NCBI RefSeq assembly: GCF_900182705.1
Contig: NZ_FXTP01000020.1
Span: 1-64,000, forward strand
Direction of reading: 5' to 3'
Length of the DNA: 64,000 bases
From: Gracilimonas mengyeensis
GTDB taxonomy: Bacteria; Bacteroidota; Rhodothermia; Balneolales; Balneolaceae
Shown here: piece after piece, positions 1-64,000 of the stretch
Position numbering within the stretch: position 1 is the first letter of the stretch
Layout: each line of letters begins with the position of its first letter
Made by a program: the position numbers and the translations under genes
The notes under the pieces: generated by a model
What the model was told of the DNA's origin: nothing
Seen by the model: only the letters and a program-made list of their open reading frames with translations
Database searches by the model: none

Positions 1-197
1 GCCGTGGCAATGGTGATACCGCGCTCACGCTCTTCAGGAGCGTTATCGATATCTGCAAATTGCTTGGCCACTCCACCATAGGTCTTAGCCATTACAGTTG
101 TAATAGCTGCTGTCAAAGTAGTTTTGCCGTGATCTACGTGTCCAATGGTTCCCACATTCACATGGGGCTTGGTTCGCTGAAAGGTCTCTTTTGCCAT
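1..197 (-). CDS. tuf: Elongation factor Tu, N-terminal fragment (cut by window edge)
   Basis: Delivers aminoacyl-tRNA to the ribosome as a GTPase. Only the first ~65 codons are inside the window; the gene runs off the left edge. The translation begins [20 protein letters not shown] and carries the P-loop GHVDHGKT and the switch I stretch [10 protein letters not shown], which are diagnostic for EF-Tu. The start codon is at 195-197. The gene lies 49 bases downstream of tRNA-Thr(GGU) and is probably co-transcribed with the four tRNAs before it, as in the tufB operon of E. coli. I cannot say whether a second tuf copy exists elsewhere. Confidence 0.97.
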
Positions 198-246
198 GAT
201 TAAGCTGTTTAGTTAAGTATTGTTTTCAAATTCTATAATTGACCTG

Positions 247-318
<72 letters not shown>

Positions 319-325
319 GAAGCTG

Positions 326-398
326 AGCGAGCGACCGGAATCGAACCGGCAACATTCACCTTGGAAGGGTGACGCTCTACCAATTGAGCTACGCTCGC
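326..398 (-). tRNA. tRNA-Gly, anticodon UCC
   Basis: The acceptor stem GCGAGCG/CGCTCGC, anticodon stem TCACC/GGTGA with loop CTTCCAA, and T-loop GGTTCGATTCC form a complete tRNA on the minus strand. Anticodon TCC reads GGA/GGG. CCA is not encoded. It lies only 7 bases from each neighbouring tRNA, so it is part of one polycistronic transcript. Confidence 0.96.
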
Positions 399-405
399 TT
401 GATCG

Positions 406-488
406 TGGGGGGAGCAGGATTCGAACCTGCGAAGTCTCACGACAACAGATTTACAGTCTGCCCCAGTTGGCCGCTTTGGTATCCCCCC
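406..488 (-). tRNA. tRNA-Tyr, anticodon GUA
   Basis: Acceptor stem GGGGGGA/TCCCCCC, anticodon stem GCAGA/TCTGT with loop CTGTAAA (anticodon GTA), a long variable arm typical of bacterial class II tRNA-Tyr, and T-loop GGTTCGAATCC. The length of 83 bases fits the long variable arm. The discriminator base is A. The 34-nucleoside of GUA tRNAs is a queuosine site, relevant to queA and the DUF3524 gene in this window. Confidence 0.96.
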
Positions 489-625
489 ATCAACATTTCA
501 AAAATCCGTAAACTCAAATAAAATTAAACGCATCACCCACTTGGGAGTATTGAATGTTGCGCGGCCTGCAAAGTTACCATTCTTTTAACGAATAATCACC
601 CTACAAACCAAACTTTTTTAGAGCT

Positions 626-701
626 TGGAGCCAGTGACCGGATTCGAACCGATGACCGACGGTTTACAAAACCGTTGCTCTACCAACTGAGCTACACTGG
701 C
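626..701 (-). tRNA. tRNA-Thr, anticodon UGU
   Basis: Acceptor stem GCCAGTG/CACTGGC, D-arm GCTC..GAGC, anticodon stem ACGGT/ACCGT with loop TTTGTAA (anticodon TGT), and T-loop GGTTCGAATCC. Here CCA is encoded at the 3' end, unlike in the other three tRNAs of this cluster. It is the first tRNA of the cluster and is followed by 137 bases before tRNA-Tyr. It starts 66 bases downstream of the dedA stop codon. Confidence 0.96.
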
Positions 702-767
702 TTTTCACGAAAGACTCCAAAATTACGCATGTTAACTTTTATTGTCAACATGATTTCGATAAAAATT

Positions 768-1415
768 TCAGTCTTTTTCTAATTTCTTTGCCTTTGATTT
801 TGTTCGCCAATAGCTGGCGAATTTCATAGCTATGAAAAGTACGATTAATCCCAGAATTATCTTACCGTAATTTGATAAATATTCACCGATAATTTGCCAG
901 TTATCGCGGATCACCCAACCCATAGCCAAAAGTAAAGTGTTCCATAATACCGAACTGAGCAAAGAGCTTAGCGTAGTAGGCCAAATTCGTAAGCGTGACA
1001 TTCCTGCTGTGAGTGCGATTACCGAGCGCGTACCAGCTAAGAAACGATTAGCCATCACAACACCTTGCCCCCACTTCAGCATCCAGCGCTTCCCTCTGCG
1101 GAAATGCTTGTAATCCAAAAAACGTAGCAAAAGATGGCTTTCGCGGTTATTTTCAATCTGCTCGCCCCATATAAAACCGAGCCAATACATCGTCATGAAG
1201 CCGGCAACAGAAGCAACCACCGTCAAGCTCCAAACTGGAAATAATTGAATTACACCTTCCGCAGCCAAATATCCTCCAAAGGCAACAATTACATCACCTG
1301 GTATGGGAGGCAACAGGTTTTCAATGTAAGCAATGGCAAAAAACATCAGGTACATAGCTATAGGAGGTACCACCTCAATCCAATCTACTATACCCTGTAC
1401 TATTTGGTCTGCCAT
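768..1415 (-). CDS. DedA-family inner-membrane protein
   Basis: DedA (SNARE-associated/VTT-domain) proteins are polytopic inner-membrane proteins, several of which are implicated in undecaprenyl-phosphate or phospholipid translocation; the substrate here is unknown. The 215 residues show the conserved N-terminal stretch IENLLPPIPGDVIV with its re-entrant helix, hydrophobic spans near 62-80, 148-166 and 186-203, and the family motif NRFLAGTRSVIALTAG near 122-137 with the conserved arginine. The C-terminus is a lysine-rich cytoplasmic tail. The ATG overlaps the ispF stop codon (ATGA), so it is translationally coupled to the isoprenoid genes. Isoprenoid synthesis supplies undecaprenyl phosphate, which would fit a lipid-carrier role, but that link is inference. 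Confidence 0.9.
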   Translation of the reverse strand: MADQIVQGIVDWIEVVPPIAMYLMFFAIAYIENLLPPIPGDVIVAFGGYLAAEGVIQLFPVWSLTVVASVAGFMTMYWLGFIWGEQIENNRESHLLLRFLDYKHFRRGKRWMLKWGQGVVMANRFLAGTRSVIALTAGMSRLRIWPTTLSSLLSSVLWNTLLLAMGWVIRDNWQIIGEYLSNYGKIILGLIVLFIAMKFASYWRTKSKAKKLEKD

Positions 1416-1900
1416 CAGAGACTTTTCCTGATAAGTATTACCGCATGCGCCGCCATGCCTTTTTCTTTACCTACAAAACCCATTTTCTCGGAAGTTGTTG
1501 CTTTAACTGAGATCTTATCTACTTCACATTTTAGATCATCGGCAATATTATTCCTGATCTCATCAATATAGGGTTTTAGCTTTGGACGTTCTGCTATCAC
1601 TGTGGCATCGATATTACCAATGGTATACCCTTTGCCCTGAACCAGCTCATAACTTTTACGAAGCAATTTGCGGCTATCTGCGCCTTTAAATTCAGGATCC
1701 GTATCCGGAAAGTGAGTACCAATATCGCCTAATGCCAAAGCACCCAACAGGGCATCCGTAATGGCATGAAGCAATACATCCGCATCAGAATGACCTAAGA
1801 GACCCACATGGTGTGGAATTTCAACCCCTCCTAAGATTAAAGGGCGGCCTTCTTTGAGCTGATGCACATCATAGCCGTATCCAATTCTGAATTCACTCAT
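1415..1900 (-). CDS. ispF: 2-C-methyl-D-erythritol 2,4-cyclodiphosphate synthase
   Basis: Converts CDP-ME 2-phosphate into MEcPP in the non-mevalonate isoprenoid pathway; acts as a cytosolic homotrimer. Its 161 residues match the family length. Visible motifs are GYGYDVHQL (metal ligands Asp11 and His13), [12 protein letters not shown] (third ligand, His37), [13 protein letters not shown] and, near the C-terminus, [13 protein letters not shown]. The start overlaps the ispD stop codon by four bases (ATGA at 1897-1900) and its own stop overlaps the dedA start, so expression is tightly coupled. IspD and IspF are separate proteins here, not the fused IspDF seen in some proteobacteria. Confidence 0.97.
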
Positions 1901-2589
1901 AGCTGATTATTCAAAATCAATTCTGCAACTTTTAAATCAATGGGATAGGTTATTTTAAGATTCTTTCTATCCCCTTCCACCATCTGAACATTGCCGCCAA
2001 TTCGTTCTACCAGCGAAGCATCGTCCGTACCTACAAAATCATCTGCTAATGCAGAATTATAGGCTTTTATTAATAATTCTTTTTGAAATATTTGTGGAGT
2101 CTGTGCCTGCCAAAGTTTAGAACGATCGGGAGTTGCTGTAATATTGCGCCCCTCATCAACCTGCTTAATAGTATCTTTAGCTGGCACACCAATTACTCCG
2201 CCCCCTACCTTGCTTGCAACTTCACAGCATTTCTCGATTAAGCTGGAGCGAATGAAGGGCCGAACGGCATCGTGCACAGCTACCAGCTCTACTTCATCTT
2301 TTATTACTTGCAAAGCATTATAAATAGAGTACTGTCGCTCACTACCCCCTTCAACTGCAAGATAGGAAACCGAAGCCTCTTCAAAGTTTTTAAATAATGA
2401 TTCAATCCTGGGAAGATAATTCGATGACGCAGCGATCACGATTTGGTGAATATCTCTGACGTTCAAAAACCGGGATATGGTGTGTTCTAAAATGCAACGC
2501 CCCCCAAGCTCTAAAAAAGGCTTAGGGATATCCGCTCCCATACGTTCACCCGACCCGGCCGCCGGTATTATGACCGACAGTTTAGCCAT
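1897..2589 (-). CDS. ispD: 2-C-methyl-D-erythritol 4-phosphate cytidylyltransferase
   Basis: Transfers CMP from CTP to MEP, two steps before IspF in the same pathway. The 230-residue protein has the nucleotidyltransferase signature [12 protein letters not shown] at residues 7-18, PKPFLELGG with the catalytic lysine just after it, and [11 protein letters not shown] near 103-113. Length and motif order are normal for IspD. It starts two bases after the queA stop codon and overlaps ispF by four bases, so the four genes queA-ispD-ispF-dedA probably form one transcript. Confidence 0.97.
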
Positions 2590-2591
2590 CT

Positions 2592-3647
2592 TTAAATAAT
2601 AAGCATTGCATCACCGAAGGAGAACATTCGGTAATCTTTTTCCTTGGCTTCTTCGTAGGCTTCCATCAGGAAATCGTAACCGGCAAAGGCTGCGCCTAAC
2701 ATCAACAGTGTTGACTCGGGACGATGGAAATTGGTAATCAATGCTTCGGTAATCTTAAATTCGTACGGTGGATAAATAAATTTATCGGTCCAGCCGGTGC
2801 CTGGTTTTGACATCCCACTGGCCATCACGCTTGTTTCGATGGTACGTACCGCGCTAGTACCAATAGCAATTACTTTATTCTTCTTGCTCTTCAGCGCCTT
2901 ATTGATCTTGTCAGAAGTATCTTTGGAAATGAAATAGTTTTCCGAGTCCATGCGATGCTTGGTAAGGTCTTCAACCTCAACATTTCGGAAAGTCCCCCAT
3001 CCAATATGCAAGGTGGTGGGTAAAAACTCTGCACCTTTATCTTCAATTTTTTTAACCAGCTCTGGTGTAAAGTGCATACCAGCTGTTGGAGCAGCAACAG
3101 CGCCACGCTCAGTAGCAAAGATAGTTTGATATCTTTCCTTATCTGCCTCAACCGGTTCTCTTTCGATATACGGAGGAAGCGGCATCATACCCAACTCATC
3201 CAATTTGTCATAAAGCTCCTGATTGGGGCCTTCATATAAAAAGCGGATGGTACGTCCACGAGAGGTCGTGTTATCTACCACCTCAGCCATTAACTCATCG
3301 TCTTCTTCTCCGAAATAAAGCTTGTTACCAATTCTAATCTTACGCGCCGGCTCTACAAGTACATCCCAGAGCATATTTTCAGGCATAAGCTCGCGCAACA
3401 AAAACACCTCAATATCTGCCTCAGTCTTTTCTTTCTTTCCCTTTAAACGAGCAGGAAATACCTTGGTATTGTTATAAATAACCACATCACCTTCATTCAC
3501 ATATTCGTGAATATCAGAAAAGGTTTTGTGTTCGATGGTTTTTTCAGCACGATTCAGCACCATGAGCTTGGCTGAATCTCTTTTTTCCAGCGGTTCTTCG
3601 GGTACGTTTAAATCGTCAATCTCAAATTTAAAATCGGTGAGCTTCAT
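2592..3647 (-). CDS. queA: S-adenosylmethionine:tRNA ribosyltransferase-isomerase
   Basis: Adds the cyclopentenediol (epoxyqueuosine) moiety from SAM to preQ1 at wobble position 34 of GUN tRNAs. The 351 residues cover the whole family. Motifs include YNNTKVFPARLKG near 58-70, AAPTAGMHFTPEL near 184-196, LHIGWGTFRNV near 212-222, and a C-terminal ITNFHRPESTLLML. It heads the run with ispD, ispF and dedA. A DUF3524 enzyme at 30799-31911 could act further down the same modification pathway. Confidence 0.97.
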   Translation of the reverse strand: MKLTDFKFEIDDLNVPEEPLEKRDSAKLMVLNRAEKTIEHKTFSDIHEYVNEGDVVIYNNTKVFPARLKGKKEKTEADIEVFLLRELMPENMLWDVLVEPARKIRIGNKLYFGEEDDELMAEVVDNTTSRGRTIRFLYEGPNQELYDKLDELGMMPLPPYIEREPVEADKERYQTIFATERGAVAAPTAGMHFTPELVKKIEDKGAEFLPTTLHIGWGTFRNVEVEDLTKHRMDSENYFISKDTSDKINKALKSKKNKVIAIGTSAVRTIETSVMASGMSKPGTGWTDKFIYPPYEFKITEALITNFHRPESTLLMLGAAFAGYDFLMEAYEEAKEKDYRMFSFGDAMLII

Positions 3648-3814
3648 CTAGCTTTATATAATTTATTCAGTACGGTTAGAAAAGTTGAATAAGATAGCCT
3701 TTTTTTTCTGCGATTTCAAAGAAAGCCCGCAACTCGCCTTGTTTATTATTATTCCCCAAATGATTATACTTAACAAATTGTTTAGGCGTTGAACGAGAAA
3801 TATTATCACGCGCT

Positions 3815-4336
3815 ATGAAAAAGATATTTACACTTACTTTTATTTTTTCCCTCTTTATCAGCTTGCAGCTTTCTGCTCAACTGAGAGAAAACCTGGATGC
3901 GTACTACGAGTATACCGGTCCAATAATTAACAAGAACGCACCTACGGTACAGTCTGGGTTAAACGACTTCTTCCAGAACAGGGTGAAAATGAGTCATTCC
4001 TATTCCATGAGTTTTGGTTCTGTGGCCGGATCCTACCAAAACGTGAATGCATACACCAATACCATGCATTTTCTGTTTACTGAAAACCTCACAGGGCGCC
4101 TGGATGTCTCATTCTTACACTCTCCATTTGGTGGATCTGATTTTGTTGATACCAACAACGGAATTAATGGCGAAATTATGATCCGGAATGCAGAATTGAA
4201 TTATCAAATTAATGATAATGCACATATCCGGTTTCAGTATCAGCAAATTCCCGGCGGATACGGTTACAGCCCATTTAGAAGTGGCTTTGGTTTTGACAGA
4301 TATGACCGGTACGACCGATTCAGACCTTGGTATTAA
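3815..4336 (+). CDS. Small exported protein of unknown function
   Basis: I do not recognise a family. The 173-residue product starts with a clear signal peptide (MKKIFTLTFIFSLFISLQLSAQ), so it should reach the periplasm or outer membrane. The rest alternates polar and hydrophobic residues (for example LTGRLDVSFLHSPF and IRFQYQQIPGGYGY), which would suit a few outer-membrane beta strands. The tail is rich in Tyr, Asp and Arg (RYDRYDRFRPWY) and ends with an aromatic residue. It sits eight bases or so before the LytR_C gene and is divergent from queA, so a promoter should lie in 3648-3814. Confidence 0.7.
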   Translation: MKKIFTLTFIFSLFISLQLSAQLRENLDAYYEYTGPIINKNAPTVQSGLNDFFQNRVKMSHSYSMSFGSVAGSYQNVNAYTNTMHFLFTENLTGRLDVSFLHSPFGGSDFVDTNNGINGEIMIRNAELNYQINDNAHIRFQYQQIPGGYGYSPFRSGFGFDRYDRYDRFRPWY

Positions 4337-4346
4337 ATTTTAGTTG

Positions 4347-4814
4347 ATGGCAGATACAAACGGCACAAGCTCTTCTACCTCTAATAACGAACTTTTTTTA
4401 AATGCTGCCATTGGGTTTCTTAGCGTGCTGCTTTTGGTTTTGGTAGCCGCTCTTTTCACCCGTGTTGTTTACCCACGGATTTTTAATGAAAGGGCAGAAG
4501 TGGAATCCGGACTTATCAGCGAAATTATCCAAATTGAAGTGCTTAACGGATGCGGGGTAAACGGAATTGCCAATGCTTACACGGGCTTGTTAAGATCAAA
4601 TGGCTTTGATGTGGTAGAAACGGGCAACTTTGAAACTTTTGACCTGCAACAAACTATGATTATATCAAGAAGTGGCGTTATGGATAATGCCTATCGCGTT
4701 GCAGATGCTCTGGGAGTATCCAGAGAAAATGTACTCCGGGAATCATCCCCTGATTTTTACCTGGATGTAAGTGTGATCATAGGTCACGATTACGAAAATC
4801 TAAATTCTGAATAA
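4347..4814 (+). CDS. Membrane-anchored LytR C-terminal (LytR_C) domain protein
   Basis: About 155 residues: a polar serine/threonine-rich N-terminus, one membrane segment near 17-40 (NAAIGFLSVLLLVLVAALF), and a LytR_C domain from about 60 to the end (IEVLNGCGVNGIANAYTGLLR). This domain occurs at the C-terminus of LytR/CpsA/Psr wall-polymer transferases, but the catalytic LCP domain is absent here; a binding or regulatory role is the most that can be said. I took the ATG at 4347 over the TTG just before it. It is immediately followed by rsfS, an arrangement I recall from related genomes. Confidence 0.82.
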   Translation: MADTNGTSSSTSNNELFLNAAIGFLSVLLLVLVAALFTRVVYPRIFNERAEVESGLISEIIQIEVLNGCGVNGIANAYTGLLRSNGFDVVETGNFETFDLQQTMIISRSGVMDNAYRVADALGVSRENVLRESSPDFYLDVSVIIGHDYENLNSE

Positions 4815-4824
4815 AATACATTTT

Positions 4825-5244
4825 ATGACAAATATTAATCAGCCGGCAAAACAACAATTTGAACATGCTTTTTCTGGAGACAGCCCCGATTCGAAACAAA
4901 TCGTGGAACTCGTCACCGAAGCCCTTGCCAGTAAAAAAGGGAAAGACATCACTGTATTGGATGTATCTGAATTAACCACTCTTACCGATTATTTTGTGGT
5001 GTGTCACGGTACTTCTGATGTTCAGATTAAAGCTCTTGCTGATGCTGTGGAAGAAGATCTAAGAGAAAAATCAGGTGAGCGCGTTTGGAAGAAAGAAGGT
5101 CTTCAGGGAAGAGCGTGGGTCATCCTTGATTTCGTAAACATTGTGGTTCATATCATGAGTAAAGAAAAAAGAGAGTATTATGGTATTGAGCGGATGTGGA
5201 ATGATGCAAAGGTCACTCACATAGCCGAAGAAGAAACTGAATAA
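4825..5244 (+). CDS. rsfS: Ribosomal silencing factor RsfS
   Basis: Binds uL14 on the large ribosomal subunit and blocks subunit joining in starvation or stationary phase. The 139 residues have the whole Iojap/RsfS domain: DITVLDVSELTTLTDYFVV near 42-60, QIKALADAVEEDL, and the C-terminal DFVNIVVHIMSKEKREYYGIE. A ~25-residue polar N-terminal extension precedes the domain. It begins 10 bases after the LytR_C gene and is followed after 24 bases by the hydroxyacid dehydrogenase. Confidence 0.95.
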   Translation: MTNINQPAKQQFEHAFSGDSPDSKQIVELVTEALASKKGKDITVLDVSELTTLTDYFVVCHGTSDVQIKALADAVEEDLREKSGERVWKKEGLQGRAWVILDFVNIVVHIMSKEKREYYGIERMWNDAKVTHIAEEETE

Positions 5245-5268
5245 ACCGTAATTTAAAGACTCTTCAGA

Positions 5269-6252
5269 GTGCCTTCCACTACTCATCGCATACTTATTAC
5301 AGAGCCTATCCCCGAAAAAGCTATAGACTTTCTAAAACAGCATGGGGAAGTCACTGTTGGAGAAAAAGGCACTTATCAGAACCAAGAGCATTTAATAAGG
5401 GACATTAAAGGGTACGATGCCCTGTTATGCATGCTCTCTAATCCTGTGAATAAAAGGGTGTTAGAAGCTGCAGACCGTTTAAAGATTGTGGCCAATTTTG
5501 CGGTGGGTTACGATAATATTGATGTGGAAACCGCCCATGAACTGGGTATAAAAGTGGCCAACACACCGGATGTATTAACTGAAGCTTGTGGCGATTATGC
5601 CATGGGATTACTTATGGCCCTCTCCCGGAAATTCAATGAGGCCGAGGCTTACCTTCGTGAAGGTAATTTTACCGGCTGGGAACCGCTTGGCTTTTTGGGG
5701 ATGGAATTGCGAAACAAAACACTCGGCATTATAGGTATGGGACGAATAGGCCAAGCTTTTGCCCGACGTGCCCGCGCTTTTGGAATGCAAATTAAATATC
5801 ATAACCGTAGCCGCATCAACCCTGAGATCGAAAAGGAACTGGAAGCTACCTACATAGCCGATCATTACGAACTTGCCAGGCAAAGCGATGTACTAAGTCT
5901 AAACTGTCCTTTGACGGAAGAAACCCATCATTTGGTAGATCGTAATTTATTGGAAATTATGCCTGAGCATGCCTTGTTGGTTAATATCTCAAGGGGAGCT
6001 GTAATTGATGAGGCTGAACTTGCCAAGGCCTTGAAGGAAGAAGTGATTGTTGGAGCTGCCCTTGATGTTTTTGAAAATGAGCCGGAAGTGAATCCTGAAT
6101 TACTTAAAACTCCCAATACGCTTTTGTTGCCCCATATTGCCAGTGCTACCCATGAAACTCGCGAAGCCATTGGTATGCTCGCTGCGCAAGCCATTGCTGA
6201 TATTCTGGAAGGCAAACTGGCTTCGGAAGTTCCCAACTTGATTCGTCCCTGA
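5269..6252 (+). CDS. D-2-hydroxyacid dehydrogenase (glyoxylate/hydroxypyruvate reductase-like)
   Basis: NAD(P)-dependent reduction of 2-keto acids to D-2-hydroxy acids, most likely glyoxylate or hydroxypyruvate. The 327 residues show the catalytic fold split around the Rossmann domain, with dinucleotide motif GIIGMGRIGQAFARRA near 153-168 and the catalytic Arg (ISRGAVIDE, ~242), Glu (DVFENEP, ~269) and His (LLPHIASATHETR, ~288). The start is GTG (5269); there is no nearby in-frame ATG. The residue pattern fits GRHPR/GhrB-like enzymes better than SerA, since there is no C-terminal ACT domain. The exact substrate is not readable from sequence. Confidence 0.9.
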   Translation: MPSTTHRILITEPIPEKAIDFLKQHGEVTVGEKGTYQNQEHLIRDIKGYDALLCMLSNPVNKRVLEAADRLKIVANFAVGYDNIDVETAHELGIKVANTPDVLTEACGDYAMGLLMALSRKFNEAEAYLREGNFTGWEPLGFLGMELRNKTLGIIGMGRIGQAFARRARAFGMQIKYHNRSRINPEIEKELEATYIADHYELARQSDVLSLNCPLTEETHHLVDRNLLEIMPEHALLVNISRGAVIDEAELAKALKEEVIVGAALDVFENEPEVNPELLKTPNTLLLPHIASATHETREAIGMLAAQAIADILEGKLASEVPNLIRP

Positions 6253-6298
6253 ATATAGCTCATATTCATTTCATTAATTCGAGCGTAATCCACCCCAT

Positions 6299-9200
6299 TT
6301 GAACCTTCCTCCCCCAAATAACAGAACCTGGATCGTAGCCATCCTTTTGGCCCTTGCAGTGCTTACCTATGGCTTTTTTGAGTTACTGGTTGCCAATCAG
6401 GAAATCTCAGAGGAACGGCAAGCCGAGCTGGCACAGGAAGCAATCCGTGCTGCATTGGGCAACTTTGCAGAATTTGAGCAACAGTTTGTTTACCAAAGCC
6501 AGGATATTACCAATCAACTAACCGATCACATCCGAACGGATGCTTCCCCCGAACAAATTTACAATCGCATTATGGGCCAGTACGATTTTTGGGGAATCTC
6601 TGTGTTCAGAGATAAGGAATTGTGGATTTGGGAAGGTTTTGGAGAACTGGAATACGACAGCACTGCCGTGCCAACCGATTCGACCACTTTCGTTGATATA
6701 GGGCAATCCAATAATGTTACCTACTTAAAGTATGCCCACCAATTTCAGATTTCCGGGGCCGACACTACTCATCACTACATGGTGGTCATCAAAAAAAAGA
6801 TACAACAAAACAACATTCTGGCCATAGGCGACAATGCGGAACTTGAAGCCTCAGAACTTTTCCAGAGTGTCAGTGATTACCCGGTACACTTTCATTTTTT
6901 TCAGGAAGCATCTGAAAACGCTCAATTTAAAACCACGCTATCCACTCAAAGCATCGACTCAGCCGGGGTTATTTATACCTTGGCTGAGGATGATCAATCC
7001 TATCAGCAATATCAGAAAAACCTAAACTTTCTGTATCGGGCGGTATTCTATGGCGTTATCATATTATTGTTTACCCTTTTTCTGGTTGAAATCTCCAAAA
7101 CCTTTAGCACCTGGAAGTCTCTTTTCTTAAAGCTTTTGGCTATTACTATAGCATGGCTATTTTTTGCAAACTTGGAATACGGAGTTGGCTGGCTGGGCTT
7201 TATACGAGCCCTGGGCCAGGGACAAATGCCGGAAATCCGGCCATTGCTTAAATACGGGTTACATGCCCTGTTTATCCTACTCATTACCTCCACCGCTTTC
7301 TCCCCTTTTCTAAAAAATAAAATCACCTTTAAAGATAAAGACCAAAACCTGAATTATCTCATCTCAGCTCTTTTTGGGTTCCTGAGTTTTTCTCTATTGC
7401 TATTTTATCTGTCAGAAACGTATCAGTTATTTACCGAAACAAGTATAACTGTATTAGATCTGGATGTTTTCCCTACCTGGCAGACCATCATATTCTATGT
7501 CTTTTCGGGGATATTTGCCATTTCTGCTACTGTGTTACTCACTCTTTTAGGATGGTTTCTTCTGAAATCCAGTACGTTATCTCCTACTATTTCTATTGCA
7601 ACCATGTTCGGTGGCTTTGCAGCTGATATACTTCTGATGCTTCAATTGTCGGCCCTTCCTATTGGCCAGTATTGGTTATTTACTACCAGTTCTATCTTTT
7701 TTATAGTGATATTGATATTAATTTATGTCATTCAAAGAAATCCGGCTCTTTTCTCTTATACCTCCCGCATGCGTATGCTGATGCTTTTCAGTAGTATTAC
7801 TGTAGCAATCACTTATATCTCAATCTATAAAGGATACTCAGAACATCTCAATAGTCAAATGCAGGAAGCGGCGAGGCTTTTTGTAGATGAAGAGGAATCT
7901 CAGGCAGAAATTATTGCCACAGAACTGCTAACCAACCTCGAGCAAAACCTTTCCGGGTTATCTGAAAGTGACTTCATTGAGCGCCCGGCTATCGTTGAAA
8001 ATATTTTTATCCAACAAACCCAACAACTTATTTCAACAGAATGGGAGGCTTTTTCGATTTCAACACAGCTTGTAGATAACTCCGGCCAAATCATCGGAGA
8101 ATATACCTCCGATATCAATTCCCCTGCCTGGACTCGTGCTTTCAACATACTATCACTGGTCATCCCCTTTGAGGAAGAACGGATCCGGATTGACAACCTG
8201 AGACCCATTGTAAGAGAACGCCCACTTGATGAAGAAAGCGGTAACTACTCTTCTTTCCGAAGGGCATGGATCCCATTGTATGATTTTGAAAGCCCAACCG
8301 AACGCATTGGCTGGATCTTGTGCTCGGTTTACCGGGAACGGCCCCAATTCGAAAAGCCGATTCGTGCTGTACTTGCAGCACAGGGCAACGAAGACTGGAA
8401 TGCCTCTATCAACGTAACTGAGTTTGTTGACGGCGAAAATGCACGAAATACGGTGGCGGGTATTCCCCTTGAGCTACCCGGGTATTCACGGCTTCCTCAA
8501 ACACTTATCGATTCTGTCCATGAAGATTCAACCCTCTTTAGAACTCATGAAATTGCCGGTCAAAAAATACGAGAGTACTTCATAGCTACTTCACCCAACC
8601 GCATTATTCGGGCCGCAACTGTACACCCCGGTTTGGAAAATCACCTGTTTTCTATAATTCGATATTTTTTCTTCCTGCTCATTACTGGTTTGATTGTACT
8701 CGCCGCTTTTTCACACAGAGAAGATCTAAACATTTTAGGCCACAACCAACGTTTCCGTGATCGTCTTATTGACCGTTTTATACTGGCTTCTCTGCTTTGT
8801 CTGATGGCCCTCACCACTGCCACGTACTATGCCATTAAAGATCAAAACCAAAAAAATATTCAGGACCAGCTATTGGGTAAAGTAGATAACCTCGCAGAAA
8901 CTCTCTCGTCTCAGCCTCCGGTCGACCCAAATGAATTTCCAACTCAACTTACTCAGCTCACCTCCGCTTTGGATGCAGATGCCAGTATTTACAGTGGCAA
9001 AACACTGAAAACATCTACAACCAATCAAATTTATCAACAACATTTATTGCCGGATGTACTTCACTGGCCGGTTTATCAAGCACTCATTCAGGAAGGAAAT
9101 TATCAAACCACGCATATGATCACCCTGGGTGATCAACCATTGCTGAAAGGGTATCAGGCTTTTGAAGATGATGACGGGAATATAGCGGGTATAGTAGCAA

Positions 9201-10183
9201 TTCCTACCTTTTTGGAAGCACCAAAATTCAACGAGCAATTGCTTTCAACTACCAGCTACTTGCTGGGGCTATATGCAATTATCTTTGGCTTCTTTATCGT
9301 TGGTGCTGCGTTGATTTCATCTCGGCTTACGGCCCCCATTGAAGATCTTCGGGAAGGCTTGCAAAAGATTTCAGACGGAAACCTTGAAACCACCTTACCG
9401 GTACGTAGCCAGGATGAAATTGGTTCCCTCACCAATGCCTACAACGTAATGGTGTATCGGTTACAGGATTTACGGGAAGATCTTGCACGGGCCGAACGGG
9501 AAGCAGCATGGAAAGAAATGGCACAGCAAGTGGCCCATGAGATAAAAAATCCGCTCACTCCCATGAAGTTAAACCTACAGCATTTGGAGCGTCAGCTGAA
9601 ATCAACGGAAGAGGATCTGGCCAAGGCTCGGCCAAAGGTCAAAAAAATTACGGCGAATATGATAGAGCAGATTGAATCTTTAAGCCAAATCGCCTCCGAT
9701 TTCTCAAAATTTGCCAAACCTATCGACCAGGAGTTTGAGCCTGTAGAAATGAATGAACTGCTGCTTTCTGTCTCTGCTTTATACGAAACAGAGAAAAAAC
9801 TGGTAATGAGAAAAGATCTTGCCGATTCTGAGATATGGATTCTTGGCGTAAAAGACGAACTGCGGCGGGTGTTCATAAATTTGGTAAAGAATGCCTACGA
9901 GGCAATGCCTAAATCACAAGGCAACATTACCCTCGCTTCACGGGTTGATACAGAAAAACAAAAAGTACAGATTTCAGTAATTGACGACGGTGAAGGTATT
10001 GCAGAAGAACACCAAGATCGGATATTTGTACCAAACTTCTCCACTAAAAGCAGCGGCACCGGTCTGGGACTGGCTATCTCTAAAAAAATTATTGAAGCCC
10101 ACGATGGTACCATTACTCTCGTTTCCGTGCCAGGTGAAGGTACTACCTTTACTATTGAGCTGCCTTTAAAAGAACAGGAATAA
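6299..10183 (+). CDS. Very large NtrY-like membrane sensor histidine kinase
   Basis: A 1294-residue sensor kinase. N-terminal membrane helix (~10-30), extracytoplasmic region to ~245, a block of about seven hydrophobic spans (~245-480), a second extracytoplasmic region (~510-780), further helices near 785-805 and 825-845, a third sensor segment, a helix near 990-1010, HAMP (~1010-1060), HisKA with phospho-acceptor His ~1079 in VAHEIKNPLTPMKL, and HATPase_c (~1180-1290) with FINLVKNAYEAMP, DDGEGI and STKSSGTGLGLAIS. The KNPLTP H-box is the NtrY type. The only usable start after an in-frame stop at 6275 is TTG 6299. No response regulator lies nearby, so partner and signal are unknown. Confidence 0.9.
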   Translation: MNLPPPNNRTWIVAILLALAVLTYGFFELLVANQEISEERQAELAQEAIRAALGNFAEFEQQFVYQSQDITNQLTDHIRTDASPEQIYNRIMGQYDFWGISVFRDKELWIWEGFGELEYDSTAVPTDSTTFVDIGQSNNVTYLKYAHQFQISGADTTHHYMVVIKKKIQQNNILAIGDNAELEASELFQSVSDYPVHFHFFQEASENAQFKTTLSTQSIDSAGVIYTLAEDDQSYQQYQKNLNFLYRAVFYGVIILLFTLFLVEISKTFSTWKSLFLKLLAITIAWLFFANLEYGVGWLGFIRALGQGQMPEIRPLLKYGLHALFILLITSTAFSPFLKNKITFKDKDQNLNYLISALFGFLSFSLLLFYLSETYQLFTETSITVLDLDVFPTWQTIIFYVFSGIFAISATVLLTLLGWFLLKSSTLSPTISIATMFGGFAADILLMLQLSALPIGQYWLFTTSSIFFIVILILIYVIQRNPALFSYTSRMRMLMLFSSITVAITYISIYKGYSEHLNSQMQEAARLFVDEEESQAEIIATELLTNLEQNLSGLSESDFIERPAIVENIFIQQTQQLISTEWEAFSISTQLVDNSGQIIGEYTSDINSPAWTRAFNILSLVIPFEEERIRIDNLRPIVRERPLDEESGNYSSFRRAWIPLYDFESPTERIGWILCSVYRERPQFEKPIRAVLAAQGNEDWNASINVTEFVDGENARNTVAGIPLELPGYSRLPQTLIDSVHEDSTLFRTHEIAGQKIREYFIATSPNRIIRAATVHPGLENHLFSIIRYFFFLLITGLIVLAAFSHREDLNILGHNQRFRDRLIDRFILASLLCLMALTTATYYAIKDQNQKNIQDQLLGKVDNLAETLSSQPPVDPNEFPTQLTQLTSALDADASIYSGKTLKTSTTNQIYQQHLLPDVLHWPVYQALIQEGNYQTTHMITLGDQPLLKGYQAFEDDDGNIAGIVAIPTFLEAPKFNEQLLSTTSYLLGLYAIIFGFFIVGAALISSRLTAPIEDLREGLQKISDGNLETTLPVRSQDEIGSLTNAYNVMVYRLQDLREDLARAEREAAWKEMAQQVAHEIKNPLTPMKLNLQHLERQLKSTEEDLAKARPKVKKITANMIEQIESLSQIASDFSKFAKPIDQEFEPVEMNELLLSVSALYETEKKLVMRKDLADSEIWILGVKDELRRVFINLVKNAYEAMPKSQGNITLASRVDTEKQKVQISVIDDGEGIAEEHQDRIFVPNFSTKSSGTGLGLAISKKIIEAHDGTITLVSVPGEGTTFTIELPLKEQE

Positions 10184-10258
10184 CACCGCCCACCTTTTTC
10201 TAATCTTAAACCTTATCATTTGCATATAATAGTCCGTACCTTGGGCGGCTCTATTGGT

Positions 10259-11593
10259 ATGCAACATCTACACGAAGAAATAAAGAAAGAAAGCCGCACC
10301 CTGCTGGCCATAGGCAGCCCTATCATTGCCACACAATTGCTGCGCATGGGCCTCAATTTTACCGATACGGTAATGGCGGGAAACCTTTCAGCGCTAGACC
10401 TGGCCGCTGTAGCAATTGGGAACTCCATTTACGTGCCCATCGGAATCTTTTGTATGGCCACCCTGATAGCCATAAACCCGGTGGTTTCACAATTTTTAGG
10501 AGCGCGTAAGTTCGACGAGATCGGTAAAAGTGCCCGGCAAATGTTCTGGCTGGTGCTGATGCTGGCCATCCCTACCTTCTTCCTCATCCGAAACCTGGAT
10601 ATTGTAATGCGCCTGGTAGGCGTCACCCCGGAAATCATTCCCATTGCCGACGGATACCTGAAAGCCATATCCTGGGGGATGCTGCCTTTGCTGGCTTACG
10701 CTGGTGTGCGTTATTTTAGTGAGGGATTATCCGTCACAAAGCCTGCCATGTACATTGCCGCCGCCAGCCTGGTACTAAACGTAGGCGCCAATTATGTATT
10801 GATGTACGGCAAACTTGGGTTTCCTGCGCTGGGCGCGGTGGGAACGGGATATGCTACCACATTCATTAACTTTTTTGGTGCTGTTGTGTTCATTGGCTTT
10901 ACCGCTTCTTTCGAACCTTTCAAACGCTTCAATATTTTTGCCCGTACCAAAGGACCGGAATGGGAATACATCGGTGAACTCATTCGTGTGGGTATTCCAA
11001 ATGGCATCAGTTCTGCTATGGAAGTACTGCTTTTTGCAGCTGTTAGTTTGTTGATGGGTACCCTGAGCGTAAAAGCAGCTGCGGCCCATCAAATTGCCAT
11101 CAATGTTGCAGCTACCATGTTTATGGTGCCCTTTGGCTTGTCCATTGGCATCTCCCAGCGGGTAGGGTTTTCCATCGGCCAGGGTTCTATGGAAAATGCG
11201 CGCTTTCGTGGATATGTTGGTATTGTGATGTGTGCAGGGGTGATGACGCTCACCGCCATCCTCCTCTTTCTGGTACCAGATTTCATTATCAGCATTTACA
11301 CGGATGATCCGGAAGTAGCTACCACCGCCGTCTCCCTCATCTTTATGGCGGCCATCTTTCAGATCTCCGACGGCTTGCAGGTCGGTGCTTTTGGTGCCCT
11401 GCGCGGACTCAAAGACACTCGCCTGCCCATGATTGTCAACTTCATCTCCTACTGGCTGGTGGGCTTTACCACCGGATACGGGCTGGGCATCCACCTCGGC
11501 TACGGCCCCGAGGGTTTATGGATTGGACTAATTTGCGGCTTAACCGTAGCCGCCGTGCTGCATAATATTCGCTTCCACCGGCTTACAAAGTAG
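10259..11593 (+). CDS. MATE-family multidrug/cation antiporter
   Basis: A 444-residue inner-membrane transporter of the MatE superfamily, most likely exporting drugs or metabolites in exchange for Na+ or H+. It has two homologous halves of about six helices; the first begins IGSPIIATQLLRMGLNFTDTVMAGN (family signature of helix 1 and loop), and the second begins IRVGIPNGISSAMEV near 245-260. Near 380 is ALRGLKDTRLPM, conserved in the family. I chose ATG 10259 over the TTG 39 bases upstream because MQHLHEEIKKESRTL is a typical MATE N-terminus. Substrate is not predictable. Confidence 0.9.
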   Translation: MQHLHEEIKKESRTLLAIGSPIIATQLLRMGLNFTDTVMAGNLSALDLAAVAIGNSIYVPIGIFCMATLIAINPVVSQFLGARKFDEIGKSARQMFWLVLMLAIPTFFLIRNLDIVMRLVGVTPEIIPIADGYLKAISWGMLPLLAYAGVRYFSEGLSVTKPAMYIAAASLVLNVGANYVLMYGKLGFPALGAVGTGYATTFINFFGAVVFIGFTASFEPFKRFNIFARTKGPEWEYIGELIRVGIPNGISSAMEVLLFAAVSLLMGTLSVKAAAAHQIAINVAATMFMVPFGLSIGISQRVGFSIGQGSMENARFRGYVGIVMCAGVMTLTAILLFLVPDFIISIYTDDPEVATTAVSLIFMAAIFQISDGLQVGAFGALRGLKDTRLPMIVNFISYWLVGFTTGYGLGIHLGYGPEGLWIGLICGLTVAAVLHNIRFHRLTK

Positions 11594-11906
11594 GGCTAAG
11601 GTGATTTTTGGTTGCTGTAGGTTGGAATTTCGCTCCCAATCAACCAATTCTGAACCAGAGGTTCCGGCAGGCATTCTCAACCGGCGGTTAGGGATGAGCA
11701 AAAAGGACTGTAGTAATGTCTTCAAAGTAACAGATAGTCTTTTACACCATTAACCCACCCCTTAATCCCCGCCCAAGCGGGGAAACTCTCAACCAGAGTA
11801 GTCTGACTGCTGACTACTAAATTAATTCATCATCATTCAAAATCAATACTGAATGAACGGAACAAACAAAAGGTTTAAGGTATTTAAATGCACCTAACCA
11901 ATATAT
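11594..11906. other. Intergenic region before the polyketide operon, with a GC-rich hairpin
   Basis: No gene is visible in these 313 bases. A short perfect hairpin CCCCG-CCCAAG-CGGGG lies at 11767-11782, not followed by a T-tract. The sequence around it (repeated CCACCCC/AATCCCC) has the character of a degraded interspersed repeat. The final ~60 AT-rich bases presumably carry the promoter for the polyketide synthase gene, but no box is clear enough to call. Confidence 0.5.
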
Positions 11907-13016
11907 ATGCCTGTTTATATTCATGACATAGCCACCGCCGTTCCGCCCCATGCCAGCCGGCAGCAACATATCCGGGAGGTAATGAAACAGCATGTGAGCA
12001 CCGACCGGAAGTCAGAGGCTATCATTCACCGCATTTATTCGCAATCCGGTATTGAGACACGGCATTCGGTGATTGAGGATTTTGTAGATAATCACCATGG
12101 TTCTCTTTTTTTTAATGGAGAGGCGAAAGAGAATCCCGGCACTTCGGCTCGAAACAAGGTGTATGAGCAGGAATCTAAAAAACTGTTCATAGAAGTCGGA
12201 CAAAAACTGTTAGAAGGCAGGACCTCCTTTTCTAAAGAGGATATTACCCATGTCATCACCGTTTCCTGTACAGGTTTTTATGCGCCGGGACCGGATTATG
12301 AGCTCGTTAAGTCTCTCGGTCTCTCCCCTTCCACTCAACGATTTCACGTTGGGTTTATGGGCTGTTACGGGGCTTTCCCCGCCATGAAAATGGCCCAATC
12401 TTTTTGTACGGCCGACCCTGATGCGGTGGTGCTGTTGGTAAGCGCTGAATTGTGCACCCTGCATTTCCAGTTTAATAATGATATTGATCATCTACTTTCG
12501 GGTTCTGTATTTGCAGATGGCGCGGCCGGTTTGTTGGTTTCGGCGCAATCACCCCAAAAACAAGCGCTAGAATTTCAGCATTTTGCCTCCTCGCTGGTAC
12601 CTGATGCCGAAAAAGACATGGCCTGGACCATTGGGGATACCGGATTCAATATGGTGCTTTCCTCGTACGTGCCCGACATCATCCAGAAAAATATGCAGCC
12701 GGTGCTGGAGCCTTTATTCCAGCAGTTGCAGCTTTCGAAAGATGACATTGACCACTGGGCCCTGCACCCCGGCGGTCGGGCCATACTCGACAAAATAGAG
12801 CAGACCATGGAACTTCAGCCCGATCAACTCAAGGCTTCCCGTCAGGTATTGTCCCGATATGGTAATATGAGCAGTGCCACCATACTATTTGTCTTGAAAA
12901 CCATGATGGATGCCGGACTTTCTCCTAACCAACAAATTCTGTCGATGGCTTTTGGCCCCGGTTTAACCATAGAAAGCGGGCTGCTGCGTGTTCATCAGCC
13001 CGAAGAAAATAAGTAG
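11907..13016 (+). CDS. Type III polyketide synthase (alkylresorcinol/alkylpyrone synthase-like)
   Basis: A homodimeric chalcone-synthase-fold enzyme that extends an acyl-CoA or acyl starter with malonyl-CoA and cyclises it. The 369 residues show the nucleophilic Cys ~153 in GFMGCYGAFPAMKMAQSF, the catalytic His ~287 in WALHPGGRAILDKIE and Asn ~320 in SRYGNMSSATILF: the complete Cys-His-Asn triad. The upstream CTGFYAPGPDY and the later SVFADGAAGLLVS fit the family. It heads a three-gene operon with a methyltransferase (4-base gap) and an FAD monooxygenase, the same order as srsA-srsB-srsC of Streptomyces griseus, which makes methylated phenolic lipids and quinones. The product, chain length and cyclisation mode cannot be read from sequence. 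Confidence 0.93.
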   Translation: MPVYIHDIATAVPPHASRQQHIREVMKQHVSTDRKSEAIIHRIYSQSGIETRHSVIEDFVDNHHGSLFFNGEAKENPGTSARNKVYEQESKKLFIEVGQKLLEGRTSFSKEDITHVITVSCTGFYAPGPDYELVKSLGLSPSTQRFHVGFMGCYGAFPAMKMAQSFCTADPDAVVLLVSAELCTLHFQFNNDIDHLLSGSVFADGAAGLLVSAQSPQKQALEFQHFASSLVPDAEKDMAWTIGDTGFNMVLSSYVPDIIQKNMQPVLEPLFQQLQLSKDDIDHWALHPGGRAILDKIEQTMELQPDQLKASRQVLSRYGNMSSATILFVLKTMMDAGLSPNQQILSMAFGPGLTIESGLLRVHQPEENK

Positions 13017-13020
13017 GGTC

Positions 13021-13719
13021 ATGCCAAGATTATTCGCAGAACGGCAGCCGCATCTCGTAGAACACATGGACCGGGAGGATTGCGACCCGCAACGACTTGA
13101 GAATACCTACCGGCAATTTTCGCTCATCAACCGGTTGTTGGCGCGGTGGAAGAAAGTATACCAGTCAGAGATCCGTCCGCTGATGCAGCAAAACCAACCG
13201 TACACGATGTTGGATATCGGCTTTGGCGGCGGCGACCTGCCCGTACGCATGCAACAATGGGCTCGGCAAGATGGTATTGACCTTTTTGTTACCGCCATCG
13301 ATCCTGATCCGCGGGCCTTCCGTTTTGTGCAAAAAAATCGCCCAAAAGCTCCCGTACAGTGGCAGCAAACTTCCTCCTCCGCCTTGGCAGAAAAGGGACA
13401 GTCTTTTGATTTTGTTATCTCAAACCATTTGTTACATCATCTTACGGATTCGCAAGCCGTGGACATGATGCAGGAAACCTCGGCGCTTGCCAGGAAAAAA
13501 GTTATCTTTAATGATATTGAACGGAGTGCCATCGGCTACGGACTGTTCAATGTATTTTCCCGTCCCCTTTTCCGAAAGTCTTTTATTACGGAAGATGGCC
13601 TGACCTCTATCAAACGCAGCTTTACGCGAGATGAACTCCGGCGAGTGGTTCCAAATGGCTGGCAGGTAAAACCTCTTTTCCCTTTCCGATTATTGGCTGT
13701 GTATGAACCAGAAAACTGA
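13021..13719 (+). CDS. Class I SAM-dependent methyltransferase (srsB-like)
   Basis: A 232-residue methyltransferase with SAM-binding motif I MLDIGFGGGDLPVRM near 63-77, motif II acidic loop VTAIDPDPRAF, and motif IV-like SNHLLHHLTD. The length and single Rossmann domain fit small-molecule O- or C-methyltransferases. I chose ATG 13021 (MPRLFAERQ), 4 bases after the polyketide synthase stop; a longer in-frame start lies inside that gene. Its 3' end overlaps the flavoprotein gene by 17 bases. From context it should methylate the resorcinol or pyrone made by the type III synthase. Confidence 0.88.
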   Translation: MPRLFAERQPHLVEHMDREDCDPQRLENTYRQFSLINRLLARWKKVYQSEIRPLMQQNQPYTMLDIGFGGGDLPVRMQQWARQDGIDLFVTAIDPDPRAFRFVQKNRPKAPVQWQQTSSSALAEKGQSFDFVISNHLLHHLTDSQAVDMMQETSALARKKVIFNDIERSAIGYGLFNVFSRPLFRKSFITEDGLTSIKRSFTRDELRRVVPNGWQVKPLFPFRLLAVYEPEN

Positions 13720-14866
13720 ACATATCCCGGTAGTAATTGTAGGAGGTGGTCCGGTGGGGCTGTTTTTGGCCCTGTGTCTGCTCAAGCAAGGTATTGAATG
13801 CAGGGTACTTGAGAAACGCGAAAAACCGGTACCTGATTCCCGGTCGCTGGGCATTCATCCACCTTCACTGTCTTTATTTGATGAGTTGGGGATTACACAA
13901 ACCTTCCTGGACCAAGGCATAAAAATCAGCAGAGGACTGGCTCTCTCTGAGCATGGAAAGTTTGGAGAAATTTCTTTTATCAATTTGGAGGCAACACATC
14001 CTTACATTCTGGCCTGTCCGCAGTTTACCACCGAATCTATTTTGCGGGATGAACTGGATCGGTTAGACGGAAGTGCGTTGATTACCGGGGTGGAGTTTGA
14101 AGGCTACAAGGATACCGGTGAGGAAGTAGCTGTTCGATACAAAACAAATCACCCCAAAGGAGAACAACAGGTAATAAGCAGCCGGTTTCTTGTAGGTTGT
14201 GATGGAAAAAACAGCATGGTGCGTCAACAGGCAGGCATTGCCTTCAACGGCAGGCGCTATCCCGATACGTACATTATGGGAGATTTTGAGGATACCACCA
14301 CTTTTGGAAACGATGCCGCTGTCTTCCTGCCCAAAGCCGGGCTTATTGAATCCTTCCCCCTACCCAATGGTATGCGTCGCTGGGTAGTAAAAACCGTTGA
14401 TTACATCGCTGAGCCTAATGCAGGCTTACTGGCGCAAAAAGTAAAAGGGCGCATTGGATTTGATATCAGTGACGTGCGGCATACTATGCTCAGCAGTTTT
14501 GGGGTGCAGCAGTATATGGCTGAGACTTTTCAAAAGGGTTCTGTTTTTCTGGCTGGTGATGCAGCGCATGTGGTAAGTCCCATTGGCGGGCAGGGAATGA
14601 ACCTGGGCTGGCTGGATGCAAGGGCACTTGCCGACCATCTTTCAGATCATCTTCACCAAAAAACACCGGGTGTAAATTATACTACTCAACAGCAGCATCT
14701 TGTCAAGAAAGCAGCCCGCCGTGCAGAGTTAAACATGCGTTTGGGAAGAAAAGTTAGCTGGCCTGTGTTTAGAAATTTCGCTGTAAAACTGATGCTTAGC
14801 CCTATCCTGCAAAAGAAAACAGCCGGCATGTTTACCATGCAAAACCTGGAGAAAGGGCTCATTTGA
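13703..14866 (+). CDS. FAD-dependent aromatic monooxygenase (srsC-like)
   Basis: A 387-residue class A flavoprotein hydroxylase. The N-terminal FAD dinucleotide motif is VVIVGGGPVGLFLALCLL at 10-27, and the second FAD motif is VFLAGDAAHVVSPIGGQGMN near 281-300, with DG-type motif VGCDGKNSMVRQQAG near 164-178. This is the p-hydroxybenzoate hydroxylase/UbiH fold that hydroxylates phenols with NAD(P)H and O2. It overlaps the methyltransferase gene, so the three genes are translated together. Hydroxylation of an alkylresorcinol ring would allow oxidation to a quinone; this is inference from the srs pathway. Confidence 0.9.
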   Translation: MNQKTEHIPVVIVGGGPVGLFLALCLLKQGIECRVLEKREKPVPDSRSLGIHPPSLSLFDELGITQTFLDQGIKISRGLALSEHGKFGEISFINLEATHPYILACPQFTTESILRDELDRLDGSALITGVEFEGYKDTGEEVAVRYKTNHPKGEQQVISSRFLVGCDGKNSMVRQQAGIAFNGRRYPDTYIMGDFEDTTTFGNDAAVFLPKAGLIESFPLPNGMRRWVVKTVDYIAEPNAGLLAQKVKGRIGFDISDVRHTMLSSFGVQQYMAETFQKGSVFLAGDAAHVVSPIGGQGMNLGWLDARALADHLSDHLHQKTPGVNYTTQQQHLVKKAARRAELNMRLGRKVSWPVFRNFAVKLMLSPILQKKTAGMFTMQNLEKGLI

Positions 14867-14895
14867 AAAATTAATGTGTTACTCCGAAAGCAGTT

Positions 14896-16125
14896 CTACA
14901 TCTCAAAAGGAAAGCTTACGATACAGGTTGAACCTATATTCGGGTTGGTGGCAAAGTTTATGTCGGCTTTTAGTTTTTGAGCGAGAGCTTCAACAATAAA
15001 ATGTCCGCCATTATCCCTGTCGGATCCTTTGTTCTGATCGAAGCCTACGCCATTATCCGAAATCATAAAAATCACTTTTCCAGAAGAAGAGAGCTTGAGC
15101 GTTATCACAACCTCACCACTACTTTGTCCCACAAAAGCGTGTTTATAGGCATTTATAAGCAATTCATTCACAATAAGGCCACAGAGCATCCCGCGGTTTG
15201 CATCAATCTTTAAAGCCTCAAAACGAGTAGTGATTGATATCTCCTTTTCCGAATTGTAAAACACATTCTCAATATTTCGCAATACGGCCTCGAGGTAAGA
15301 GGATAATTCAATTTGCCCCGCATCCTGTTGGTTATAAAGCAGTGTATGAGCCTCTGCTACTGATTTCAGCCGGGTATTGGCAGCGGCAAGGGCTTCCTGC
15401 GAAACTTCGTCATCTATTTCCGCTATATCCAATTCCAGCAAGGCACAGATCGTGGCTAAGTTATTCTTCAGCCGATGGTGAATCTCTGACAATTGGAGTT
15501 CACAGTCTTCAAGTTTATTGGCCAGGGCGTCATATTTCTTTGAGCGCTGGATGGCATTACTTACGTGCAAGGCCAACAGCTCAAAAATGAAAATATCGTT
15601 TTGGGTAAATACCAGCCCTTTCTTTTTATTCAGTACTTGTAAAACACCAAAAGCCTCTCCCTCATCATCTTTAAGTGGCACACAAAGAATGTTGCGAGTG
15701 GTAAAACCATTAGACAAGTCCTTCCAAAAAACTTCCGTATCACTTATATCATTGGATACAAAGGGTTTGTTATGCCTGATAACCCACCCACCGATACCTC
15801 GGTCACGGGGTATAGTTTTTCCGATGATTTCTTCTTTAACCGGTCCGGTAGGAATACTGACATTCAATTCGCCAGTGGTTTCATCCAGCAACATCAGTGA
15901 ACTTGCTTCTGCATGCATCACCAATTTTGCAGCTTCCATACTTTTAACCAGTAACTCTTTAAGCTCAAAAGTTCGGTTTATGCCTTCAACTACACGAAGC
16001 AGTAAATCCTTACTTCTGGATGTTCCCGGAAAATGATGAGTAATATTGACGTCGTTTTTAGTAATACGAGTAACCCTTTTTTTGATAGACCTATTAATAA
16101 TGGAATTTATCCACCCAAAATCCAA
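14896..16125 (-). CDS. GAF-domain HisKA_2 sensor histidine kinase
   Basis: A 409-residue soluble kinase without membrane helices. A GAF domain spans ~45-200 (FELKELLVKSMEAAKLVMHA through VLQVLNKKKGLVF), followed by a HisKA_2 dimerisation/phosphoacceptor region with SEIHHRLKNNLATICALLEL near 215-235 (His ~218), and HATPase_c from ~300 with LIVNELLINAYKHAF and the G1 box ISDNGVGFD. HisKA_2 kinases are often light, redox or stress sensors and tend to feed unusual partners rather than a neighbouring regulator; none is present here. The gene is convergent with the polyketide operon (stops 29 bases apart) and is transcribed from near the acnA terminator. Confidence 0.9.
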   Translation of the reverse strand: MDFGWINSIINRSIKKRVTRITKNDVNITHHFPGTSRSKDLLLRVVEGINRTFELKELLVKSMEAAKLVMHAEASSLMLLDETTGELNVSIPTGPVKEEIIGKTIPRDRGIGGWVIRHNKPFVSNDISDTEVFWKDLSNGFTTRNILCVPLKDDEGEAFGVLQVLNKKKGLVFTQNDIFIFELLALHVSNAIQRSKKYDALANKLEDCELQLSEIHHRLKNNLATICALLELDIAEIDDEVSQEALAAANTRLKSVAEAHTLLYNQQDAGQIELSSYLEAVLRNIENVFYNSEKEISITTRFEALKIDANRGMLCGLIVNELLINAYKHAFVGQSSGEVVITLKLSSSGKVIFMISDNGVGFDQNKGSDRDNGGHFIVEALAQKLKADINFATNPNIGSTCIVSFPFEM

Positions 16126-16150
16126 ATTTTAAAATAGCTGAATTCTTACC

Positions 16151-16185
16151 AATAAAAAAAGCACAGCCTAAAAAGACTGTGCTTT
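16151..16185 (-). terminator. Rho-independent terminator after acnA
   Basis: A 9-bp perfect stem AAAGCACAG/CTGTGCTTT (16158-16166 with 16177-16185) is followed on the minus strand by a run of seven T residues. It lies 30 bases beyond the acnA stop codon and just before the histidine kinase start, separating the two transcripts. Confidence 0.88.
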
Positions 16186-16214
16186 GAATTGTAAATATAG
16201 ATTTTCAGCAGCTA

Positions 16215-18926
16215 TTAGCTTTCCGCTTTGCTGCGTTTCAAGTAATCCAGCAGTACGGTGTGCAGGATTCCGCCGTTGCGGTAATAATCTACCTCAACCG
16301 GGGTATCAATACGGCAAACGGTGGTAAAGTTAATTTCTTCACCATCAGTTTTGGTAGCCGTTACTTTGATTTCATCCTGGGCCTGTACATCATCGTCCAC
16401 ATGAATATCAAAGGTTTCTGAGCCATCCAGTCCAAGACTGTCAGCACTTTCACCTTCTTTAAATTGCAGCGGAAGTACGCCCATCTGGATTAAGTTGGAA
16501 CGGTGGATGCGTTCGTAAGAAGTCGCGATTACCGCTTCAACACCTAACAGTGCTGTACCTTTGGCCGCCCAGTCACGTGAGGATCCGGTTCCGTATTGGT
16601 TGCCGGCAAGGGCTACAAGTGGCGTATTGGATTCTTTGTACTTCAGTGACGCATCATAAATAGTCGTGATTTCGTCGTCTGGGAAGTACTTGGTATAACC
16701 ACCTTCAGTGCCCGGAGCCAATTGGTTCTTGAAACGAACATTGGCAAAGGTTCCGCGGGTCATCACACGGTCGTTACCGCGACGAGAACCGTAGGAGTTG
16801 AATTCAGATTTCTCAACACCGTGATCCTTCAGGTATTTACCTGCAGGTGAATCTTCGGCAATGTTACCAGCCGGAGAAATGTGATCCGTGGTAATGGAAT
16901 CTCCTACTTTAACCAGTGCACGTGCACCTTTAATGGGTTTGATGGGATCGGGATCTTCCGACATGCCCATGAAGAACGGAGGTTCTTGAATATATGTGGA
17001 TTCATCGCTCCAGTTAAACAGGTCGCCACCAGATACAGGAATTTCTTCCCAGGTAGGTGATTCAAAAATATCACCATACATTTTTTCGAACAGCTCCGGT
17101 CGGATTGCAGCATCCAGGTGTTCGGCAATCTCTGCGGTAGTTGGCCAGATGTCTTTCAGATATACATCGTTGCCTTCCTTGTCTTTTCCAAGTGGCTCGT
17201 TGGCCAGATCAATGTCCACGCTACCAGCCAGTGCATACGCTACTACCAGCGGCGGGGAAGCCAGGTAATTGGCTTTCACCCAAGGGTGAATCCGGCCTTC
17301 AAAGTTACGGTTTCCGGAAAGTACTCCGGCCGCAATCAGGTCGCCTTCTTTAATGGCTGTTTCTACAGCTTCAGGCAGCGGACCAGAGTTACCGATACAA
17401 GTGGTACATCCGTAACCTACAAGGTTGAAACCAAGCTTGTCCATATATTCGGTAAGACCGGCTTCCTTCAAATATTCAGTAACTACACGAGAACCAGGCG
17501 CAAGAGAAGTCTTCACATACGCTGGTACTTCAAGTCCTTTTTCGTATGCTTTCTTAGCCACGATTCCGGCACCCAGCATTACACTTGGGTTCGAAGTGTT
17601 GGTACAGGACGTGATAGCGGCAATAACTACATCGCCGTGCTTCATCTCAATTTCCTGTCCGTTTTTATACAGCCCTTTGTTGGCCAGTTTCTCTTGCTCC
17701 ATATTGAAGCCCATAGTTGGGTCATCGCTGGTCAGCGAATTCTCAAAAGACTTCTTCATGTTGCTGAGCGTGATACGATCATGTGGCAGTTTAGGTCCGG
17801 CCAGTGATGTTTCTACCGTGCTCAAGTCCAGCTCAAGAGTAGAAGAAAATTCAGGATCGGGAGTATCATTTGTGCGGAATAGTCCCTGCGCCTTGGTGTA
17901 CTGTTCAACCAGGTTCACTAATTCTTCAGAACGACCGGTACGGCGCATGTAGCGCAATGCTTCTTCATCAACAGGGAAAAAGCCCATGGTAGCTCCGTAT
18001 TCAGGAGACATATTGGCAATAGTTGCGCGATCGGGCAGACTCATATTGCTAAGTCCATCCCCATAAAATTCTACAAATTTACCAACTACCCCATGCTTAC
18101 GCAGCATTTGGGTTACAGTCAGTGTAAGATCAGTTGCAGTCACTCCTTCACGAAGTTTTCCAGTCAGTTTCATACCTACTACTTCAGGCACCAGCATAGA
18201 AATTGGCTGACCCAGCATAGCAGCTTCCGCTTCAATACCACCAACGCCCCAGCCAAGAATACCGAGACCGTTAATCATGGTGGTGTGTGAGTCGGTACCT
18301 ACAAGCGTATCAGGATAAGCGGTTACCGAACCGTCTTCCTCTTTGCGGGTAAATACGCCGCGACCGAGGTACTCAAGATTTACCTGGTGAACGATACCAC
18401 GTCCCGGAGGTACCACACGGAAGTTATCAAAAGCTTCTTTACCCCACTTCAGGAATTCGTAACGCTCGCGGTTACGCTCCATTTCTTTCTCAACATTAAA
18501 CATGAGCGCATAATCCTGCCCGAACATATCAACCTGAACGGAGTGGTCAATCACCAAATCCACAGGAACCTGCGGGTTGATGTCGGTAGCTTTTCCACCC
18601 ATCCGTTTCATAGCAGACCGTAGTGCAGCTAAATCTACTACAGCGGGTACACCGGTGAAATCCTGCAGTACTACGCGGGATGGTTTAAAGGGAATTTCTC
18701 CCTGTGGGTTTTTGGCATCATAATTAGCCAATGCTTCCACATCTTTTTCCGTTACTGCATAGCCGTCAAATTCACGTAAAACGGCTTCCAATAAAATCTT
18801 AACGGAGAATGGAAGTTTATCAATATTGTCATAACCCAGTTCTTTCAATTTTGGAAGGCTGTGCAAAAAAGCCTTGCCCGAACCGGTTTCAAATTCAACT
18901 CTGGTTTGCTTCAGTTTATCGCTCAT
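16215..18926 (-). CDS. acnA: Aconitate hydratase A
   Basis: Interconverts citrate and isocitrate in the citric acid cycle with a [4Fe-4S] cluster. The 903 residues match AcnA/IRP1-type enzymes. Cluster cysteines are in [12 protein letters not shown] (~439) and [13 protein letters not shown] (~505 and 508). Substrate-binding stretches include [16 protein letters not shown] near 205-220 and the C-terminal swivel domain [16 protein letters not shown] with the catalytic serine. A second, shorter aconitase lies at 34894-36855, and NADP isocitrate dehydrogenase at 45591. The 198-base upstream gap contains two palindromes that may matter for control. Confidence 0.97.
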
Positions 18927-19030
18927 AGTTTAGATCAAATTTGGATTTACTTTTTCCGGAACTAAAGGTACAATTTTTTTGGCGTTTTTGTTGAGCCGTT
19001 CACATAGTTTATAGTTATGCGATTTATAGG

Positions 19031-19068
19031 GCAGATATCTGCGGATCTAACAGTACACTTGATGTACT
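19031..19068 (-). promoter_or_regulatory. Palindromes upstream of acnA
   Basis: Two inverted repeats lie about 105-142 bases upstream of the acnA start codon: a perfect 12-bp palindrome GCAGATATCTGC (19031-19042) and AGTACA-CTTGA-TGTACT (19052-19068). Neither has a T-run, so terminator function for the upstream epimerase gene is unlikely. They could be operators or part of an acnA leader. No regulator is implied by the sequence alone. Confidence 0.35.
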
Positions 19069-19124
19069 TTATCAGGCCTTAATTCCCACGTATTCTTATC
19101 ACTACGGTTAACAAACAGCGTTAG

Positions 19125-20492
19125 CTACTCATCCAATAGCTCAAATTTACCCCGCAGCATATCTATAGATTGGGCCATTGCGCGGTAAGTGTGATAGGTT
19201 GTTTTCCAGATGTGGCCTTTCATGCGTTCTTTAGCTTCGGGCTGCTCGTCAAGCCCACCTTCATACCAGCCTCCGTGCTCGTGGTCAATTAGGTATTTAT
19301 CAATGTACTCCCACTGCTTTTTAAACTTTTCGAAGTACTTCATCTCATCATCGGGATGAAGCCGGGCCATCAATGATAATGCATTCAGCCCTTCTGCCTG
19401 CGCCCACCAGTTCTTGGTTTGGCGGATCACCGTCAGGGTATCATCCCCTGAAAAGTAATACCCGGCATCATAGAAACCACCGTCTTGCGCATCCCAGCCA
19501 TTACGCAGCGAGTGATCTACCATTTGCTTTGCTTTTTTCGGGGTGATGGTATCGTCCTCGAGTCCCAATGCATGGGAAGCTTCCAGCATCAGGAAGGCCG
19601 TTTCTACATCATGCCCAAAGGAGACATGATCGAGGTAATAATGCTCATCAATCACCCCGCGGGAGGAATCCCGGAAGGATACGGGCGTCCAGTCCGGCTG
19701 CAGAAATAGAGTAAGCGAATGGTGTTCATTTACGATGGTATCACGAATTAACACCAGTATTTCTTCCAGCCGCTCAGCCACCAGCTCATCCGGCCACACG
19801 TGATAGAGTTCTGTAAAAGCCTCTAACAAATGAATGGAGCTGTTCTGATCTTTATAGCCAAGATCAGAGGTTGATGGAGTATCAGCACTTCTGCGAATCC
19901 GTGTACCATCCCGTCCCAAATGCTGGAAATACCCCAGGTATTGCGGATCATGGCTATGCTCTTCCAGCCACAGAAAGGCTTCTTTGGCTAATTCCAGTGC
20001 CTCTTCATCGCCTGATGCCTCGTAATAGGTCGCCAATCCATATATTGCAAAGGCATTGCCATAGGCTGTTTTAGCCGGTTTCTGAGGGATCACCTCACCA
20101 CTTCGTGTTACCATAGTATGAAACCCGCCGAATTCCGCATCCCACATCTTATCCTTTAGAAATTCAAAGCCCTGACGAGCTGCTTCAAGATAATGTTCTT
20201 CTTCGGGATAACGCTGAGACGCTTTTGCATTGGTCCATACGTGTCGTGACTGCGACACAATCATTTTATTTTGCTGATCGGCGGGTTCAAAATCATACGT
20301 AAAAGCACTTAAGAAGCCTCCAAACTCTTTATCCACTGCCTTGGGATACCAGGGGGCAAGCAGCTCAGCTTCAAGTGAAACCTCGATCTCATTTGCATAC
20401 CGCATGCGCTCTTCCAGATTTGGCGATTGCCCACATGCAGTGATTAACATTAGTAAAACAGCCGCCGGTAATACAAGCTTTATTGCTTTCAT
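19125..20492 (-). CDS. Lipoprotein of the AGE/cellobiose 2-epimerase family
   Basis: N-acylglucosamine/cellobiose 2-epimerase-family enzymes epimerise or isomerise sugars in an (alpha/alpha)6 barrel. The 455-residue product has a lipoprotein signal (MKAIKLVLPAAVLLMLITAC, lipobox Cys20 of the chosen start). Barrel signatures include DHVSFGHDVETAFLMLEA, NWWAQAEGLNAL and GHIWKTTYHTYRAMAQ, containing the histidines expected for catalysis. I chose the ATG at 20492 because AAAGGA lies 8 bases upstream; an ATG seven codons earlier has no such site. Most family members are cytosolic, so lipid anchoring in the periplasm or outer membrane is unusual. Substrate cannot be decided (cellobiose, mannose or N-acylglucosamine). 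Confidence 0.87.
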   Translation of the reverse strand: MKAIKLVLPAAVLLMLITACGQSPNLEERMRYANEIEVSLEAELLAPWYPKAVDKEFGGFLSAFTYDFEPADQQNKMIVSQSRHVWTNAKASQRYPEEEHYLEAARQGFEFLKDKMWDAEFGGFHTMVTRSGEVIPQKPAKTAYGNAFAIYGLATYYEASGDEEALELAKEAFLWLEEHSHDPQYLGYFQHLGRDGTRIRRSADTPSTSDLGYKDQNSSIHLLEAFTELYHVWPDELVAERLEEILVLIRDTIVNEHHSLTLFLQPDWTPVSFRDSSRGVIDEHYYLDHVSFGHDVETAFLMLEASHALGLEDDTITPKKAKQMVDHSLRNGWDAQDGGFYDAGYYFSGDDTLTVIRQTKNWWAQAEGLNALSLMARLHPDDEMKYFEKFKKQWEYIDKYLIDHEHGGWYEGGLDEQPEAKERMKGHIWKTTYHTYRAMAQSIDMLRGKFELLDE

Positions 20493-20687
20493 TGATGTCC
20501 TTTTATTCCGCATTTTACTTTAATCTAACAAATTGATTAATGAGGGAGAAATATTTCTGTAAGGCACCAGCTTCGAGGGGCAAGAAGCAAGTTTCAATGT
20601 GTTAGTTTCGCCCCTTTTTCCCTAAAACCTTGTGCCTTGTACCTAAAACCTGTCATCTAAATCCCCTCCCTCATTTCTGCTCTATAA

Positions 20688-21731
20688 TTGTTATCTTGTG
20701 TAGTCTATTATTCATCAAAAAATACTACCGCTATAGAAGACCAAAAAACACTTACCGAAGAGATTATTGAACTGGAAGGAACCGATCCTGTGGCTCTTTT
20801 TGGTTTGCACGATCATAACCTCATCGCCCTGGATAAAGCATTTCCCGAAACCAAATTCAACAGCCGGGGCAACCGTATTAAACTAACCGGTCCCGCCCAT
20901 GAAGTGGAAACAGCAGCTAATGTTGTGCATGGGATGATTGAATTGCTGGATCGGAAAAGCAAGGTTTCCGAAGGCGATGTGAAGACGCTCATTACCCTGA
21001 AAAGTGGCGAGTCTTATGCCAATGAACCAAAAATACGTTCTCTGGATGAAACCGAAGGCGACGTCATTATCCATACCCACACGGGCGAGGCTATTACGGC
21101 CAAGAAACCCGGGCAGAAACGCATCGTGGAATCTTCCGCTGAAAATGACATTGTATTTGCTATTGGTCCGGCCGGAACGGGTAAAACTTATACCTCGGTA
21201 GCACTGGCCGTTCAGGCTTTAAAAAATCGGAAGGTGCGCAAAATTATCCTGGCACGTCCTGCGGTGGAAGCAGGGGAAAATCTCGGTTTCTTGCCCGGTG
21301 ATTTGAAGGAGAAAATTGATCCTTACCTGCGCCCGCTTTATGATGCGCTGGAAGATATGATTGACCAAGACCGCCTGGAACTGAATCTCGCCAAAAATGT
21401 GATTGAGATCGCTCCGCTGGCTTATATGCGCGGACGAACCCTCAACAATGCTTTTGTGATTTTGGATGAGGCCCAAAACGCCACTAACACGCAAATGAAG
21501 ATGTTTCTTACGCGAATTGGCTTTAACAGCCGAGCCATCATTACCGGTGACGTAACCCAAACCGACCTTCCCCGCCGTCAGCAATCCGGATTGATTTCTA
21601 TCCAAAATATCCTGAAGGAAGTAAACGGTATCGATTTTGTATACCTCGACGATGGCGATGTGGTTCGTCATAAACTGGTACGGGATATCATTAAAGCCTA
21701 TGACCGGTATGAAGATGAGCAAAATAAGTAA
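20688..21731 (+). CDS. PhoH-family ATPase
   Basis: A 347-residue PhoH/YbeZ-type protein: KH-like N-terminal part (GNRIKLTGPAHEVETA near 63-78), then a P-loop ATPase with Walker A FAIGPAGTGKTYTSVA near 156-171 and Walker B FVILDEAQNAT near 257-267. YbeZ/PhoH proteins work with YbeY in rRNA processing and are ATP-dependent RNA-binding helicase-like enzymes. The 5' end is odd: the frame opens at TTG 20688 just after an in-frame TAA at 20685, with no ATG before the homologous region, so the true start may be TTG 20688 or a rarer codon downstream. It is divergent from the epimerase gene. Confidence 0.88.
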   Translation: MLSCVVYYSSKNTTAIEDQKTLTEEIIELEGTDPVALFGLHDHNLIALDKAFPETKFNSRGNRIKLTGPAHEVETAANVVHGMIELLDRKSKVSEGDVKTLITLKSGESYANEPKIRSLDETEGDVIIHTHTGEAITAKKPGQKRIVESSAENDIVFAIGPAGTGKTYTSVALAVQALKNRKVRKIILARPAVEAGENLGFLPGDLKEKIDPYLRPLYDALEDMIDQDRLELNLAKNVIEIAPLAYMRGRTLNNAFVILDEAQNATNTQMKMFLTRIGFNSRAIITGDVTQTDLPRRQQSGLISIQNILKEVNGIDFVYLDDGDVVRHKLVRDIIKAYDRYEDEQNK

Positions 21732-21772
21732 CCATTAGCTGACAGCTCAAAATATCACCCCAAAATAATTTT

Positions 21773-22573
21773 ATGAAAACCTACGCTGCGGTTCTCTACG
21801 AAGGCACCTTCTCAGTGGGAACCGATAAAAAATTTGTTCGAATTGACCGGGATGATCCTCCGGCAAAAGGAGCCCTCAAACTTTCCCTCAACCCATTTCT
21901 GATTCACACGGAAGAGCGTAATTATCTGTTTGATTGCGGGATAGGTGAGTTTGGAGAAGATACCGGACCAGATACCATCCTTGGGAACCTGGAAGAACAC
22001 GGCCTTAATGAATTTGATATTACCGATATCTTCTTAAGCCATCTGCATTACGATCATATCGGCGGACTTGCACACCGGCAAAATGGATATTGGGAGCTTA
22101 CCTTTCCCGATGCCAAAATCTGGGTATCTAAAAAAGCCTGGGGGAAAGTCACTTCCAAAGATGAATTTTATGATGAGGAAAAGACAGAGTTCATCCATTT
22201 CCTGGATGCTAAAGCAGATCTGCACTTTTTAGGAGAAGAGGAACAACCCTATCCCGAAATTACCGTCCGGCAAATTGGAGGACATACGGAATTTCATCAG
22301 GTGCTTCTTTTTGATGATGGTGATAAAAAATATATGCAGGCCGGTGATGTGATTGGTACCAAAGGAGCCGTGAACAGAAAATACGCCGCTAAATACGATT
22401 TTGAACCCAAGGTTAGCCAACAGCAACGTGAAGAGCTGACTAAACTCGCTTATGATGAAGGTTTTACGCTGATGTGTTATCATGAAGACCGGCATCCTTT
22501 ATTCAAACTAACCAACTACGACGAAAAAACCGGCTACAGTACCGAAAAGATTGAATCCCATGTCCCTGCCTGA
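21773..22573 (+). CDS. MBL-fold metallo-hydrolase
   Basis: A 266-residue metallo-beta-lactamase-fold hydrolase with the metal-binding motif SHLHYDHIGG near 89-98, GGHTEFHQ (third His) near 168-175, and the bridging Asp in MQAGDVIGT near 191-199. Similar proteins act as quorum-quenching lactonases, phosphorylcholine esterases or general hydrolases; the substrate is not predictable. It starts 41 bases after phoH and overlaps the start of the phosphorylase gene by 14 bases, so the three genes may be co-transcribed. Confidence 0.88.
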   Translation: MKTYAAVLYEGTFSVGTDKKFVRIDRDDPPAKGALKLSLNPFLIHTEERNYLFDCGIGEFGEDTGPDTILGNLEEHGLNEFDITDIFLSHLHYDHIGGLAHRQNGYWELTFPDAKIWVSKKAWGKVTSKDEFYDEEKTEFIHFLDAKADLHFLGEEEQPYPEITVRQIGGHTEFHQVLLFDDGDKKYMQAGDVIGTKGAVNRKYAAKYDFEPKVSQQQREELTKLAYDEGFTLMCYHEDRHPLFKLTNYDEKTGYSTEKIESHVPA

Positions 22574-23351
22574 ATACATTCCCGAAATAAAGAGCTTTTT
22601 GACCGAACACGGTTTTCCCGAACAAGTGGATGCGGCCGTCATCCTGGGTTCCGGTTTGGGCAGTTTTGGTGATCACATCGAAAACTCAGATACCATTCCT
22701 TATGAGGATATTCCCTCCTTCCCCGTTTCTACCGTAGAGGGACATTCCGGCTCACTTATTTTCGGCGAAGTTGGCGGTAAATCAGTAGTGGCTTTTTCCG
22801 GACGGTTCCATCACTATGAAGGTCATGATTTCGCCAAGACGGTACTACCGGTACAGTTGGCCAGCGTGTTTGGGGTTAATAAGCTAATCATATCCAATGC
22901 AGCCGGTGGCATAAACTTGCGCTATCATGTGGGGGATTTGATGATAATTGACAGCATCATTAAGCAGTTTATGATGGTGTCAGAGCCTGCGGTATCTACC
23001 TGGAGCTCCCGCTTTGAAGAATATGCACTGGAAGTGAAGCAGATTGCCAGAGATCTTGGTATTGAAACTCAAATGGGTACCTACTTATATGTAAAAGGCC
23101 CCAATTATGAAAGCAAAGCTGAGATCAAGGCCTTCCGTAAAATGGGAGGCGATGCCGTGGGTATGAGTACGGCTCCAGAGCTCATAGAAGCCGCCAAACT
23201 GGATATCAAAACCGCAGCTATATCGCTTATCACCAATGCTGCTGCTGGCGTTACAGGAGAAAAACTGGACCACGCCGAGGTTAAAGAAGCCGCGGATAAG
23301 AAAAAAGAAGTGTTTGCAAGGTTGGTAAAGGGATTGATTCAACAGTTTTAA
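22560..23351 (+). CDS. Purine-nucleoside phosphorylase
   Basis: Phosphorolytic cleavage of purine nucleosides to base and ribose-1-phosphate (class I trimeric type, NP-I superfamily). The 263 residues include ILGSGLGSFG near 27-36 (phosphate loop), VEGHSGSLIFGEVGG, FSGRFHHYEGHD near 82-93, SNAAGGINLRYHVGDL near 113-128 and the purine-binding region GPNYESKAEI..MSTAPE. I chose ATG 22560 (MSLPEYI); a TTG three codons earlier is weaker. It overlaps the MBL gene by 14 bases and is followed by a strong hairpin. Confidence 0.93.
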   Translation: MSLPEYIPEIKSFLTEHGFPEQVDAAVILGSGLGSFGDHIENSDTIPYEDIPSFPVSTVEGHSGSLIFGEVGGKSVVAFSGRFHHYEGHDFAKTVLPVQLASVFGVNKLIISNAAGGINLRYHVGDLMIIDSIIKQFMMVSEPAVSTWSSRFEEYALEVKQIARDLGIETQMGTYLYVKGPNYESKAEIKAFRKMGGDAVGMSTAPELIEAAKLDIKTAAISLITNAAAGVTGEKLDHAEVKEAADKKKEVFARLVKGLIQQF

Positions 23352-23371
23352 TTCTTGACCGGCCCCATTAA

Positions 23372-23405
23372 AAAAGGCATCGCCCCTACCGGAACCATGC
23401 CTTTT
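23372..23405. terminator. Bidirectional terminator between convergent genes
   Basis: The 9-bp stem AAAAGGCAT (23372-23380) pairs with ATGCCTTTT (23397-23405). T-rich sequence follows on the plus strand, and T residues follow on the minus strand. It lies between the stops of the phosphorylase (plus) and the DUF4412 gene (minus), so it can serve both. Confidence 0.85.
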
Positions 23406-23431
23406 ATTTATTCAACTTATGTAGTTTAATC

Positions 23432-24196
23432 TTAGCCTTCCATCATCATTTTAAACACGTAGTCTTTAAAGCTCATCAGTTTTACACCGGCCGGAATTTC
23501 TACCATGGCTCTGGCCACGCTTGATTCATTCACATTCGTTACCTCCATGATTTTGGTGCGCTGATTGCCCTCTACCGCCTCAACAAGCATGGGAAAGTTC
23601 TTGCCTTTAAAAATCAATTCCTGGCTCATACCATTAATTTCGGCGTCAATGCTTTCGGGCATGTTCTTCCAGCGTTCACTCAGCATTCCCCAGTTGATAT
23701 CAATCTTGGGAGCTAACCACACGGACAAATGCTTATCTGGATTTTCCTTGTCCTTAACAATCATCTCGGTGGTTTCATAACCGTTGATAGTTTTAACGCG
23801 ATCAGAAAAACTGTAATCGGTTTTAAAATCATCTGAATCTGAACTTCCCGAAGACTCTCCTCCCCAGCTGGCCAGCATATCAACCAGACCTTCAATTTCA
23901 GTTTTGGTGACCTGCAAGGCTTCATCACTTCCAGTCATGATAATAAAGTCTTTCATGTCATTCCGGATAAGCAGGCCATCCGTGGTCATTTTATCCATCA
24001 GGTCAAAATTCTCTTCCCCTTTGATAAGAATACGGGTAGAAGTAGCATACAAGTTCAACTCGCTGACGTCGGTCTTGCCGTTGTCATTGCTATACATTTT
24101 CATGGAAATCTGGCCTTCAAATTGAGCTGAGGCCATAGAAGTAGTAAACAAGCTTATGAACAGTAAAGCAAAAAATGCGCGTAAAGAATTCTTCAT
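23432..24196 (-). CDS. DUF4412-like exported protein
   Basis: About 254 residues with a signal peptide (MKNSLRAFFALLFISLFTTS, cleaved near MASAQ). The mature part resembles DUF4412/LolA-like periplasmic proteins that probably adopt a half-barrel fold binding a hydrophobic ligand: FEGQISMKMYSNDNG at the start, LYATSTRILIKGEENFDLM, and VKTINGYETTEMIVKD in the middle. No enzymatic residues are visible. I took the ATG at 24196 because it directly precedes the hydrophobic signal segment; a start nine codons upstream also exists. It stands alone between two terminators. Confidence 0.75.
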   Translation of the reverse strand: MKNSLRAFFALLFISLFTTSMASAQFEGQISMKMYSNDNGKTDVSELNLYATSTRILIKGEENFDLMDKMTTDGLLIRNDMKDFIIMTGSDEALQVTKTEIEGLVDMLASWGGESSGSSDSDDFKTDYSFSDRVKTINGYETTEMIVKDKENPDKHLSVWLAPKIDINWGMLSERWKNMPESIDAEINGMSQELIFKGKNFPMLVEAVEGNQRTKIMEVTNVNESSVARAMVEIPAGVKLMSFKDYVFKMMMEG

Positions 24197-24361
24197 GGTG
24201 TGATATTGATTATGCATTGACATACGAAAGTTTTAACGCCTTACGGTACCTTTATGTTTCATCCAAGAGTGCAAAATATCAGGCCGGGATAAAATCATAC
24301 ATACCTTTATTAATTTTCATTCAAACAACTCAAGGCTGCAATAGTAGATTGCAGTATCAAT

Positions 24362-24396
24362 AAAGGGCCAGAGAATTAAACTTTCTCAGGCCCTTT
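24362..24396 (-). terminator. Hairpin after the C-terminal processing protease gene
   Basis: Stem AAAGGGCC (24362-24369) pairs with GGCCCTTT (24389-24396), with a short inner GAGA/TCTC pairing. It lies 26 bases downstream of the protease stop. The T-run on the minus strand is weak (TTTATTG), so efficiency is uncertain. Confidence 0.6.
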
Positions 24397-24421
24397 GGTT
24401 CTTTCTCACTAATTCTGTTCG

Positions 24422-26353
24422 CTACTGATCTTTGGTAAGATTCAGATTACCGATGTTAGCTTCTGCTTTGCCATCGGCGATCGCTTCAAGCCTTGCCACT
24501 GCATCCCAAAGACTCATGGCTTTATCCAAAGTGGTGTCCAGCACATCATTTATCACCGGATAAAAATATTTCATCCCCCAAATTTGACGGGCCAATTCAG
24601 CCTTCATGCGTCCTTCAGCCAGCCAGGAAACTTCTTCAAAATGCCCGGTTGGCACAAACAAGGAATCATTACGGAAATCAGGTGTTTTAACGGTGTCTGA
24701 AATCACCATGCCTTTACTGAGCAGGCGGCTCTTCACGCTATCTATGTGGCGCTGTTCCCAGGTAAACTCTTCCCGGTACTCTTCAAAGTCATCTTCCCAC
24801 CTGCTGCGCAGCTCTTCGCCTTCATCGTCCAGTATCTCACGTACTTGCTCAAAGAACACCTGGTTTCTCATGGCAAAGTTGAACACGTAGGCTGAAGTGG
24901 TGGTGTCATCAGGAACGATATAATCGGGGACAATACCTCCACCACCGTACACTGTTCTGCCGGCATCGGTAGAATATTTCAGCGAATCTGGTACGTGATC
25001 TATAAATTCAGATGCATCTTCCATCGCGTTATTTTCACGGCGATAAATTTCGTATGCATACTCTTCACCACCTTCCACAAAAGGTTTTTGGATCATTCTA
25101 CCTGATGGTGTGTAGTATCGAGAAATCGTCACGCGAACACTGCTGTTATCAACCAATTCATATTGCTGTTGTACCAGTCCTTTGCCAAAAGTTCGTTTTC
25201 CAACAATCAAACCACGGTCGTGATCTTGGATGGCACCGCTCACAATTTCGCTAGCAGAAGCGGATCCTTCATTAACTAAAACAATCACTGGTGTTTCACG
25301 AAGTTTACCGTCCTTTCTGGAATCATAATCCCCGTTAAAACGAGTGTGCTTACTTTTGGTTGATACCAGTTGTGTGCCTCGCGGAAAAAATTCTTCAGCA
25401 ATAGCAATGGCCTGACTTAAGTATCCACCCGGGTTATTCCGTAAATCCAATACGAGTCGCTCCATACCCTCTTCTTGCATTCCTGAAACGGCTTCCATGA
25501 ACTCGCTATGGGTAGTGGCTGCAAAACGGTTAATCTTCACATAACCGGTTTTCTCATCCAGCTTGTAGGAAGTATCCACGGTATACAGAGGAATATCATC
25601 CCGCGTGATGGTAAAATTGATAGGCTCTTTTACATGGGGACGCTTGATCGTTACATCTACTTTTGTTCCTTTCTCTCCCCGAAGTTTATTGAGCACCATC
25701 TCGTTGGTATAACCGATGGCAGAGGAGTCTTCGATAGCAATTATACGATCCCCGGAACGAATACCTAATTGCTCACTGGGACCGCCAGAAATAGCTGTAA
25801 TTACGGTGATGGTATCCTGAATGATATTAAACTGAACGCCAATACCCTGAAACTTACCATCAAACTCAGCTTGAATTTCTTCGTTGTCTTCGGGCTCGAT
25901 ATACATGGAATGCGGATCCAGCGTTGAAAACATTCCTCGCAGCGCCGCATCAGTCAGCTTGGCCATATCTGATTCCGGACTATTATTTGCGATATACAAA
26001 TAGGCTTTCTCAAAATTGGAAAAAGAATCCCGGATTGATCCAATTTCTATCCCCTGAAAAGTGGTATCGATGGGGGTACCATCAACTGCTAATGTACTGT
26101 CTTTCAAGGACTGTACCATTCGCTTCACGCTGGCCTTATACATCTCGGTCAGATCGGGCTCCCCAAAATAATTGGTTACGATACTACGCTGTGCCTGCAC
26201 GTATTTCGTCAGATTGGTCGTATCATCGTTGCCCTCATCCTGGGCTTTTAAAACCGGATCTACACCTGTAAACCTGAGCACAGCAAACAGCAAGAGCAGA
26301 AACAAATTGGGGTACAGAAATTTCTTTAAAGTCATAGGTAATAAATTTTGCAT
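24422..26353 (-). CDS. Carboxyl-terminal processing protease (S41A family)
   Basis: Periplasmic serine protease that trims C-termini of exported proteins (Prc/CtpA type). The 643-residue protein has an N-terminal signal segment (FLYPNLFLLLLFAVLRF), a PDZ domain ~175-265 (GKFQGIGVQFNI through EDSSAIGYTNEMVLNKLRG), and the S41 core with the catalytic Ser in NEGSASASEIVSGA (~387) and Lys in VGKRTFGKGLVQQQY (~412). A ~150-residue C-terminal extension follows the protease core, as in Bacteroidota homologues. A second ATG six codons downstream (MTLKKF) is an equally possible start. Confidence 0.93.
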   Translation of the reverse strand: MQNLLPMTLKKFLYPNLFLLLLFAVLRFTGVDPVLKAQDEGNDDTTNLTKYVQAQRSIVTNYFGEPDLTEMYKASVKRMVQSLKDSTLAVDGTPIDTTFQGIEIGSIRDSFSNFEKAYLYIANNSPESDMAKLTDAALRGMFSTLDPHSMYIEPEDNEEIQAEFDGKFQGIGVQFNIIQDTITVITAISGGPSEQLGIRSGDRIIAIEDSSAIGYTNEMVLNKLRGEKGTKVDVTIKRPHVKEPINFTITRDDIPLYTVDTSYKLDEKTGYVKINRFAATTHSEFMEAVSGMQEEGMERLVLDLRNNPGGYLSQAIAIAEEFFPRGTQLVSTKSKHTRFNGDYDSRKDGKLRETPVIVLVNEGSASASEIVSGAIQDHDRGLIVGKRTFGKGLVQQQYELVDNSSVRVTISRYYTPSGRMIQKPFVEGGEEYAYEIYRRENNAMEDASEFIDHVPDSLKYSTDAGRTVYGGGGIVPDYIVPDDTTTSAYVFNFAMRNQVFFEQVREILDDEGEELRSRWEDDFEEYREEFTWEQRHIDSVKSRLLSKGMVISDTVKTPDFRNDSLFVPTGHFEEVSWLAEGRMKAELARQIWGMKYFYPVINDVLDTTLDKAMSLWDAVARLEAIADGKAEANIGNLNLTKDQ

Positions 26354-26485
26354 CGGTTCGATGGTGTATAGTAATAACCAGAATTAGCGCGAATAGTTTC
26401 GAGTGCTAACGATTGTAGGAAAAAAAGTAGTATTGCACAATGTTAAAACTGGATTGATATTTTTAAAGTTTTACACTCTGAAAGT

Positions 26486-26513
26486 AAAAAGGGTGCCGTG
26501 AAGCACCCTTTTT
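26486..26513 (-). terminator. Rho-independent terminator after hslU
   Basis: An 11-bp stem AAAAAGGGTGC/GCACCCTTTTT (26486-26496 with 26503-26513) with a 6-base loop lies just past the hslU stop and ends the rng-hslV-hslU transcript. A T-rich stretch follows on the minus strand. Confidence 0.9.
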
Positions 26514-26522
26514 AAATATTCA

Positions 26523-27932
26523 CTATAAAATGTAGTGGCTTAAGTCTTTGTCTTTCACAATGCCGGCTAATTGCTTATCCACATAAGCTTTGTCGATAGT
26601 AATTTCGCCGGAATTAATGTCATCGGGCACGGCAAACAGCAGTTCATCAAACAGGGATGACATGATAGTATGCAGTCTTCGTGCTCCAATATTTTCTACC
26701 GAAGAGTTTACCTCGGCTGCAATGCGGGCAACTTCACGGATGGCTTCATCTGTGAATTTAATACCCACGCCTTCCGTTTTCAGCATAGCGATATACTGCT
26801 TGGTGAGCGCATTTTTAGGCTTAGACAAGATGTCTACGAAGTCATCTTCAGTAAGTGAATTCAGCTCTACACGAATAGGGAAACGGCCTTGCAGCTCCGG
26901 GATCATATCCGATGGTTTGGATACATGAAATGCACCGGAACCGATAAATAGAATATGATCGGTTTTCACGATGCCGTGCTTGGTATTCACCGCACTACCT
27001 TCCACGATAGGAAGCAGGTCACGCTGAACACCCTGACGGCTTACGTCCGGTCCGCCTTTGCCACCGCCAGAAGAAGAATCCTCAGCGATCTTGTCAATCT
27101 CATCAATAAACACGATGCCTTGTTTTTGCACACGTTCCAGAGCTTCTTGAACAGCGGCTTCGTGATCGATCAGCTTCTCAGCTTCCTCTTCAATCAGAAT
27201 TTCGCGGGCTTCGCTGATAGGCAGCTTACGCTTGGATTTCTTTCCGCCTTTGCCTAGGTTGCCCAGCATATCCTGCAGGTTGATGCCCATCTCTTCCATC
27301 CCCTGGGGACCAAAGACTTGCATCATTGGGCTTTTACTGGATTTCACTTCGATTTCAATCTCGCGGTCTTCCAGTTCACCATTCCGCAATTTCTCTCGAA
27401 AACGTTCGCGGGTGCGCTCGTTCAGCTCGGAATCAGTAGCGTTTTCAGGATTGAAATTATCTGAATCATTATTACTCTTAAACCCAACGCCAGATTTTTT
27501 AACCGGAGGAATCAGGATATCCAGAATACGTTTTTCTGCATTTTCACGGGCTTTTTCTTTTACACGCTCCTGCATTTCCTGCTTTACCATACTGATAGCC
27601 ACATCGGTAAGGTCACGAATCATGGATTCCACATCACGCCCCACATAGCCAACCTCTGTAAATTTGGAGGCTTCTACTTTCATAAAAGGAGCGTGTGCCA
27701 AGCGAGCCAGCCGACGAGCAATTTCAGTTTTACCTACACCCGTAGGACCAATTAATAGAATGTTATTAGGTACAATTTCATCCCTGATGTCATCGTCCGA
27801 GTTCAGGCGTCTCCAGCGGTTACGCAAGGCGATGGAAACGGATCTTTTGGCCGACTTCTGCCCAACAATATACTTATCCAGTTCGGCTACAATTTGTTGA
27901 GGCGTCAGGTTCTTCTCTTCAATAGTCTGCAT
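26523..27932 (-). CDS. hslU: ATP-dependent protease ATPase subunit HslU
   Basis: AAA+ unfoldase that feeds substrates to the HslV peptidase. The ~469 residues include the N-terminal [16 protein letters not shown], Walker [17 protein letters not shown] near 62-77, a long charged I-domain (~110-235), Walker [15 protein letters not shown] near 260-273, the sensor/arginine-finger segment [15 protein letters not shown], and the conserved C-terminal [10 protein letters not shown] that docks into HslV. The start at 27932 lies one base past the hslV stop; two in-frame ATGs up to 18 bases further upstream overlap hslV. It is the last gene of the operon with rng and hslV. Confidence 0.97.
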
Positions 27933-27933
27933 C

Positions 27934-28488
27934 TCAGTCTTCATCTTCAATTTCTAAAATGGTGATATTATGATTTGTGTAGATATCGATGTCGGCCGCA
28001 ATGTGCAGCGCTTCTTCAACGATCTCGCGGGAAGATAATTTCGGAGCATGCTTTAGCATCGCCCGGGCAGCTGATAAGGCATATGAACCACCGCTGCCAA
28101 TGGTTGCTATCTCATGATCCGGCTCAATAACATCTCCCTGACCGGATATCACCAATGATTTGTCATTATTCATTACAATGAGCAAAGCCTGGAGTTTCTG
28201 TAGAAACTTGTCTTTGCGCCATTCCTTAGCCAGCTCTACCGCTGCTCTTTCCATATTTCCGTTGTACTCGTTCAGCTTCTCCTCATACTTTTCAAACAAA
28301 GTAAAAGCATCGGCTGTAGAGCCAGCGAAACCGGCTAAAATTTTACCGTCGTACAATTTGCGCACCTTTTTAACGGTGCTCTTCATCACGGTTTTTTCCA
28401 TTGTGGCCTGGCCATCACAGCCAATAGCCGCTTTTCCGTTGTGGATTACCCCCACAACGGTTGTTGCATGCAATTCTGATAAATTCAT
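27934..28488 (-). CDS. hslV: ATP-dependent protease peptidase subunit HslV
   Basis: Threonine peptidase of the two-tier HslUV complex, homologous to proteasome beta subunits. The 184 residues have a short propeptide before the N-terminal nucleophile Thr (HATTVVGV, Thr9 or Thr10 in the encoded chain), then [10 protein letters not shown] and [22 protein letters not shown] with the conserved lysine and glycine residues. The order hslV-hslU is standard, here following rng. Spacing to rng is 57 bases without an obvious terminator. Confidence 0.97.
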
Positions 28489-28545
28489 TTAACTAAATTT
28501 TTTTAAGGGTGTTGAGTCGGGTAATCACAAAAACCAAGCCAACCC

Positions 28546-30291
28546 TTAATTGGAAGACTTATAGTACTTAGAATTGCTTCTTCCGTTCGAATTGTCATTA
28601 CGGTCTGACGATCTGTTCCCGCCTCTTCGCTCTTTTTTAGAGATGTCCAGGTTCTCTTTGTTCCCTTTTCCGCTCTCTAATTCTATCAGCTCTCCTTCTC
28701 GGTCCAACACTTCTTCAATCGATTCATCACGCATAACAATATCTGTGATGTCAATATCCGAACCTACCAGTGTAGCTTTAAATTCATTCATGGATACCGA
28801 CTCATCTCCGATAAGCGAAATTTTGATCCAGTATTTCAGCATCCATTTCCAACGTGTGCTGAGCAGTCCTTTTGTCAGAACCGATTTCAGATAAGGATTT
28901 ACGTAGATATCCACAGCACGGTAGTTGGTACTATGCTTAAACTTGCTCAACCAGATTTCAAGATCGGTAAGGATGGTATCCTGGGTAACTACATTACCGG
29001 AACCACCACAAACCGGACATACTTTGGATACGGAATTCACAACGCTTGGGCGTATACGCTGACGGGTGATCTGAACCAGCCCAAAATCACTCATGCCAAT
29101 TACGTTGGTTTTGGCTGGATCCTTGGCAAATTCCTTCTTCAGCTCATCATAAATCTTCTTACGGTTTTTATCGTCTCTCAAATCAATAAAATCCACAACG
29201 ATAATACCACCGATATCACGCAGACGAAGCTGTTTGGCCACTTCCCGGGCGGCTTCCAGGTTGGTTTTCAGTGAATTGTCTTCCTGTCGCTGCTTGGCCG
29301 CATAAGGACCAGAGTTCACATCTACCACATACATGGCTTCAGTTTGTTCAAAAATCAGGTACCCGCCTGACTTCATGCGCACTCGTGGGCTGAAAATAGA
29401 ATTCACATCATGCGCTATTTTCATGTAATCAAAAATGTGCTCTTTGCCTTTATACAGCTGCACATTAGGCACCATCTGTGGAGCAATCTGGCTCACATAC
29501 TCTTTAATTTCACCGTACATCTCGGGATCGTCAATCAGCACCCGGTCATAGTTTTTCGCAAAGAGGTCACGGATCAGACTCTCTGTCATATTCAAATCGC
29601 GATAGAGAAGCTCTGGTGGTTTAGCATCGGTTAGGTTGTCTACAATATCTTCCCACTTCTTCAGCACGTTTCTGAGGTCATCTTCCAGGGCTTTTTTATC
29701 CTGACCCTGTGCCACGGTACGAACGATCACGCCAAAGCCATCCGGTACCATGTTATTCAGGATTCCTTTAAGGCGACGGCGTTCTTTATAATGGCCAATT
29801 TTTTTCGATACCGCGATGTAATCTCCCATAGGAATCAACACCAGAAAACGTCCGGCAATGGTGATATCCGTAGAAATACGAGGACCTTTGGAGCCAATCG
29901 GTTCTTTTACAATTTGAACCAACAGCTTTTGTCCGGAACGTAAAATCTTACCCGCCAGTACCTGCTTTTCTACATTGGAAAGCTTGTCTTTTTTCTGCAG
30001 GTCATTCTTTGCGTGATTGGGAATGGCTTCTTTACCATTCAGCTTGGTGATGTATTCATCAAGGTGATCTCCGGCATCAGAAAAGTGCAAGAAGGCATCT
30101 TTGGGAGTACCCATGTCAATAAAAGCGGCTCGGATACCGCTCATCACTTTGTGTACTCGGGCTACATATATGTTACCAACCGTGCGTTGGTTTTCTTCCG
30201 ATTCGATGAATAGCTGCGCTAACTCGTTGTTTTCTATAAGCGCAATACGGGTCTGATTGCCCGAAGAGTGTATAATAATTTGATTTTTCAT
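28546..30291 (-). CDS. rng: Rne/Rng family ribonuclease
   Basis: Endoribonuclease for rRNA and mRNA processing. The 581-residue product has an S1 domain (~37-125) with an insertion of about 50 charged residues, the RNase H-like region, and the catalytic DNase I-like region with YVVDVNSGPYA and IVVDFIDLRDDKNRKKI, whose acidic residues bind Mg2+. The zinc-link motif KVCPVCGGSGNV is present. The C-terminus is a basic, Ser/Asn/Gly-rich unstructured tail. Start ATG 30291 has AAAGGA 10 bases upstream; an ATG seven codons upstream has none. It heads the operon with hslV and hslU, and a 507-base leader precedes it. Confidence 0.94.
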   Translation of the reverse strand: MKNQIIIHSSGNQTRIALIENNELAQLFIESEENQRTVGNIYVARVHKVMSGIRAAFIDMGTPKDAFLHFSDAGDHLDEYITKLNGKEAIPNHAKNDLQKKDKLSNVEKQVLAGKILRSGQKLLVQIVKEPIGSKGPRISTDITIAGRFLVLIPMGDYIAVSKKIGHYKERRRLKGILNNMVPDGFGVIVRTVAQGQDKKALEDDLRNVLKKWEDIVDNLTDAKPPELLYRDLNMTESLIRDLFAKNYDRVLIDDPEMYGEIKEYVSQIAPQMVPNVQLYKGKEHIFDYMKIAHDVNSIFSPRVRMKSGGYLIFEQTEAMYVVDVNSGPYAAKQRQEDNSLKTNLEAAREVAKQLRLRDIGGIIVVDFIDLRDDKNRKKIYDELKKEFAKDPAKTNVIGMSDFGLVQITRQRIRPSVVNSVSKVCPVCGGSGNVVTQDTILTDLEIWLSKFKHSTNYRAVDIYVNPYLKSVLTKGLLSTRWKWMLKYWIKISLIGDESVSMNEFKATLVGSDIDITDIVMRDESIEEVLDREGELIELESGKGNKENLDISKKERRGGNRSSDRNDNSNGRSNSKYYKSSN

Positions 30292-30798
30292 TGAAATTAT
30301 TCCTTTCCCCAAGGCCGCTGTATCCCCTGCAAACGAACCATCGTCTTAGTTTTTGATGTACTTTTAGTACAGTCTCATTGGTTAGTACGGGGTTAGAAGC
30401 AAACGTTCGAGCGGCTGCTTCGGGATAAATATCTGTTAGAATTGCTTTGTTTGAGGATTCCTGTTCGGAATCAGAAAAGAAAATCTGCGTTAAGGCTGTT
30501 AAAAATAATGCGCAGATAAAGTAAAATTCGGTGGCAGCATCTTTACAAAATGCGATCACTGATGCCATCAAAGATTGTTTTTGGTATGTATTCTGTGCGA
30601 AATGCAATCAAAAATAAATTTAAAAAAGCTTTTAAAAACCGATTTTTACTGTCACTAATATAACTGTGTAAACGGGATAATGTAAACGCCTTTTTCTTTT
30701 ATGTTAAACTTTTACCCCTCCTGAAAAAACACAAGTAACTGCCTGTAGCCTGCACTTTTAGTCACTAATTCAAAATTAGAGACTTACGTATTCTTTCT
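30292..30798. other. Long intergenic region/leader upstream of rng
   Basis: No convincing gene. A minus-strand open frame (start near 30607) crosses the rng start in another frame but has no recognisable domain and no good ribosome-binding site. RNase E/G mRNAs often have long leaders used for autoregulation, and this gap could serve that purpose. I see no strong hairpin with a T-tract downstream of the DUF3524 gene's neighbour, and AT-rich sequence dominates 30600-30720. Confidence 0.4.
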
Positions 30799-31911
30799 TT
30801 ATGCGTCTGCTATTTCTTCGAACAGCGCATCATAGTTTCTGGTATGGCGCGACCAATCCAGGTGTTTGTTGATGTTTTGAAGGGATGTCTTCGGCAAGGG
30901 CTTGGTCTTTCCGGTAAGAAGATCTTTCATGTGATGAAATAACTGATCTTCGCATCCATATAACACAGGGGCATGCAACAAAGGATTGTGCAAGCTTTCA
31001 GGAATTAACTCCGGATAGTGCAGGGTATTTGGCACCAACGGATGACAGCCACAATAAATGGCCTCCATTATAGCCACACAGAAAAATTCATAACTGGCGG
31101 TAGAAACCACAATATCACCTGAATGCAAGAGCTTGCTATAGTTTTCTTTGTCATCTACGTAGCCGAAGTGCGTGATTTGCTGGCCGTATCGTTTCCAGGC
31201 TTTTTCGAATTCCTCGGGCTTTTCATGCTGGGTATCACCAGCCAGAATAAGGTCAAACTTCAGATCAATGTCATTCAGGCGGTTCAGCACTCTAAAAAAC
31301 ATGGCCGGATTGCGATCAAACTGCCAGCGCTGGTTCCATACAATCACGGGGTTCTCATTATTTGCCCGGGTATCCGGCTGCTTATCAAAACTTTTAAGGT
31401 CCAGCCCCGGATGCATCACCACACTTTTATCCCGGATTTTTTCCACGGTGTTATACTTTTTCCCATCTGGGAATTTATCCAGGAAGCCGGGAAGAGCTGC
31501 AAGCAGATCATCCAAATGAAACTGTGAGGAAAACAACAACTTATCAGCCACCAGCATACTTAGGTAATTGATATAGCAATAGGTTAGGTCCCGGCTCTCC
31601 CCTTCCGGAATAGGCCGGGTAAACTGGTTGTCATGCATGTACATAATCACCGGCGTATGCGCAAATCGGGGATTGGTGAGCGCCATGAATGCCGGCAGGT
31701 TTGTCATGCTGCTGGTGAGTAACAGGTCAATGTCTTCTTCAACCTGGTTGCTCATTTCGGTCAGCGTCACAGAATCACCATGCATGCGCCACTTCCATCC
31801 CTTATAATTTAGTTTTATGGGGATAATATTGTGGCTGGAATACTTCTCCAATCCCTTTAGAAAGGCTTTATGCGAGCCGCTGTAAAATGGTTCTACCGCC
31901 AGAATGTTCAT
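30799..31911 (-). CDS. DUF3524/GT1 glycosyltransferase (tRNA-queuosine alpha-mannosyltransferase-like)
   Basis: The 370 residues begin MNILAVEPFYSGSHKAFLKG, the signature of the DUF3524/QTMAN N-terminal domain found in animal GTDC1, which mannosylates queuosine in tRNA-Asp. Further matches are the region with YINYLSMLVADKLLFSSQFH near 112-131 and the GT-B C-terminal domain (~180-345) with NPVIVWNQRWQFDRNP and HFGYVDDKENYSKLLHSGDIVVSTASYEFF ending in the conserved Glu-rich nucleotide-sugar site (AIMEAIYCG). queA is present in the window, so the organism makes queuosine. A tRNA target is inference from the family; another acceptor is possible. Confidence 0.85.
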   Translation of the reverse strand: MNILAVEPFYSGSHKAFLKGLEKYSSHNIIPIKLNYKGWKWRMHGDSVTLTEMSNQVEEDIDLLLTSSMTNLPAFMALTNPRFAHTPVIMYMHDNQFTRPIPEGESRDLTYCYINYLSMLVADKLLFSSQFHLDDLLAALPGFLDKFPDGKKYNTVEKIRDKSVVMHPGLDLKSFDKQPDTRANNENPVIVWNQRWQFDRNPAMFFRVLNRLNDIDLKFDLILAGDTQHEKPEEFEKAWKRYGQQITHFGYVDDKENYSKLLHSGDIVVSTASYEFFCVAIMEAIYCGCHPLVPNTLHYPELIPESLHNPLLHAPVLYGCEDQLFHHMKDLLTGKTKPLPKTSLQNINKHLDWSRHTRNYDALFEEIADA

Positions 31912-31982
31912 GCAAATGGTTGCTTGTCAAAATCAAAAAGAATACTAAGTATAGGAAATTTTTGGGATGAGCGGAGAGGAAC

Positions 31983-32014
31983 ATTGAATATCGAACAAGG
32001 AAGATCCAACATTA
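31983..32014 (-). repeat. Copy 1 of the TTCCTTGTTCRATRTT repeat
   Basis: On the minus strand this reads core TTCCTTGTTCGATATT within a longer pseudo-repetitive stretch of ATTC/GAAT units. Three other copies occur in this window (37602-37641, 38010-38049, 45442-45482), all intergenic. It lies just upstream of the DUF3524 gene and 57 bases from structured repeat A. No gene or promoter function is evident. Confidence 0.7.
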
Positions 32015-32070
32015 AACTTATCTGGCTGGGAAGATTTCCCCATGCCTAAATTGCAAGTGAATTCGTTTTA

Positions 32071-32298
32071 ACCATCGCACATCCCCCTGCAAAATCAGCG
32101 AGCTGATTTTCCGGTCCCTCTTCGAAGAGGGAATTTCTCTTTGGCGAATTCAGATGCATGATATTATCTGAATTCACAGAAGTTTCAGGAGGTAATTTCT
32201 GAGTCTTGCACTGCTTGTCTAGTACTATCCAAAAAATCTCCCTTCAAAGGGAGACCGGTTTAGAGCTTCAGGTCTGAACCAGAGGGATGTACGATGGT
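32071..32298. repeat. Structured interspersed repeat, family 1, copy A
   Basis: A 228-bp element with inverted ends: ACCATCGCACATCCCCCT (32071-32088) and its near-complement (32281-32298, 16 of 18 positions). Inside are hairpins AAAATCAGC-GA-GCTGATTTT (32091-32110), the 18-bp palindrome TCCCTCTTCGAAGAGGGA (32115-32132), a central stem GAATTCAGAT/ATCTGAATTC (32146-32155 and 32166-32175), CTCCCTT-CA-AAGGGAG (32238-32253) and GGTTTAGAGC-TTCA-GGTCTGAACC (32257-32280). The element fills most of the gap between the DUF3524 and mutL genes. Copy B is at 37769-37974. There is no transposase gene and no open frame. Confidence 0.85.
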
Positions 32299-32351
32299 AA
32301 ATCTAAGCCCCCAATCTAAATTTCAAAATCCTACGACAAGTCTCGGCTACT

Positions 32352-34211
32352 TTATCGAAAACGGGCCTCAATCTCATCCAAGGGAATATAGCTGATGGTG
32401 GGTTTTTTAAGCGGATCGAGATAAGGTTGCTCGCAAGCGAACAGCTGATCCACCAACGCCTCCATCTCTTCTTCCGATAATTTCTTCCCTCTTGGAATGG
32501 CCGCACGAGAGGCAAAAGCAATAGCCAGCTTGTCCCGCGCTTCCAGTTTCACTTTCTGTCCCAAATCCTGGTACTGATGCAACATTGAAACCAGCACCTC
32601 TTCCTCGTTTCCAATCTCGATATCGGCTGGTACGCCATTGATCATAGCCGTATTCCCGCTCAGCAGCTGTACCGAAAAGCCCATCCGCTGAATAATGGAA
32701 TGCAATTCTTTGAGTAGCGCATAATCCGAAGCAGAAAGCTCCAGCGTTTGAGCAAACAGCAGCTGCTGGGTACTGGGCAGCGCTTCTTCAGTGGCATTGA
32801 TGGCCTTTTCAAAAATAATACGCTTATGAGCCAAGTGTTGATCAATCACCGTAAGCCCGGTACGCGTTTGCGTGAGAATGTACGTATTGTGCAACTGCCA
32901 GAAGCCTTTGTCCTGGGCTACTTTCTCTTTGGGCTTGGAGGAATCTTCGTCAGGCTGAAAGGTTTGCTGCTGTGAAGACCCTTGCCCGCTGGAACCGGAA
33001 CTTCTTCCATACAACTGCTCACCAAACTCGCTGCCACGTCCCTGAGGCATCGTATTTTTGTTGTTGATGCGGGATGGAATCTGGAACCCACCACTGCTTT
33101 GAGAAGAAGGTTTGGGACGGTTAAAACTAAAGCCGGAATCAAATCCTTTAGAAGAATCATCACTTAGAAAAGCATCTTCTTCCTGCTGAATATTGGGCAC
33201 CTGGAAATGCTGGTTCAGCGCACGGTTTACCACCGATCGGGCCAGTTGTATCACGCTGCGCTCGTCTTCAAACTTCACTTCCATTTTGGATGGATGTACA
33301 TTTACATCCACCTTGGAGGGATCAATCTCAAAAAAGAGGGCGTAAAAGGGATATTCGTTGTTGCGGGTCCACGCATCATACAAACTCAAAATCACATGGG
33401 TAAGGTAGCGGTGCTGAAACGGCCTTCCGTTCACAAATAAAAACTGTTCACCACGACTTTTCTTCGCCAGCTTGGGATCGGAAGCAAAACCGTGAATCTT
33501 TACATAGCTGGTTTCCTCTTCAAACTCAATTAGGCTGGCTTTGTACGAACTGCCAAAAATCTGGGTAACCCGGTCTTTGAGGTTCTGGATGGGCAGATCG
33601 TAGATTACATCGCCATCCGCCTCCACATAAAAGGCCACATCGGTGTTGGCCAGCGATGCATATTGAATAGTTCGCAAGATATGACGCAACTCGGTTACAT
33701 CGGTCTTCAAAAACTGACGGCGAGCGGGTACATTAAAAAAGAGATTGCGAACGGCTACTGTGGTACCGTCATCTACGGCGGCAGGCTTTACCTCCTTTTC
33801 TTCTCCGCCCCAAACTTCAAATTCCCAGCCGTTATCGTCTTCTGCCCGTTTGGTTTTCACTGATACCTGAGACACCGAGGCAATAGACGCCATGGCTTCT
33901 CCCCTAAAGCCTAAGGTACGAATACGGAACAGATCGTCCACAGAATTGATCTTGGAAGTGGCATGACGTTCAAAGCACAATGGCAGGTCTTCCTTGCTCA
34001 TCCCGCAGCCGTTATCAGATACCTGAATAAGGGTTTTTCCGGCATTTTGTACCAGAATCTTGACCTGATCGGCGCCGGAATCGATGGCGTTGTCAAGCAG
34101 TTCTTTAACTACGGAAGCGGGTCTCTGAATGACCTCCCCTGCCGCTATTTTATTACTGATTTCTGGGGGAAGCTGATGAATAATAGAGTCGTTAATACGA
34201 GTCTCGCTCAA
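32352..34211 (-). CDS. mutL: DNA mismatch repair protein MutL
   Basis: Mismatch-repair GHKL ATPase. The N-terminal half (~1-335) has IAAGEVIQRPASVVKELLDNAID (split motif I: read as IAAGEVIQRP and VVKELLDNAID), DNGCGM, and TLGFRGEAMASIASVS near 100-115. A ~100-residue low-complexity Ser/Gly/Gln linker follows, then the C-terminal dimerisation domain (~430-619). The metal-site motifs of endonuclease-type MutLs are altered: DQHLAHKRIIFE has Leu and Lys in place of the usual Ala and Glu, the Cys of the ACR-type motif is Ser (FASRAAIP), and the CPHGRP-type motif reads DPLKKP. The nuclease may therefore be inactive. It starts 28 bases after the small membrane protein gene. Confidence 0.95.
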   Translation of the reverse strand: MSETRINDSIIHQLPPEISNKIAAGEVIQRPASVVKELLDNAIDSGADQVKILVQNAGKTLIQVSDNGCGMSKEDLPLCFERHATSKINSVDDLFRIRTLGFRGEAMASIASVSQVSVKTKRAEDDNGWEFEVWGGEEKEVKPAAVDDGTTVAVRNLFFNVPARRQFLKTDVTELRHILRTIQYASLANTDVAFYVEADGDVIYDLPIQNLKDRVTQIFGSSYKASLIEFEEETSYVKIHGFASDPKLAKKSRGEQFLFVNGRPFQHRYLTHVILSLYDAWTRNNEYPFYALFFEIDPSKVDVNVHPSKMEVKFEDERSVIQLARSVVNRALNQHFQVPNIQQEEDAFLSDDSSKGFDSGFSFNRPKPSSQSSGGFQIPSRINNKNTMPQGRGSEFGEQLYGRSSGSSGQGSSQQQTFQPDEDSSKPKEKVAQDKGFWQLHNTYILTQTRTGLTVIDQHLAHKRIIFEKAINATEEALPSTQQLLFAQTLELSASDYALLKELHSIIQRMGFSVQLLSGNTAMINGVPADIEIGNEEEVLVSMLHQYQDLGQKVKLEARDKLAIAFASRAAIPRGKKLSEEEMEALVDQLFACEQPYLDPLKKPTISYIPLDEIEARFR

Positions 34212-34238
34212 CGGATAAAAATTTTTAGGGTGATTTAA

Positions 34239-34445
34239 TTATAGAGAGATAAGGTACACAACCAACGACAGTAACACCGCAAAAAATACAATGGTTTTAA
34301 ATTGTGCCGGGCGGCGACGCGTGTGGCTTTCAAACTTAATGCGTTTTCTTCTTTTTTCCTTTTCATCCTTCTCGGGATCGTAATACCGATAGGGATAATC
34401 GAATTGTTTGGGTTTAGGCCGATGGCCAAACATAGGTTTAATCAT
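34239..34445 (-). CDS. Small basic single-span membrane protein next to mutL
   Basis: A 68-residue protein with a basic, tyrosine-rich N-terminal half (FDYPYRYYDPEKDEKEKRRKR near 15-35) and one membrane helix at the C-terminus (TIVFFAVLLSLVVYLISL). GAGGT lies 7 bases before the ATG at 34445. Proteins with the same layout, starting with FxYxPRYY-like sequence, commonly sit next to mutL in Bacteroidota and relatives and have sometimes been labelled riboflavin synthase beta subunit, which this is not. Function is unknown. It and mutL are likely one operon. Confidence 0.75.
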   Translation of the reverse strand: MIKPMFGHRPKPKQFDYPYRYYDPEKDEKEKRRKRIKFESHTRRRPAQFKTIVFFAVLLSLVVYLISL

Positions 34446-34596
34446 AACAACACCTCAATTTTGTGGACTTTGAAGGGCTAACGAACGTATTCCACCATTC
34501 GTATTTCAATATACAGAATATGGAAGCGGGTTTCATCTCTGTTTGAGGATTGTGTTGAGAGAAAGAACTATAGCTTTTTTGAACTAAGATTCTGTT

Positions 34597-34788
34597 AGCA
34601 CCAACACCTCTCACAAACAAAACAGAAACAACTGTTTTGTTTGATCTCTCCTCAAGGAGAGACTTTACGAGATAGTTTTACAGCTATGAAACTTATGCAA
34701 AGTAGGATACAGAATACCACTTCGGATAAGTCCTTCCTTGAGGAAGGTGCCTTGGTTTTGGCTCGCCAAAACCGGCGGAGGGTGTTCG
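34597..34788. repeat. Structured interspersed repeat, family 2, copy C
   Basis: A 192-bp element with ends AGCACCAACACCTCTC and GGAGGGTGTTCG, which are partly inverted. It contains CAAACAAAACAG-AAACAA-CTGTTTTGTTTG (34614-34643, perfect 12-bp stem), CTCTCC-TCAA-GGAGAG (34646-34661), CCTTCC-TTGA-GGAAGG (34732-34747) and GGTTTTGGC-TC-GCCAAAACC (34754-34773). The architecture is the same as family 1 although the sequence differs. It lies in the gap 34446-34893 between the small membrane protein and the aconitase. A second copy is at 42331-42526. After it, a GGTTCCA/TGGAACC stem occurs near 34834-34860. Confidence 0.83.
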
Positions 34789-34893
34789 TGCCAAGGTTCA
34801 GGATAGCTCAATCAGCTATGATCTTTTCTCCACTGGTTCCACACGCTCTGCGTTGGAACCAACCCCCAAGGCTGACAAATTTATACTGTAAGC

Positions 34894-36855
34894 TTAGGAT
34901 GCCTTTTTCTTCTTAAAGGTATTTATCACACCGCCATCCAGAACAGCCTCTCGCTGACGTTCACTCAGGCTGTGTTTTACTTCGTACTCTTTGCCTTTAG
35001 TCACATTAATGAGCTTGGCGGTATTGCCACTTTCAATGCTGGCACGGATGTTTTCTGTCTTCAGGATGTCGCCCTGATCGATATCGATGTAATCTTCCTC
35101 GTTGGAAAATTCAAAGGGAGGAATACCGAAATTAACCAGGTTTTGCCAGCCAATACGGGCATAGCTTTTAGCAATAACAGCTCGTTGCCCTAAATATCTC
35201 GGGGCAATGGCAGCGTGTTCGCGGCTTGATCCCTGTGCGTAATTTTCACCTGCAACTACTACATGTCCTCCATGTTCTTCTTTTGCCTCCAGGGCCCGAT
35301 CGTGGAAATTTTCATCTACCACATCCAGCGTAAACTTGCTTATTTCGGGGATGTTACTGCGAAATGGCAAGACTTCTGCTCCGGCCCTCAGGATTTCATC
35401 AGTGGAGATATCGTCATCCATCTTCAGCAATACCGGTACTTCAAAATCACTTAAACCGTCAAAATCAGGCATAGTGGAAATATTTGGTCCTTTTTTAATC
35501 TCTCCGCGCTCTTCTTTGGGAACAGGTGCTTTCAGCATTTCGGTATTCACAATGGGATCGTCAAGCTCCTCAAACCTGGGATATTTCAAGTTGTAGAGCT
35601 CTTCCAAATCCCGAGGATCGGTTATCTTCCCGGTCAAGGCAGAAGCTGCTGCTGTTTCAGGGCTTACCAAAAATACTGAATCCTCTTTGGTACCCGACCG
35701 ATCCGGAAAATTCCGTGGTACCGTACGCAAGCTGTTTTGTCCGGAAGCGGGAGCTTGCCCCATACCTATGCAACCGTTACAGCCAGCCTGGTGAATACGG
35801 GCCCCGGACTGAACAAGGTTAAACATCACGTTATTCTTCACCATGTTCTCTATAATTTGCCGTGAAGTTGGGTTGATATCCCACGACACATTTTCATCCA
35901 CATTACGCCCCTTCACAATTTCAGATGCCATCCAAAAATCGCGGTAACCCGGATTGGCTGACGAACCTACGTACGCCTGATAAATGGGTTTTCCTTCCAC
36001 TTCCCGCACTGGCACCACATTACCGGGACTGCTGGGCAGCGCAATAAGCGGCTCTACATCATCCAGAATCAGTTCTTCATATTTATCATATTCGGCGCCT
36101 TCATCTGCTACTAGTTCTACAAACTCATCGCCCCTGCCTTGCGAGGTCATAAACCGGCGAACTTCGCCATCGGCTGGAAAAACCGTTGACGTGGCACCCA
36201 TCTCCGTCCCCATATTTGCAATCACATGGCGATCCATGGTAGAAAGATTTTTGAGACCTTCACCAAAATATTCAATCACATACCCGGAGGCACCATCTAC
36301 ATTATAACGACGGAGCATTTCCAGCACCACATCTTTGGCACTTACCCAGTCAGGCAGATTGCCTTTCAATTCAACCCCAAGCACTTTGGGCATTTTCATG
36401 AATAAAGGTTGTCCAGCAATTGCAAAGGCTACATCCAGTCCGCCTGCACCAATAGCCAGCATGCCCATGCAACCGGAAGCCGGAGTATGACTATCGGAGC
36501 CCGCCAGAGTTTTACCCGGAATGGCAAAACGTTCCGTTTCAATAGGATGACTCACCCCATTACCCGGGCGACTAAACCACATCCCAAATTTCTCGGCCGC
36601 TGACTTCAAAAACCGGTGGTCATCGGGGTTCTTATTGTCTGTCTGCAGCAAATTATGATCTACATACTGGCAGGATAATTCCGTCTTTGCATCCTCCAGT
36701 TCCATAGCTTCCAGCTCCAGCATCACGAGGGTTCCGGTGGCATCCTGTGTGAGTGTCTGGTCAATCTTGATCCCTATTTCTTCCCCGGGCGTCATTTCCC
36801 CTTCAACTAAATGATCTTTAATCAACTTCTGTGTTACGTTCAGTGGTTTACTCAT
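34894..36855 (-). CDS. Aconitate hydratase, Aquifex-type (second aconitase)
   Basis: A 653-residue aconitase-superfamily enzyme with a [4Fe-4S] cluster. It contains LAGSDSHTPASGCMGMLAIGAGG near 118-140 (cited here as LAGSDSHTPASGCMGM), the cluster cysteines in HQAGCNGCIGMGQAP near 362-376, SALTGKITDPRDL, and the C-terminal swivel domain with GENYAQGSSREHAAIAPRYL near 555-574. Length and layout fit the shorter 'Aquifex-type' aconitases rather than AcnA or AcnB. I chose ATG 36855 (MSKPLNVTQKLIK); an upstream TTG at 36927 would nearly collide with the divergent gene at 36933. AcnA is also present at 16215, so the two may serve different conditions or substrates, such as 2-methylisocitrate. Confidence 0.9.
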   Translation of the reverse strand: MSKPLNVTQKLIKDHLVEGEMTPGEEIGIKIDQTLTQDATGTLVMLELEAMELEDAKTELSCQYVDHNLLQTDNKNPDDHRFLKSAAEKFGMWFSRPGNGVSHPIETERFAIPGKTLAGSDSHTPASGCMGMLAIGAGGLDVAFAIAGQPLFMKMPKVLGVELKGNLPDWVSAKDVVLEMLRRYNVDGASGYVIEYFGEGLKNLSTMDRHVIANMGTEMGATSTVFPADGEVRRFMTSQGRGDEFVELVADEGAEYDKYEELILDDVEPLIALPSSPGNVVPVREVEGKPIYQAYVGSSANPGYRDFWMASEIVKGRNVDENVSWDINPTSRQIIENMVKNNVMFNLVQSGARIHQAGCNGCIGMGQAPASGQNSLRTVPRNFPDRSGTKEDSVFLVSPETAAASALTGKITDPRDLEELYNLKYPRFEELDDPIVNTEMLKAPVPKEERGEIKKGPNISTMPDFDGLSDFEVPVLLKMDDDISTDEILRAGAEVLPFRSNIPEISKFTLDVVDENFHDRALEAKEEHGGHVVVAGENYAQGSSREHAAIAPRYLGQRAVIAKSYARIGWQNLVNFGIPPFEFSNEEDYIDIDQGDILKTENIRASIESGNTAKLINVTKGKEYEVKHSLSERQREAVLDGGVINTFKKKKAS

Positions 36856-36932
36856 AACGGTATTCGGCTTGTTCAGTATTTCATTACATTCACTATCTAC
36901 AACTTGCTGAATGGCCAAATGGTTCAATTTTT

Positions 36933-37550
36933 ATGAAGCTTACAACAGAACAGCTATTTGTTAAGTACATGCCTCACATTAGGAAATGGTGGTTCTCCAT
37001 TATCTGCCTGCCCTTCTGCTGGTTTCTGGTCCATCAATACTGGATGGCGCTGAAGTGGGAAATCTCCTTTGCCTGGCTTTATGATCATCCTCTCTTGCTT
37101 TCTCCCATCTTTGTTATGGTTGATACTTTTTTGCTGATCATTCATGAGGCCGGTCATACTTTTTTCGGCTTTTTCGGATCCCGTTTTATTGGGATTTTGG
37201 GCGGTACGCTTTTTGAAATCCTATTGCCCTTTCTCATTTTTATATATGGATATTGGAACCGGAATCGCATCGTTGCACAACTGGGGCTGCTGCTTACTGC
37301 CTTCGCCTGGATTGAATCCTCCGCCTACGCTGCCGATGCCGTAGCCCGACGCATGCCGCTCATCGGCGATCTCCCCAAATCCGCCCACGACTTCTACAAT
37401 CTCCTTATCATGCAAGGCATCCTGGATCATTATATGACCGTAGCCTGGGGCATGTACTGGATCGGCATCATCACGCTTATTATCTGTCTGATTTGGCCAT
37501 TGCTGGAGCCTGAAAATTACGAAGAGGTGAAACTGGATATTGATTTGTAG
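36933..37550 (+). CDS. Membrane protein with HEAGH zinc-protease-like motif
   Basis: I do not recognise a named family. The 205-residue product has about five hydrophobic segments (near 18-38, 52-68, 84-104, 108-125 and 172-193). The second ends in LIIHEAGHTFFGFFG, with the HExxH zinc signature at about 69-73. That signature inside a membrane helix, followed by a short hydrophobic turn, recalls M50 site-2 proteases, but the partner motif (NPDG-like) is not obvious; TLFEILLPF and DHYMTVAWG could supply other ligands. It is divergent from the aconitase gene. Confidence 0.6.
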   Translation: MKLTTEQLFVKYMPHIRKWWFSIICLPFCWFLVHQYWMALKWEISFAWLYDHPLLLSPIFVMVDTFLLIIHEAGHTFFGFFGSRFIGILGGTLFEILLPFLIFIYGYWNRNRIVAQLGLLLTAFAWIESSAYAADAVARRMPLIGDLPKSAHDFYNLLIMQGILDHYMTVAWGMYWIGIITLIICLIWPLLEPENYEEVKLDIDL

Positions 37551-37601
37551 GGTTGGATGGTTTAATGAAGCTGGATGTCCGTTGGCGCCAATTCCCGAAC
37601 A

Positions 37602-37641
37602 CTTCGATATTCAATATTCCTTGTTCAATATTTGATATTCC
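37602..37641. repeat. Copy 2 of the TTCCTTGTTCRATRTT repeat
   Basis: Plus-strand core TTCCTTGTTCAATATT is embedded in a symmetric stretch of GATATTCAATATTC units. It lies left of structured repeat B; copy 3 lies on the right side of that element. The region 37551-38091 holds only these repeats, a short CCCGAGAATTCGGG palindrome near 37673, and the mtaB promoter region. Confidence 0.75.
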
Positions 37642-37768
37642 TTTGCGGGATGTGCCCGGTTTTTGATTTATTCCCGAGAATTCGGGAGCGGTGGGTGTTT
37701 GTTCGAGGGGCTTGGTTTTGTATAAAGGATACTGTGAATTTGCCTAAATCAATTACCGAAGCTATGTC

Positions 37769-37974
37769 ACCATCGCACATCCCCCTGCAAAATCAGTGAA
37801 CTGATTTTCCGGTCCCTCTTCGAAGAGGGATTTTCTCCTTTCAACTTTTCCTTATTTAAGTTGATAGTTTTTGGATCTGAGTTCCTCATAACTTGTGGTG
37901 TAATTTGTGAAAATTCTCCCTTTGAAGGGAGACCGGTTTAGAGCTTCAGCTCTAAACCAGAGGGATGTGCGATG
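37769..37974. repeat. Structured interspersed repeat, family 1, copy B
   Basis: A 206-bp copy of the element at 32071. Ends CATCGCACATCCCCCT and AGAGGGATGTGCGATG pair at 15 of 16 positions. Hairpins: AAAATCAGT-GA-ACTGATTTT (37789-37808), TCCCTCTTCGAAGAGGGA (37813-37830), CTCCCTT-TG-AAGGGAG (37916-37931) and GGTTTAGAGC-TTCA-GCTCTAAACC (37935-37958, perfect). The outer arms match copy A closely, while the centre (37831-37910) does not align. The first stem has a paired C:G to T:A change relative to copy A, and the last stem is perfect here but has one wobble and one mismatch in A. Confidence 0.85.
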
Positions 37975-38009
37975 CGCGATTCGAAGAATACAGTCTACAA
38001 CAAGTTCAC

Positions 38010-38049
38010 TTCAATGTTCAAAGTTGAATGTTCCTTGTTCAATGTTCCA
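38010..38049. repeat. Copy 3 of the TTCCTTGTTCRATRTT repeat
   Basis: Plus-strand core TTCCTTGTTCAATGTT, in a context of TTCAATGTTC/AAAGTTGAATG half-repeats. It lies between structured repeat B and the mtaB start codon at 38092. Confidence 0.75.
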
Positions 38050-38091
38050 GCGGGCTCGACACACTGCCCCAAACTTTTTATATTTCCGGGT

Positions 38092-39432
38092 ATGAAAACC
38101 GTTGCATTTGAGACATTAGGATGCAAGCTCAATTTCTCGGAAACATCCTCCATGCGAAGAGATTTTGCCAACCGGGGATTTGAGATTGCCGAATTTGACG
38201 AAGAGGCAGATATCTATGTCATTAACACCTGTTCGGTGACCCAGAGTGCCAACAGTACCTGCCGGCAAACCGTGCGGCAGGCCTTACGACTTAACCCGGA
38301 TGCCTTTGTGGCGGTGGTAGGTTGTTATGCCCAACTGGAGCCCGAGGAAATTGCCGAGATTGAAGGCGTTGATGCCGTGCTGGGGACAAAGGACAAATTC
38401 AAACTGTTGGATCTGTTTGATGATTTCGCCAAGCGGGAAGAAACCATCATTCACAGCACTGATGTTAACGAAGCGGTCGACTTCCACAACGCTTTTTCTT
38501 CAGATGACCGCACCCGCGCTTTCCTGAAAATACAGGACGGCTGCAATTATAAATGTTCCTTTTGTACCATCCCGATGGCCCGCGGAAAAAGCCGGAGTGC
38601 CAAAATTGATACCGTGGTGCGTAATGCTCGTCAGCTGGTGGATGAAGGATTCCGTGAAATCATCATCACTGGGGTAAATGCTGGTGATTTTGGAGCGGGA
38701 ACTGATGAGGATTTCTTCCAATTGCTACAGGCACTTGATGAGGTCGACGGACTGGAGCGCCTTCGTGTTTCTTCCATCGAGCCGAACTTGCTCCATGAAG
38801 ATATCATCCATTTTGCCGCTGAGTCTAAGAAACTACAGCCGCATTTCCACATGCCGCTTCAAAGTGGCAGCGACGAAATGTTAAAGCTAATGCGCCGTCG
38901 GTATCAAACTGATTTATATCTAAGTCGCGTTGAGCTGATTCGTGAATTAATGCCTGATGCCTGTATTGGGGTAGATGTGATTACTGGTCACCCAGGCGAA
39001 ACGGATGAACTTTTCCAGGAATCCTATTACTTCATTGATAGCCTGGACATCTCCTACCTGCACGTGTTTACCTATTCCGAACGTCCTAATACCCATGCAC
39101 TCACTATCAAGCCGGTAGTGGATCACGAGGTACGAAAAGAACGCACGCATAAACTGCGGCAGTTATCAGCCAAAAAACGCTTTATCTTTAACGAACGCTT
39201 CATCGGACAAAAGCGACCCGTTTTATTTGAGGAAGAAAATAAGAACGGCTTTATTCATGGGTGGACCGATAATTATGTGCGAGTAGCCGTACCTTTTAGT
39301 CCCCGTTTAGGAAATACTATACAGGAAGTTACTATCGGTAAGCGCAGCGAAAATGGATTTTACTTTGGCACGCTGCCGAAAGATATTGTCCAAGAAGAAC
39401 AAGTAATTAAAGAACTCATAGCCTATGAATGA
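38092..39432 (+). CDS. mtaB: tRNA (t6A37)-C2 methylthiotransferase MtaB
   Basis: Radical-SAM enzyme that adds a methylthio group to t6A37 of ANN-decoding tRNAs. The 446 residues have the N-terminal UPF0004 domain with cysteines in TLGCKLNFSE (~11), VINTCSVTQSA (~47) and VVGCYAQLEP (~81), the radical-SAM motif GCNYKCSFCTIPMARG (~150-165), MPLQSGSDEMLKLMRRRY, and a C-terminal TRAM domain (~375-440). The start at 38092 (MKTVAFETLGCKLNF) fits the family; an ATG 40 codons upstream only adds repeat-encoded sequence. It overlaps the UDG gene by 8 bases. Confidence 0.96.
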   Translation: MKTVAFETLGCKLNFSETSSMRRDFANRGFEIAEFDEEADIYVINTCSVTQSANSTCRQTVRQALRLNPDAFVAVVGCYAQLEPEEIAEIEGVDAVLGTKDKFKLLDLFDDFAKREETIIHSTDVNEAVDFHNAFSSDDRTRAFLKIQDGCNYKCSFCTIPMARGKSRSAKIDTVVRNARQLVDEGFREIIITGVNAGDFGAGTDEDFFQLLQALDEVDGLERLRVSSIEPNLLHEDIIHFAAESKKLQPHFHMPLQSGSDEMLKLMRRRYQTDLYLSRVELIRELMPDACIGVDVITGHPGETDELFQESYYFIDSLDISYLHVFTYSERPNTHALTIKPVVDHEVRKERTHKLRQLSAKKRFIFNERFIGQKRPVLFEEENKNGFIHGWTDNYVRVAVPFSPRLGNTIQEVTIGKRSENGFYFGTLPKDIVQEEQVIKELIAYE

Positions 39433-40255
39433 TCCCCAGGAATTTATAGAACGTGCCTCCCGCTTTATTAAGCAGCAACGAGATATGTATGGGGATTTTT
39501 CCGTGGATATTGAATCACAATCTGTAGTTGCTGCAGAAAAAGAGGAAGCGGGAACAGCTGCTGTATCAAAAGAAGTAAGCCACAGCAGTGAAGTGAAAAA
39601 AAGCCCGGCAACCTCCAAGGGATCAGACGCCATCACCCCAGAGGAAAAAGAACAGAAAGAGGAGCCTCTTACCACTGCCCAAAAGATTGCACGCTGTGAA
39701 ACTTTGGAAGAACTTCGGGCATTGTGTGAACAGGCCGAGGAATTGCATACCGATCTGAAGGGAACCAATCTGGTGTTTGGAGTGGGGAATCCCAATGCCA
39801 ATTTAATGATTGTGGGCGAAGCGCCGGGTTACAACGAGGACCAACAGGGAGAACCGTTTGTAGGTCAGGCCGGGCAGCTGCTGGATAAAATCATGGCGGC
39901 AATCAACTTTGAGAGAAAAGACATTTACATTGCCAATATCCTGAAACATCGCCCGCCCAATAATCGAAATCCCAAAGCAGAAGAGCGCGAACGCAGCCTC
40001 CCCTTTCTGCTGCGCCAAATTGAGCTGATTGATCCAAAACTCATCTTGTGTGTTGGGAAAGTCTCCGCTACCACCTTATTAGATAAGGAAACCTCGCTTA
40101 GCAATCTGCGTGGAAAATTCCATGAATTCCATGGCCGGGAATTGATGGCTACTTATCACCCGGCGGCTTTGTTACGAAATCAGCAATGGAAGCGACCTAC
40201 CTGGGAAGATGTGCAGAAACTGCGCAAACGTTACGACGAATTGGTTGGCGAGTAG
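39425..40255 (+). CDS. Family-4-like uracil-DNA glycosylase without the usual Fe-S cysteines
   Basis: The ~195-residue UDG domain (residues ~80-276) includes LVFGVGNPNANLMIVGEAPG near 116-135, DQQGEPFVGQAGQLLDKI, ANILKHRPPNNRNP, and the DNA-binding motif ATYHPAALLRNQQWK near 240-254. These are family 4 signatures (GEAPG, HP[AS]). An ~85-residue charged N-terminal extension precedes it. The cysteines that bind the [4Fe-4S] cluster in the classical family appear lost: KHRPPNNR has His where Cys is usual, and the later position is Ser (ERSLPFLLRQIEL). Removal of uracil from DNA is the expected role. It overlaps mtaB. Confidence 0.88.
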   Translation: MNDPQEFIERASRFIKQQRDMYGDFSVDIESQSVVAAEKEEAGTAAVSKEVSHSSEVKKSPATSKGSDAITPEEKEQKEEPLTTAQKIARCETLEELRALCEQAEELHTDLKGTNLVFGVGNPNANLMIVGEAPGYNEDQQGEPFVGQAGQLLDKIMAAINFERKDIYIANILKHRPPNNRNPKAEERERSLPFLLRQIELIDPKLILCVGKVSATTLLDKETSLSNLRGKFHEFHGRELMATYHPAALLRNQQWKRPTWEDVQKLRKRYDELVGE

Positions 40256-40730
40256 GTCGAATAGATTTATCCGACCTTGAATCCATCGGTTTGGAACGCG
40301 GATGACACGGATAAAACGGATCATCACGGTTTTATATGTGAACAAGTATTAGTGAAGAGTGCCCAAATTTTGGTACAGATCATCGCCTAAAAAATATTGG
40401 GGCAAAAATTTTCCTTTCCAAGTTCAGTGTCTTTTTTACCAATATTTTGCTCCTATGGAGCAGGATGGTATCCCAAAATTATAATTGTAGTAGAAACCAC
40501 TGAACTTAACACCAGCTCTTCCCTCACCATATCACCATATCACCATATCACCATATCACCATATCACCATATCACCATATCACCATATCACCATATCATA
40601 AAATTGTGGATAACTATGTTGACAACCGGTGTAAAATTTGTTCAAAAGATTTTCAATTAGGTTTCAATTTATAGCTATTTTGAAAGTTCGAAAAAAGTCA
40701 ATGTTTTAGATTCCAGTCTCACTTTCATTC
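40256..40730. other. Intergenic region before dnaB
   Basis: No gene. Around 40292-40331 is a GCGGATGACACGGATAAAACGG-type stretch (quoted only in part: GCGGATGACACGGAT) that resembles dispersed repeats of many Bacteroidota-like genomes. The 8-bp array at 40525-40596 is listed separately. The last 90 bases are AT-rich and should hold the dnaB promoter. A long plus-strand open frame through the array is an artefact of the repeat and has no recognisable product. Confidence 0.55.
40525..40596. repeat. Tandem array of nine 8-bp repeats
   Basis: The unit CACCATAT is repeated nine times without error over 72 bases, ending 134 bases before the dnaB start codon. It is the only microsatellite-scale array in the window. 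Error-free short arrays usually mean recent expansion by slipped-strand replication. An iteron-like protein-binding role is possible but not supported by anything else nearby. Confidence 0.95.
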
Positions 40731-42275
40731 ATGGCGAAGAACAACGGTTCCAATTATAGTAATAAGTATCAGAAGGACGATTCCAAGGTATTGGAAAAAG
40801 AAGGCCGGGTACCTCCCCAGGCTGTAGAAGTGGAAGAAGCCGTACTGGGAGCCATGCTCATTGAGCACGGCGCTGCTACCATTGCCTTGCAGATGCTGAA
40901 GCCGGATGATTTCTACAAAACGGCGAATCGCCATATTTTCGAGACGCTTTCCAATCTGTATGAACGTGACAATCCGCTGGATTTGCTGACGGTAGAAAAC
41001 GAGCTCAAGGACAACAACCTGCTGGAAGTTTGTGGTGGCCCTACCTACTTGTCTGACCTGACCCGCTCGGTTTCTTCTTCAGCCAATATTGAATATCACT
41101 CACAGATTATCATTGAAAAGGCCATCAAGCGGAACCTGATTCTGGCCAGCAATGATGTGATTAAGGAAGCCTACGATACCACATCGGATGCCTACGATGT
41201 TTTGGATCACGCCGAGCAAAGCATATTCGATCTCTCCAACCAAAAAAGTCGTAGTAGCGCCGTTCCCGTTGAAAAATTACTGAAGGATACGCTCTCGTAC
41301 CTGGAAGATCTTCGTGGCAAGGATTACGGCATTACCGGGGTGCCGACCGGACTGGCTATTGACGATATGACGGCCGGCTGGCAAAAAGGAGATTTAGTGA
41401 TTATTGCAGCGCGCCCTTCCATGGGTAAAACGGCTTTTGTATTGACGGCTGCCCGGAACGCCGCCATGCATCCGGATGAAAACCTCCGAACGCCCATCGC
41501 CTTGTTTAGTTTGGAGATGTCAAATCAGTCCCTGGTGCAACGTTTGCTTACCATGGAAGCTCGGGTTCGTGCCGATGAAGCGCGTAAGGGAACCTTGAAA
41601 GACGAAGATTTCCGCCGCCTCATTGATGCCGCCAGTCGCTTATTCAGTGCTGAAATTTATATTGATGATACTCCGGCAATCAGCTTGATGGAGCTGCGTA
41701 CCAAATGCCGTCGGCTCAAAAGTGAAAAAGACATCGGACTGATTGTAATTGATTACCTGCAGCTGATGCAGGCCAATTCCAAAGACATCGGTAATCGTGA
41801 GCAGGAAATTGCGACCATTTCCCGTGGACTGAAAGGACTAGCTAAAGAACTGGATGTGCCCGTAATTGCACTGGCGCAGTTGAGTCGTGCCGTGGAGCAG
41901 CGTGGTGGCGACAAGCGTCCACAGTTGAGTGACTTGCGTGAATCCGGATCTATTGAGCAGGATGCTGATATTGTGATGTTCCTCTATCGCCCGGAATACT
42001 ATGGTATCACCACAACGGAAGAAGGACAATCGACTACCGGTCTTGCCGAAATAATTGTAGGGAAGCAGCGTAATGGTCCCGTGGGCAGCAAGATGATGTA
42101 TTTTGTGAAAGAATATGCCCGCTTTGAAAACCTGACTTCCGCCAATAACGATAACCCCATGATGGGGGATGGTGGAGGCGGCAATAACAACGGCGGACCT
42201 TCCGGCGGCAATGAAGGTGGCGGACCTCCACCCCTGCCGCATAATCCTGCCCCGGATGAGGATGCACCGTTTTAG
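40731..42275 (+). CDS. dnaB: Replicative DNA helicase DnaB
   Basis: Hexameric 5'-3' helicase of the replication fork. The 514 residues have the N-terminal domain (~20-125, PPQAVEVEEAVLGAMLI), a linker, and the RecA-like C-terminal ATPase with Walker A IIAARPSMGKTAFVL near 221-235, SLEMSNQSLVQRL, Walker B IGLIVIDYLQLM, and DLRESGSIEQDADIVMFLYR near 407-426. The last ~40 residues form a Gly/Asn/Pro-rich acidic tail (GGGGNNNGGPSGGNEGGGPP, ending DEDAPF), longer than in E. coli DnaB. It is a stand-alone gene; no replication gene flanks it. Confidence 0.97.
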   Translation: MAKNNGSNYSNKYQKDDSKVLEKEGRVPPQAVEVEEAVLGAMLIEHGAATIALQMLKPDDFYKTANRHIFETLSNLYERDNPLDLLTVENELKDNNLLEVCGGPTYLSDLTRSVSSSANIEYHSQIIIEKAIKRNLILASNDVIKEAYDTTSDAYDVLDHAEQSIFDLSNQKSRSSAVPVEKLLKDTLSYLEDLRGKDYGITGVPTGLAIDDMTAGWQKGDLVIIAARPSMGKTAFVLTAARNAAMHPDENLRTPIALFSLEMSNQSLVQRLLTMEARVRADEARKGTLKDEDFRRLIDAASRLFSAEIYIDDTPAISLMELRTKCRRLKSEKDIGLIVIDYLQLMQANSKDIGNREQEIATISRGLKGLAKELDVPVIALAQLSRAVEQRGGDKRPQLSDLRESGSIEQDADIVMFLYRPEYYGITTTEEGQSTTGLAEIIVGKQRNGPVGSKMMYFVKEYARFENLTSANNDNPMMGDGGGGNNNGGPSGGNEGGGPPPLPHNPAPDEDAPF

Positions 42276-42330
42276 TGATTAGGTTTTAGATGTTAGGTGC
42301 AAGGTTTTAGTTTTAAGATTTTTTGCCCTT

Positions 42331-42526
42331 AGCACCAACACCTCTCGCAAACAAAACAGGAACATCTGTTTTGTTTGATCTCTCCTCAAGGAGAGACTTA
42401 TCCAGTAGGTATTACAGCTACGATACCTAAGATAATTTTTGATATTGAATTCAACTTCGAATTAGTCCTCCCTTGAGGGAGGTGCCGGGTTTTGGCTTGC
42501 CAAAACACGCGGAGGGTGTACGATGG
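42331..42526. repeat. Structured interspersed repeat, family 2, copy D
   Basis: A 196-bp copy of the element at 34597. Hairpins: CAAACAAAACAG-GAACAT-CTGTTTTGTTTG (42348-42377), CTCTCC-TCAA-GGAGAG (42380-42395), CCTCCC-TTGA-GGGAGG (42467-42482) and GTTTTGGC-TT-GCCAAAAC (42489-42506). The right end GGAGGGTGTACGATGG matches the right end of family 1 copy A in GTACGATGGT, tying the two families together. The third stem has T:A in copy C and C:G here, a compensatory change. It follows dnaB in the gap 42276-42705. Confidence 0.83.
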
Positions 42527-42652
42527 TTAATAATGGCTCTATCCCCTAATGCATCCCCTGCTTACAAAAAATGCATGCACCACGTCCTGTAAATCCAGGC
42601 CCATCCTTAAAATCCTGGTTCAAAAACCAAGGCATTTTCATCAAGCACTGAG

Positions 42653-42672
42653 ATCCCTGCTTTCGCAGGGAT
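42653..42672. repeat. Short REP-like hairpin
   Basis: ATCCCTGC-TTTC-GCAGGGAT forms a perfect 8-bp stem with a 4-base loop, followed by GAC. Such GATCCC..GGGATGAC sequences recur in many bacterial genomes as dispersed palindromes. It lies 34 bases beyond the GH31 stop and has no T-run on either strand, so I do not call it a terminator. Confidence 0.55.
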
Positions 42673-42705
42673 GACTTGCTTAGATGTTATTATTCACAGG
42701 CCGGA

Positions 42706-45105
42706 TCACTCCTCAAAACTGCGAATCTCCCAACTCACCTCTCCATTAAAAGGATCAGCAACCAGCTGGTATTCGCCATTTTGCTTTTGCAGGGTGATGT
42801 CCTGAACGCTTTCCCCATCGGGCAAATAAATCTTACCAGAAGCTCCAGAACCTTCTACCGAATAGGCCACCAATTCAATTTTGCTCCAATCCATAAACTT
42901 GGTGGATTGTGCCAGTTCGATATGTGGCAGGACGGTTCCATTTCGCACCAGAGCAATGATGGGAATTTCACCAGCTTCGATGGAATGCCAGCCTCCTTTG
43001 TAAACTTCACCAGTCTGATAGTCAATCCAGGTTCCGGGTGGCAGGTATACATCGCGTTCTTCCACATTTTCAAATAGCGGGGCTACCAGGATATCCGAGC
43101 CAAAGAGATATTGATCGTCAATGAGCCAGGAGCCGGGATCATCTGGAAATTCCACAAACAGGGCGCGCAGCATTGGCCAGCCATGCTCGGAATTATGCTT
43201 GGCCTGGGCGTAGATGTAGGGCATCAGGCGGTAGCGCATGTTATCGGCCTTACGGAAACCTTCGAGAAATTCATCGCTGAACTCCCACGGCTCAGTCGGT
43301 GGGTTGCCGTGCGAACGTACGTGGGAAGTGAGCATCCCGAAAGGAGTCCAGCGCCGGTACAAGTCTTCAGGCGTAGCCGTCACAAAGCCGCCAATATCAT
43401 GGCTCCAAAAGGTGAAACCGCTGAGTCCCATAGAAAGTCCGGCTCGTAAGGTAGCTGACATGGCCGTATTCGTAGTAGCCGGATCACCGCCCCAGTGCAC
43501 GGGGTAACGCTGACTGCCCGCCCAGGTACTTCGTGCCCATATAAATCCATTGCCATGCACCTCCTCGGTAATATCGGCTACGGCTTTATTGTAGCGCAGG
43601 GGGTACAAATTATGCTCGTAAAAGCCGGTCCGGCCGGAAGCGTAAATACCATTGGCAGGAGCCGCCTCTCCAAAATCTACTTTAATGGCGCCTACACCCA
43701 TTTCCAGCAGCGGCTCCAGTTTATCCTGATACCACTGAACAGCCTTAGGATTGGAGAAATCCAACACCGCATCTTCTAAAGGAATATTTCCCTTGCGATC
43801 TTTCACCGCGAGATCATTCTCAATAATCTCAGGAAACAGCGTGTTTTTCGGGGTGAAGTAAGGCAGCTGCCAGAGTGAAATATGAAATCCGTCGTCTTTG
43901 AAATCACTGATCATCTTCTCAGGATTCGGGAAACGATCTTCGGGGAATTTATAATCACTTCTCCAATCCACGCCAAACCAGCCGGTATCGAAATGCAGTA
44001 CATCGGCCGGGATTTCATAATCGCGTAGTTTCTGAATCACTTCTCTGCCTTCCGCTTCCGAGAAATAGGTAATGCGACTCATCCAAAACCCAAACGACCA
44101 CAAGGGCGGCATGGAGGCTTTGCCGGTCAACTCGGTGTATTCATCCAGGATGTCTTTCGGTTCACCCAAAAAGAAAAAGAGGTCGGCTTCATCATCGCCA
44201 ATCATCATAGAATTGGCAGCATTGAAGTACTTGCCCACATCTACACTAATGGGAGTAGAGTGATGCATAAACACGCCATACCCGCGGCTGCTCATATAAA
44301 ACGGAATGGGCTTGTACATGGTCTCATTTTGGGTGCCGTTGGCGTCATCCACCCACAACACTACTTTTTGTCCACGTTTGTTGAATTGAGTGAAGGACTC
44401 TCCAAAGCCAAAAATCTTTTCATCCGGAGAAAGTGACATCACAGCCGCCATGCTGCGGGAATAATCGCTGGCACGACGCACATATGAAAAAGGTAAAACC
44501 GGAGTGTAGGTGTTGGTTACATCCGATTGGTGGATGGTGCTGGTGAGCAGCTTACCTTCTTCATCATACAAATAAATGTGCCAGGGATTTTCGGTAATCA
44601 CCACTTTGCCATACTCGCTGCTGTAGCTGTGGCCTTCTTCGGTTTTGGCATAGCTCCACGCAGAACGCGCATCCAGGGCCGAACCGTTAACCAGCATCAG
44701 CGAAGGCTCTTCATCTACAAACTGAGGACCCGATGTCATCTTAAGCCGGACCGTACGATCTGACACAAACTGCAGTGAAAATGGCAGTTCGGGGCTAGCA
44801 GCATATTCAGTAGTGGGAAACTCATTCGCTCCAACCGAATCCAATCCAGCCAGCATATTATTAAAAGCCATACGCGTGGTGAACTCGTGACGAATATATT
44901 TGATAGTTCCCGATGCCGTTTCCGGATCAAATGAAGCCACGTGATCGGCCAGGTAATAGGTGTTTTTGAAGTTTCTGAAATCCGGAGCGATATCGGTTGG
45001 CTCGTTTAGTAGATCGGTGCCCTGCAATTGAGCCCATGCACTGGTGGAACACAGCATGGCCAATAACATCGCGGTTATGCTTTTTAGAAAGGTGTTCATA
45101 ATCAT
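42706..45105 (-). CDS. Exported glycoside hydrolase family 31 (alpha-xylosidase/alpha-glucosidase-like)
   Basis: A 799-residue retaining glycosidase with signal peptide (ending STSAWAQ near residue 26), a GH31 N-terminal beta-sandwich (~90-290), and a TIM barrel with nucleophile Asp ~475 in IKVDFGEAAPANGIY and acid/base Asp ~539 in HWGGDPATTNTAM. The VDFGE form resembles alpha-xylosidases such as YicI, as opposed to the WxDMNE form of alpha-glucosidases. GFWMSRITYFSEAEG and ADVLHFDTGWFGVDW are also conserved. A C-terminal beta domain (~670-799) follows. It is transcribed away from icd and has no polysaccharide-utilisation neighbours, so its substrate remains open. A second ATG two codons downstream is possible. 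Confidence 0.92.
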   Translation of the reverse strand: MIMNTFLKSITAMLLAMLCSTSAWAQLQGTDLLNEPTDIAPDFRNFKNTYYLADHVASFDPETASGTIKYIRHEFTTRMAFNNMLAGLDSVGANEFPTTEYAASPELPFSLQFVSDRTVRLKMTSGPQFVDEEPSLMLVNGSALDARSAWSYAKTEEGHSYSSEYGKVVITENPWHIYLYDEEGKLLTSTIHQSDVTNTYTPVLPFSYVRRASDYSRSMAAVMSLSPDEKIFGFGESFTQFNKRGQKVVLWVDDANGTQNETMYKPIPFYMSSRGYGVFMHHSTPISVDVGKYFNAANSMMIGDDEADLFFFLGEPKDILDEYTELTGKASMPPLWSFGFWMSRITYFSEAEGREVIQKLRDYEIPADVLHFDTGWFGVDWRSDYKFPEDRFPNPEKMISDFKDDGFHISLWQLPYFTPKNTLFPEIIENDLAVKDRKGNIPLEDAVLDFSNPKAVQWYQDKLEPLLEMGVGAIKVDFGEAAPANGIYASGRTGFYEHNLYPLRYNKAVADITEEVHGNGFIWARSTWAGSQRYPVHWGGDPATTNTAMSATLRAGLSMGLSGFTFWSHDIGGFVTATPEDLYRRWTPFGMLTSHVRSHGNPPTEPWEFSDEFLEGFRKADNMRYRLMPYIYAQAKHNSEHGWPMLRALFVEFPDDPGSWLIDDQYLFGSDILVAPLFENVEERDVYLPPGTWIDYQTGEVYKGGWHSIEAGEIPIIALVRNGTVLPHIELAQSTKFMDWSKIELVAYSVEGSGASGKIYLPDGESVQDITLQKQNGEYQLVADPFNGEVSWEIRSFEE

Positions 45106-47819
<2,714 letters not shown>

Positions 47820-47843
47820 GCTATTTGCTGAAGTAACGTATTC

Positions 47844-47879
47844 AAAAGCCCGTCCCGGTTTCGGTGGCGGGCTTTTTTT
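47844..47879 (+). terminator. Rho-independent terminator after icd
   Basis: Stem AAAAGCCCG/CGGGCTTTT (47844-47852 with 47868-47876) followed by further T residues, 25 bases past the icd stop codon. Confidence 0.92.
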
Positions 47880-47908
47880 ATGCTTGGGAGTTTTGGGGAA
47901 GCTTTCTA

Positions 47909-47965
47909 TGACTCAAGGCAAAGCCTCGAATTACTTATCCTTTTGAAGTACAACTTCAAAAGATC
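47909..47965. repeat. 57-bp direct repeat, left copy
   Basis: Pairs with 48129-48185 at 52 of 57 positions. It contains a hairpin CTTTTGAAGT-ACA-ACTTCAAAAG and a degraded CTCAAGGC/GCCTTGAG stem. With its partner it brackets the inverted repeat 48013-48082. No coding potential. Confidence 0.85.
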
Positions 47966-48012
47966 ACATTAACGCTTACTTGCCCGAACTTATCCTGGCT
48001 ACCTATCCTGGT

Positions 48013-48082
48013 GCAAGCGTCTCGCTTGTACCAACTGTAACTGCAACTCATTACCATTATATACCACAAGCGAGACGCTTGC
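48013..48082. repeat. 17-bp perfect inverted repeat
   Basis: GCAAGCGTCTCGCTTGT (48013-48029) and ACAAGCGAGACGCTTGC (48066-48082) are exact reverse complements separated by 36 bases; each arm is itself near-palindromic (GCAAGCG/CGCTTGT). The gap 47820-48210 holds only the icd terminator, this repeat and the 57-bp direct repeats. Confidence 0.88.
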
Positions 48083-48128
48083 GGCAGGACAGAATGAAAT
48101 GGTTTTGTTGAGGGTAATTAGCAATATC

Positions 48129-48185
48129 TGACTCAAGGCAAAGCCTTGAGTTACTTGTGCTTTTGAAGTGCAACTTCAAAAGATC
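48129..48185. repeat. 57-bp direct repeat, right copy
   Basis: Contains two intact hairpins: CTCAAGGC-AAA-GCCTTGAG (48132-48150) and CTTTTGAAGT-GCA-ACTTCAAAAG (48160-48182). Ends 26 bases before the stop codon of the giant surface protein gene, so it might also sit near that transcript's end, although no T-tract follows on the minus strand. Confidence 0.85.
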
Positions 48186-48210
48186 TTGTACAACAATATC
48201 GGCTTAATCC

Positions 48211-51200
48211 TTACTCGTGAATCTTGACCACGTAGGTTACGGAACCGGAGGCGCCCGGGGCAAGACTTCCCTGGAAAATCCATTTTATAACTCCCTCTTG
48301 TCCGGAGCCGGGATCTTCAATGGTACAGCCTGTCAAGCTATTTGGGAGGGTATTGCAAGTAGCAGAAGTAAATGAGGTATAGGATGGCGTGTTATCCACT
48401 ATTTCCATGGAGCTAATGGGCTCACTTCCATTATTCGTGTAATCAATGGTGTAGGTCAAGGAGGCGCCCGGCAAAGCCTGTCCTTTGTTTACCTCTTTCA
48501 CAATCACCAGTCCGCCTTCAGTGATGCTCACCCGGACTAAATCCGTTCGCTGCAGTTCTTGCTCAATATCAGGACTCGTATTGTCTAACACGAAGTTCGC
48601 AGTAATAACCGAACTGTTCGAAGCCCCGGTGGATACCCCTTGTGGAACCGTCACTTTCAGCAATAGGCACATGGTTTGATTGGCCGTTACGGCAACTTCC
48701 GTATTTTCGTCCAGTATAGGCTCTCCGCTTTCAACCGAATTATTACAATTAAGATCCCGATACAGTACCACCGGCCAGATTGCATTATCCGGATTGGAAG
48801 TGTTCTCTATTGAGAAAGTCACCTTTCCGGCCGTTCTGGATTCAAAAGTATGCTGGAAGAAGCCTGATGTTCCGGGTTGCAGATTCTTTTCTCCATTAGT
48901 AAGCAAACGGCTCAGCCGTACATTGGCAAACTTCACCCCGGTGTACACTTCTCCCAAAGCATACGTAAAGCTCACTTTGTCTTCGGATAGAGTATACGTC
49001 CCCTGGGTATTGCCGACTTCTCCACCGGTCGTGGTATACTCAGTTCCGCCCTGTTCCAGTATTTCAACAACACTTCCATCGGATATTTCTGAAGCTGAAA
49101 TATATAGCTCAAATGCTCCGCTGCCCTTGCTTTGAACCTCATGTAGTGTAGAGCCACCGGTAGTTGCAGCTTTAACCGTAACTCCTGAAAGCCCGGCTTC
49201 TCCACCATCCTGTTGAGCGTTGTTTGCGGTTCCACCGCTGATGCCGTTATCGTTATAAACGGTTCCTTCTACTTTAGCGCCTCTGAAATCCCCAAAGTTC
49301 ATGGTGTACGGTTGGTTGTTTACCGTAACGGGACGTTTGTTGGGCGTGGTGGAAACATGCTCTTCGGGATCGACAGGCGTAGGTGTACAAACATCCGGTG
49401 TGGGTACACTTTGCCCATAGGCTTCAATCACTTCGTATTCACCATTCAGCACATTGGTAAACTGATACAAACCATCAGAATTGGTGATCACACTCTTACA
49501 GTTATTCAACGCCACATTATAGAGTACCACCGTCACATCCTGTATACCGTTTTCTCCATTTTCGCGAACGCTGTTGTGATTTTCATCCTGATACACATAA
49601 CCGGTAATCGTAACCCCGGTAGGTACAATGCGTTGGTTGGCACTAAACTCAGAAGTGTTATTACTGCCATCGATGGTAATGGCTGTGATGCGGTCGTTGG
49701 TTGCCAGCGTCACAGAATTGGGGATAGTAACCGCTTCATTAAAGGTGCCATCAGAGTTGGTGGTTACACTTCCGATAAATTGCCGTCCCTCGCCATGTGG
49801 TCTGACCAAAGTCCCGTTTTCTTCAATCAATCCCTCATTGTTGCCATCGTTATCGGCTTTGTAGATTTCGATAGTGTAGGTGCCGTTTAGTTTATTGGCA
49901 TTGGTTCCTACAAAACCTTCCACGCGCAAATCAGATCCTTCAACCGTTGCCAGCGTAAACTGCGGATAATCAAGACCGGCATTAGGTTCCACACTGGTTG
50001 ACTGAATATTTCCATCGTTGGAATTCACCCCATCCGCCTGACCTGAACCACTGTAATTGGAAACCACATCCACAGAAAGACCAAAGTTGTTGAGAAAGCT
50101 GTTCTCAGTAATCCGGATGCCCTGAATGGAGCCGCCGTCTGGAAAGCTAAGTTTGATACCCGCACCTAAATTCTGTCCGCCTGAGGAATAATTCGTTCCG
50201 TTATTATTAATTACGTTGGCTTCAATCAAGGAATTTGAAACGCTATGCAGCACACTTATACCCGCAACCGTGTTATGCCGGATGGTGTTATCCCGAATGA
50301 TACTGTTTTGTGATGCACTGCCTGTCTGTCCCAGCTCAATACCACTACCACCGGTAACCGGATCGCTGCTGCTGTTTCCATTTTCGTGAATCAGGTTTTG
50401 CTCAATGGTCCAAGTTCCAATCACCGATAATCCATCGGCCTCTGTATTCTCCTGTGCAGTTTGAAATACCTCGTTTCCAAAGAAAGTCACGCTTGCATTG
50501 GCGTTTTCGGATCTCACCCCATTACCCGTGGTGTAGGCTATAAAGTTTTTCTGAACCAATATAGAAAGTGAAGCAGATCCACTAAAATCAATTCCCTGAC
50601 CTGCCCGTGAGTTTCCACCCGGATTGGTACCATCTGCCCGCAATCCAACAAGGTTATTCTCGATGGTACCGGAAGAGGAATTTTGAACATTGATACCATT
50701 GCTGTTGTTGAACAATGCCAATTCCTTAACAACCACCGCTCCCGATGTATTGATGGTAAAGGCATAGTCGCCCATGTCATTCAGGTTGATCTCCAGCTCT
50801 TTGCGGCTAAAGCTTCCGATGGCACTTTGGGCTGTTCCAACCGCTCCACCAGCCCCCACGGTTCCTCCATTTTCATTGCGAATAACCAAGGGACTGTCTT
50901 TACTGTAAGCAATCCCGCTGATGGTAGTCAGGGGATCCGTTACCGGCGGTAAGGCACTGTTTAAGGTGATGCTCCACCAGTTGGCATTGTTCACCGGTGC
51001 CGCTGGCACAAACCGCATAGTATTAGCCCCACTGATGGCATTAGCATTTTGGATAAACTGTCGCAATCCACCCTGTATCGATCGGCCCGCTGAACCGTCG
51101 TCATCACCATCTCGAGTATTTGTTACTACATTAAAGCTAAATCCAAAATCAATGTCTTCTATTCCCTGATCTGTAACCGTCAGTTTAGCCACATGCTCAG

Positions 51201-54200
51201 CCTGTGCAATATCTGCGCCGGTCGGTGAGGCCGGGATATTATCAGAAACATTGCCCCTGCGACCTCCAAAACAATTCCCTGCTGTAGATGATACCACCGT
51301 GCCGTTATTACCATCTGCACAATAGGCGCCTGCAGGTGCATAGGTCTGCTCCGCCCAGGTACTTCCATTTGTCAATGCGCCAGACCTGGAATCCACTGCC
51401 ACCCAGTAATCCCCACCCTGCCCAATCTGGAAGGTATACTCCCCTTTATTCCCGGTAACTACCGTTTGTTCATATTCGTCATCCGCGCCATCCGGAAGCC
51501 CGTCTCCGCCATCTTTAAACAGATGTACTTTAACATTTTGTAATCCGGTCTGATCACCGGAAGCATCATTGAAAGACAGATCGCCGTCTGCAACACCATT
51601 GCCGGTTTTATCTCTGAATACCGTTCCTTCTGCCTCAATACTAATGCGGACCACCGTCTTGGAGGTATCATTGGCAATGTTGGGATCGAACTGATTGAGT
51701 CCTTTCACATAAGCCATGTTTACCAAAGAATCGGCTTCTACTCCCGAATCAACGGAAGTTCTAAGCGACAAGGTAGCGGAGTTACCTGAATTCAGCGTTC
51801 CAATCGCCCAGGTTTTAGTGAGCTGGTTAAAGGTACCTTGTGTGGGGGTGGCCTGGATCAGGGAAAGCCCGGCGGGCAGTTGCTCACTGATATCCAGTTC
51901 GGTTGCATTCTGCGGACCGTTGTTGGTCACATTTACAGTGAAGTTGATCACCTCATTTTCCAGCGGATTTTCTTCATCCACCGTTTTAGTAACCTGAATA
52001 TCTGCATTCCTGGTATTCACAATAGGATTGTCAAATTCCTGATTCAAACAGCCTCTGAAATCAATATCGACCAGACGTTCACTGTCGTAACCTCCTGTTG
52101 GAATGGATCCGGTGCGCAACTCCAACCTCGAGGTATAGTTAAACGTGATGTATGCCATATGATCGGTATCAAAAGAACCTTGTCCATCTGTAGTGGTGGA
52201 GGAAGCGAAGATAGCGAAAGGCCCTTCGTTGCTAAGCGCTAAGTTTGTTCCAGATTCTATGGTACTGGATTGATTCTGGGAAAAGCCCATGTAATCCCTG
52301 ATCGATTCTCCTCCCGTCTGATAGCCGTCAATATCCAGGCCTGTCATGGAGAAACTTCGTTTTACGGGGATATCTGTTCCGGACTGAACAATCCTGATTT
52401 CCCAATCTATGTATCCGTTGCTGGTACCATTTTGGGTTACAAAAAGCGGACTAAAGTTAGCGGCCTGATCGCCCGCGCTGTTATCATCCAACTCATTCAA
52501 TATGGCATTGTTGATGGCTTTTATCGTTACAAGAGCATCCAGTCCGGAAGCTACATTGGTAAAGCGATAGACGGCATTGACCTGCTCCGGAACGCCCTGT
52601 TCCAGACTATAGGTATCAAAAGAGAAAGTGGGCGGAGCAGTACATGAGAGGTTTGAGTTCGGATCGTTAACAACTATATCGATGGTGGTGGTATTGTTAT
52701 TGGGTACCAAATCCACACCGTCTACTTCCGCAACCGTTGCGGTGTTTGATATGGTCTCGCCCTCTGTACCGGTTTCAACCTCAGCAACAATCTCAAGCGT
52801 AGCAGATTGCAAGCCCTGCAGCGAACCTACTGTCCATTCCCCATTGCTGCTGTTATAGCTACCCTGGCTTGGGGTAGCCGATTTAAACGTCAAATCACTG
52901 GAAAGTACATCTTCTATAACAATGCCGGTGGCAGGTGTAGTTTTAGTGTTTGCGAGGTTGATGGTATAGGTGATGTCCTGCCCCACATCCGGCGTCACGT
53001 CATCCACCTCTTTGGTAACCCCAACATCAACTACGCTTTCCGTGTTTGGATCGTCAAAATCATTGATTTTACAGGGATCGAAACTCACTGAAATAACGCG
53101 ATCGTCCGTGGTACCGTCAGATTTAATACCAGCCCGCAGGTTGAATACCGCCTCGTTCGTGTAAGTGGCATACACCATGTAGTCGGTGTAATTGCTGTAG
53201 GTAGGTTGGGTATCCTGGAAGTTATTCGATTCAAATGTGACGAATGCATTCGCGTAGTCGTTTATCAGGTTCGTTGCTTCCTCTACCGTAAACGAGCTCA
53301 GGTTTTGAAACCCAATCAAATCCTTCAGGCTTCCGGTACCATCAATGTCAGAACCGGTAGCAGCAAAGGACATATAGCGCGGCAGGTTTGTACTATTATC
53401 AAAAAAGGAAATCTTGAAATCTACGTATCCGTCATCACCTCCAATGTTTTCAATGGATGGTGAGAACTCTTCAGGCAGCTGACTCAGGTTGGCATCATCT
53501 ACATTCAACAGTTGAGCATTATTAATCGTAATCACTTCCACTTTGGCATATACCCCGTTCATCACGTTGTTAAACCGATAAACAGCCCCTATCTGGTTGT
53601 TGGAACCACTGATCAAGTTGCCATTTTCGAAAGTAAGCAAAGGCCGGTCGTTACAGGAATTGGGAGCCCCGGGAATCAATACGTCCACCACTGCAGTAGA
53701 GGTGTTATTGTCTGCATTATTATCATTTTGATCGAGCGTGTTTATAGATGCCGTATTAGAAATGCTATTGCCCTGCGTTTCATCATCTACCGTTACGTTA
53801 ATCGCCAGCGAGGCAGAAGCGCCATTTGCAAGTGCCCCGATAGTCCAAATGCCGGTAGACTGATTGTAACTTCCCAGCGTAGCGGTAGCACTTTGGAAAG
53901 TCAGCCCTGAAGGCAACTGGTCAATCAGGCTTAAATTGGTGGCATCCTTTGGCCCGTTGTTCGTCACATAAATGGTATAGGTGATGTATTCGCCTTCCAG
54001 CGGCACGGCATTATCTACCACTTTTTGCACATTGATATCCGCTGTTTCGGGGATGACGGTAATCCCTGTAGTCGCCGTATTGTTGGTCAAATCCGGATCA
54101 CTCTGATCCACAGAAGAAATAGAGGCCTCGTTTTCGATGGTAGATCCCACCGTGCCGCTATTAACCGTGGCCATCAGTTCCAGGGAAACCGTGTCTTCCG

Positions 54201-57200
54201 GTGCCAGGGTTCCTACATTCCAAATACCTGTTCCGCTGTTATAACTGCCCTGTTCTGCATTGGCCGATGTGAAAGTGATGCCTGACGGCAGCTGATCGGT
54301 TACCTGTACACCTGTTGCGCTGAATTCATCCGAGCTGTTGCCCACTTGCAGGGTAAAAGTGATGGTTTCCCCTTCAATAGGCTGCGTATTATTTACCGAC
54401 TTCAACATGACCAAATCCGGCGTAGGTGGCGGGGTGATGGTAACCATATAATCTTCTACCTCACCATCTGAAGCACTTCCGGTAGGATTGGCTACTTCGG
54501 CTGCATTTGTAGCGATACGGAAACGGGCATGCGTAGTACCTGTAACTAAACCTGACAATCCAGTCCAGTTCAACGTTACGCTTCCTGCAGAACAGGTCCC
54601 GGAATCATACTCACCGGCATCAAAAGAACCAGACTGATTGAAATCTACCCAGCCGCCAACCGCTCCGCCACCGGAACAGACCAAGGTGACATCATAGCTG
54701 GGTTGGGCCGTATGCAGTTCCGGCATAGACGAAATCGCATCTTCATCATCACCGGCTCCCAGTCCTGAACTTTCGGTATCATCCCCGGATGATGTTCCAT
54801 TTGGTCTTCCATTTCCATCGGGATCTACATTTCCGCCAAAAAATACCTGGTCGTTCCCATCATTATTCAAAAGGTGGAAAGCTGGAGGCTGTGTTCTGGA
54901 GCTATACTGTGTGGTGTAGGTTGAAGGGGCATCCCCAAAATCAGCCCGAACACCCAGTCCTACATAAATATTATCATTGGCAGTATGCACTTTTCGAAGC
55001 TCAATCCGGTCCATATCGGGATTGCCGATTTTTATCCAGAGCGGAGTGGAGGAAATACTACAGGAAGCATTGCCGGAAACCGTGGGCTGAAATTCCAGTG
55101 TGGTGTTTCCGTTGGTGTATACCAAATTTACGTTGTTGGTACAAAGTCCGCCATCCGTGCCTTGCCCTGTTTGCCAGCCATTTAAAGAAACTTTAGAGCC
55201 CGAATTATCAAAAGCTTCCAGTGTGTAGGAGGTATTTCCACCGTTGGGAGCCAGCCGGTTGAGTGAGAGCAAAATGGCATCTGAAGGCACGCCTGAAGGA
55301 ATATCAATATCGATGGATGTCGTATTACCGGTAGCTCCGCTGGGGTTTAACTGTGGGCCGTTAAACTCATCCCCGGCATACGCTCCTGAAGCCCAGGATT
55401 GCAAAGCGTTGGGAGCAAAGGTGGTGTTGCTTCCGGCCGCAGCGTCCACCGTAGCAATTTCCAATCCCCCTACAAAAGCAGACATAGAAGTTCCGCCAAA
55501 CACTCCGTTAAAACAGGCCCAGGCCACATCCTGTCCGTTGGTGATGGGACACGGATCCGGCCCAAAAGCGGAGTTATTAAAGGTATTATTCGTTACCGGC
55601 TGATTGCTGAAACCTGAGGCATTATTACCGATTTCATCCTGTACAGGATTTGTGCCGGTACTATAATCCACTTCCACAATATCACCACTCACAACAGGCT
55701 GTGAAAGACTTAAGTTAATGCGAGCCCCGATGATAGCTACATTAGTAACCGTTCTCGTATTTCCATTAACCCGAATGGTAAAGTCACCTGAGGCAGGAAT
55801 GGAAGCGGGACTCAGATTCTCATTGTAATCAAGCTGCAGGGTTGAACCGTTTATACTGGCCACATTCAAAACCGGTCCGCTGGCATCTGCAGTTGCTGAA
55901 GCTTCGGCCGACTCCGGACTTTCATTCCCGGATCCATCAATAGCGGTCACCACGTAGTAATAGGTGCCACCGTCGGTGAGGCCGGTATTGGTATAGCTAT
56001 ATCTCGCACTTTCATCATCCCCTACAGTGGCAACCTGCGTATAGGGTCCGCCGGCATTTGAGGCTCGTTGTATTGAATAAGTAGTAACACCCCCCTCGCT
56101 GTCCACATCATCAAAGTTAATCTCAATATCGCCGCCCGCAAGAGCAGTAGCTGTGACGTTAACCGGAGCCCCTGGAATAGTACTGGTATTATTGGTTACG
56201 GTCTGGTTTGTGAGATTCCCTGCATTATTCCCTGCCACATCCTGAATTGGGTTACCTCCTGCCGTATAGCTGACCTCCACATCATCTCCCACTTCGGCCT
56301 CAGGATTGATGGTAAGGTTTACTTTATCCCCACTTATTGAAACGTTCGTAATCGTAACCTCACTGGAATTCACATTTACAGTAAAACTGCTTGCAGAGGG
56401 CACCGAACCGCCATCAAGGCTTTCGTTATAATCAAGCTGCAGGTTGGACCTGTTGACAGTAACCGCCTCAAGTGTTGGGGGTGATTGGTCGGCCGTAGCA
56501 GACACCTCGGCAGATGGCACACTTGTATTGCCTGATCCATCCACGGCTACAACTACATAATAATAGGTTAATCCGTCGGTTACGCCATTATCGGGGAAGA
56601 GGTAAGAGGAACTTTCATCATCGGTAATTGTGGCTACCTCACTGTAAGGCCCGCCCTGCGAGGTTCCGCGACGAATGGAATACAAACTAACTCCGCTGCC
56701 GGTCTCATCCACATCATCAAAAGAAAGTCGAATATCGCCCCCGGCTACTGCCTCGGCTGAAACGTTTTGGGGGGCAGGTGGAGGATTCCCATCCACGGGC
56801 TGCTGATTGCTAACAGTATAGAAAGAAGATGGATTATTTTGGTTATTGAACTCTGTAGCTATCCAGCCTGACGAGAAGGTGGAACTTGCCAACCTAAACT
56901 CGTCGAACTTTGCATCTATGTAATCATCCGCACCGTAATTTGACCTTCCAAAATAGTTTGAGTTTGAATTCTCAATACTATTTGGTGTCAGGGTAACATT
57001 ATTTGCAGTTCCATACAGAGAGCCATTCCGATATACAATCAATGTATTTGCTCCATCATCAAGTACAATAGCCCAATGCACCCATTGACCGATATCAAGA
57101 GTTGAATTGGAAATAATAGCTCCCTGTTCTCCTGAATTTCCATTTCCAGTAATACGCACCCGGGTTTCGGACGGTGAATTCGTACCTACCGAAGGGGTAA

Positions 57201-57912
57201 AGAAAAAGTTAATGTTGGTATTACGGCCAAAATCGAACACCCGTTCCCAGTTGGTATTTGCACGGTCTAATTGTACCCAACCTGAAAAGGTAAAATCCCC
57301 CACGCCGGAAAAAATTCTATTTGGCACCTCCAAATGTTGGCCTGAATTACTGTTTGAAGCTACATTTGATGAATTGTTTAAGTTTCTAGCAGACCCAATT
57401 TTACCATTTCCCAAATTTGAGGTAGACCGGTTCGTTAAATTATTATTGCTGCCGCTCGCATCGCTTACATTATTTTCAAAGTGATAGATCCCAAAATAGT
57501 TACTGTTCCATATAGCATTTGTGGAAGGATTCGTAGTAACCGCCCCATTCCCATAGAACATATAAATATCGGTGTCGGTATTTCCACTCAGGGAAGGAAT
57601 CTGCACCCAGGCAATCAACTCGCCGGTCGATGAATTATAACTTTCTATTTCATGACTGAGGATGGTATTACCGTTTACATCCGCTGCAAAAAGAATATCA
57701 TAGCCGTTTGAACTTTGCACATTATCCCGCAGATCGGTATCTGTGATGCTGATGAGTACCGGAAAATTACTGTGGCTTCCCTGCACCTGCGAAGCTTGTA
57801 TGGATACCTGCTTGTAATACTGATATCCTGCTGGCTGAGCCTGCGCCATGGTTGCAAAAAGCGCCATCACCATTAACAATAACAGACGATATGTAGTGCT
57901 AAACCGGTTCAT
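48211..57912 (-). CDS. Giant exported multidomain surface protein (3233 residues)
   Basis: A 3233-residue secreted protein, probably a cell-surface fibre or adhesin. In order (approximate residues): signal peptide 1-26; DUF2341 ~43-120; LamG/concanavalin-like ~140-345; two FN3 domains (~385-485 and ~595-690), each followed by a SwmB-like Ig domain; a ~200-residue region with FGPDPCPITNGQ; GEVED ~1020-1190; DUF11 repeats alternating with a duplicated ~200-residue Cys-bounded module (~1450-1650 and ~1780-1980); an SdrD-like domain with RDKTGNGVADGD; a right-handed beta-helix opening GGLRQFIQNANAI (~2230-2560); a further SdrD-like domain (GYVYQDENHNSVRENG); and a C-terminal DUF11-like domain. 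There is no LPXTG, and I see no clear type IX sorting domain. The ATG shares a base with the stop of the OmpA-family gene (TAATG). Confidence 0.85.
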   Translation of the reverse strand: MNRFSTTYRLLLLMVMALFATMAQAQPAGYQYYKQVSIQASQVQGSHSNFPVLISITDTDLRDNVQSSNGYDILFAADVNGNTILSHEIESYNSSTGELIAWVQIPSLSGNTDTDIYMFYGNGAVTTNPSTNAIWNSNYFGIYHFENNVSDASGSNNNLTNRSTSNLGNGKIGSARNLNNSSNVASNSNSGQHLEVPNRIFSGVGDFTFSGWVQLDRANTNWERVFDFGRNTNINFFFTPSVGTNSPSETRVRITGNGNSGEQGAIISNSTLDIGQWVHWAIVLDDGANTLIVYRNGSLYGTANNVTLTPNSIENSNSNYFGRSNYGADDYIDAKFDEFRLASSTFSSGWIATEFNNQNNPSSFYTVSNQQPVDGNPPPAPQNVSAEAVAGGDIRLSFDDVDETGSGVSLYSIRRGTSQGGPYSEVATITDDESSSYLFPDNGVTDGLTYYYVVVAVDGSGNTSVPSAEVSATADQSPPTLEAVTVNRSNLQLDYNESLDGGSVPSASSFTVNVNSSEVTITNVSISGDKVNLTINPEAEVGDDVEVSYTAGGNPIQDVAGNNAGNLTNQTVTNNTSTIPGAPVNVTATALAGGDIEINFDDVDSEGGVTTYSIQRASNAGGPYTQVATVGDDESARYSYTNTGLTDGGTYYYVVTAIDGSGNESPESAEASATADASGPVLNVASINGSTLQLDYNENLSPASIPASGDFTIRVNGNTRTVTNVAIIGARINLSLSQPVVSGDIVEVDYSTGTNPVQDEIGNNASGFSNQPVTNNTFNNSAFGPDPCPITNGQDVAWACFNGVFGGTSMSAFVGGLEIATVDAAAGSNTTFAPNALQSWASGAYAGDEFNGPQLNPSGATGNTTSIDIDIPSGVPSDAILLSLNRLAPNGGNTSYTLEAFDNSGSKVSLNGWQTGQGTDGGLCTNNVNLVYTNGNTTLEFQPTVSGNASCSISSTPLWIKIGNPDMDRIELRKVHTANDNIYVGLGVRADFGDAPSTYTTQYSSRTQPPAFHLLNNDGNDQVFFGGNVDPDGNGRPNGTSSGDDTESSGLGAGDDEDAISSMPELHTAQPSYDVTLVCSGGGAVGGWVDFNQSGSFDAGEYDSGTCSAGSVTLNWTGLSGLVTGTTHARFRIATNAAEVANPTGSASDGEVEDYMVTITPPPTPDLVMLKSVNNTQPIEGETITFTLQVGNSSDEFSATGVQVTDQLPSGITFTSANAEQGSYNSGTGIWNVGTLAPEDTVSLELMATVNSGTVGSTIENEASISSVDQSDPDLTNNTATTGITVIPETADINVQKVVDNAVPLEGEYITYTIYVTNNGPKDATNLSLIDQLPSGLTFQSATATLGSYNQSTGIWTIGALANGASASLAINVTVDDETQGNSISNTASINTLDQNDNNADNNTSTAVVDVLIPGAPNSCNDRPLLTFENGNLISGSNNQIGAVYRFNNVMNGVYAKVEVITINNAQLLNVDDANLSQLPEEFSPSIENIGGDDGYVDFKISFFDNSTNLPRYMSFAATGSDIDGTGSLKDLIGFQNLSSFTVEEATNLINDYANAFVTFESNNFQDTQPTYSNYTDYMVYATYTNEAVFNLRAGIKSDGTTDDRVISVSFDPCKINDFDDPNTESVVDVGVTKEVDDVTPDVGQDITYTINLANTKTTPATGIVIEDVLSSDLTFKSATPSQGSYNSSNGEWTVGSLQGLQSATLEIVAEVETGTEGETISNTATVAEVDGVDLVPNNNTTTIDIVVNDPNSNLSCTAPPTFSFDTYSLEQGVPEQVNAVYRFTNVASGLDALVTIKAINNAILNELDDNSAGDQAANFSPLFVTQNGTSNGYIDWEIRIVQSGTDIPVKRSFSMTGLDIDGYQTGGESIRDYMGFSQNQSSTIESGTNLALSNEGPFAIFASSTTTDGQGSFDTDHMAYITFNYTSRLELRTGSIPTGGYDSERLVDIDFRGCLNQEFDNPIVNTRNADIQVTKTVDEENPLENEVINFTVNVTNNGPQNATELDISEQLPAGLSLIQATPTQGTFNQLTKTWAIGTLNSGNSATLSLRTSVDSGVEADSLVNMAYVKGLNQFDPNIANDTSKTVVRISIEAEGTVFRDKTGNGVADGDLSFNDASGDQTGLQNVKVHLFKDGGDGLPDGADDEYEQTVVTGNKGEYTFQIGQGGDYWVAVDSRSGALTNGSTWAEQTYAPAGAYCADGNNGTVVSSTAGNCFGGRRGNVSDNIPASPTGADIAQAEHVAKLTVTDQGIEDIDFGFSFNVVTNTRDGDDDGSAGRSIQGGLRQFIQNANAISGANTMRFVPAAPVNNANWWSITLNSALPPVTDPLTTISGIAYSKDSPLVIRNENGGTVGAGGAVGTAQSAIGSFSRKELEINLNDMGDYAFTINTSGAVVVKELALFNNSNGINVQNSSSGTIENNLVGLRADGTNPGGNSRAGQGIDFSGSASLSILVQKNFIAYTTGNGVRSENANASVTFFGNEVFQTAQENTEADGLSVIGTWTIEQNLIHENGNSSSDPVTGGSGIELGQTGSASQNSIIRDNTIRHNTVAGISVLHSVSNSLIEANVINNNGTNYSSGGQNLGAGIKLSFPDGGSIQGIRITENSFLNNFGLSVDVVSNYSGSGQADGVNSNDGNIQSTSVEPNAGLDYPQFTLATVEGSDLRVEGFVGTNANKLNGTYTIEIYKADNDGNNEGLIEENGTLVRPHGEGRQFIGSVTTNSDGTFNEAVTIPNSVTLATNDRITAITIDGSNNTSEFSANQRIVPTGVTITGYVYQDENHNSVRENGENGIQDVTVVLYNVALNNCKSVITNSDGLYQFTNVLNGEYEVIEAYGQSVPTPDVCTPTPVDPEEHVSTTPNKRPVTVNNQPYTMNFGDFRGAKVEGTVYNDNGISGGTANNAQQDGGEAGLSGVTVKAATTGGSTLHEVQSKGSGAFELYISASEISDGSVVEILEQGGTEYTTTGGEVGNTQGTYTLSEDKVSFTYALGEVYTGVKFANVRLSRLLTNGEKNLQPGTSGFFQHTFESRTAGKVTFSIENTSNPDNAIWPVVLYRDLNCNNSVESGEPILDENTEVAVTANQTMCLLLKVTVPQGVSTGASNSSVITANFVLDNTSPDIEQELQRTDLVRVSITEGGLVIVKEVNKGQALPGASLTYTIDYTNNGSEPISSMEIVDNTPSYTSFTSATCNTLPNSLTGCTIEDPGSGQEGVIKWIFQGSLAPGASGSVTYVVKIHE

Positions 57913-60900
57913 TATTTACTGTCCTCCCCGTTCTTGAAAGCACCATCCAGGTCAACAAGTCGAATATGTTGCATATCCGGGTAAACAAATTGTAGCTGAT
58001 CGACAGGCACATCATCCGAACCATTGGTGTAGGTTCTGCCACTTTCAATGCCCCAATCTGTCAGGAATGTTTGAATGGCTTCGGCGCGAAGTTCTCCTTT
58101 TTCAAGACTGCTGTTGTATTGAATTTGAAGCTTAGCCTTTGGATACTTTTTCATGAATGAGCCAATGCGCGCCAGTACAGCTTTTTGCTCCGGACTCAGT
58201 GTCATCGCCGTAGCGTCAAAATCCATATTCATCGGAAGCGCGTTATTCCGGTCGAAGCCTTCCGTTAGCCGTTCGTCTTTTCTTGATTGCAGAACCTCCA
58301 GTAAGTTGTTCATCATAGCCAGAACGCGGCTATTTTTTTCAAACCGGATATCATCCTGCTGTGCATACACTTCCACGCGCTCAAGATCGCTAAAGCTAAA
58401 GACAGCGGCTGAATCATTTTCACTTTCTGTAACTGCCAGACGATCTTCCTCCACTCCTTCCCTGATCAAATACTCAGCAATGCGGGAAGCGAAAATCGTA
58501 TCCGCAGAAGCAATCTCCATTTCTAAACCTGCATGATCCTCAAGTACCATAGCTATTCGATTTGCCATGTATTCCTGAACCCCATTCAATTCTGGAGAGG
58601 TGATATTGAATGCGGCCGGCACCTGATTATGCCCTGCCATAAATACATAGTCCCAAGTATCCACACCGCGCACCACCGGGTGTACTTGAAGATCCTCTAC
58701 CTGGTCAACCAGTCTTGCACGGAACGGTTCAGGATTGATAGCTAGCTCTACACGGCGGTTTACAGCCATATCCACCTGATCTTTTTCCTGGCGGATTTCC
58801 TGGCTGTAGCTTAGCCCTTCAAACCGGAGTTTATCACCGCTAATACCGGAAGCGATAAGGTAAGAGCGCACTGCCCTCGCTCTTCTTTCGGAGAGATCAA
58901 GGTTATAATCGTAAGAGCTTTTTGAATCGGTATGCCCTGTTATGCGAATCGTATAATCTCCCTCGGATTGAAGGAAAGTAGCCACCATATCAAGCATTTG
59001 TGCGGAACGGGCGGTTATGTAGGTGCTGTCGTTATTAAAGTGAATTTGCTTCGGTAAAAAGTACAGCTGCTCAATTCTCTTGTAATTTGATTCCACCTCA
59101 GCAATGCTCAAACGATAGGGATCAAGTGCCGGGATATGGAACGGCAGAATAGTGAGCTTAGGCCCACACTCTTCTTTACAAATCAGGTAACGGGATTCAT
59201 CCAGAATGTTTTTGCTGCGCTCGGGCGCTAGGCTGCGGAATATTTGCTCGTCAAACTTGTAGCTGAGTCCGGCATACACACCCCGCTGTGTATAATTGTT
59301 TTCTGAGAGATCTTCATCTTCATATCCAAACAAATTGAAACCGGCTGCAAGACGCAGATTTTTAGCCACCAGATAACCGGCTTCAATTCCAACTCCGTAA
59401 TCTTTAATGGTAAAATCACTGTTAGCCAGCAGGCTCGCATTTATGGAAGCGTCCCATCGATCGGTGATGTCGTACATGGTTCGCCCGGAAAGTAACTCCA
59501 GGAAACTGGATGATTTCAAAAACTCATCCTGCTCTACCGATCTTTTGGCAGCCAGCCGGCCCGTGAAGGTCCAGTCTACTACCGGATGATAATTGGCATG
59601 AGAAGAAAATACATGGGCCGACCGGAAATGGTTAGGGGCTATATTTGCGTCTTCCTCATATTTAAATTCATATCGAAACAGGGCATCCAGTTTGTTGCTG
59701 TCAACATCGCGGAAGGCCGTACCTACGCGCAGACGCTGCTGAATTTTGCTAAACCCGGAAACGCCGTCAGTGGCGGTAAGTGCAATGATATTCTTGCCCA
59801 GGAACGTCCAGTCGCGGTTTATTTTGTGTCCGTACCCGAAGCTGTTTAAATAGGTGGTGGATTGTTTTCTGAAACGCGCTTCCAGTTTCGCTGTTCCTTT
59901 CCAGTTGGGGTTGGCCGTATAATCGATAGCTGTTGAAAGCGCTGTTCCATCGTTTGTCGGAGTCCCCTCAACGGTGTAAATACGCTCAAACCCAACATTC
60001 AGTCCCAAGCCTTCTTTAAGCTCAAACTGGTTTCGCACCCCAATGGCAGCCTGACCGGTTCGCCCGTCCAGCGCATCTGCCATTCGGTATTCGCTGTAAA
60101 TCTGGCCGTTGTTCATGTAGTTCACATCCAAACCAACCAGCGTGTTATTTCTTTTTGCACTGCTGCTTAAGGTGTAGCGCCCGCCTGCACTGGAAATGAA
60201 CTCATGCTTGGCATACAGCTTGGCAATATTTCTAAGGCGATAGTCACCGCCAACCGCAATCATTTTCCGGTCGGTATTAGTCATGTCCTGCTCATATTCC
60301 CCATAGGTGGATGCCCCTTCTATAAAAGGAAGATCAGCCGTGATTTTACCTCTTGCGTTGGTGTTCACGATTTCCTCAGATGCAGCTCTGGATTCCTGCG
60401 TATGCCGGATCCCCACTTCGGCATTAATGCTGCTGCCAAGGCTTCGCTGCACATTCAGCACTCCACCCACAACTTCAGCCCCGCTGGTATCATTGCGAGA
60501 ATAAAGGAATTCACCATTAATGTTGGTAGAACCTTCGAAACGGTACCGCCCACGCACCTTAGCTTCGGTGCGTCCCTGCCCAAGGGTGGCCCGTTCATTA
60601 TCGAAGTTCTTCTCTGCTTTACCGACCTGTGCCAAAAGATCTACTTTTTTGCCTCTTTTTTGAAGCTCAATACGTCCGGCATTTCCGTTGCCATTTCTGG
60701 CAGTGTTGGTACGCGCTACCTCAACCAACATCCGGGTATCCTCATTCAGCTCTACGCTCAGGTTACCTGAAGTCAAAGCAAATTCTTCTTCCGGATTGTT
60801 GTCTTTCACATAGCTGGCGCCAGCCACTACTCCATCAACCACTCTAAGTTTTCCATCTACCCCACCGATGAAATAGCGTTCGTCGTCATTTTCTACTTCG

Positions 60901-63900
60901 TAAGTAATGCGAATAAACTGTGGGTTAAATTCTTTATCAACGCTGGAAACCGGTGCCCGGAAAGTGATGGCGCCGTTAAAGGGCTCAATGGCATAATCCC
61001 GGAAACGAGTCAGCCGCTCAACATCGAGGATGACCTCGGGCTGATTTCTGTCATAAGTGACAATTTCTACAATCTCACTGTTTTCAATGATATCCTGGTC
61101 CGGAAGTTCGTAACGGGAAATTCCCTGTCCCCGGAATTCACGAAGGCGATGGGTTGATGCTGAACTCACCCCAAAAGCATTCACTTCGTAATTATCCTGC
61201 TCATAATGTGTTTTGATACCGGTTTGTGAACGGCTGTAATCACCCAACTGTCGATCCTGATCTCGTTCCTGCGTGATGAAATCACCGTACATGGCATAAG
61301 TTTTATTGCGATCTACCCGAATGTAAAGGCGGCTTGAGGACTGTGCATCAAAACCCTTAACCGAAGATTCACCGTAGACCGGGTAAAATTCATCCGGGCG
61401 GATATCACGAAACATTCTGTTTTCTTTGTCTTTCTCAGAATCAAAACCAGCGGTAAGCAAGGTTTTTCCACTCACTTTACCTTTAAGGAAGAAGGAAATT
61501 CTGCCATCGGCCGTAAAGTTGTTCATGTCGTATGACAGCGACTTAAGCTCTCTTTCAAAGCCATCATCAGAAGAAGCAGAACGGATATCCAGAGGATTGC
61601 GCAGACGAACGGTTCCCTCGATAATACCGGCGGCAATTAAAGGTCTCAAATCCGGAATGAAATGTACTTTAGCTTCCCCTTCAAGTACCCCGGCATTGGC
61701 GCGTACCAATACAGTTTTTGGTTCTATTGTTGATTTGAGTTTAAAATCTGTCACCCCGCCCACTACCGAAGTTTGTGTACCTGGTGTTTTGGGTTGATTG
61801 TCTTCTACCTGCCACTCCCCCAAAGAGGCATCCAGGGTAATATCAATTTTTGAACCGATTCTGATTCCTTCCTGATCCAAAACTTCAACCCGCACTACCG
61901 CTGCCGATACACCATCAGCGGATACATGATTTTCAGGCACGGTCACTTTTAGTTTCTTCAATTCACCCGGTGCATAAACGGATACTTCAACCGAATCTCT
62001 GAGGTTTCCGAAAGGATCACGCTCCCTAAGCTGAACCGTATTCTTCCCCTTGTTCAATTCAATACTTACAAATTCCCAAGCCTGCAGGTCCCTGTTTTTG
62101 GCTGCTGATCGCTGACCGATCTTGTCATTTTCGATGATTTCACCATTTACTTTCATCTCAAAGCGGGCGCCCAGCTTTCCTTTTGCCTGAAAAGTAAACT
62201 GCCGGGCATCCAGGGTATCTCCATCCGCCACATTTAAAAAGCCCAAATCAGCACTCGCATTCAAAAGCCCCATTTCCATATTATCCAAAGCCACCACGGT
62301 AGAGTCTTCCGTAATGATACTGGTTGAATCAGGGGAAGCAGTCTTCGCATCAGCAGCTTCCTTGGCAGATTGAATTTTAGGAACCTTAGCGTCGCCCACA
62401 ACGCCGGCTGCCTGTCTGTTGTTGGAAGTTCTTTGTTCTCTCAGGTTGAAATTTTTGGATACATCGTTTAGTACTTCATTGCGTCCTGCTCCGAAAGCTT
62501 CTTTTCGGGTATCAATATTGTTGAGAACTCCTTCGGTACAGTTACACACTGCAAAGTCAGCCCGGTGCATTTCCCCTTTCTTCAAATCCACAAAACGGCT
62601 GGACGGATCATTGGCATGGCGGTTGTCCACGGCCTCCAATTCACTGCCGTCGGGTAAGGAGTAGTTATCAATTTTAAGCACGTGTTTGTTTGGCTTCACC
62701 CCATAGAAGGTATATTTACCGTCCGCATCGGTAATGATGTAATTACCATTCTCGAGATACAATCTTACGCCCGGCACACCAGTTTCATTGGCATCCTGCA
62801 TGCCATCACGGTCACAATCCAGGAATACATTACCAATGATGAGTCCTTCATCACTAAACACACCGCCGGTAACTTCTACCTTAACCTGCGCCTGGTTACT
62901 AACTTTTACGATGGCTTCATCACTTCTTGCTATGGCCACGTTGATACCATTACCTCGTTCTGAGCCCGCACCGATATGCACCTTGTAGATCAACTCCATA
63001 GAAGAGCCCGGATTAATGTCTCCTATTTCAAATTTTAGCTCAGGACCTTTTCCTCCTTCAGGATCTTCTATACTTTCCCCATCCAGCTGGGCCGTTCCTT
63101 TTTCGTATTCAAATCCAAAAGGCAGGTTATCGGTTAAAGTTAGATTATTGACCGTATTTACGGCTTCACTTCGAATGTTGATGGTGTAATACAGGAAATC
63201 ACCGATCTCTGCTTCTTTTTTATTCACCGTTTTTTCCACAAAAAGTACACCGGTGCTTTTTGGATCTACCGGGATATCCACATCTATACCTTTTGGATCC
63301 CCTGTCAGCGAAAATGATTTGCCGTAGGAAGCCAAGCTATCCAGTGAACGGTCTGATGGTAACTGATCGATGCTAAGTTCTGATACAAATGTATACCCCT
63401 CAGGTGGAGCCACTTCTATGCGATATTCTCCGGCTAAAAGATATGGGAACCGGTATTCGCCGCTTTCATTGGTGGTTTGGATATTATCTAAAATTTCTTC
63501 TCCCTGTACATCCCGCACCTGGGCAAGTCCGCCTGCATTTCCACCATTTGTCACCCCATTCACATCAATAATTCGAACTTCTGCGCCTGACACCGGTTCA
63601 TTGGTTTCACTGTCAAAAATAACGCCGTAAGGATCTACCTGTACCATGGCATTGATCACTGCGGAACCACCTTGCCCTGATTGGTTCAAGCCATCACAGG
63701 TAAGTACCGCTTCAAGCTCATCTTTCTCCACCGTTTCCAGTATTTCATTACCTAATACAACGGCAAATTGCGTTGCATCCCGGGTTGGCACTTCCTGATC
63801 AATTCTGAACATTCCGGTATTTGGACCGGTTTCAGTGGCGGTAAATTCCTCGAAATCGCCTGTCATCTTTGATTCAATGGTGATGATCGCCCGTTCAATG

Positions 63901-64000
63901 GTTCCCCTAAGCGTATTACAGGCTGAAGCATTAGCTTGCAAATGCAGGGGCTGCCCGATCGTTGACGTACCCGTGGTTCGATCGAAGTTACTATCGGTAA
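57912..64000 (-). CDS. Giant OmpA-family outer-membrane protein with DUF11, SdrD-like and Ig-like domains (5' end outside window)
   Basis: At least 2028 residues; the frame stays open to the window edge, so the start is not visible. In order from the edge: a prealbumin/carboxypeptidase-like fold (~130-200, EYRFPYLLAGEYRIEV), DUF11 (~225-345, VEKTVNKKEAEIGDFLYYTI), an SdrD-like domain (~365-440, GNVFLDCDRDGMQDANETG), an Ig-like region (~640-800), a long stretch of alternating beta strands likely to form an outer-membrane barrel (~830-1640), then an OmpA/Pal domain with TGHTDSKSSYDYNLDLSERR. Two further degenerate OmpA-like modules follow. It sits directly upstream of, and overlaps, the 3233-residue surface protein gene. 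A peptidoglycan-anchored barrel that displays or secretes the partner is a reasonable guess. Confidence 0.85.
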   Translation of the reverse strand, partial: TDSNFDRTTGTSTIGQPLHLQANASACNTLRGTIERAIITIESKMTGDFEEFTATETGPNTGMFRIDQEVPTRDATQFAVVLGNEILETVEKDELEAVLTCDGLNQSGQGGSAVINAMVQVDPYGVIFDSETNEPVSGAEVRIIDVNGVTNGGNAGGLAQVRDVQGEEILDNIQTTNESGEYRFPYLLAGEYRIEVAPPEGYTFVSELSIDQLPSDRSLDSLASYGKSFSLTGDPKGIDVDIPVDPKSTGVLFVEKTVNKKEAEIGDFLYYTINIRSEAVNTVNNLTLTDNLPFGFEYEKGTAQLDGESIEDPEGGKGPELKFEIGDINPGSSMELIYKVHIGAGSERGNGINVAIARSDEAIVKVSNQAQVKVEVTGGVFSDEGLIIGNVFLDCDRDGMQDANETGVPGVRLYLENGNYIITDADGKYTFYGVKPNKHVLKIDNYSLPDGSELEAVDNRHANDPSSRFVDLKKGEMHRADFAVCNCTEGVLNNIDTRKEAFGAGRNEVLNDVSKNFNLREQRTSNNRQAAGVVGDAKVPKIQSAKEAADAKTASPDSTSIITEDSTVVALDNMEMGLLNASADLGFLNVADGDTLDARQFTFQAKGKLGARFEMKVNGEIIENDKIGQRSAAKNRDLQAWEFVSIELNKGKNTVQLRERDPFGNLRDSVEVSVYAPGELKKLKVTVPENHVSADGVSAAVVRVEVLDQEGIRIGSKIDITLDASLGEWQVEDNQPKTPGTQTSVVGGVTDFKLKSTIEPKTVLVRANAGVLEGEAKVHFIPDLRPLIAAGIIEGTVRLRNPLDIRSASSDDGFERELKSLSYDMNNFTADGRISFFLKGKVSGKTLLTAGFDSEKDKENRMFRDIRPDEFYPVYGESSVKGFDAQSSSRLYIRVDRNKTYAMYGDFITQERDQDRQLGDYSRSQTGIKTHYEQDNYEVNAFGVSSASTHRLREFRGQGISRYELPDQDIIENSEIVEIVTYDRNQPEVILDVERLTRFRDYAIEPFNGAITFRAPVSSVDKEFNPQFIRITYEVENDDERYFIGGVDGKLRVVDGVVAGASYVKDNNPEEEFALTSGNLSVELNEDTRMLVEVARTNTARNGNGNAGRIELQKRGKKVDLLAQVGKAEKNFDNERATLGQGRTEAKVRGRYRFEGSTNINGEFLYSRNDTSGAEVVGGVLNVQRSLGSSINAEVGIRHTQESRAASEEIVNTNARGKITADLPFIEGASTYGEYEQDMTNTDRKMIAVGGDYRLRNIAKLYAKHEFISSAGGRYTLSSSAKRNNTLVGLDVNYMNNGQIYSEYRMADALDGRTGQAAIGVRNQFELKEGLGLNVGFERIYTVEGTPTNDGTALSTAIDYTANPNWKGTAKLEARFRKQSTTYLNSFGYGHKINRDWTFLGKNIIALTATDGVSGFSKIQQRLRVGTAFRDVDSNKLDALFRYEFKYEEDANIAPNHFRSAHVFSSHANYHPVVDWTFTGRLAAKRSVEQDEFLKSSSFLELLSGRTMYDITDRWDASINASLLANSDFTIKDYGVGIEAGYLVAKNLRLAAGFNLFGYEDEDLSENNYTQRGVYAGLSYKFDEQIFRSLAPERSKNILDESRYLICKEECGPKLTILPFHIPALDPYRLSIAEVESNYKRIEQLYFLPKQIHFNNDSTYITARSAQMLDMVATFLQSEGDYTIRITGHTDSKSSYDYNLDLSERRARAVRSYLIASGISGDKLRFEGLSYSQEIRQEKDQVDMAVNRRVELAINPEPFRARLVDQVEDLQVHPVVRGVDTWDYVFMAGHNQVPAAFNITSPELNGVQEYMANRIAMVLEDHAGLEMEIASADTIFASRIAEYLIREGVEEDRLAVTESENDSAAVFSFSDLERVEVYAQQDDIRFEKNSRVLAMMNNLLEVLQSRKDERLTEGFDRNNALPMNMDFDATAMTLSPEQKAVLARIGSFMKKYPKAKLQIQYNSSLEKGELRAEAIQTFLTDWGIESGRTYTNGSDDVPVDQLQFVYPDMQHIRLVDLDGAFKNGEDSK

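Follow-up and report, generated by a model that had tools for sequence, protein, structure and literature searches.

Organization of the locus

The window analysed here is the first 64,000 nt (positions 1 to 64,000) of contig NZ_FXTP01000020.1 of Gracilimonas mengyeensis (GCF_900182705.1). Open reading frames and their translations place one unit on the minus strand, with the transcription order p160–p900–BAR–FIB. BAR is made of a stalk, a large barrel and an OmpA domain, FIB is a giant exported protein, and the two genes directly upstream of BAR, on the same strand, code for exported DUF11 proteins of 900 aa (p900) and 160 aa (p160). An earlier note on this DNA had described a 3233-residue giant gene coupled to its neighbour, and both points hold: the ORF is at 48211-57912 and its ATG overlaps the BAR stop codon by one base (TAATG at 57910-57914). 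The extent given there for BAR (2009 aa, start at 63941) was too short, as the gene continues beyond the window to contig position 65066 and codes for 2384 aa, signal peptide included. All four genes are kept in order in nine relatives of the same order, which excludes a chance origin. The features of the two genes lying in the window are as follows.

57912..64000, minus strand: BAR gene, in-window part (residues ~357-2384 of 2384; ORF and translation)
63384..63626, minus strand: BAR stalk, CarboxypepD_reg / prealbumin-like domain (residues 481-561; Pfam)
62916..63242, minus strand: BAR stalk, DUF11 (CLIPPER) domain (residues 609-717; Pfam, with an isopeptide-fimbrial NCBIfam match)
62664..62834, minus strand: BAR stalk, SdrD B-like domain (residues 745-801; Pfam)
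61632..62279, minus strand: BAR Ig-like domain pair directly before the barrel, Big_1 / intimin D00-D0-like (AF2 pLDDT ~90, structure matches, weak Big_1)
59202..61619, minus strand: BAR giant outer-membrane barrel, predicted (AF2; C-terminal module found in relatives of six phyla)
58755..59039, minus strand: BAR OmpA domain, peptidoglycan anchor (residues 2010-2104; Pfam E 2e-22)
57915..58754, minus strand: BAR C-terminal tail with a second, degenerate OmpA-like stretch (E 0.002)
48211..57912, minus strand: FIB gene, 3233-aa exported fibre (ORF and translation)
49618..57834, minus strand: FIB variable part, with DUF2341, LamG, SWM, FN3, GEVED, DUF11, DUF7619 and other modules (Pfam)
53677..54057, minus strand: FIB complete internal CLIPPER domain, an example to contrast with the terminal one (positions 1-114 of 114; Pfam)
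48214..49617, minus strand: FIB conserved C-terminal module (residues 2766-3233; HMM placement)
48214..48510, minus strand: FIB terminal truncated CLIPPER domain, putative acceptor (DUF11 positions 2-84 of 114; Pfam)

Distribution of the cassette

A genome scan yielded 310 relatives of the barrel, and the cassette, a set of four or five genes, occurs in no fewer than six phyla of bacteria. The note had proposed a dedicated pair, an outer-membrane platform and its fibre, whose homologues should not occur mostly apart. This was borne out: FIB and BAR are adjacent in all 10 genomes of this order whose barrel gene is complete, and the barrel, p160 and the FIB end share the same 14 genomes among 198 of the phylum, with no case of p160 or the FIB end without the barrel. 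The system is not a two-gene one, since p160 and p900 immediately precede BAR in 63 of the 66 best loci for which the DNA upstream was long enough. At some loci FIB was not found within the surrounding DNA examined. The OmpA domain, fused to BAR here, is mostly a separate gene in other phyla, placed after BAR in many of them. A fusion of the Rosetta-stone kind occurs at locus L060, where a CLIPPER/SdrD/CshA array is fused N-terminal to the BAR stalk, without donor, p160 or p900; the order of this array, which is not clearly FIB, is consistent with the model given below.

The gene family is annotated only as 'DUF11 domain-containing protein'. In the open-licence literature we found neither a description of the cassette nor an earlier account of fibre building by split-domain clipping in Gram-negative bacteria.

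FIB: a variable exported protein with a conserved end

The domain content announced for the pair was largely recovered by Pfam, with laminin-G, SWM repeats, FN3, GEVED, DUF11 (PF01345, E 7e-118) and SdrD-B in FIB, and, in the upstream gene, CarboxypepD_reg/SdrD-B, DUF11 (E 7e-14), OmpA and, weakly, Big_1; the beta-helix part claimed for FIB was not detected by Pfam, and the OmpA domain does not close the BAR chain, being followed by the tail with the degenerate stretch. The variable part of FIB differs in content and length among relatives, the whole protein ranging from 1001 to 3334 aa. FIB had been said to carry no visible anchoring signal. No sorting or anchor family was found in it with NCBIfam and Pfam, but the absence of a visible anchor is not supported: the last ~470 residues are conserved, form a module that HMM placement always puts at the extreme C-terminus across other phyla, and end in a truncated CLIPPER domain resembling a docking site into which a neighbouring subunit could insert its N-terminal strand. 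There, Lys3139 (48496-48498) and Asp3173 (48394-48396) are kept and the strand bearing the Asn is absent.

We considered FIB as a cargo of the type 9 secretion system (T9SS) and rejected it, as no C-terminal sorting domain was found (NCBIfam, Pfam) and relatives occur in groups that are not known to have a T9SS. The host genome does carry SprA.

The predicted BAR barrel

Structure prediction, proposed in the note as a check, gave a barrel: the AF2 model, built from a 66-sequence alignment (pLDDT 83, pTM 0.68), contains a plug-like insert with several strands ahead of it and ~32 long strands behind it. Profile search gave no match to the Usher family (PF00577) up to E 5, the sole weak match of that profile in the genome lying elsewhere and under the cut-off; the SprA family (TIGR04189 or Pfam SprA) did not match either, and the host's own SprA sits on another contig. 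On these profiles we rejected BAR as an usher or SprA by family; by fold the likeness is suggestive.

Another reading is that BAR, with the size of an usher or of SprA, is mainly a dedicated channel through which p900 and FIB are secreted, with the donor-acceptor match described below being transient and serving for targeting, and the fibre being released or otherwise held. By VIA the barrel scores best against the ushers FimD and PapC (Z 14.9-15.8, model 219-760), the barrel sequence contains the plug-like insert, and SprA is among the Foldseek matches, its absence from the VIA table being no proof either way. However, TonB receptors, porins and SlpA come within about 1-3 Z of the ushers (VIA), neither family profile matches, and Lys, Asp and Asn are kept together, which argues for a permanent bond. 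We consider a role mainly as a channel unlikely.

Apparently split CLIPPER domains

The Pfam DUF11 (CLIPPER) profile has 114 positions. Internal domains reach position 114, whereas the C-terminal matches stop at 84 (FIB), 86 (p900) and 84 (p160), i.e. before the strand that carries the isopeptide Asn, so that none of these terminal domains is a complete single-chain CLIPPER fold with Lys, Asp and Asn in cis. The p900 match to PF01345 has an E of 3e-21; that of p160 is below the curated cut-off. The Lys and Asp are retained in the end domains of FIB and p900, not in p160, which is a single truncated domain devoid of the catalytic Asp.

The missing strand, Asn included, is found at the mature N-termini of p900 and BAR. 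Pfam gave no DUF11 match for these isolated strands because the pieces are too short for such a search; hence we turned to HMM and window profile tests. On an HMM of a complete internal domain (153 positions), p900-C and p160 match 15-118, and p900-N and BAR-N match the tail (medians 98-148 and 118-142, respectively). In a sliding-window profile scan, the BAR N-terminal windows came top of 386 (22.4, for a 95th percentile of 10.3) and those of p900 ranked next after the tail of p900's own internal domain. Conservation follows the same division: at the acceptor end, Lys and Asp are present in p900 at 62 of 64 loci and in every one of the 42 true FIB ends; at the donor end, nearly all BAR starts have the Asn, as do 61 of the 62 p900 starts that are intact. 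We tried to use coupled loss of these residues to assign donor-acceptor pairs. At one locus (L110) p900-C loses Lys and Asp and BAR-N loses Asn together, and at three others (L073, L112, L113) residues are lost on one side only; one coupled case among four loci is not significant, and this approach was dropped.

Could these simply be ordinary DUF11 adhesin genes beside an OmpA-barrel protein, each product exported and anchored alone and the likeness of the strands reflecting shared ancestry without any joint? Proteins with DUF11 are widespread and modular in build, and the repeats are a routine component of adhesin stalks (PMC12617251). Such an origin would not lead one to expect that three distinct proteins break off at one point of the profile, that the missing strand lies at exactly two N-termini, that Lys and Asp persist across phyla without a cis Asn, and that the gene sets co-occur without exception in the 198-genome sample; we regard it as rather improbable.

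Predicted structure of the proposed joint

When p900-C was joined to BAR-N by their natural read-through, AF2 placed the BAR N-terminus within the last p900 domain. The joint model concerns one donor-acceptor pair from one close relative (59-row alignment, signal peptide within the linker); pLDDT is 93-98 for the acceptor and 89-94 for the donor, with a pTM of 0.75. It superposes on the complete CLIPPER of crystal structure 9IFR over 122 of 123 residues at 2.1 Å (model residues 6-209). Since acceptor residues 6-119 number just 114, the donor must fill the last strands of the model. The closest folds are CnaA-type pilin domains (3rkp, Z 15.2). In sequence searches of the PDB, the split-domain alignment A3 or a FIB CLIPPER gave chance matches only; the internal p900 domain retrieved 9IFR (E 0.17), and in that match the Lys and Asp are aligned.

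A model for fibre assembly

Gene order, co-occurrence, truncation, the donor motif and the conservation of Lys, Asp and Asn are read from sequence; the barrel and the fit of one donor-acceptor pair come from prediction. Together they make it probable, in our opinion, that donor-strand complementation links FIB, p900 and BAR head to tail into one chain, which is probably sealed by intermolecular isopeptide bonds and held by the barrel and the OmpA domain. FIB and p900 end in a CLIPPER/DUF11 Ig domain lacking its last strands, and p900 and BAR begin, right after the signal peptide, with the strands missing from those end domains. The N-terminal strand of one subunit would then complete the C-terminal domain of the next, giving FIB-p900-(p900)n-BAR, with FIB as a tip bearing variable adhesive modules, p900 as an adaptor or repeating shaft and BAR as the base, whose barrel and OmpA domain would fix the chain in the outer membrane and tie it to peptidoglycan. 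Acceptor Lys and Asp, with donor Asn, would reconstitute the CLIPPER isopeptide triad across the joint. The chemistry is established for CLIPPER domains (PMC12617251) and, the triad being split between acceptor and donor, the joint probably seals covalently without a sortase. As to p160, its probable role is to occupy donor strands non-covalently as a placeholder, be it as chaperone or as cap. The covalent bond, the order and number of subunits, the donor-to-acceptor assignment, the export route, the role of p160 and the adhesive function are what we infer from these data, on which p900-N could equally pair with FIB-C, p900-C or p160.

A p900 homopolymer acting as shaft or surface layer, with FIB and BAR as minor cap and base, or a p900-N strand closing its own C-terminus, would suit the fact that p900 is the one protein with a donor start as well as an acceptor end, is tightly kept in length (881-973 aa, 10th-90th percentile) and bears the FIB-C module twice. 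We nevertheless hold it very improbable, as the triad residues are kept best in FIB-C, where Lys and Asp are invariant, although FIB has no donor start, so that FIB-C must receive its strand from another protein.

If the head-to-tail chain is correct, Gram-negative bacteria of several phyla make covalent, sortase-free surface fibres from self-welding parts, with a barrel as base. This would account for the retention on the cell of many giant DUF11 proteins that have no anchor signal, would make a widely seen, unexplained gene family open to test as a system, and would provide a split isopeptide pair of natural origin.

Comparison with known systems

Among comparable systems are the CLIPPER-stalk fibrillar adhesins, e.g. 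Acinetobacter silvestris B9T28_05395 (9IFR; PMC12617251), which share the domain family, the Lys-Asp-Asn triad, OmpA-like anchoring and the Gram-negative surface. There, a single polypeptide provides stalk and anchor, with the isopeptide lying inside each domain; here, three to five genes are involved and the end domains lack an Asn strand of their own. Split tag/catcher pairs derived from Cna domains (SpyTag type; CnaB-based pairs are treated in PMC5487036) likewise divide a domain into a strand with one reactive residue and a body with the other, but those are engineered, whereas the split seen here appears natural and conserved across phyla.

Chaperone-usher pili (FimD/FimC/FimA type) have, as proposed for the cassette, an N-terminal extension that completes the incomplete Ig-like domain of the next subunit, a barrel base and a tip adhesin. 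The cassette differs from them in that neither an Usher match nor a pili-chaperone family was seen, the subunits are giant and multi-domain, the acceptor lacks its last strands, the predicted joint has an isopeptide triad and the barrel protein is itself a donor-bearing subunit; donor-strand complementation is, in the cassette, a prediction from AF2 and superposition for one pair. In Sulfolobus threads (Saci_0406), donor-strand complementation is combined with an intermolecular isopeptide bond, with no known sortase (PMC9715654), a combination proposed for the cassette from predicted residues and fit. These are archaeal single-subunit filaments without a barrel, and their bond links Asn57 to the N-terminal alpha-amino group two subunits away (PMC9715654). 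The sortase-built pili of Gram-positive bacteria (BcpA, SpaD, RrgB) have CnaA-type pilin domains, the nearest folds to the joint model, and the covalent tip-shaft-base logic proposed here; in them a sortase joins the subunits at a C-terminal motif, and the domain isopeptides are intramolecular. The stalk-then-barrel order of BAR is that of a classical autotransporter (type Va), but its barrel is far larger than the ~12 strands of the latter. We propose, with more reserve than for the chain itself and as a somewhat less than even prospect, that the cassette represents a separate class of Gram-negative fibre present in at least six phyla, in which a giant passenger would arrive as several polypeptides, be welded on the cell by isopeptide domains split in nature and be covalently attached to an outer-membrane barrel as base, with p160 as a dedicated guard for the donor strands.

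Organization of the gene unit

The giant fibre gene FIB agrees with its earlier description in size, strand, span and TAATG overlap. Its partner BAR (stalk, large outer-membrane barrel and OmpA domain) is likewise real, but the window end had cut its extent: followed to its start on the contig, it codes for 2384 aa. The earlier proposal, a platform with a partner, was right in outline but too small, two further exported genes being found upstream; with these corrections the observation holds. The genes, from a 4.67 Mb genome whose close relatives are Balneolaceae, are:

48211-57912, minus strand: FIB, 3233 aa, starting one base inside the stop codon of the preceding gene (TAATG)
57915-58754, after the OmpA domain: degenerate second OmpA-like stretch of BAR (E 0.002)
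running past the window end, minus strand: BAR, 2384 aa, signal peptide at the N-terminus
upstream of BAR, same (minus) strand: p900, 900 aa, exported, DUF11-type domain
upstream of BAR, same (minus) strand: p160, 160 aa, exported, DUF11-type domain

Truncated domains and complementary strands

FIB varies among relatives in content and in length (1001-3334 aa), and its last ~470 residues form one module, found at the extreme C-terminus across phyla. The last ~230 residues of this module recur near the start of p900 and again at its end, with profile-profile E-values of 2e-22 and 2e-27. The final domain of the module makes up p160, in one copy; it is a CLIPPER (DUF11) Ig domain which ends early: of the 114 positions of Pfam DUF11, the match stops at 84 (FIB), 86 (p900) and 84 (p160); internal DUF11 domains of the same proteins extend to 114. 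The absent part is the strand pair bearing the isopeptide-forming Asn. In the complete domain (crystal structure 9IFR) the triad is Lys715-Asp748-Asn806 (PMC12617251). Despite having no Asn of their own, these truncated ends (acceptors) retain both Lys and catalytic Asp in 42/42 FIB and 62/64 p900 sequences; in p160 there is no Asp at the catalytic place.

In their mature form, p900 and BAR (the donors) both begin with the missing strand pair, whose motif across the collected loci is 'P.AGT.I.NQA.ATY.D......SNTV.T.V'. An HMM of a complete internal domain matches the p900 C-terminus and p160 over positions 15-118, and the N-termini of p900 and BAR with its tail. When 386 windows were scanned with the tail profile, the BAR N-terminal windows came first, level with a complete internal CLIPPER domain of BAR; those of p900 came next after p900's own internal domain. 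By inspection, the donor Asn is present in 61 of 62 p900 starts and in nearly all BAR starts; an automated count had overlooked two. Two loci, L060 and L078, lack both p160 and p900, and their BAR lacks the donor start too. The verrucomicrobial L078 (7955-12409) displays what joint loss of donor and p900 would give. At L060 (888-12643), the BAR stalk is joined in one protein to a 2726-aa CLIPPER/SdrD/CshA array, the barrel being a separate overlapping gene; the same bin also carries a canonical cassette (L062).

Structure predictions

One joint was modelled from a close relative (locus L038) where p900 and BAR are in frame, 21 bases apart: the natural DNA was read through the stops, giving a single chain of acceptor, linker (with the BAR signal peptide inside) and donor (AlphaFold2, 59 aligned fragments). 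The pLDDT was 93-98 for the acceptor, 89-94 for the donor strands and mostly 53-77 for the linker (pTM 0.75). Against the whole CLIPPER domain 9IFR, 122/123 residues superpose at 2.1 A (Z 12.9) over model residues 6-209; since the acceptor stretch 6-119 has only 114 residues, the end strands in the model can only be those of the donor. The best fold matches are CnaA domains of sortase-type pilins, e.g. BcpA (Z 15.2).

The barrel is real by prediction: the AlphaFold2 model (66 sequences) is confident (pLDDT 83, pTM 0.68), in which an Ig-like pair and several strands precede a plug-like insert, itself followed by ~32 long strands, a figure which is not a closed-barrel strand count. The ushers FimD and PapC head the fold comparison (Z 14.9-15.8), with TonB receptors and porins close behind; Foldseek matches include SlpA, LptD and SprA. 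A profile search gave no Usher or SprA family match in BAR. A full T9SS SprA is also present in the host genome (G000:C1:304056-311078), so that T9SS and cassette coexist.

Conservation and spread

Among 58 genomes compared at close range, host included, a full BAR was present in nine non-host genomes, with the order p160-p900-BAR-FIB in 9/9; p160 of genome G008 was detected at E 3e-21. Scanning 84,980 species genomes with the barrel alignment gave 310 barrel relatives, the best 80 of which, many from metagenome bins, belong by record title to Balneolota, Pseudomonadota, Verrucomicrobiota, Nitrospirota, Desulfuromonadales/Deltaproteobacteria and Gemmatimonadota. Where at least 4.6 kb precede BAR, p160 and p900 lie upstream in 63 of 66 loci (median p900-BAR gap 92 bases). 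FIB with its conserved end was found in 42 loci; a further 20 have a giant ORF that extends beyond the DNA examined. OmpA is fused in Balneolota; in most other loci it is a separate gene (~390 aa) directly after BAR.

In a sample of 198 genomes from across the phylum, BAR, p160 and the FIB end were jointly present in 14, and every genome with p160 or the FIB end also had BAR. Two more (G141, C44; G165, C10) had a diverged BAR whose contig also bears a FIB-end-like match, and no p160: this is possibly a sister system. The cassette is patchily distributed, even inside the genus, and in Acinetobacter it is carried by a mobilizable plasmid, which suggests that it moves horizontally or is often lost. 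The plasmid copy (A. haemolyticus CP085288.1, 182954-213434) lies beside arsenic genes and a transposase; it may be broken at p900, where the annotation shows four short ORFs. Within the same family, L037 (G022:C11:122000-141500) has a diverged two-gene form, an 810-aa DUF11 protein and a 1439-aa barrel protein, the other parts being absent. Divergent neighbours upstream of the operon (L005:12692-17226) resemble a BatA/BatD/DUF58 (VWA) set and stay beside the cassette in most Balneolaceae relatives.

Proposed assembly and known systems

FIB is acceptor only, BAR donor only, and p900 both. From this distribution we infer one continuous chain, FIB-p900-BAR from N to C, which would end in the outer-membrane barrel and its peptidoglycan anchor: a giant surface fibre would thus be delivered in pieces. 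The copy number of p900 and the export route are also points that we infer. Since the triad residues are kept, the sequences suggest that the joints self-seal covalently. As an acceptor without the catalytic Asp, p160 may either occupy the donor strands until the subunits assemble or act as their cap. The LamG, FN3 and GEVED modules point to adhesion.

The main point of interest is the proposed split-domain joint, which is well supported by sequence and by one structure prediction. Deposited annotation of the cassette genes reads only 'DUF11 domain-containing protein', 'NEW3 domain-containing protein' or 'OmpA family protein', and no description of the p160-p900-BAR-FIB cassette was found in the open-licence literature searched. 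CLIPPER stalks, chaperone-usher pili, sortase pili and archaeal threads, the last combining a donor strand with an intermolecular isopeptide (PMC9715654), each share a part with the cassette but not its gene set.

Follow-up and report, generated by a model that had tools for sequence, protein, structure and literature searches.

The window, as we call the whole stretch of 64,000 nucleotides of Gracilimonas mengyeensis DNA that was analysed, carries on its minus strand a gene for a giant secreted surface protein and, adjacent to it, a gene for an outer-membrane protein (Table 1). The giant protein begins with a signal-peptide-like N-terminus and has a Pfam architecture of DUF2341, a LamG-type lectin domain, SWM/fn3 repeats, GEVED, DUF11 and SdrD_B. 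Two open frames on the opposite strand within its gene (48680-49135 and 49213-49890, both on the plus strand) are probably spurious. The two minus-strand genes meet at base 57912 and have the look of an anchor-adhesin pair.

Midway along the giant protein lie two modules, m1 and m2, and in the direction of the gene (minus strand) m1 precedes m2. An earlier note, made from the letters of the window, had described them as alternating with DUF11 repeats. PF01345 matched all five of the segments tested and confirmed this order, with one DUF11 repeat more than had been described, so that the arrangement reads DUF11-DUF11-m1-DUF11-m2-DUF11.

Table 1. Features of the giant surface protein gene and its neighbour (nucleotide positions are those of the window; residue numbers are those of the giant protein).
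Feature	Residues (aa)	Position (nt)	Strand	Basis
Giant secreted surface protein gene, 3233 aa		48211..57912	-	ORF list and Pfam architecture
Third uncatalogued beta-sandwich domain, with four cysteines, next to GEVED on its upstream side	784-992	54937..55563	-	AF2 pTM 0.78
GEVED domain upstream of m1	1085-1158	54439..54660	-	PF20009 5.7e-13
DUF11 repeat, first before m1	about 1166-1282	54067..54417	-	PF01345 5.4e-31
DUF11 repeat, second before m1	about 1292-1408	53689..54039	-	PF01345 1.5e-35
Module 1 (m1), PAD-like	1420-1614	53071..53655	-	35% identity to m2; profile match 1-201
Cys1420, first residue of m1	1420	53653..53655	-	Position in sequence
D-I-D-G motif of m1, proposed cation/ligand cleft	1522-1525	53338..53349	-	D-x-D kept in 40/41 copies
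Cys1614, closing residue of m1; may form a disulfide with Cys1420	1614	53071..53073	-	Position; Cys-pair conservation
DUF11 repeat between m1 and m2	about 1629-1745	52678..53028	-	PF01345 1.5e-28
Module 2 (m2), PAD-like; sequence modelled	1757-1955	52048..52644	-	AF2 pTM 0.84; VIA Z 15.0 to Sgo0707 N1
Cys1757, first residue of m2	1757	52642..52644	-	Position in sequence
D-I-D-G motif of m2, proposed cation/ligand cleft	1860-1863	52324..52335	-	D-x-D kept in 40/41 copies
Cys1955, closing residue of m2; may form a disulfide with Cys1757	1955	52048..52050	-	Position; Cys-pair conservation
DUF11 repeat after m2	about 1971-2087	51652..52002	-	PF01345 1.2e-31
DUF11 at the C-terminus of the giant protein	about 3135-3231		-	PF01345 match
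SdrD_B/DUF11/OmpA outer-membrane protein gene, adjacent upstream, towards the window edge		57912..63941	-	Pfam

That m1 and m2 are copies of one module of roughly 200 residues, as had been proposed, is borne out by BLASTP (35.3% identity over 201 columns, E 5.6e-30, each copy being about 197 residues long). All matches of m1 to the whole 3233-aa protein besides m2 had an E value of at least 0.046, and the pair scored 289 in local alignment, where 2000 shuffles averaged 37 and never exceeded 66. The shared motifs that the earlier note had named are present in both modules. The cysteines that it had placed at the module boundaries are there as well: each module has exactly two, which are its first and its last residue.

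The module family lies outside the curated libraries, in agreement with its original description as a module of unknown family. Neither of the two modules and none of 31 family members had a credible match in Pfam or NCBIfam; scanned singly, the 31 members gave scattered single-member matches at E 0.0076 or weaker, all to different unrelated families. A PHROGs scan of m1 and m2 detected no credible family (best E 0.045). Searches of the PDB by sequence reached best E values of 0.23 with m2, 0.1 with a 9-row profile and 0.18 with a 31-row profile, all to unrelated proteins, and the same search with one distant relative alone gave no match. Against plasmids, tblastn returned one match for m2 and one for a relative (L005), each at E 0.6, and against phages it returned none for m2. 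We found no prior account of the module family among the open-access papers listed on Balneola adhesins, GEVED/DUF11 or the polymer adhesin domain (PAD).

To the two copies of its own genome, which are the only ones there, a search of Balneolaceae added others: the domain occurs in 17 of 92 genomes of this family, in two copies in 16 of them and in one copy in the remaining genome (G375). A phylum sample had module matches in 23 of 394 genomes (E <= 0.001). The module profile matched 45 of 195 genomes of one Bacteroidota family (f24) and 41 of 199 of another (f29) at E <= 1e-5; the frames that carry the module are mostly 420-490 aa long in f24 and mostly longer in f29, up to 8565 aa. Single copies are widespread in other Bacteroidota, and two copies per open frame are also found outside Balneolaceae, for example in frames of 792 aa (G644) and 8565 aa (G687). 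Some relatives have type IX tails: among seven proteins scanned, Por_Secre_tail scored above the cut-off in two and below it in a third, with CHU_C in a fourth. In some relatives with frames of 426-439 aa, the module is the sole recognised domain besides the secretion tail. A Flavisolibacter relative (L006:5989-6774) has a Cys-rich, zinc-ribbon-like insert with several CxxC within a loop of the module. In the window's own genus the module is present in only one of 10 genomes (G000, compared with G001-G009), yet it is kept in other genera; this patchy distribution may reflect repeated loss or transfer.

A maximum-likelihood tree built from 41 copies places the 15 Balneolaceae m1 sequences in one group (support 93/92) and the 15 m2 sequences in another (100/100). 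The m2 of a species is thus a more distant relative of its m1 than the m1 of other species is, so that the duplication predates the split of these Balneolaceae genera, which have retained both copies. Fixed differences between m1 and m2 are few, at eight positions (in at least 13 of the 15 copies of either group), while 33 positions are common to both groups, including both cysteines, D53, D104, D106, G107, R177, G179 and R190. The tree gave no resolved place to the single-copy G375 protein.

Of the 16 other Balneolaceae genomes that have the domain, 11 regions were examined, and in all 11 a homologue of the OmpA gene at 57912-63941 (46-61% identity) is the next upstream gene, in the same orientation. 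The Pfam scan recognised no sorting tail in the giant protein, and anchoring may proceed via this OmpA partner.

The earlier note did not recognise the fold. An AlphaFold2 model built from m2 and eight relatives (9 sequences) consists of beta structure throughout; it has 16 strands at least 3 residues long and no helix of 4 or more (pLDDT 83.6, pTM 0.84); confidence is lower in the loops, where pLDDT falls below 50 at 56-59 and block means are 61-62 around 51-60 and 151-160. In a Foldseek search of the PDB with this model, the best 13 rows were all Sgo0707 or V domains of the AgI/II family (best E 1.6e-5), and 14 of the 15 rows at E <= 0.001 were of Sgo0707 or AgI/II type, the exception being a GH12 enzyme at rank 14. 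TM-scores to the PADs at this threshold were modest (0.41-0.56 by query), with a large rmsd and gapped alignments. The best 13 entries of the VIA comparison were likewise all PADs, with Z of 10.5 or more, led by Sgo0707 N1 (Z 15.0, 183 residues aligned at 3.4 A), SspB V (12.7), GbpC (12.6), PrgB (12.2) and AgI/II (12.1). Viral structures in BFVD gave only weak matches to the model (TM by query at most 0.36). The predicted structure of m2 matches Gram-positive PADs well above background, and the view of the fold as an unknown one is not supported. A confident match to an existing family was obtained at the level of the fold, to the PADs, and not at the level of sequence.

Published descriptions give PADs an antiparallel beta-sandwich core of 12-16 strands, a conserved cation site in the central ridge, two lobes of variable loops and short helices beside it, and binding of a polymer such as DNA, LTA, glucan or an ECM protein (Jarva 2020; Barringer 2023). 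The predicted m2 model has such a core, with its strands in the PAD arrangement. On this model, a PAD fold for the modules is very probable; for m2 it is well supported, and for m1 it is supported through the 35% identity to m2.

A second sandwich in the same protein shows that a PAD match is not automatic. Of 57 genomes, the 8 with the module are also those in which the third uncatalogued domain of Table 1 is conserved, and the AlphaFold2 model of this domain (3 sequences, pTM 0.78) is a jelly-roll with no clear PDB family. It reaches only Z 8.4 with Sgo0707, level with CBMs (many around 7-8) and with an agarase (8.5). Its place directly upstream of GEVED is where CshA_NR2 sits in other proteins (PMC10952558); given these scores, we do not claim it as a CshA_NR2 equivalent.

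Acidic residues are conserved within the module. D104-x-D106-G107 is present in 40 of 41 copies, and position 117 is Asp or Glu, also in 40 of 41; in 21 further copies, D-x-D is kept in 20 and Glu occupies 117 in all 21. The D-x-D exception in both sets is one and the same gene (G332, rows L033 and L075). We quote 40 of 41 because the 31 of 31 copies with D-x-D-G in alignment A3 is a flattering figure: A3 holds 31 of the 41 copies, and among those left out (eight near-identical rows, L027 and L033) is L033, the sole copy without D-x-D-G. Two L001 rows were entered in A3 as the window's own coordinates, and in the 21-copy set the aligner cut inserted letters.

PADs are described as having a cation site, conserved among them, in their central ridge (PMC7726212). 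In Sgo0707 the pocket comprises Thr220, Asp221, Asp223 and Glu232, and partial density for a metal was seen at the two Asp; Ca2+ raised the melting point by 8 C (54.4 to 62.4 C), and its authors did not claim a true metal site as proven (PMC3656908). By its spacing, the Asp-x-Asp and later Glu of the Sgo0707 cleft resembles D-x-D-G and the following D/E of the module, and D104, D106 and the acid at 117 may accordingly be the equivalents of Asp221, Asp223 and Glu232, a correspondence drawn from spacing and not from superposed residues.

The terminal Cys pair is found in 34 of the 41 copies; six of the other seven have neither cysteine, and L026 has the first and another shortly before its C-terminal end. 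In published PADs, the segments on either side of the domain are thought to form a paired coiled coil (PMC7726212), which makes adjacent termini plausible, and hence also a disulfide that staples together the terminal cysteines of each module.

Taken together, we consider it likely that the giant protein carries, on a stalk of DUF11 repeats, two heads of PAD fold that bind a ligand, probably with the help of a metal. m1 and m2 would be paralogous antiparallel beta-sandwiches, each with a ligand-binding ridge, midway along a secreted fibrous adhesin, and the DUF11 repeats would form the stalk as well as the spacers that keep the two heads apart. The acidic pocket of D-x-D-G and the following D/E would bind a cation, probably Ca2+, within a cleft whose variable rim loops could hold on to a polymer or surface outside the cell. 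Both ends of each head would be tied by its terminal cysteines at the junction with the stalk, and two heads of diverged sequence may provide avidity or two specificities.

The position of the modules could also be explained if they were non-binding stalk units that lengthen or stiffen the fibre, with the head elsewhere (the LamG domain, the third domain or the C-terminal part). They do stand mid-protein among DUF11 repeats, in two copies with Cys-closed ends, and closer to the N-terminus the protein has LamG and another sandwich domain. Still, the relatives of 426-439 aa have no stalk to lengthen, and invariant acidic residues are unexpected in a pure spacer, so that we regard this explanation as unlikely. 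We see no better a chance that the modules have nothing to do with PADs and are jelly-roll CBMs or lectins of the general kind, with the polysaccharide binding that is usual for these. Surface modules that bind glycans are common in Bacteroidota, and the first unrelated entry in the VIA list is CBM27 (Z 7.8), with CBM29 and other CBMs in the same list. Between these and the PADs there is nevertheless a clear gap, with Z of 10.5-15 for PADs against 7.8 or less for CBMs and alignments of about 175-184 residues against 147 or fewer, and Pfam contains no CBM family that matches the modules. The poorest prospect is that the PAD likeness reflects convergence on a common beta-sandwich by a separate family with another surface function, such as binding the neighbouring OmpA protein: the sequences have no detectable relation to known PADs and the OmpA gene is adjacent in all 11 regions, but Z rises to 15 over nearly the whole domain, the acid pattern is like that of Sgo0707, and the Bacteroidota relatives occur in unrelated proteins, the regions of the tail-bearing ones giving no BLASTP match to the window's OmpA protein.

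Ligand-binding heads of PAD fold remain our preferred interpretation, and from it we extend, tentatively, to a broader one. The modules may represent an unrecognised branch of the PAD superfamily that is common in Bacteroidota, is closed by a disulfide and has a D-x-D-G cation site; it would include small proteins with type IX tails, long surface proteins with one such head and, within Balneolaceae, an ancient pair of heads of different specificity on a giant OmpA-linked fibre. With the predicted fold, a blank in the curated libraries turns into an adhesin family open to testing, and PADs, familiar chiefly from streptococci of the mouth and plasmids of enterococci, are extended to more Gram-negatives beyond the CshA_NR2 type. 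D-x-D-G offers a short, specific motif open to mutation, and the small relatives with type IX tails would be convenient for crystallography and binding screens.

Among known systems, the best structural match to m2 is the N1 domain of Sgo0707 (PDB 4igb), an adhesin of Streptococcus gordonii that binds type I collagen (PMC3656908). The two share 12% identity, with no match by sequence. Sgo0707 N1 is about 276 residues long and has extra subdomains and helices, whereas the module has about 197 residues; Sgo0707 is a Gram-positive protein with a cell wall sorting motif, whereas the module is found in Balneolaceae and other Bacteroidota.

The PADs of AgI/II (SspB, SpaP), GbpC and PrgB (PMC7726212) have the same fold as that predicted for m2 (Z 10.5-12.7). 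They differ from the module in sequence, as PF08363 (the GbpC family) matched nothing in the window's own genome at E <= 10 and none of the 31 members at E <= 1, and here the module is doubled in one protein, mid-stalk and Cys-closed. Both modules are strongly acidic (net charge about -17 for m1 and about -15 for m2), which argues against DNA binding of the PrgB kind; this acidity may merely reflect the proteome of the organism.

CshA_NR2 (PF18651) has been assigned to the PAD family by its authors, whose DALI matches of its structure 5l2d were to the same PADs (Z 6.7-8.4), and domains of this type are already published in Gram-negatives, with Bacteroidetes making up 9.2% of 2056 hits (PMC10952558). 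Like the modules of the giant protein, CshA_NR2 is accompanied by GEVED, DUF11 and SdrD_B in surface proteins of several domains. Single tryptophan changes at D365, E367 or M481 abolish its fibronectin binding, so that the cleft residues D365 and E367 are required (PMC10952558). The order is another one, since CshA_NR2 is described as followed by GEVED (PMC10952558) and here GEVED precedes m1. Published PADs and CshA_NR2 are mainly at the tip (PMC7726212, PMC10952558), whereas m1 and m2 are mid-protein. 5l2d was not among the best 50 VIA rows for m2, which excludes nothing. PF18651 had no match in the modules, in the window's own genome at E <= 10 or in the 31 members, and its matches at E <= 0.01 in 2 of 394 genomes of the phylum were in genomes other than that of the window. 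Another Balneolaceae genome (G316) has a true CshA_NR2 (L038), matched by PF18651 and followed by a GEVED-type stretch, in a frame of 3739 aa. Alignment to it with hhalign gave a probability of about 1% or less both for the module and for the third domain (seven of eight rows, the mis-cut L047 being left out), a weak test since L038 is a single sequence. We therefore describe the module as a new PAD variant, set apart from CshA_NR2 by the PF18651 model and not by the published list of members.
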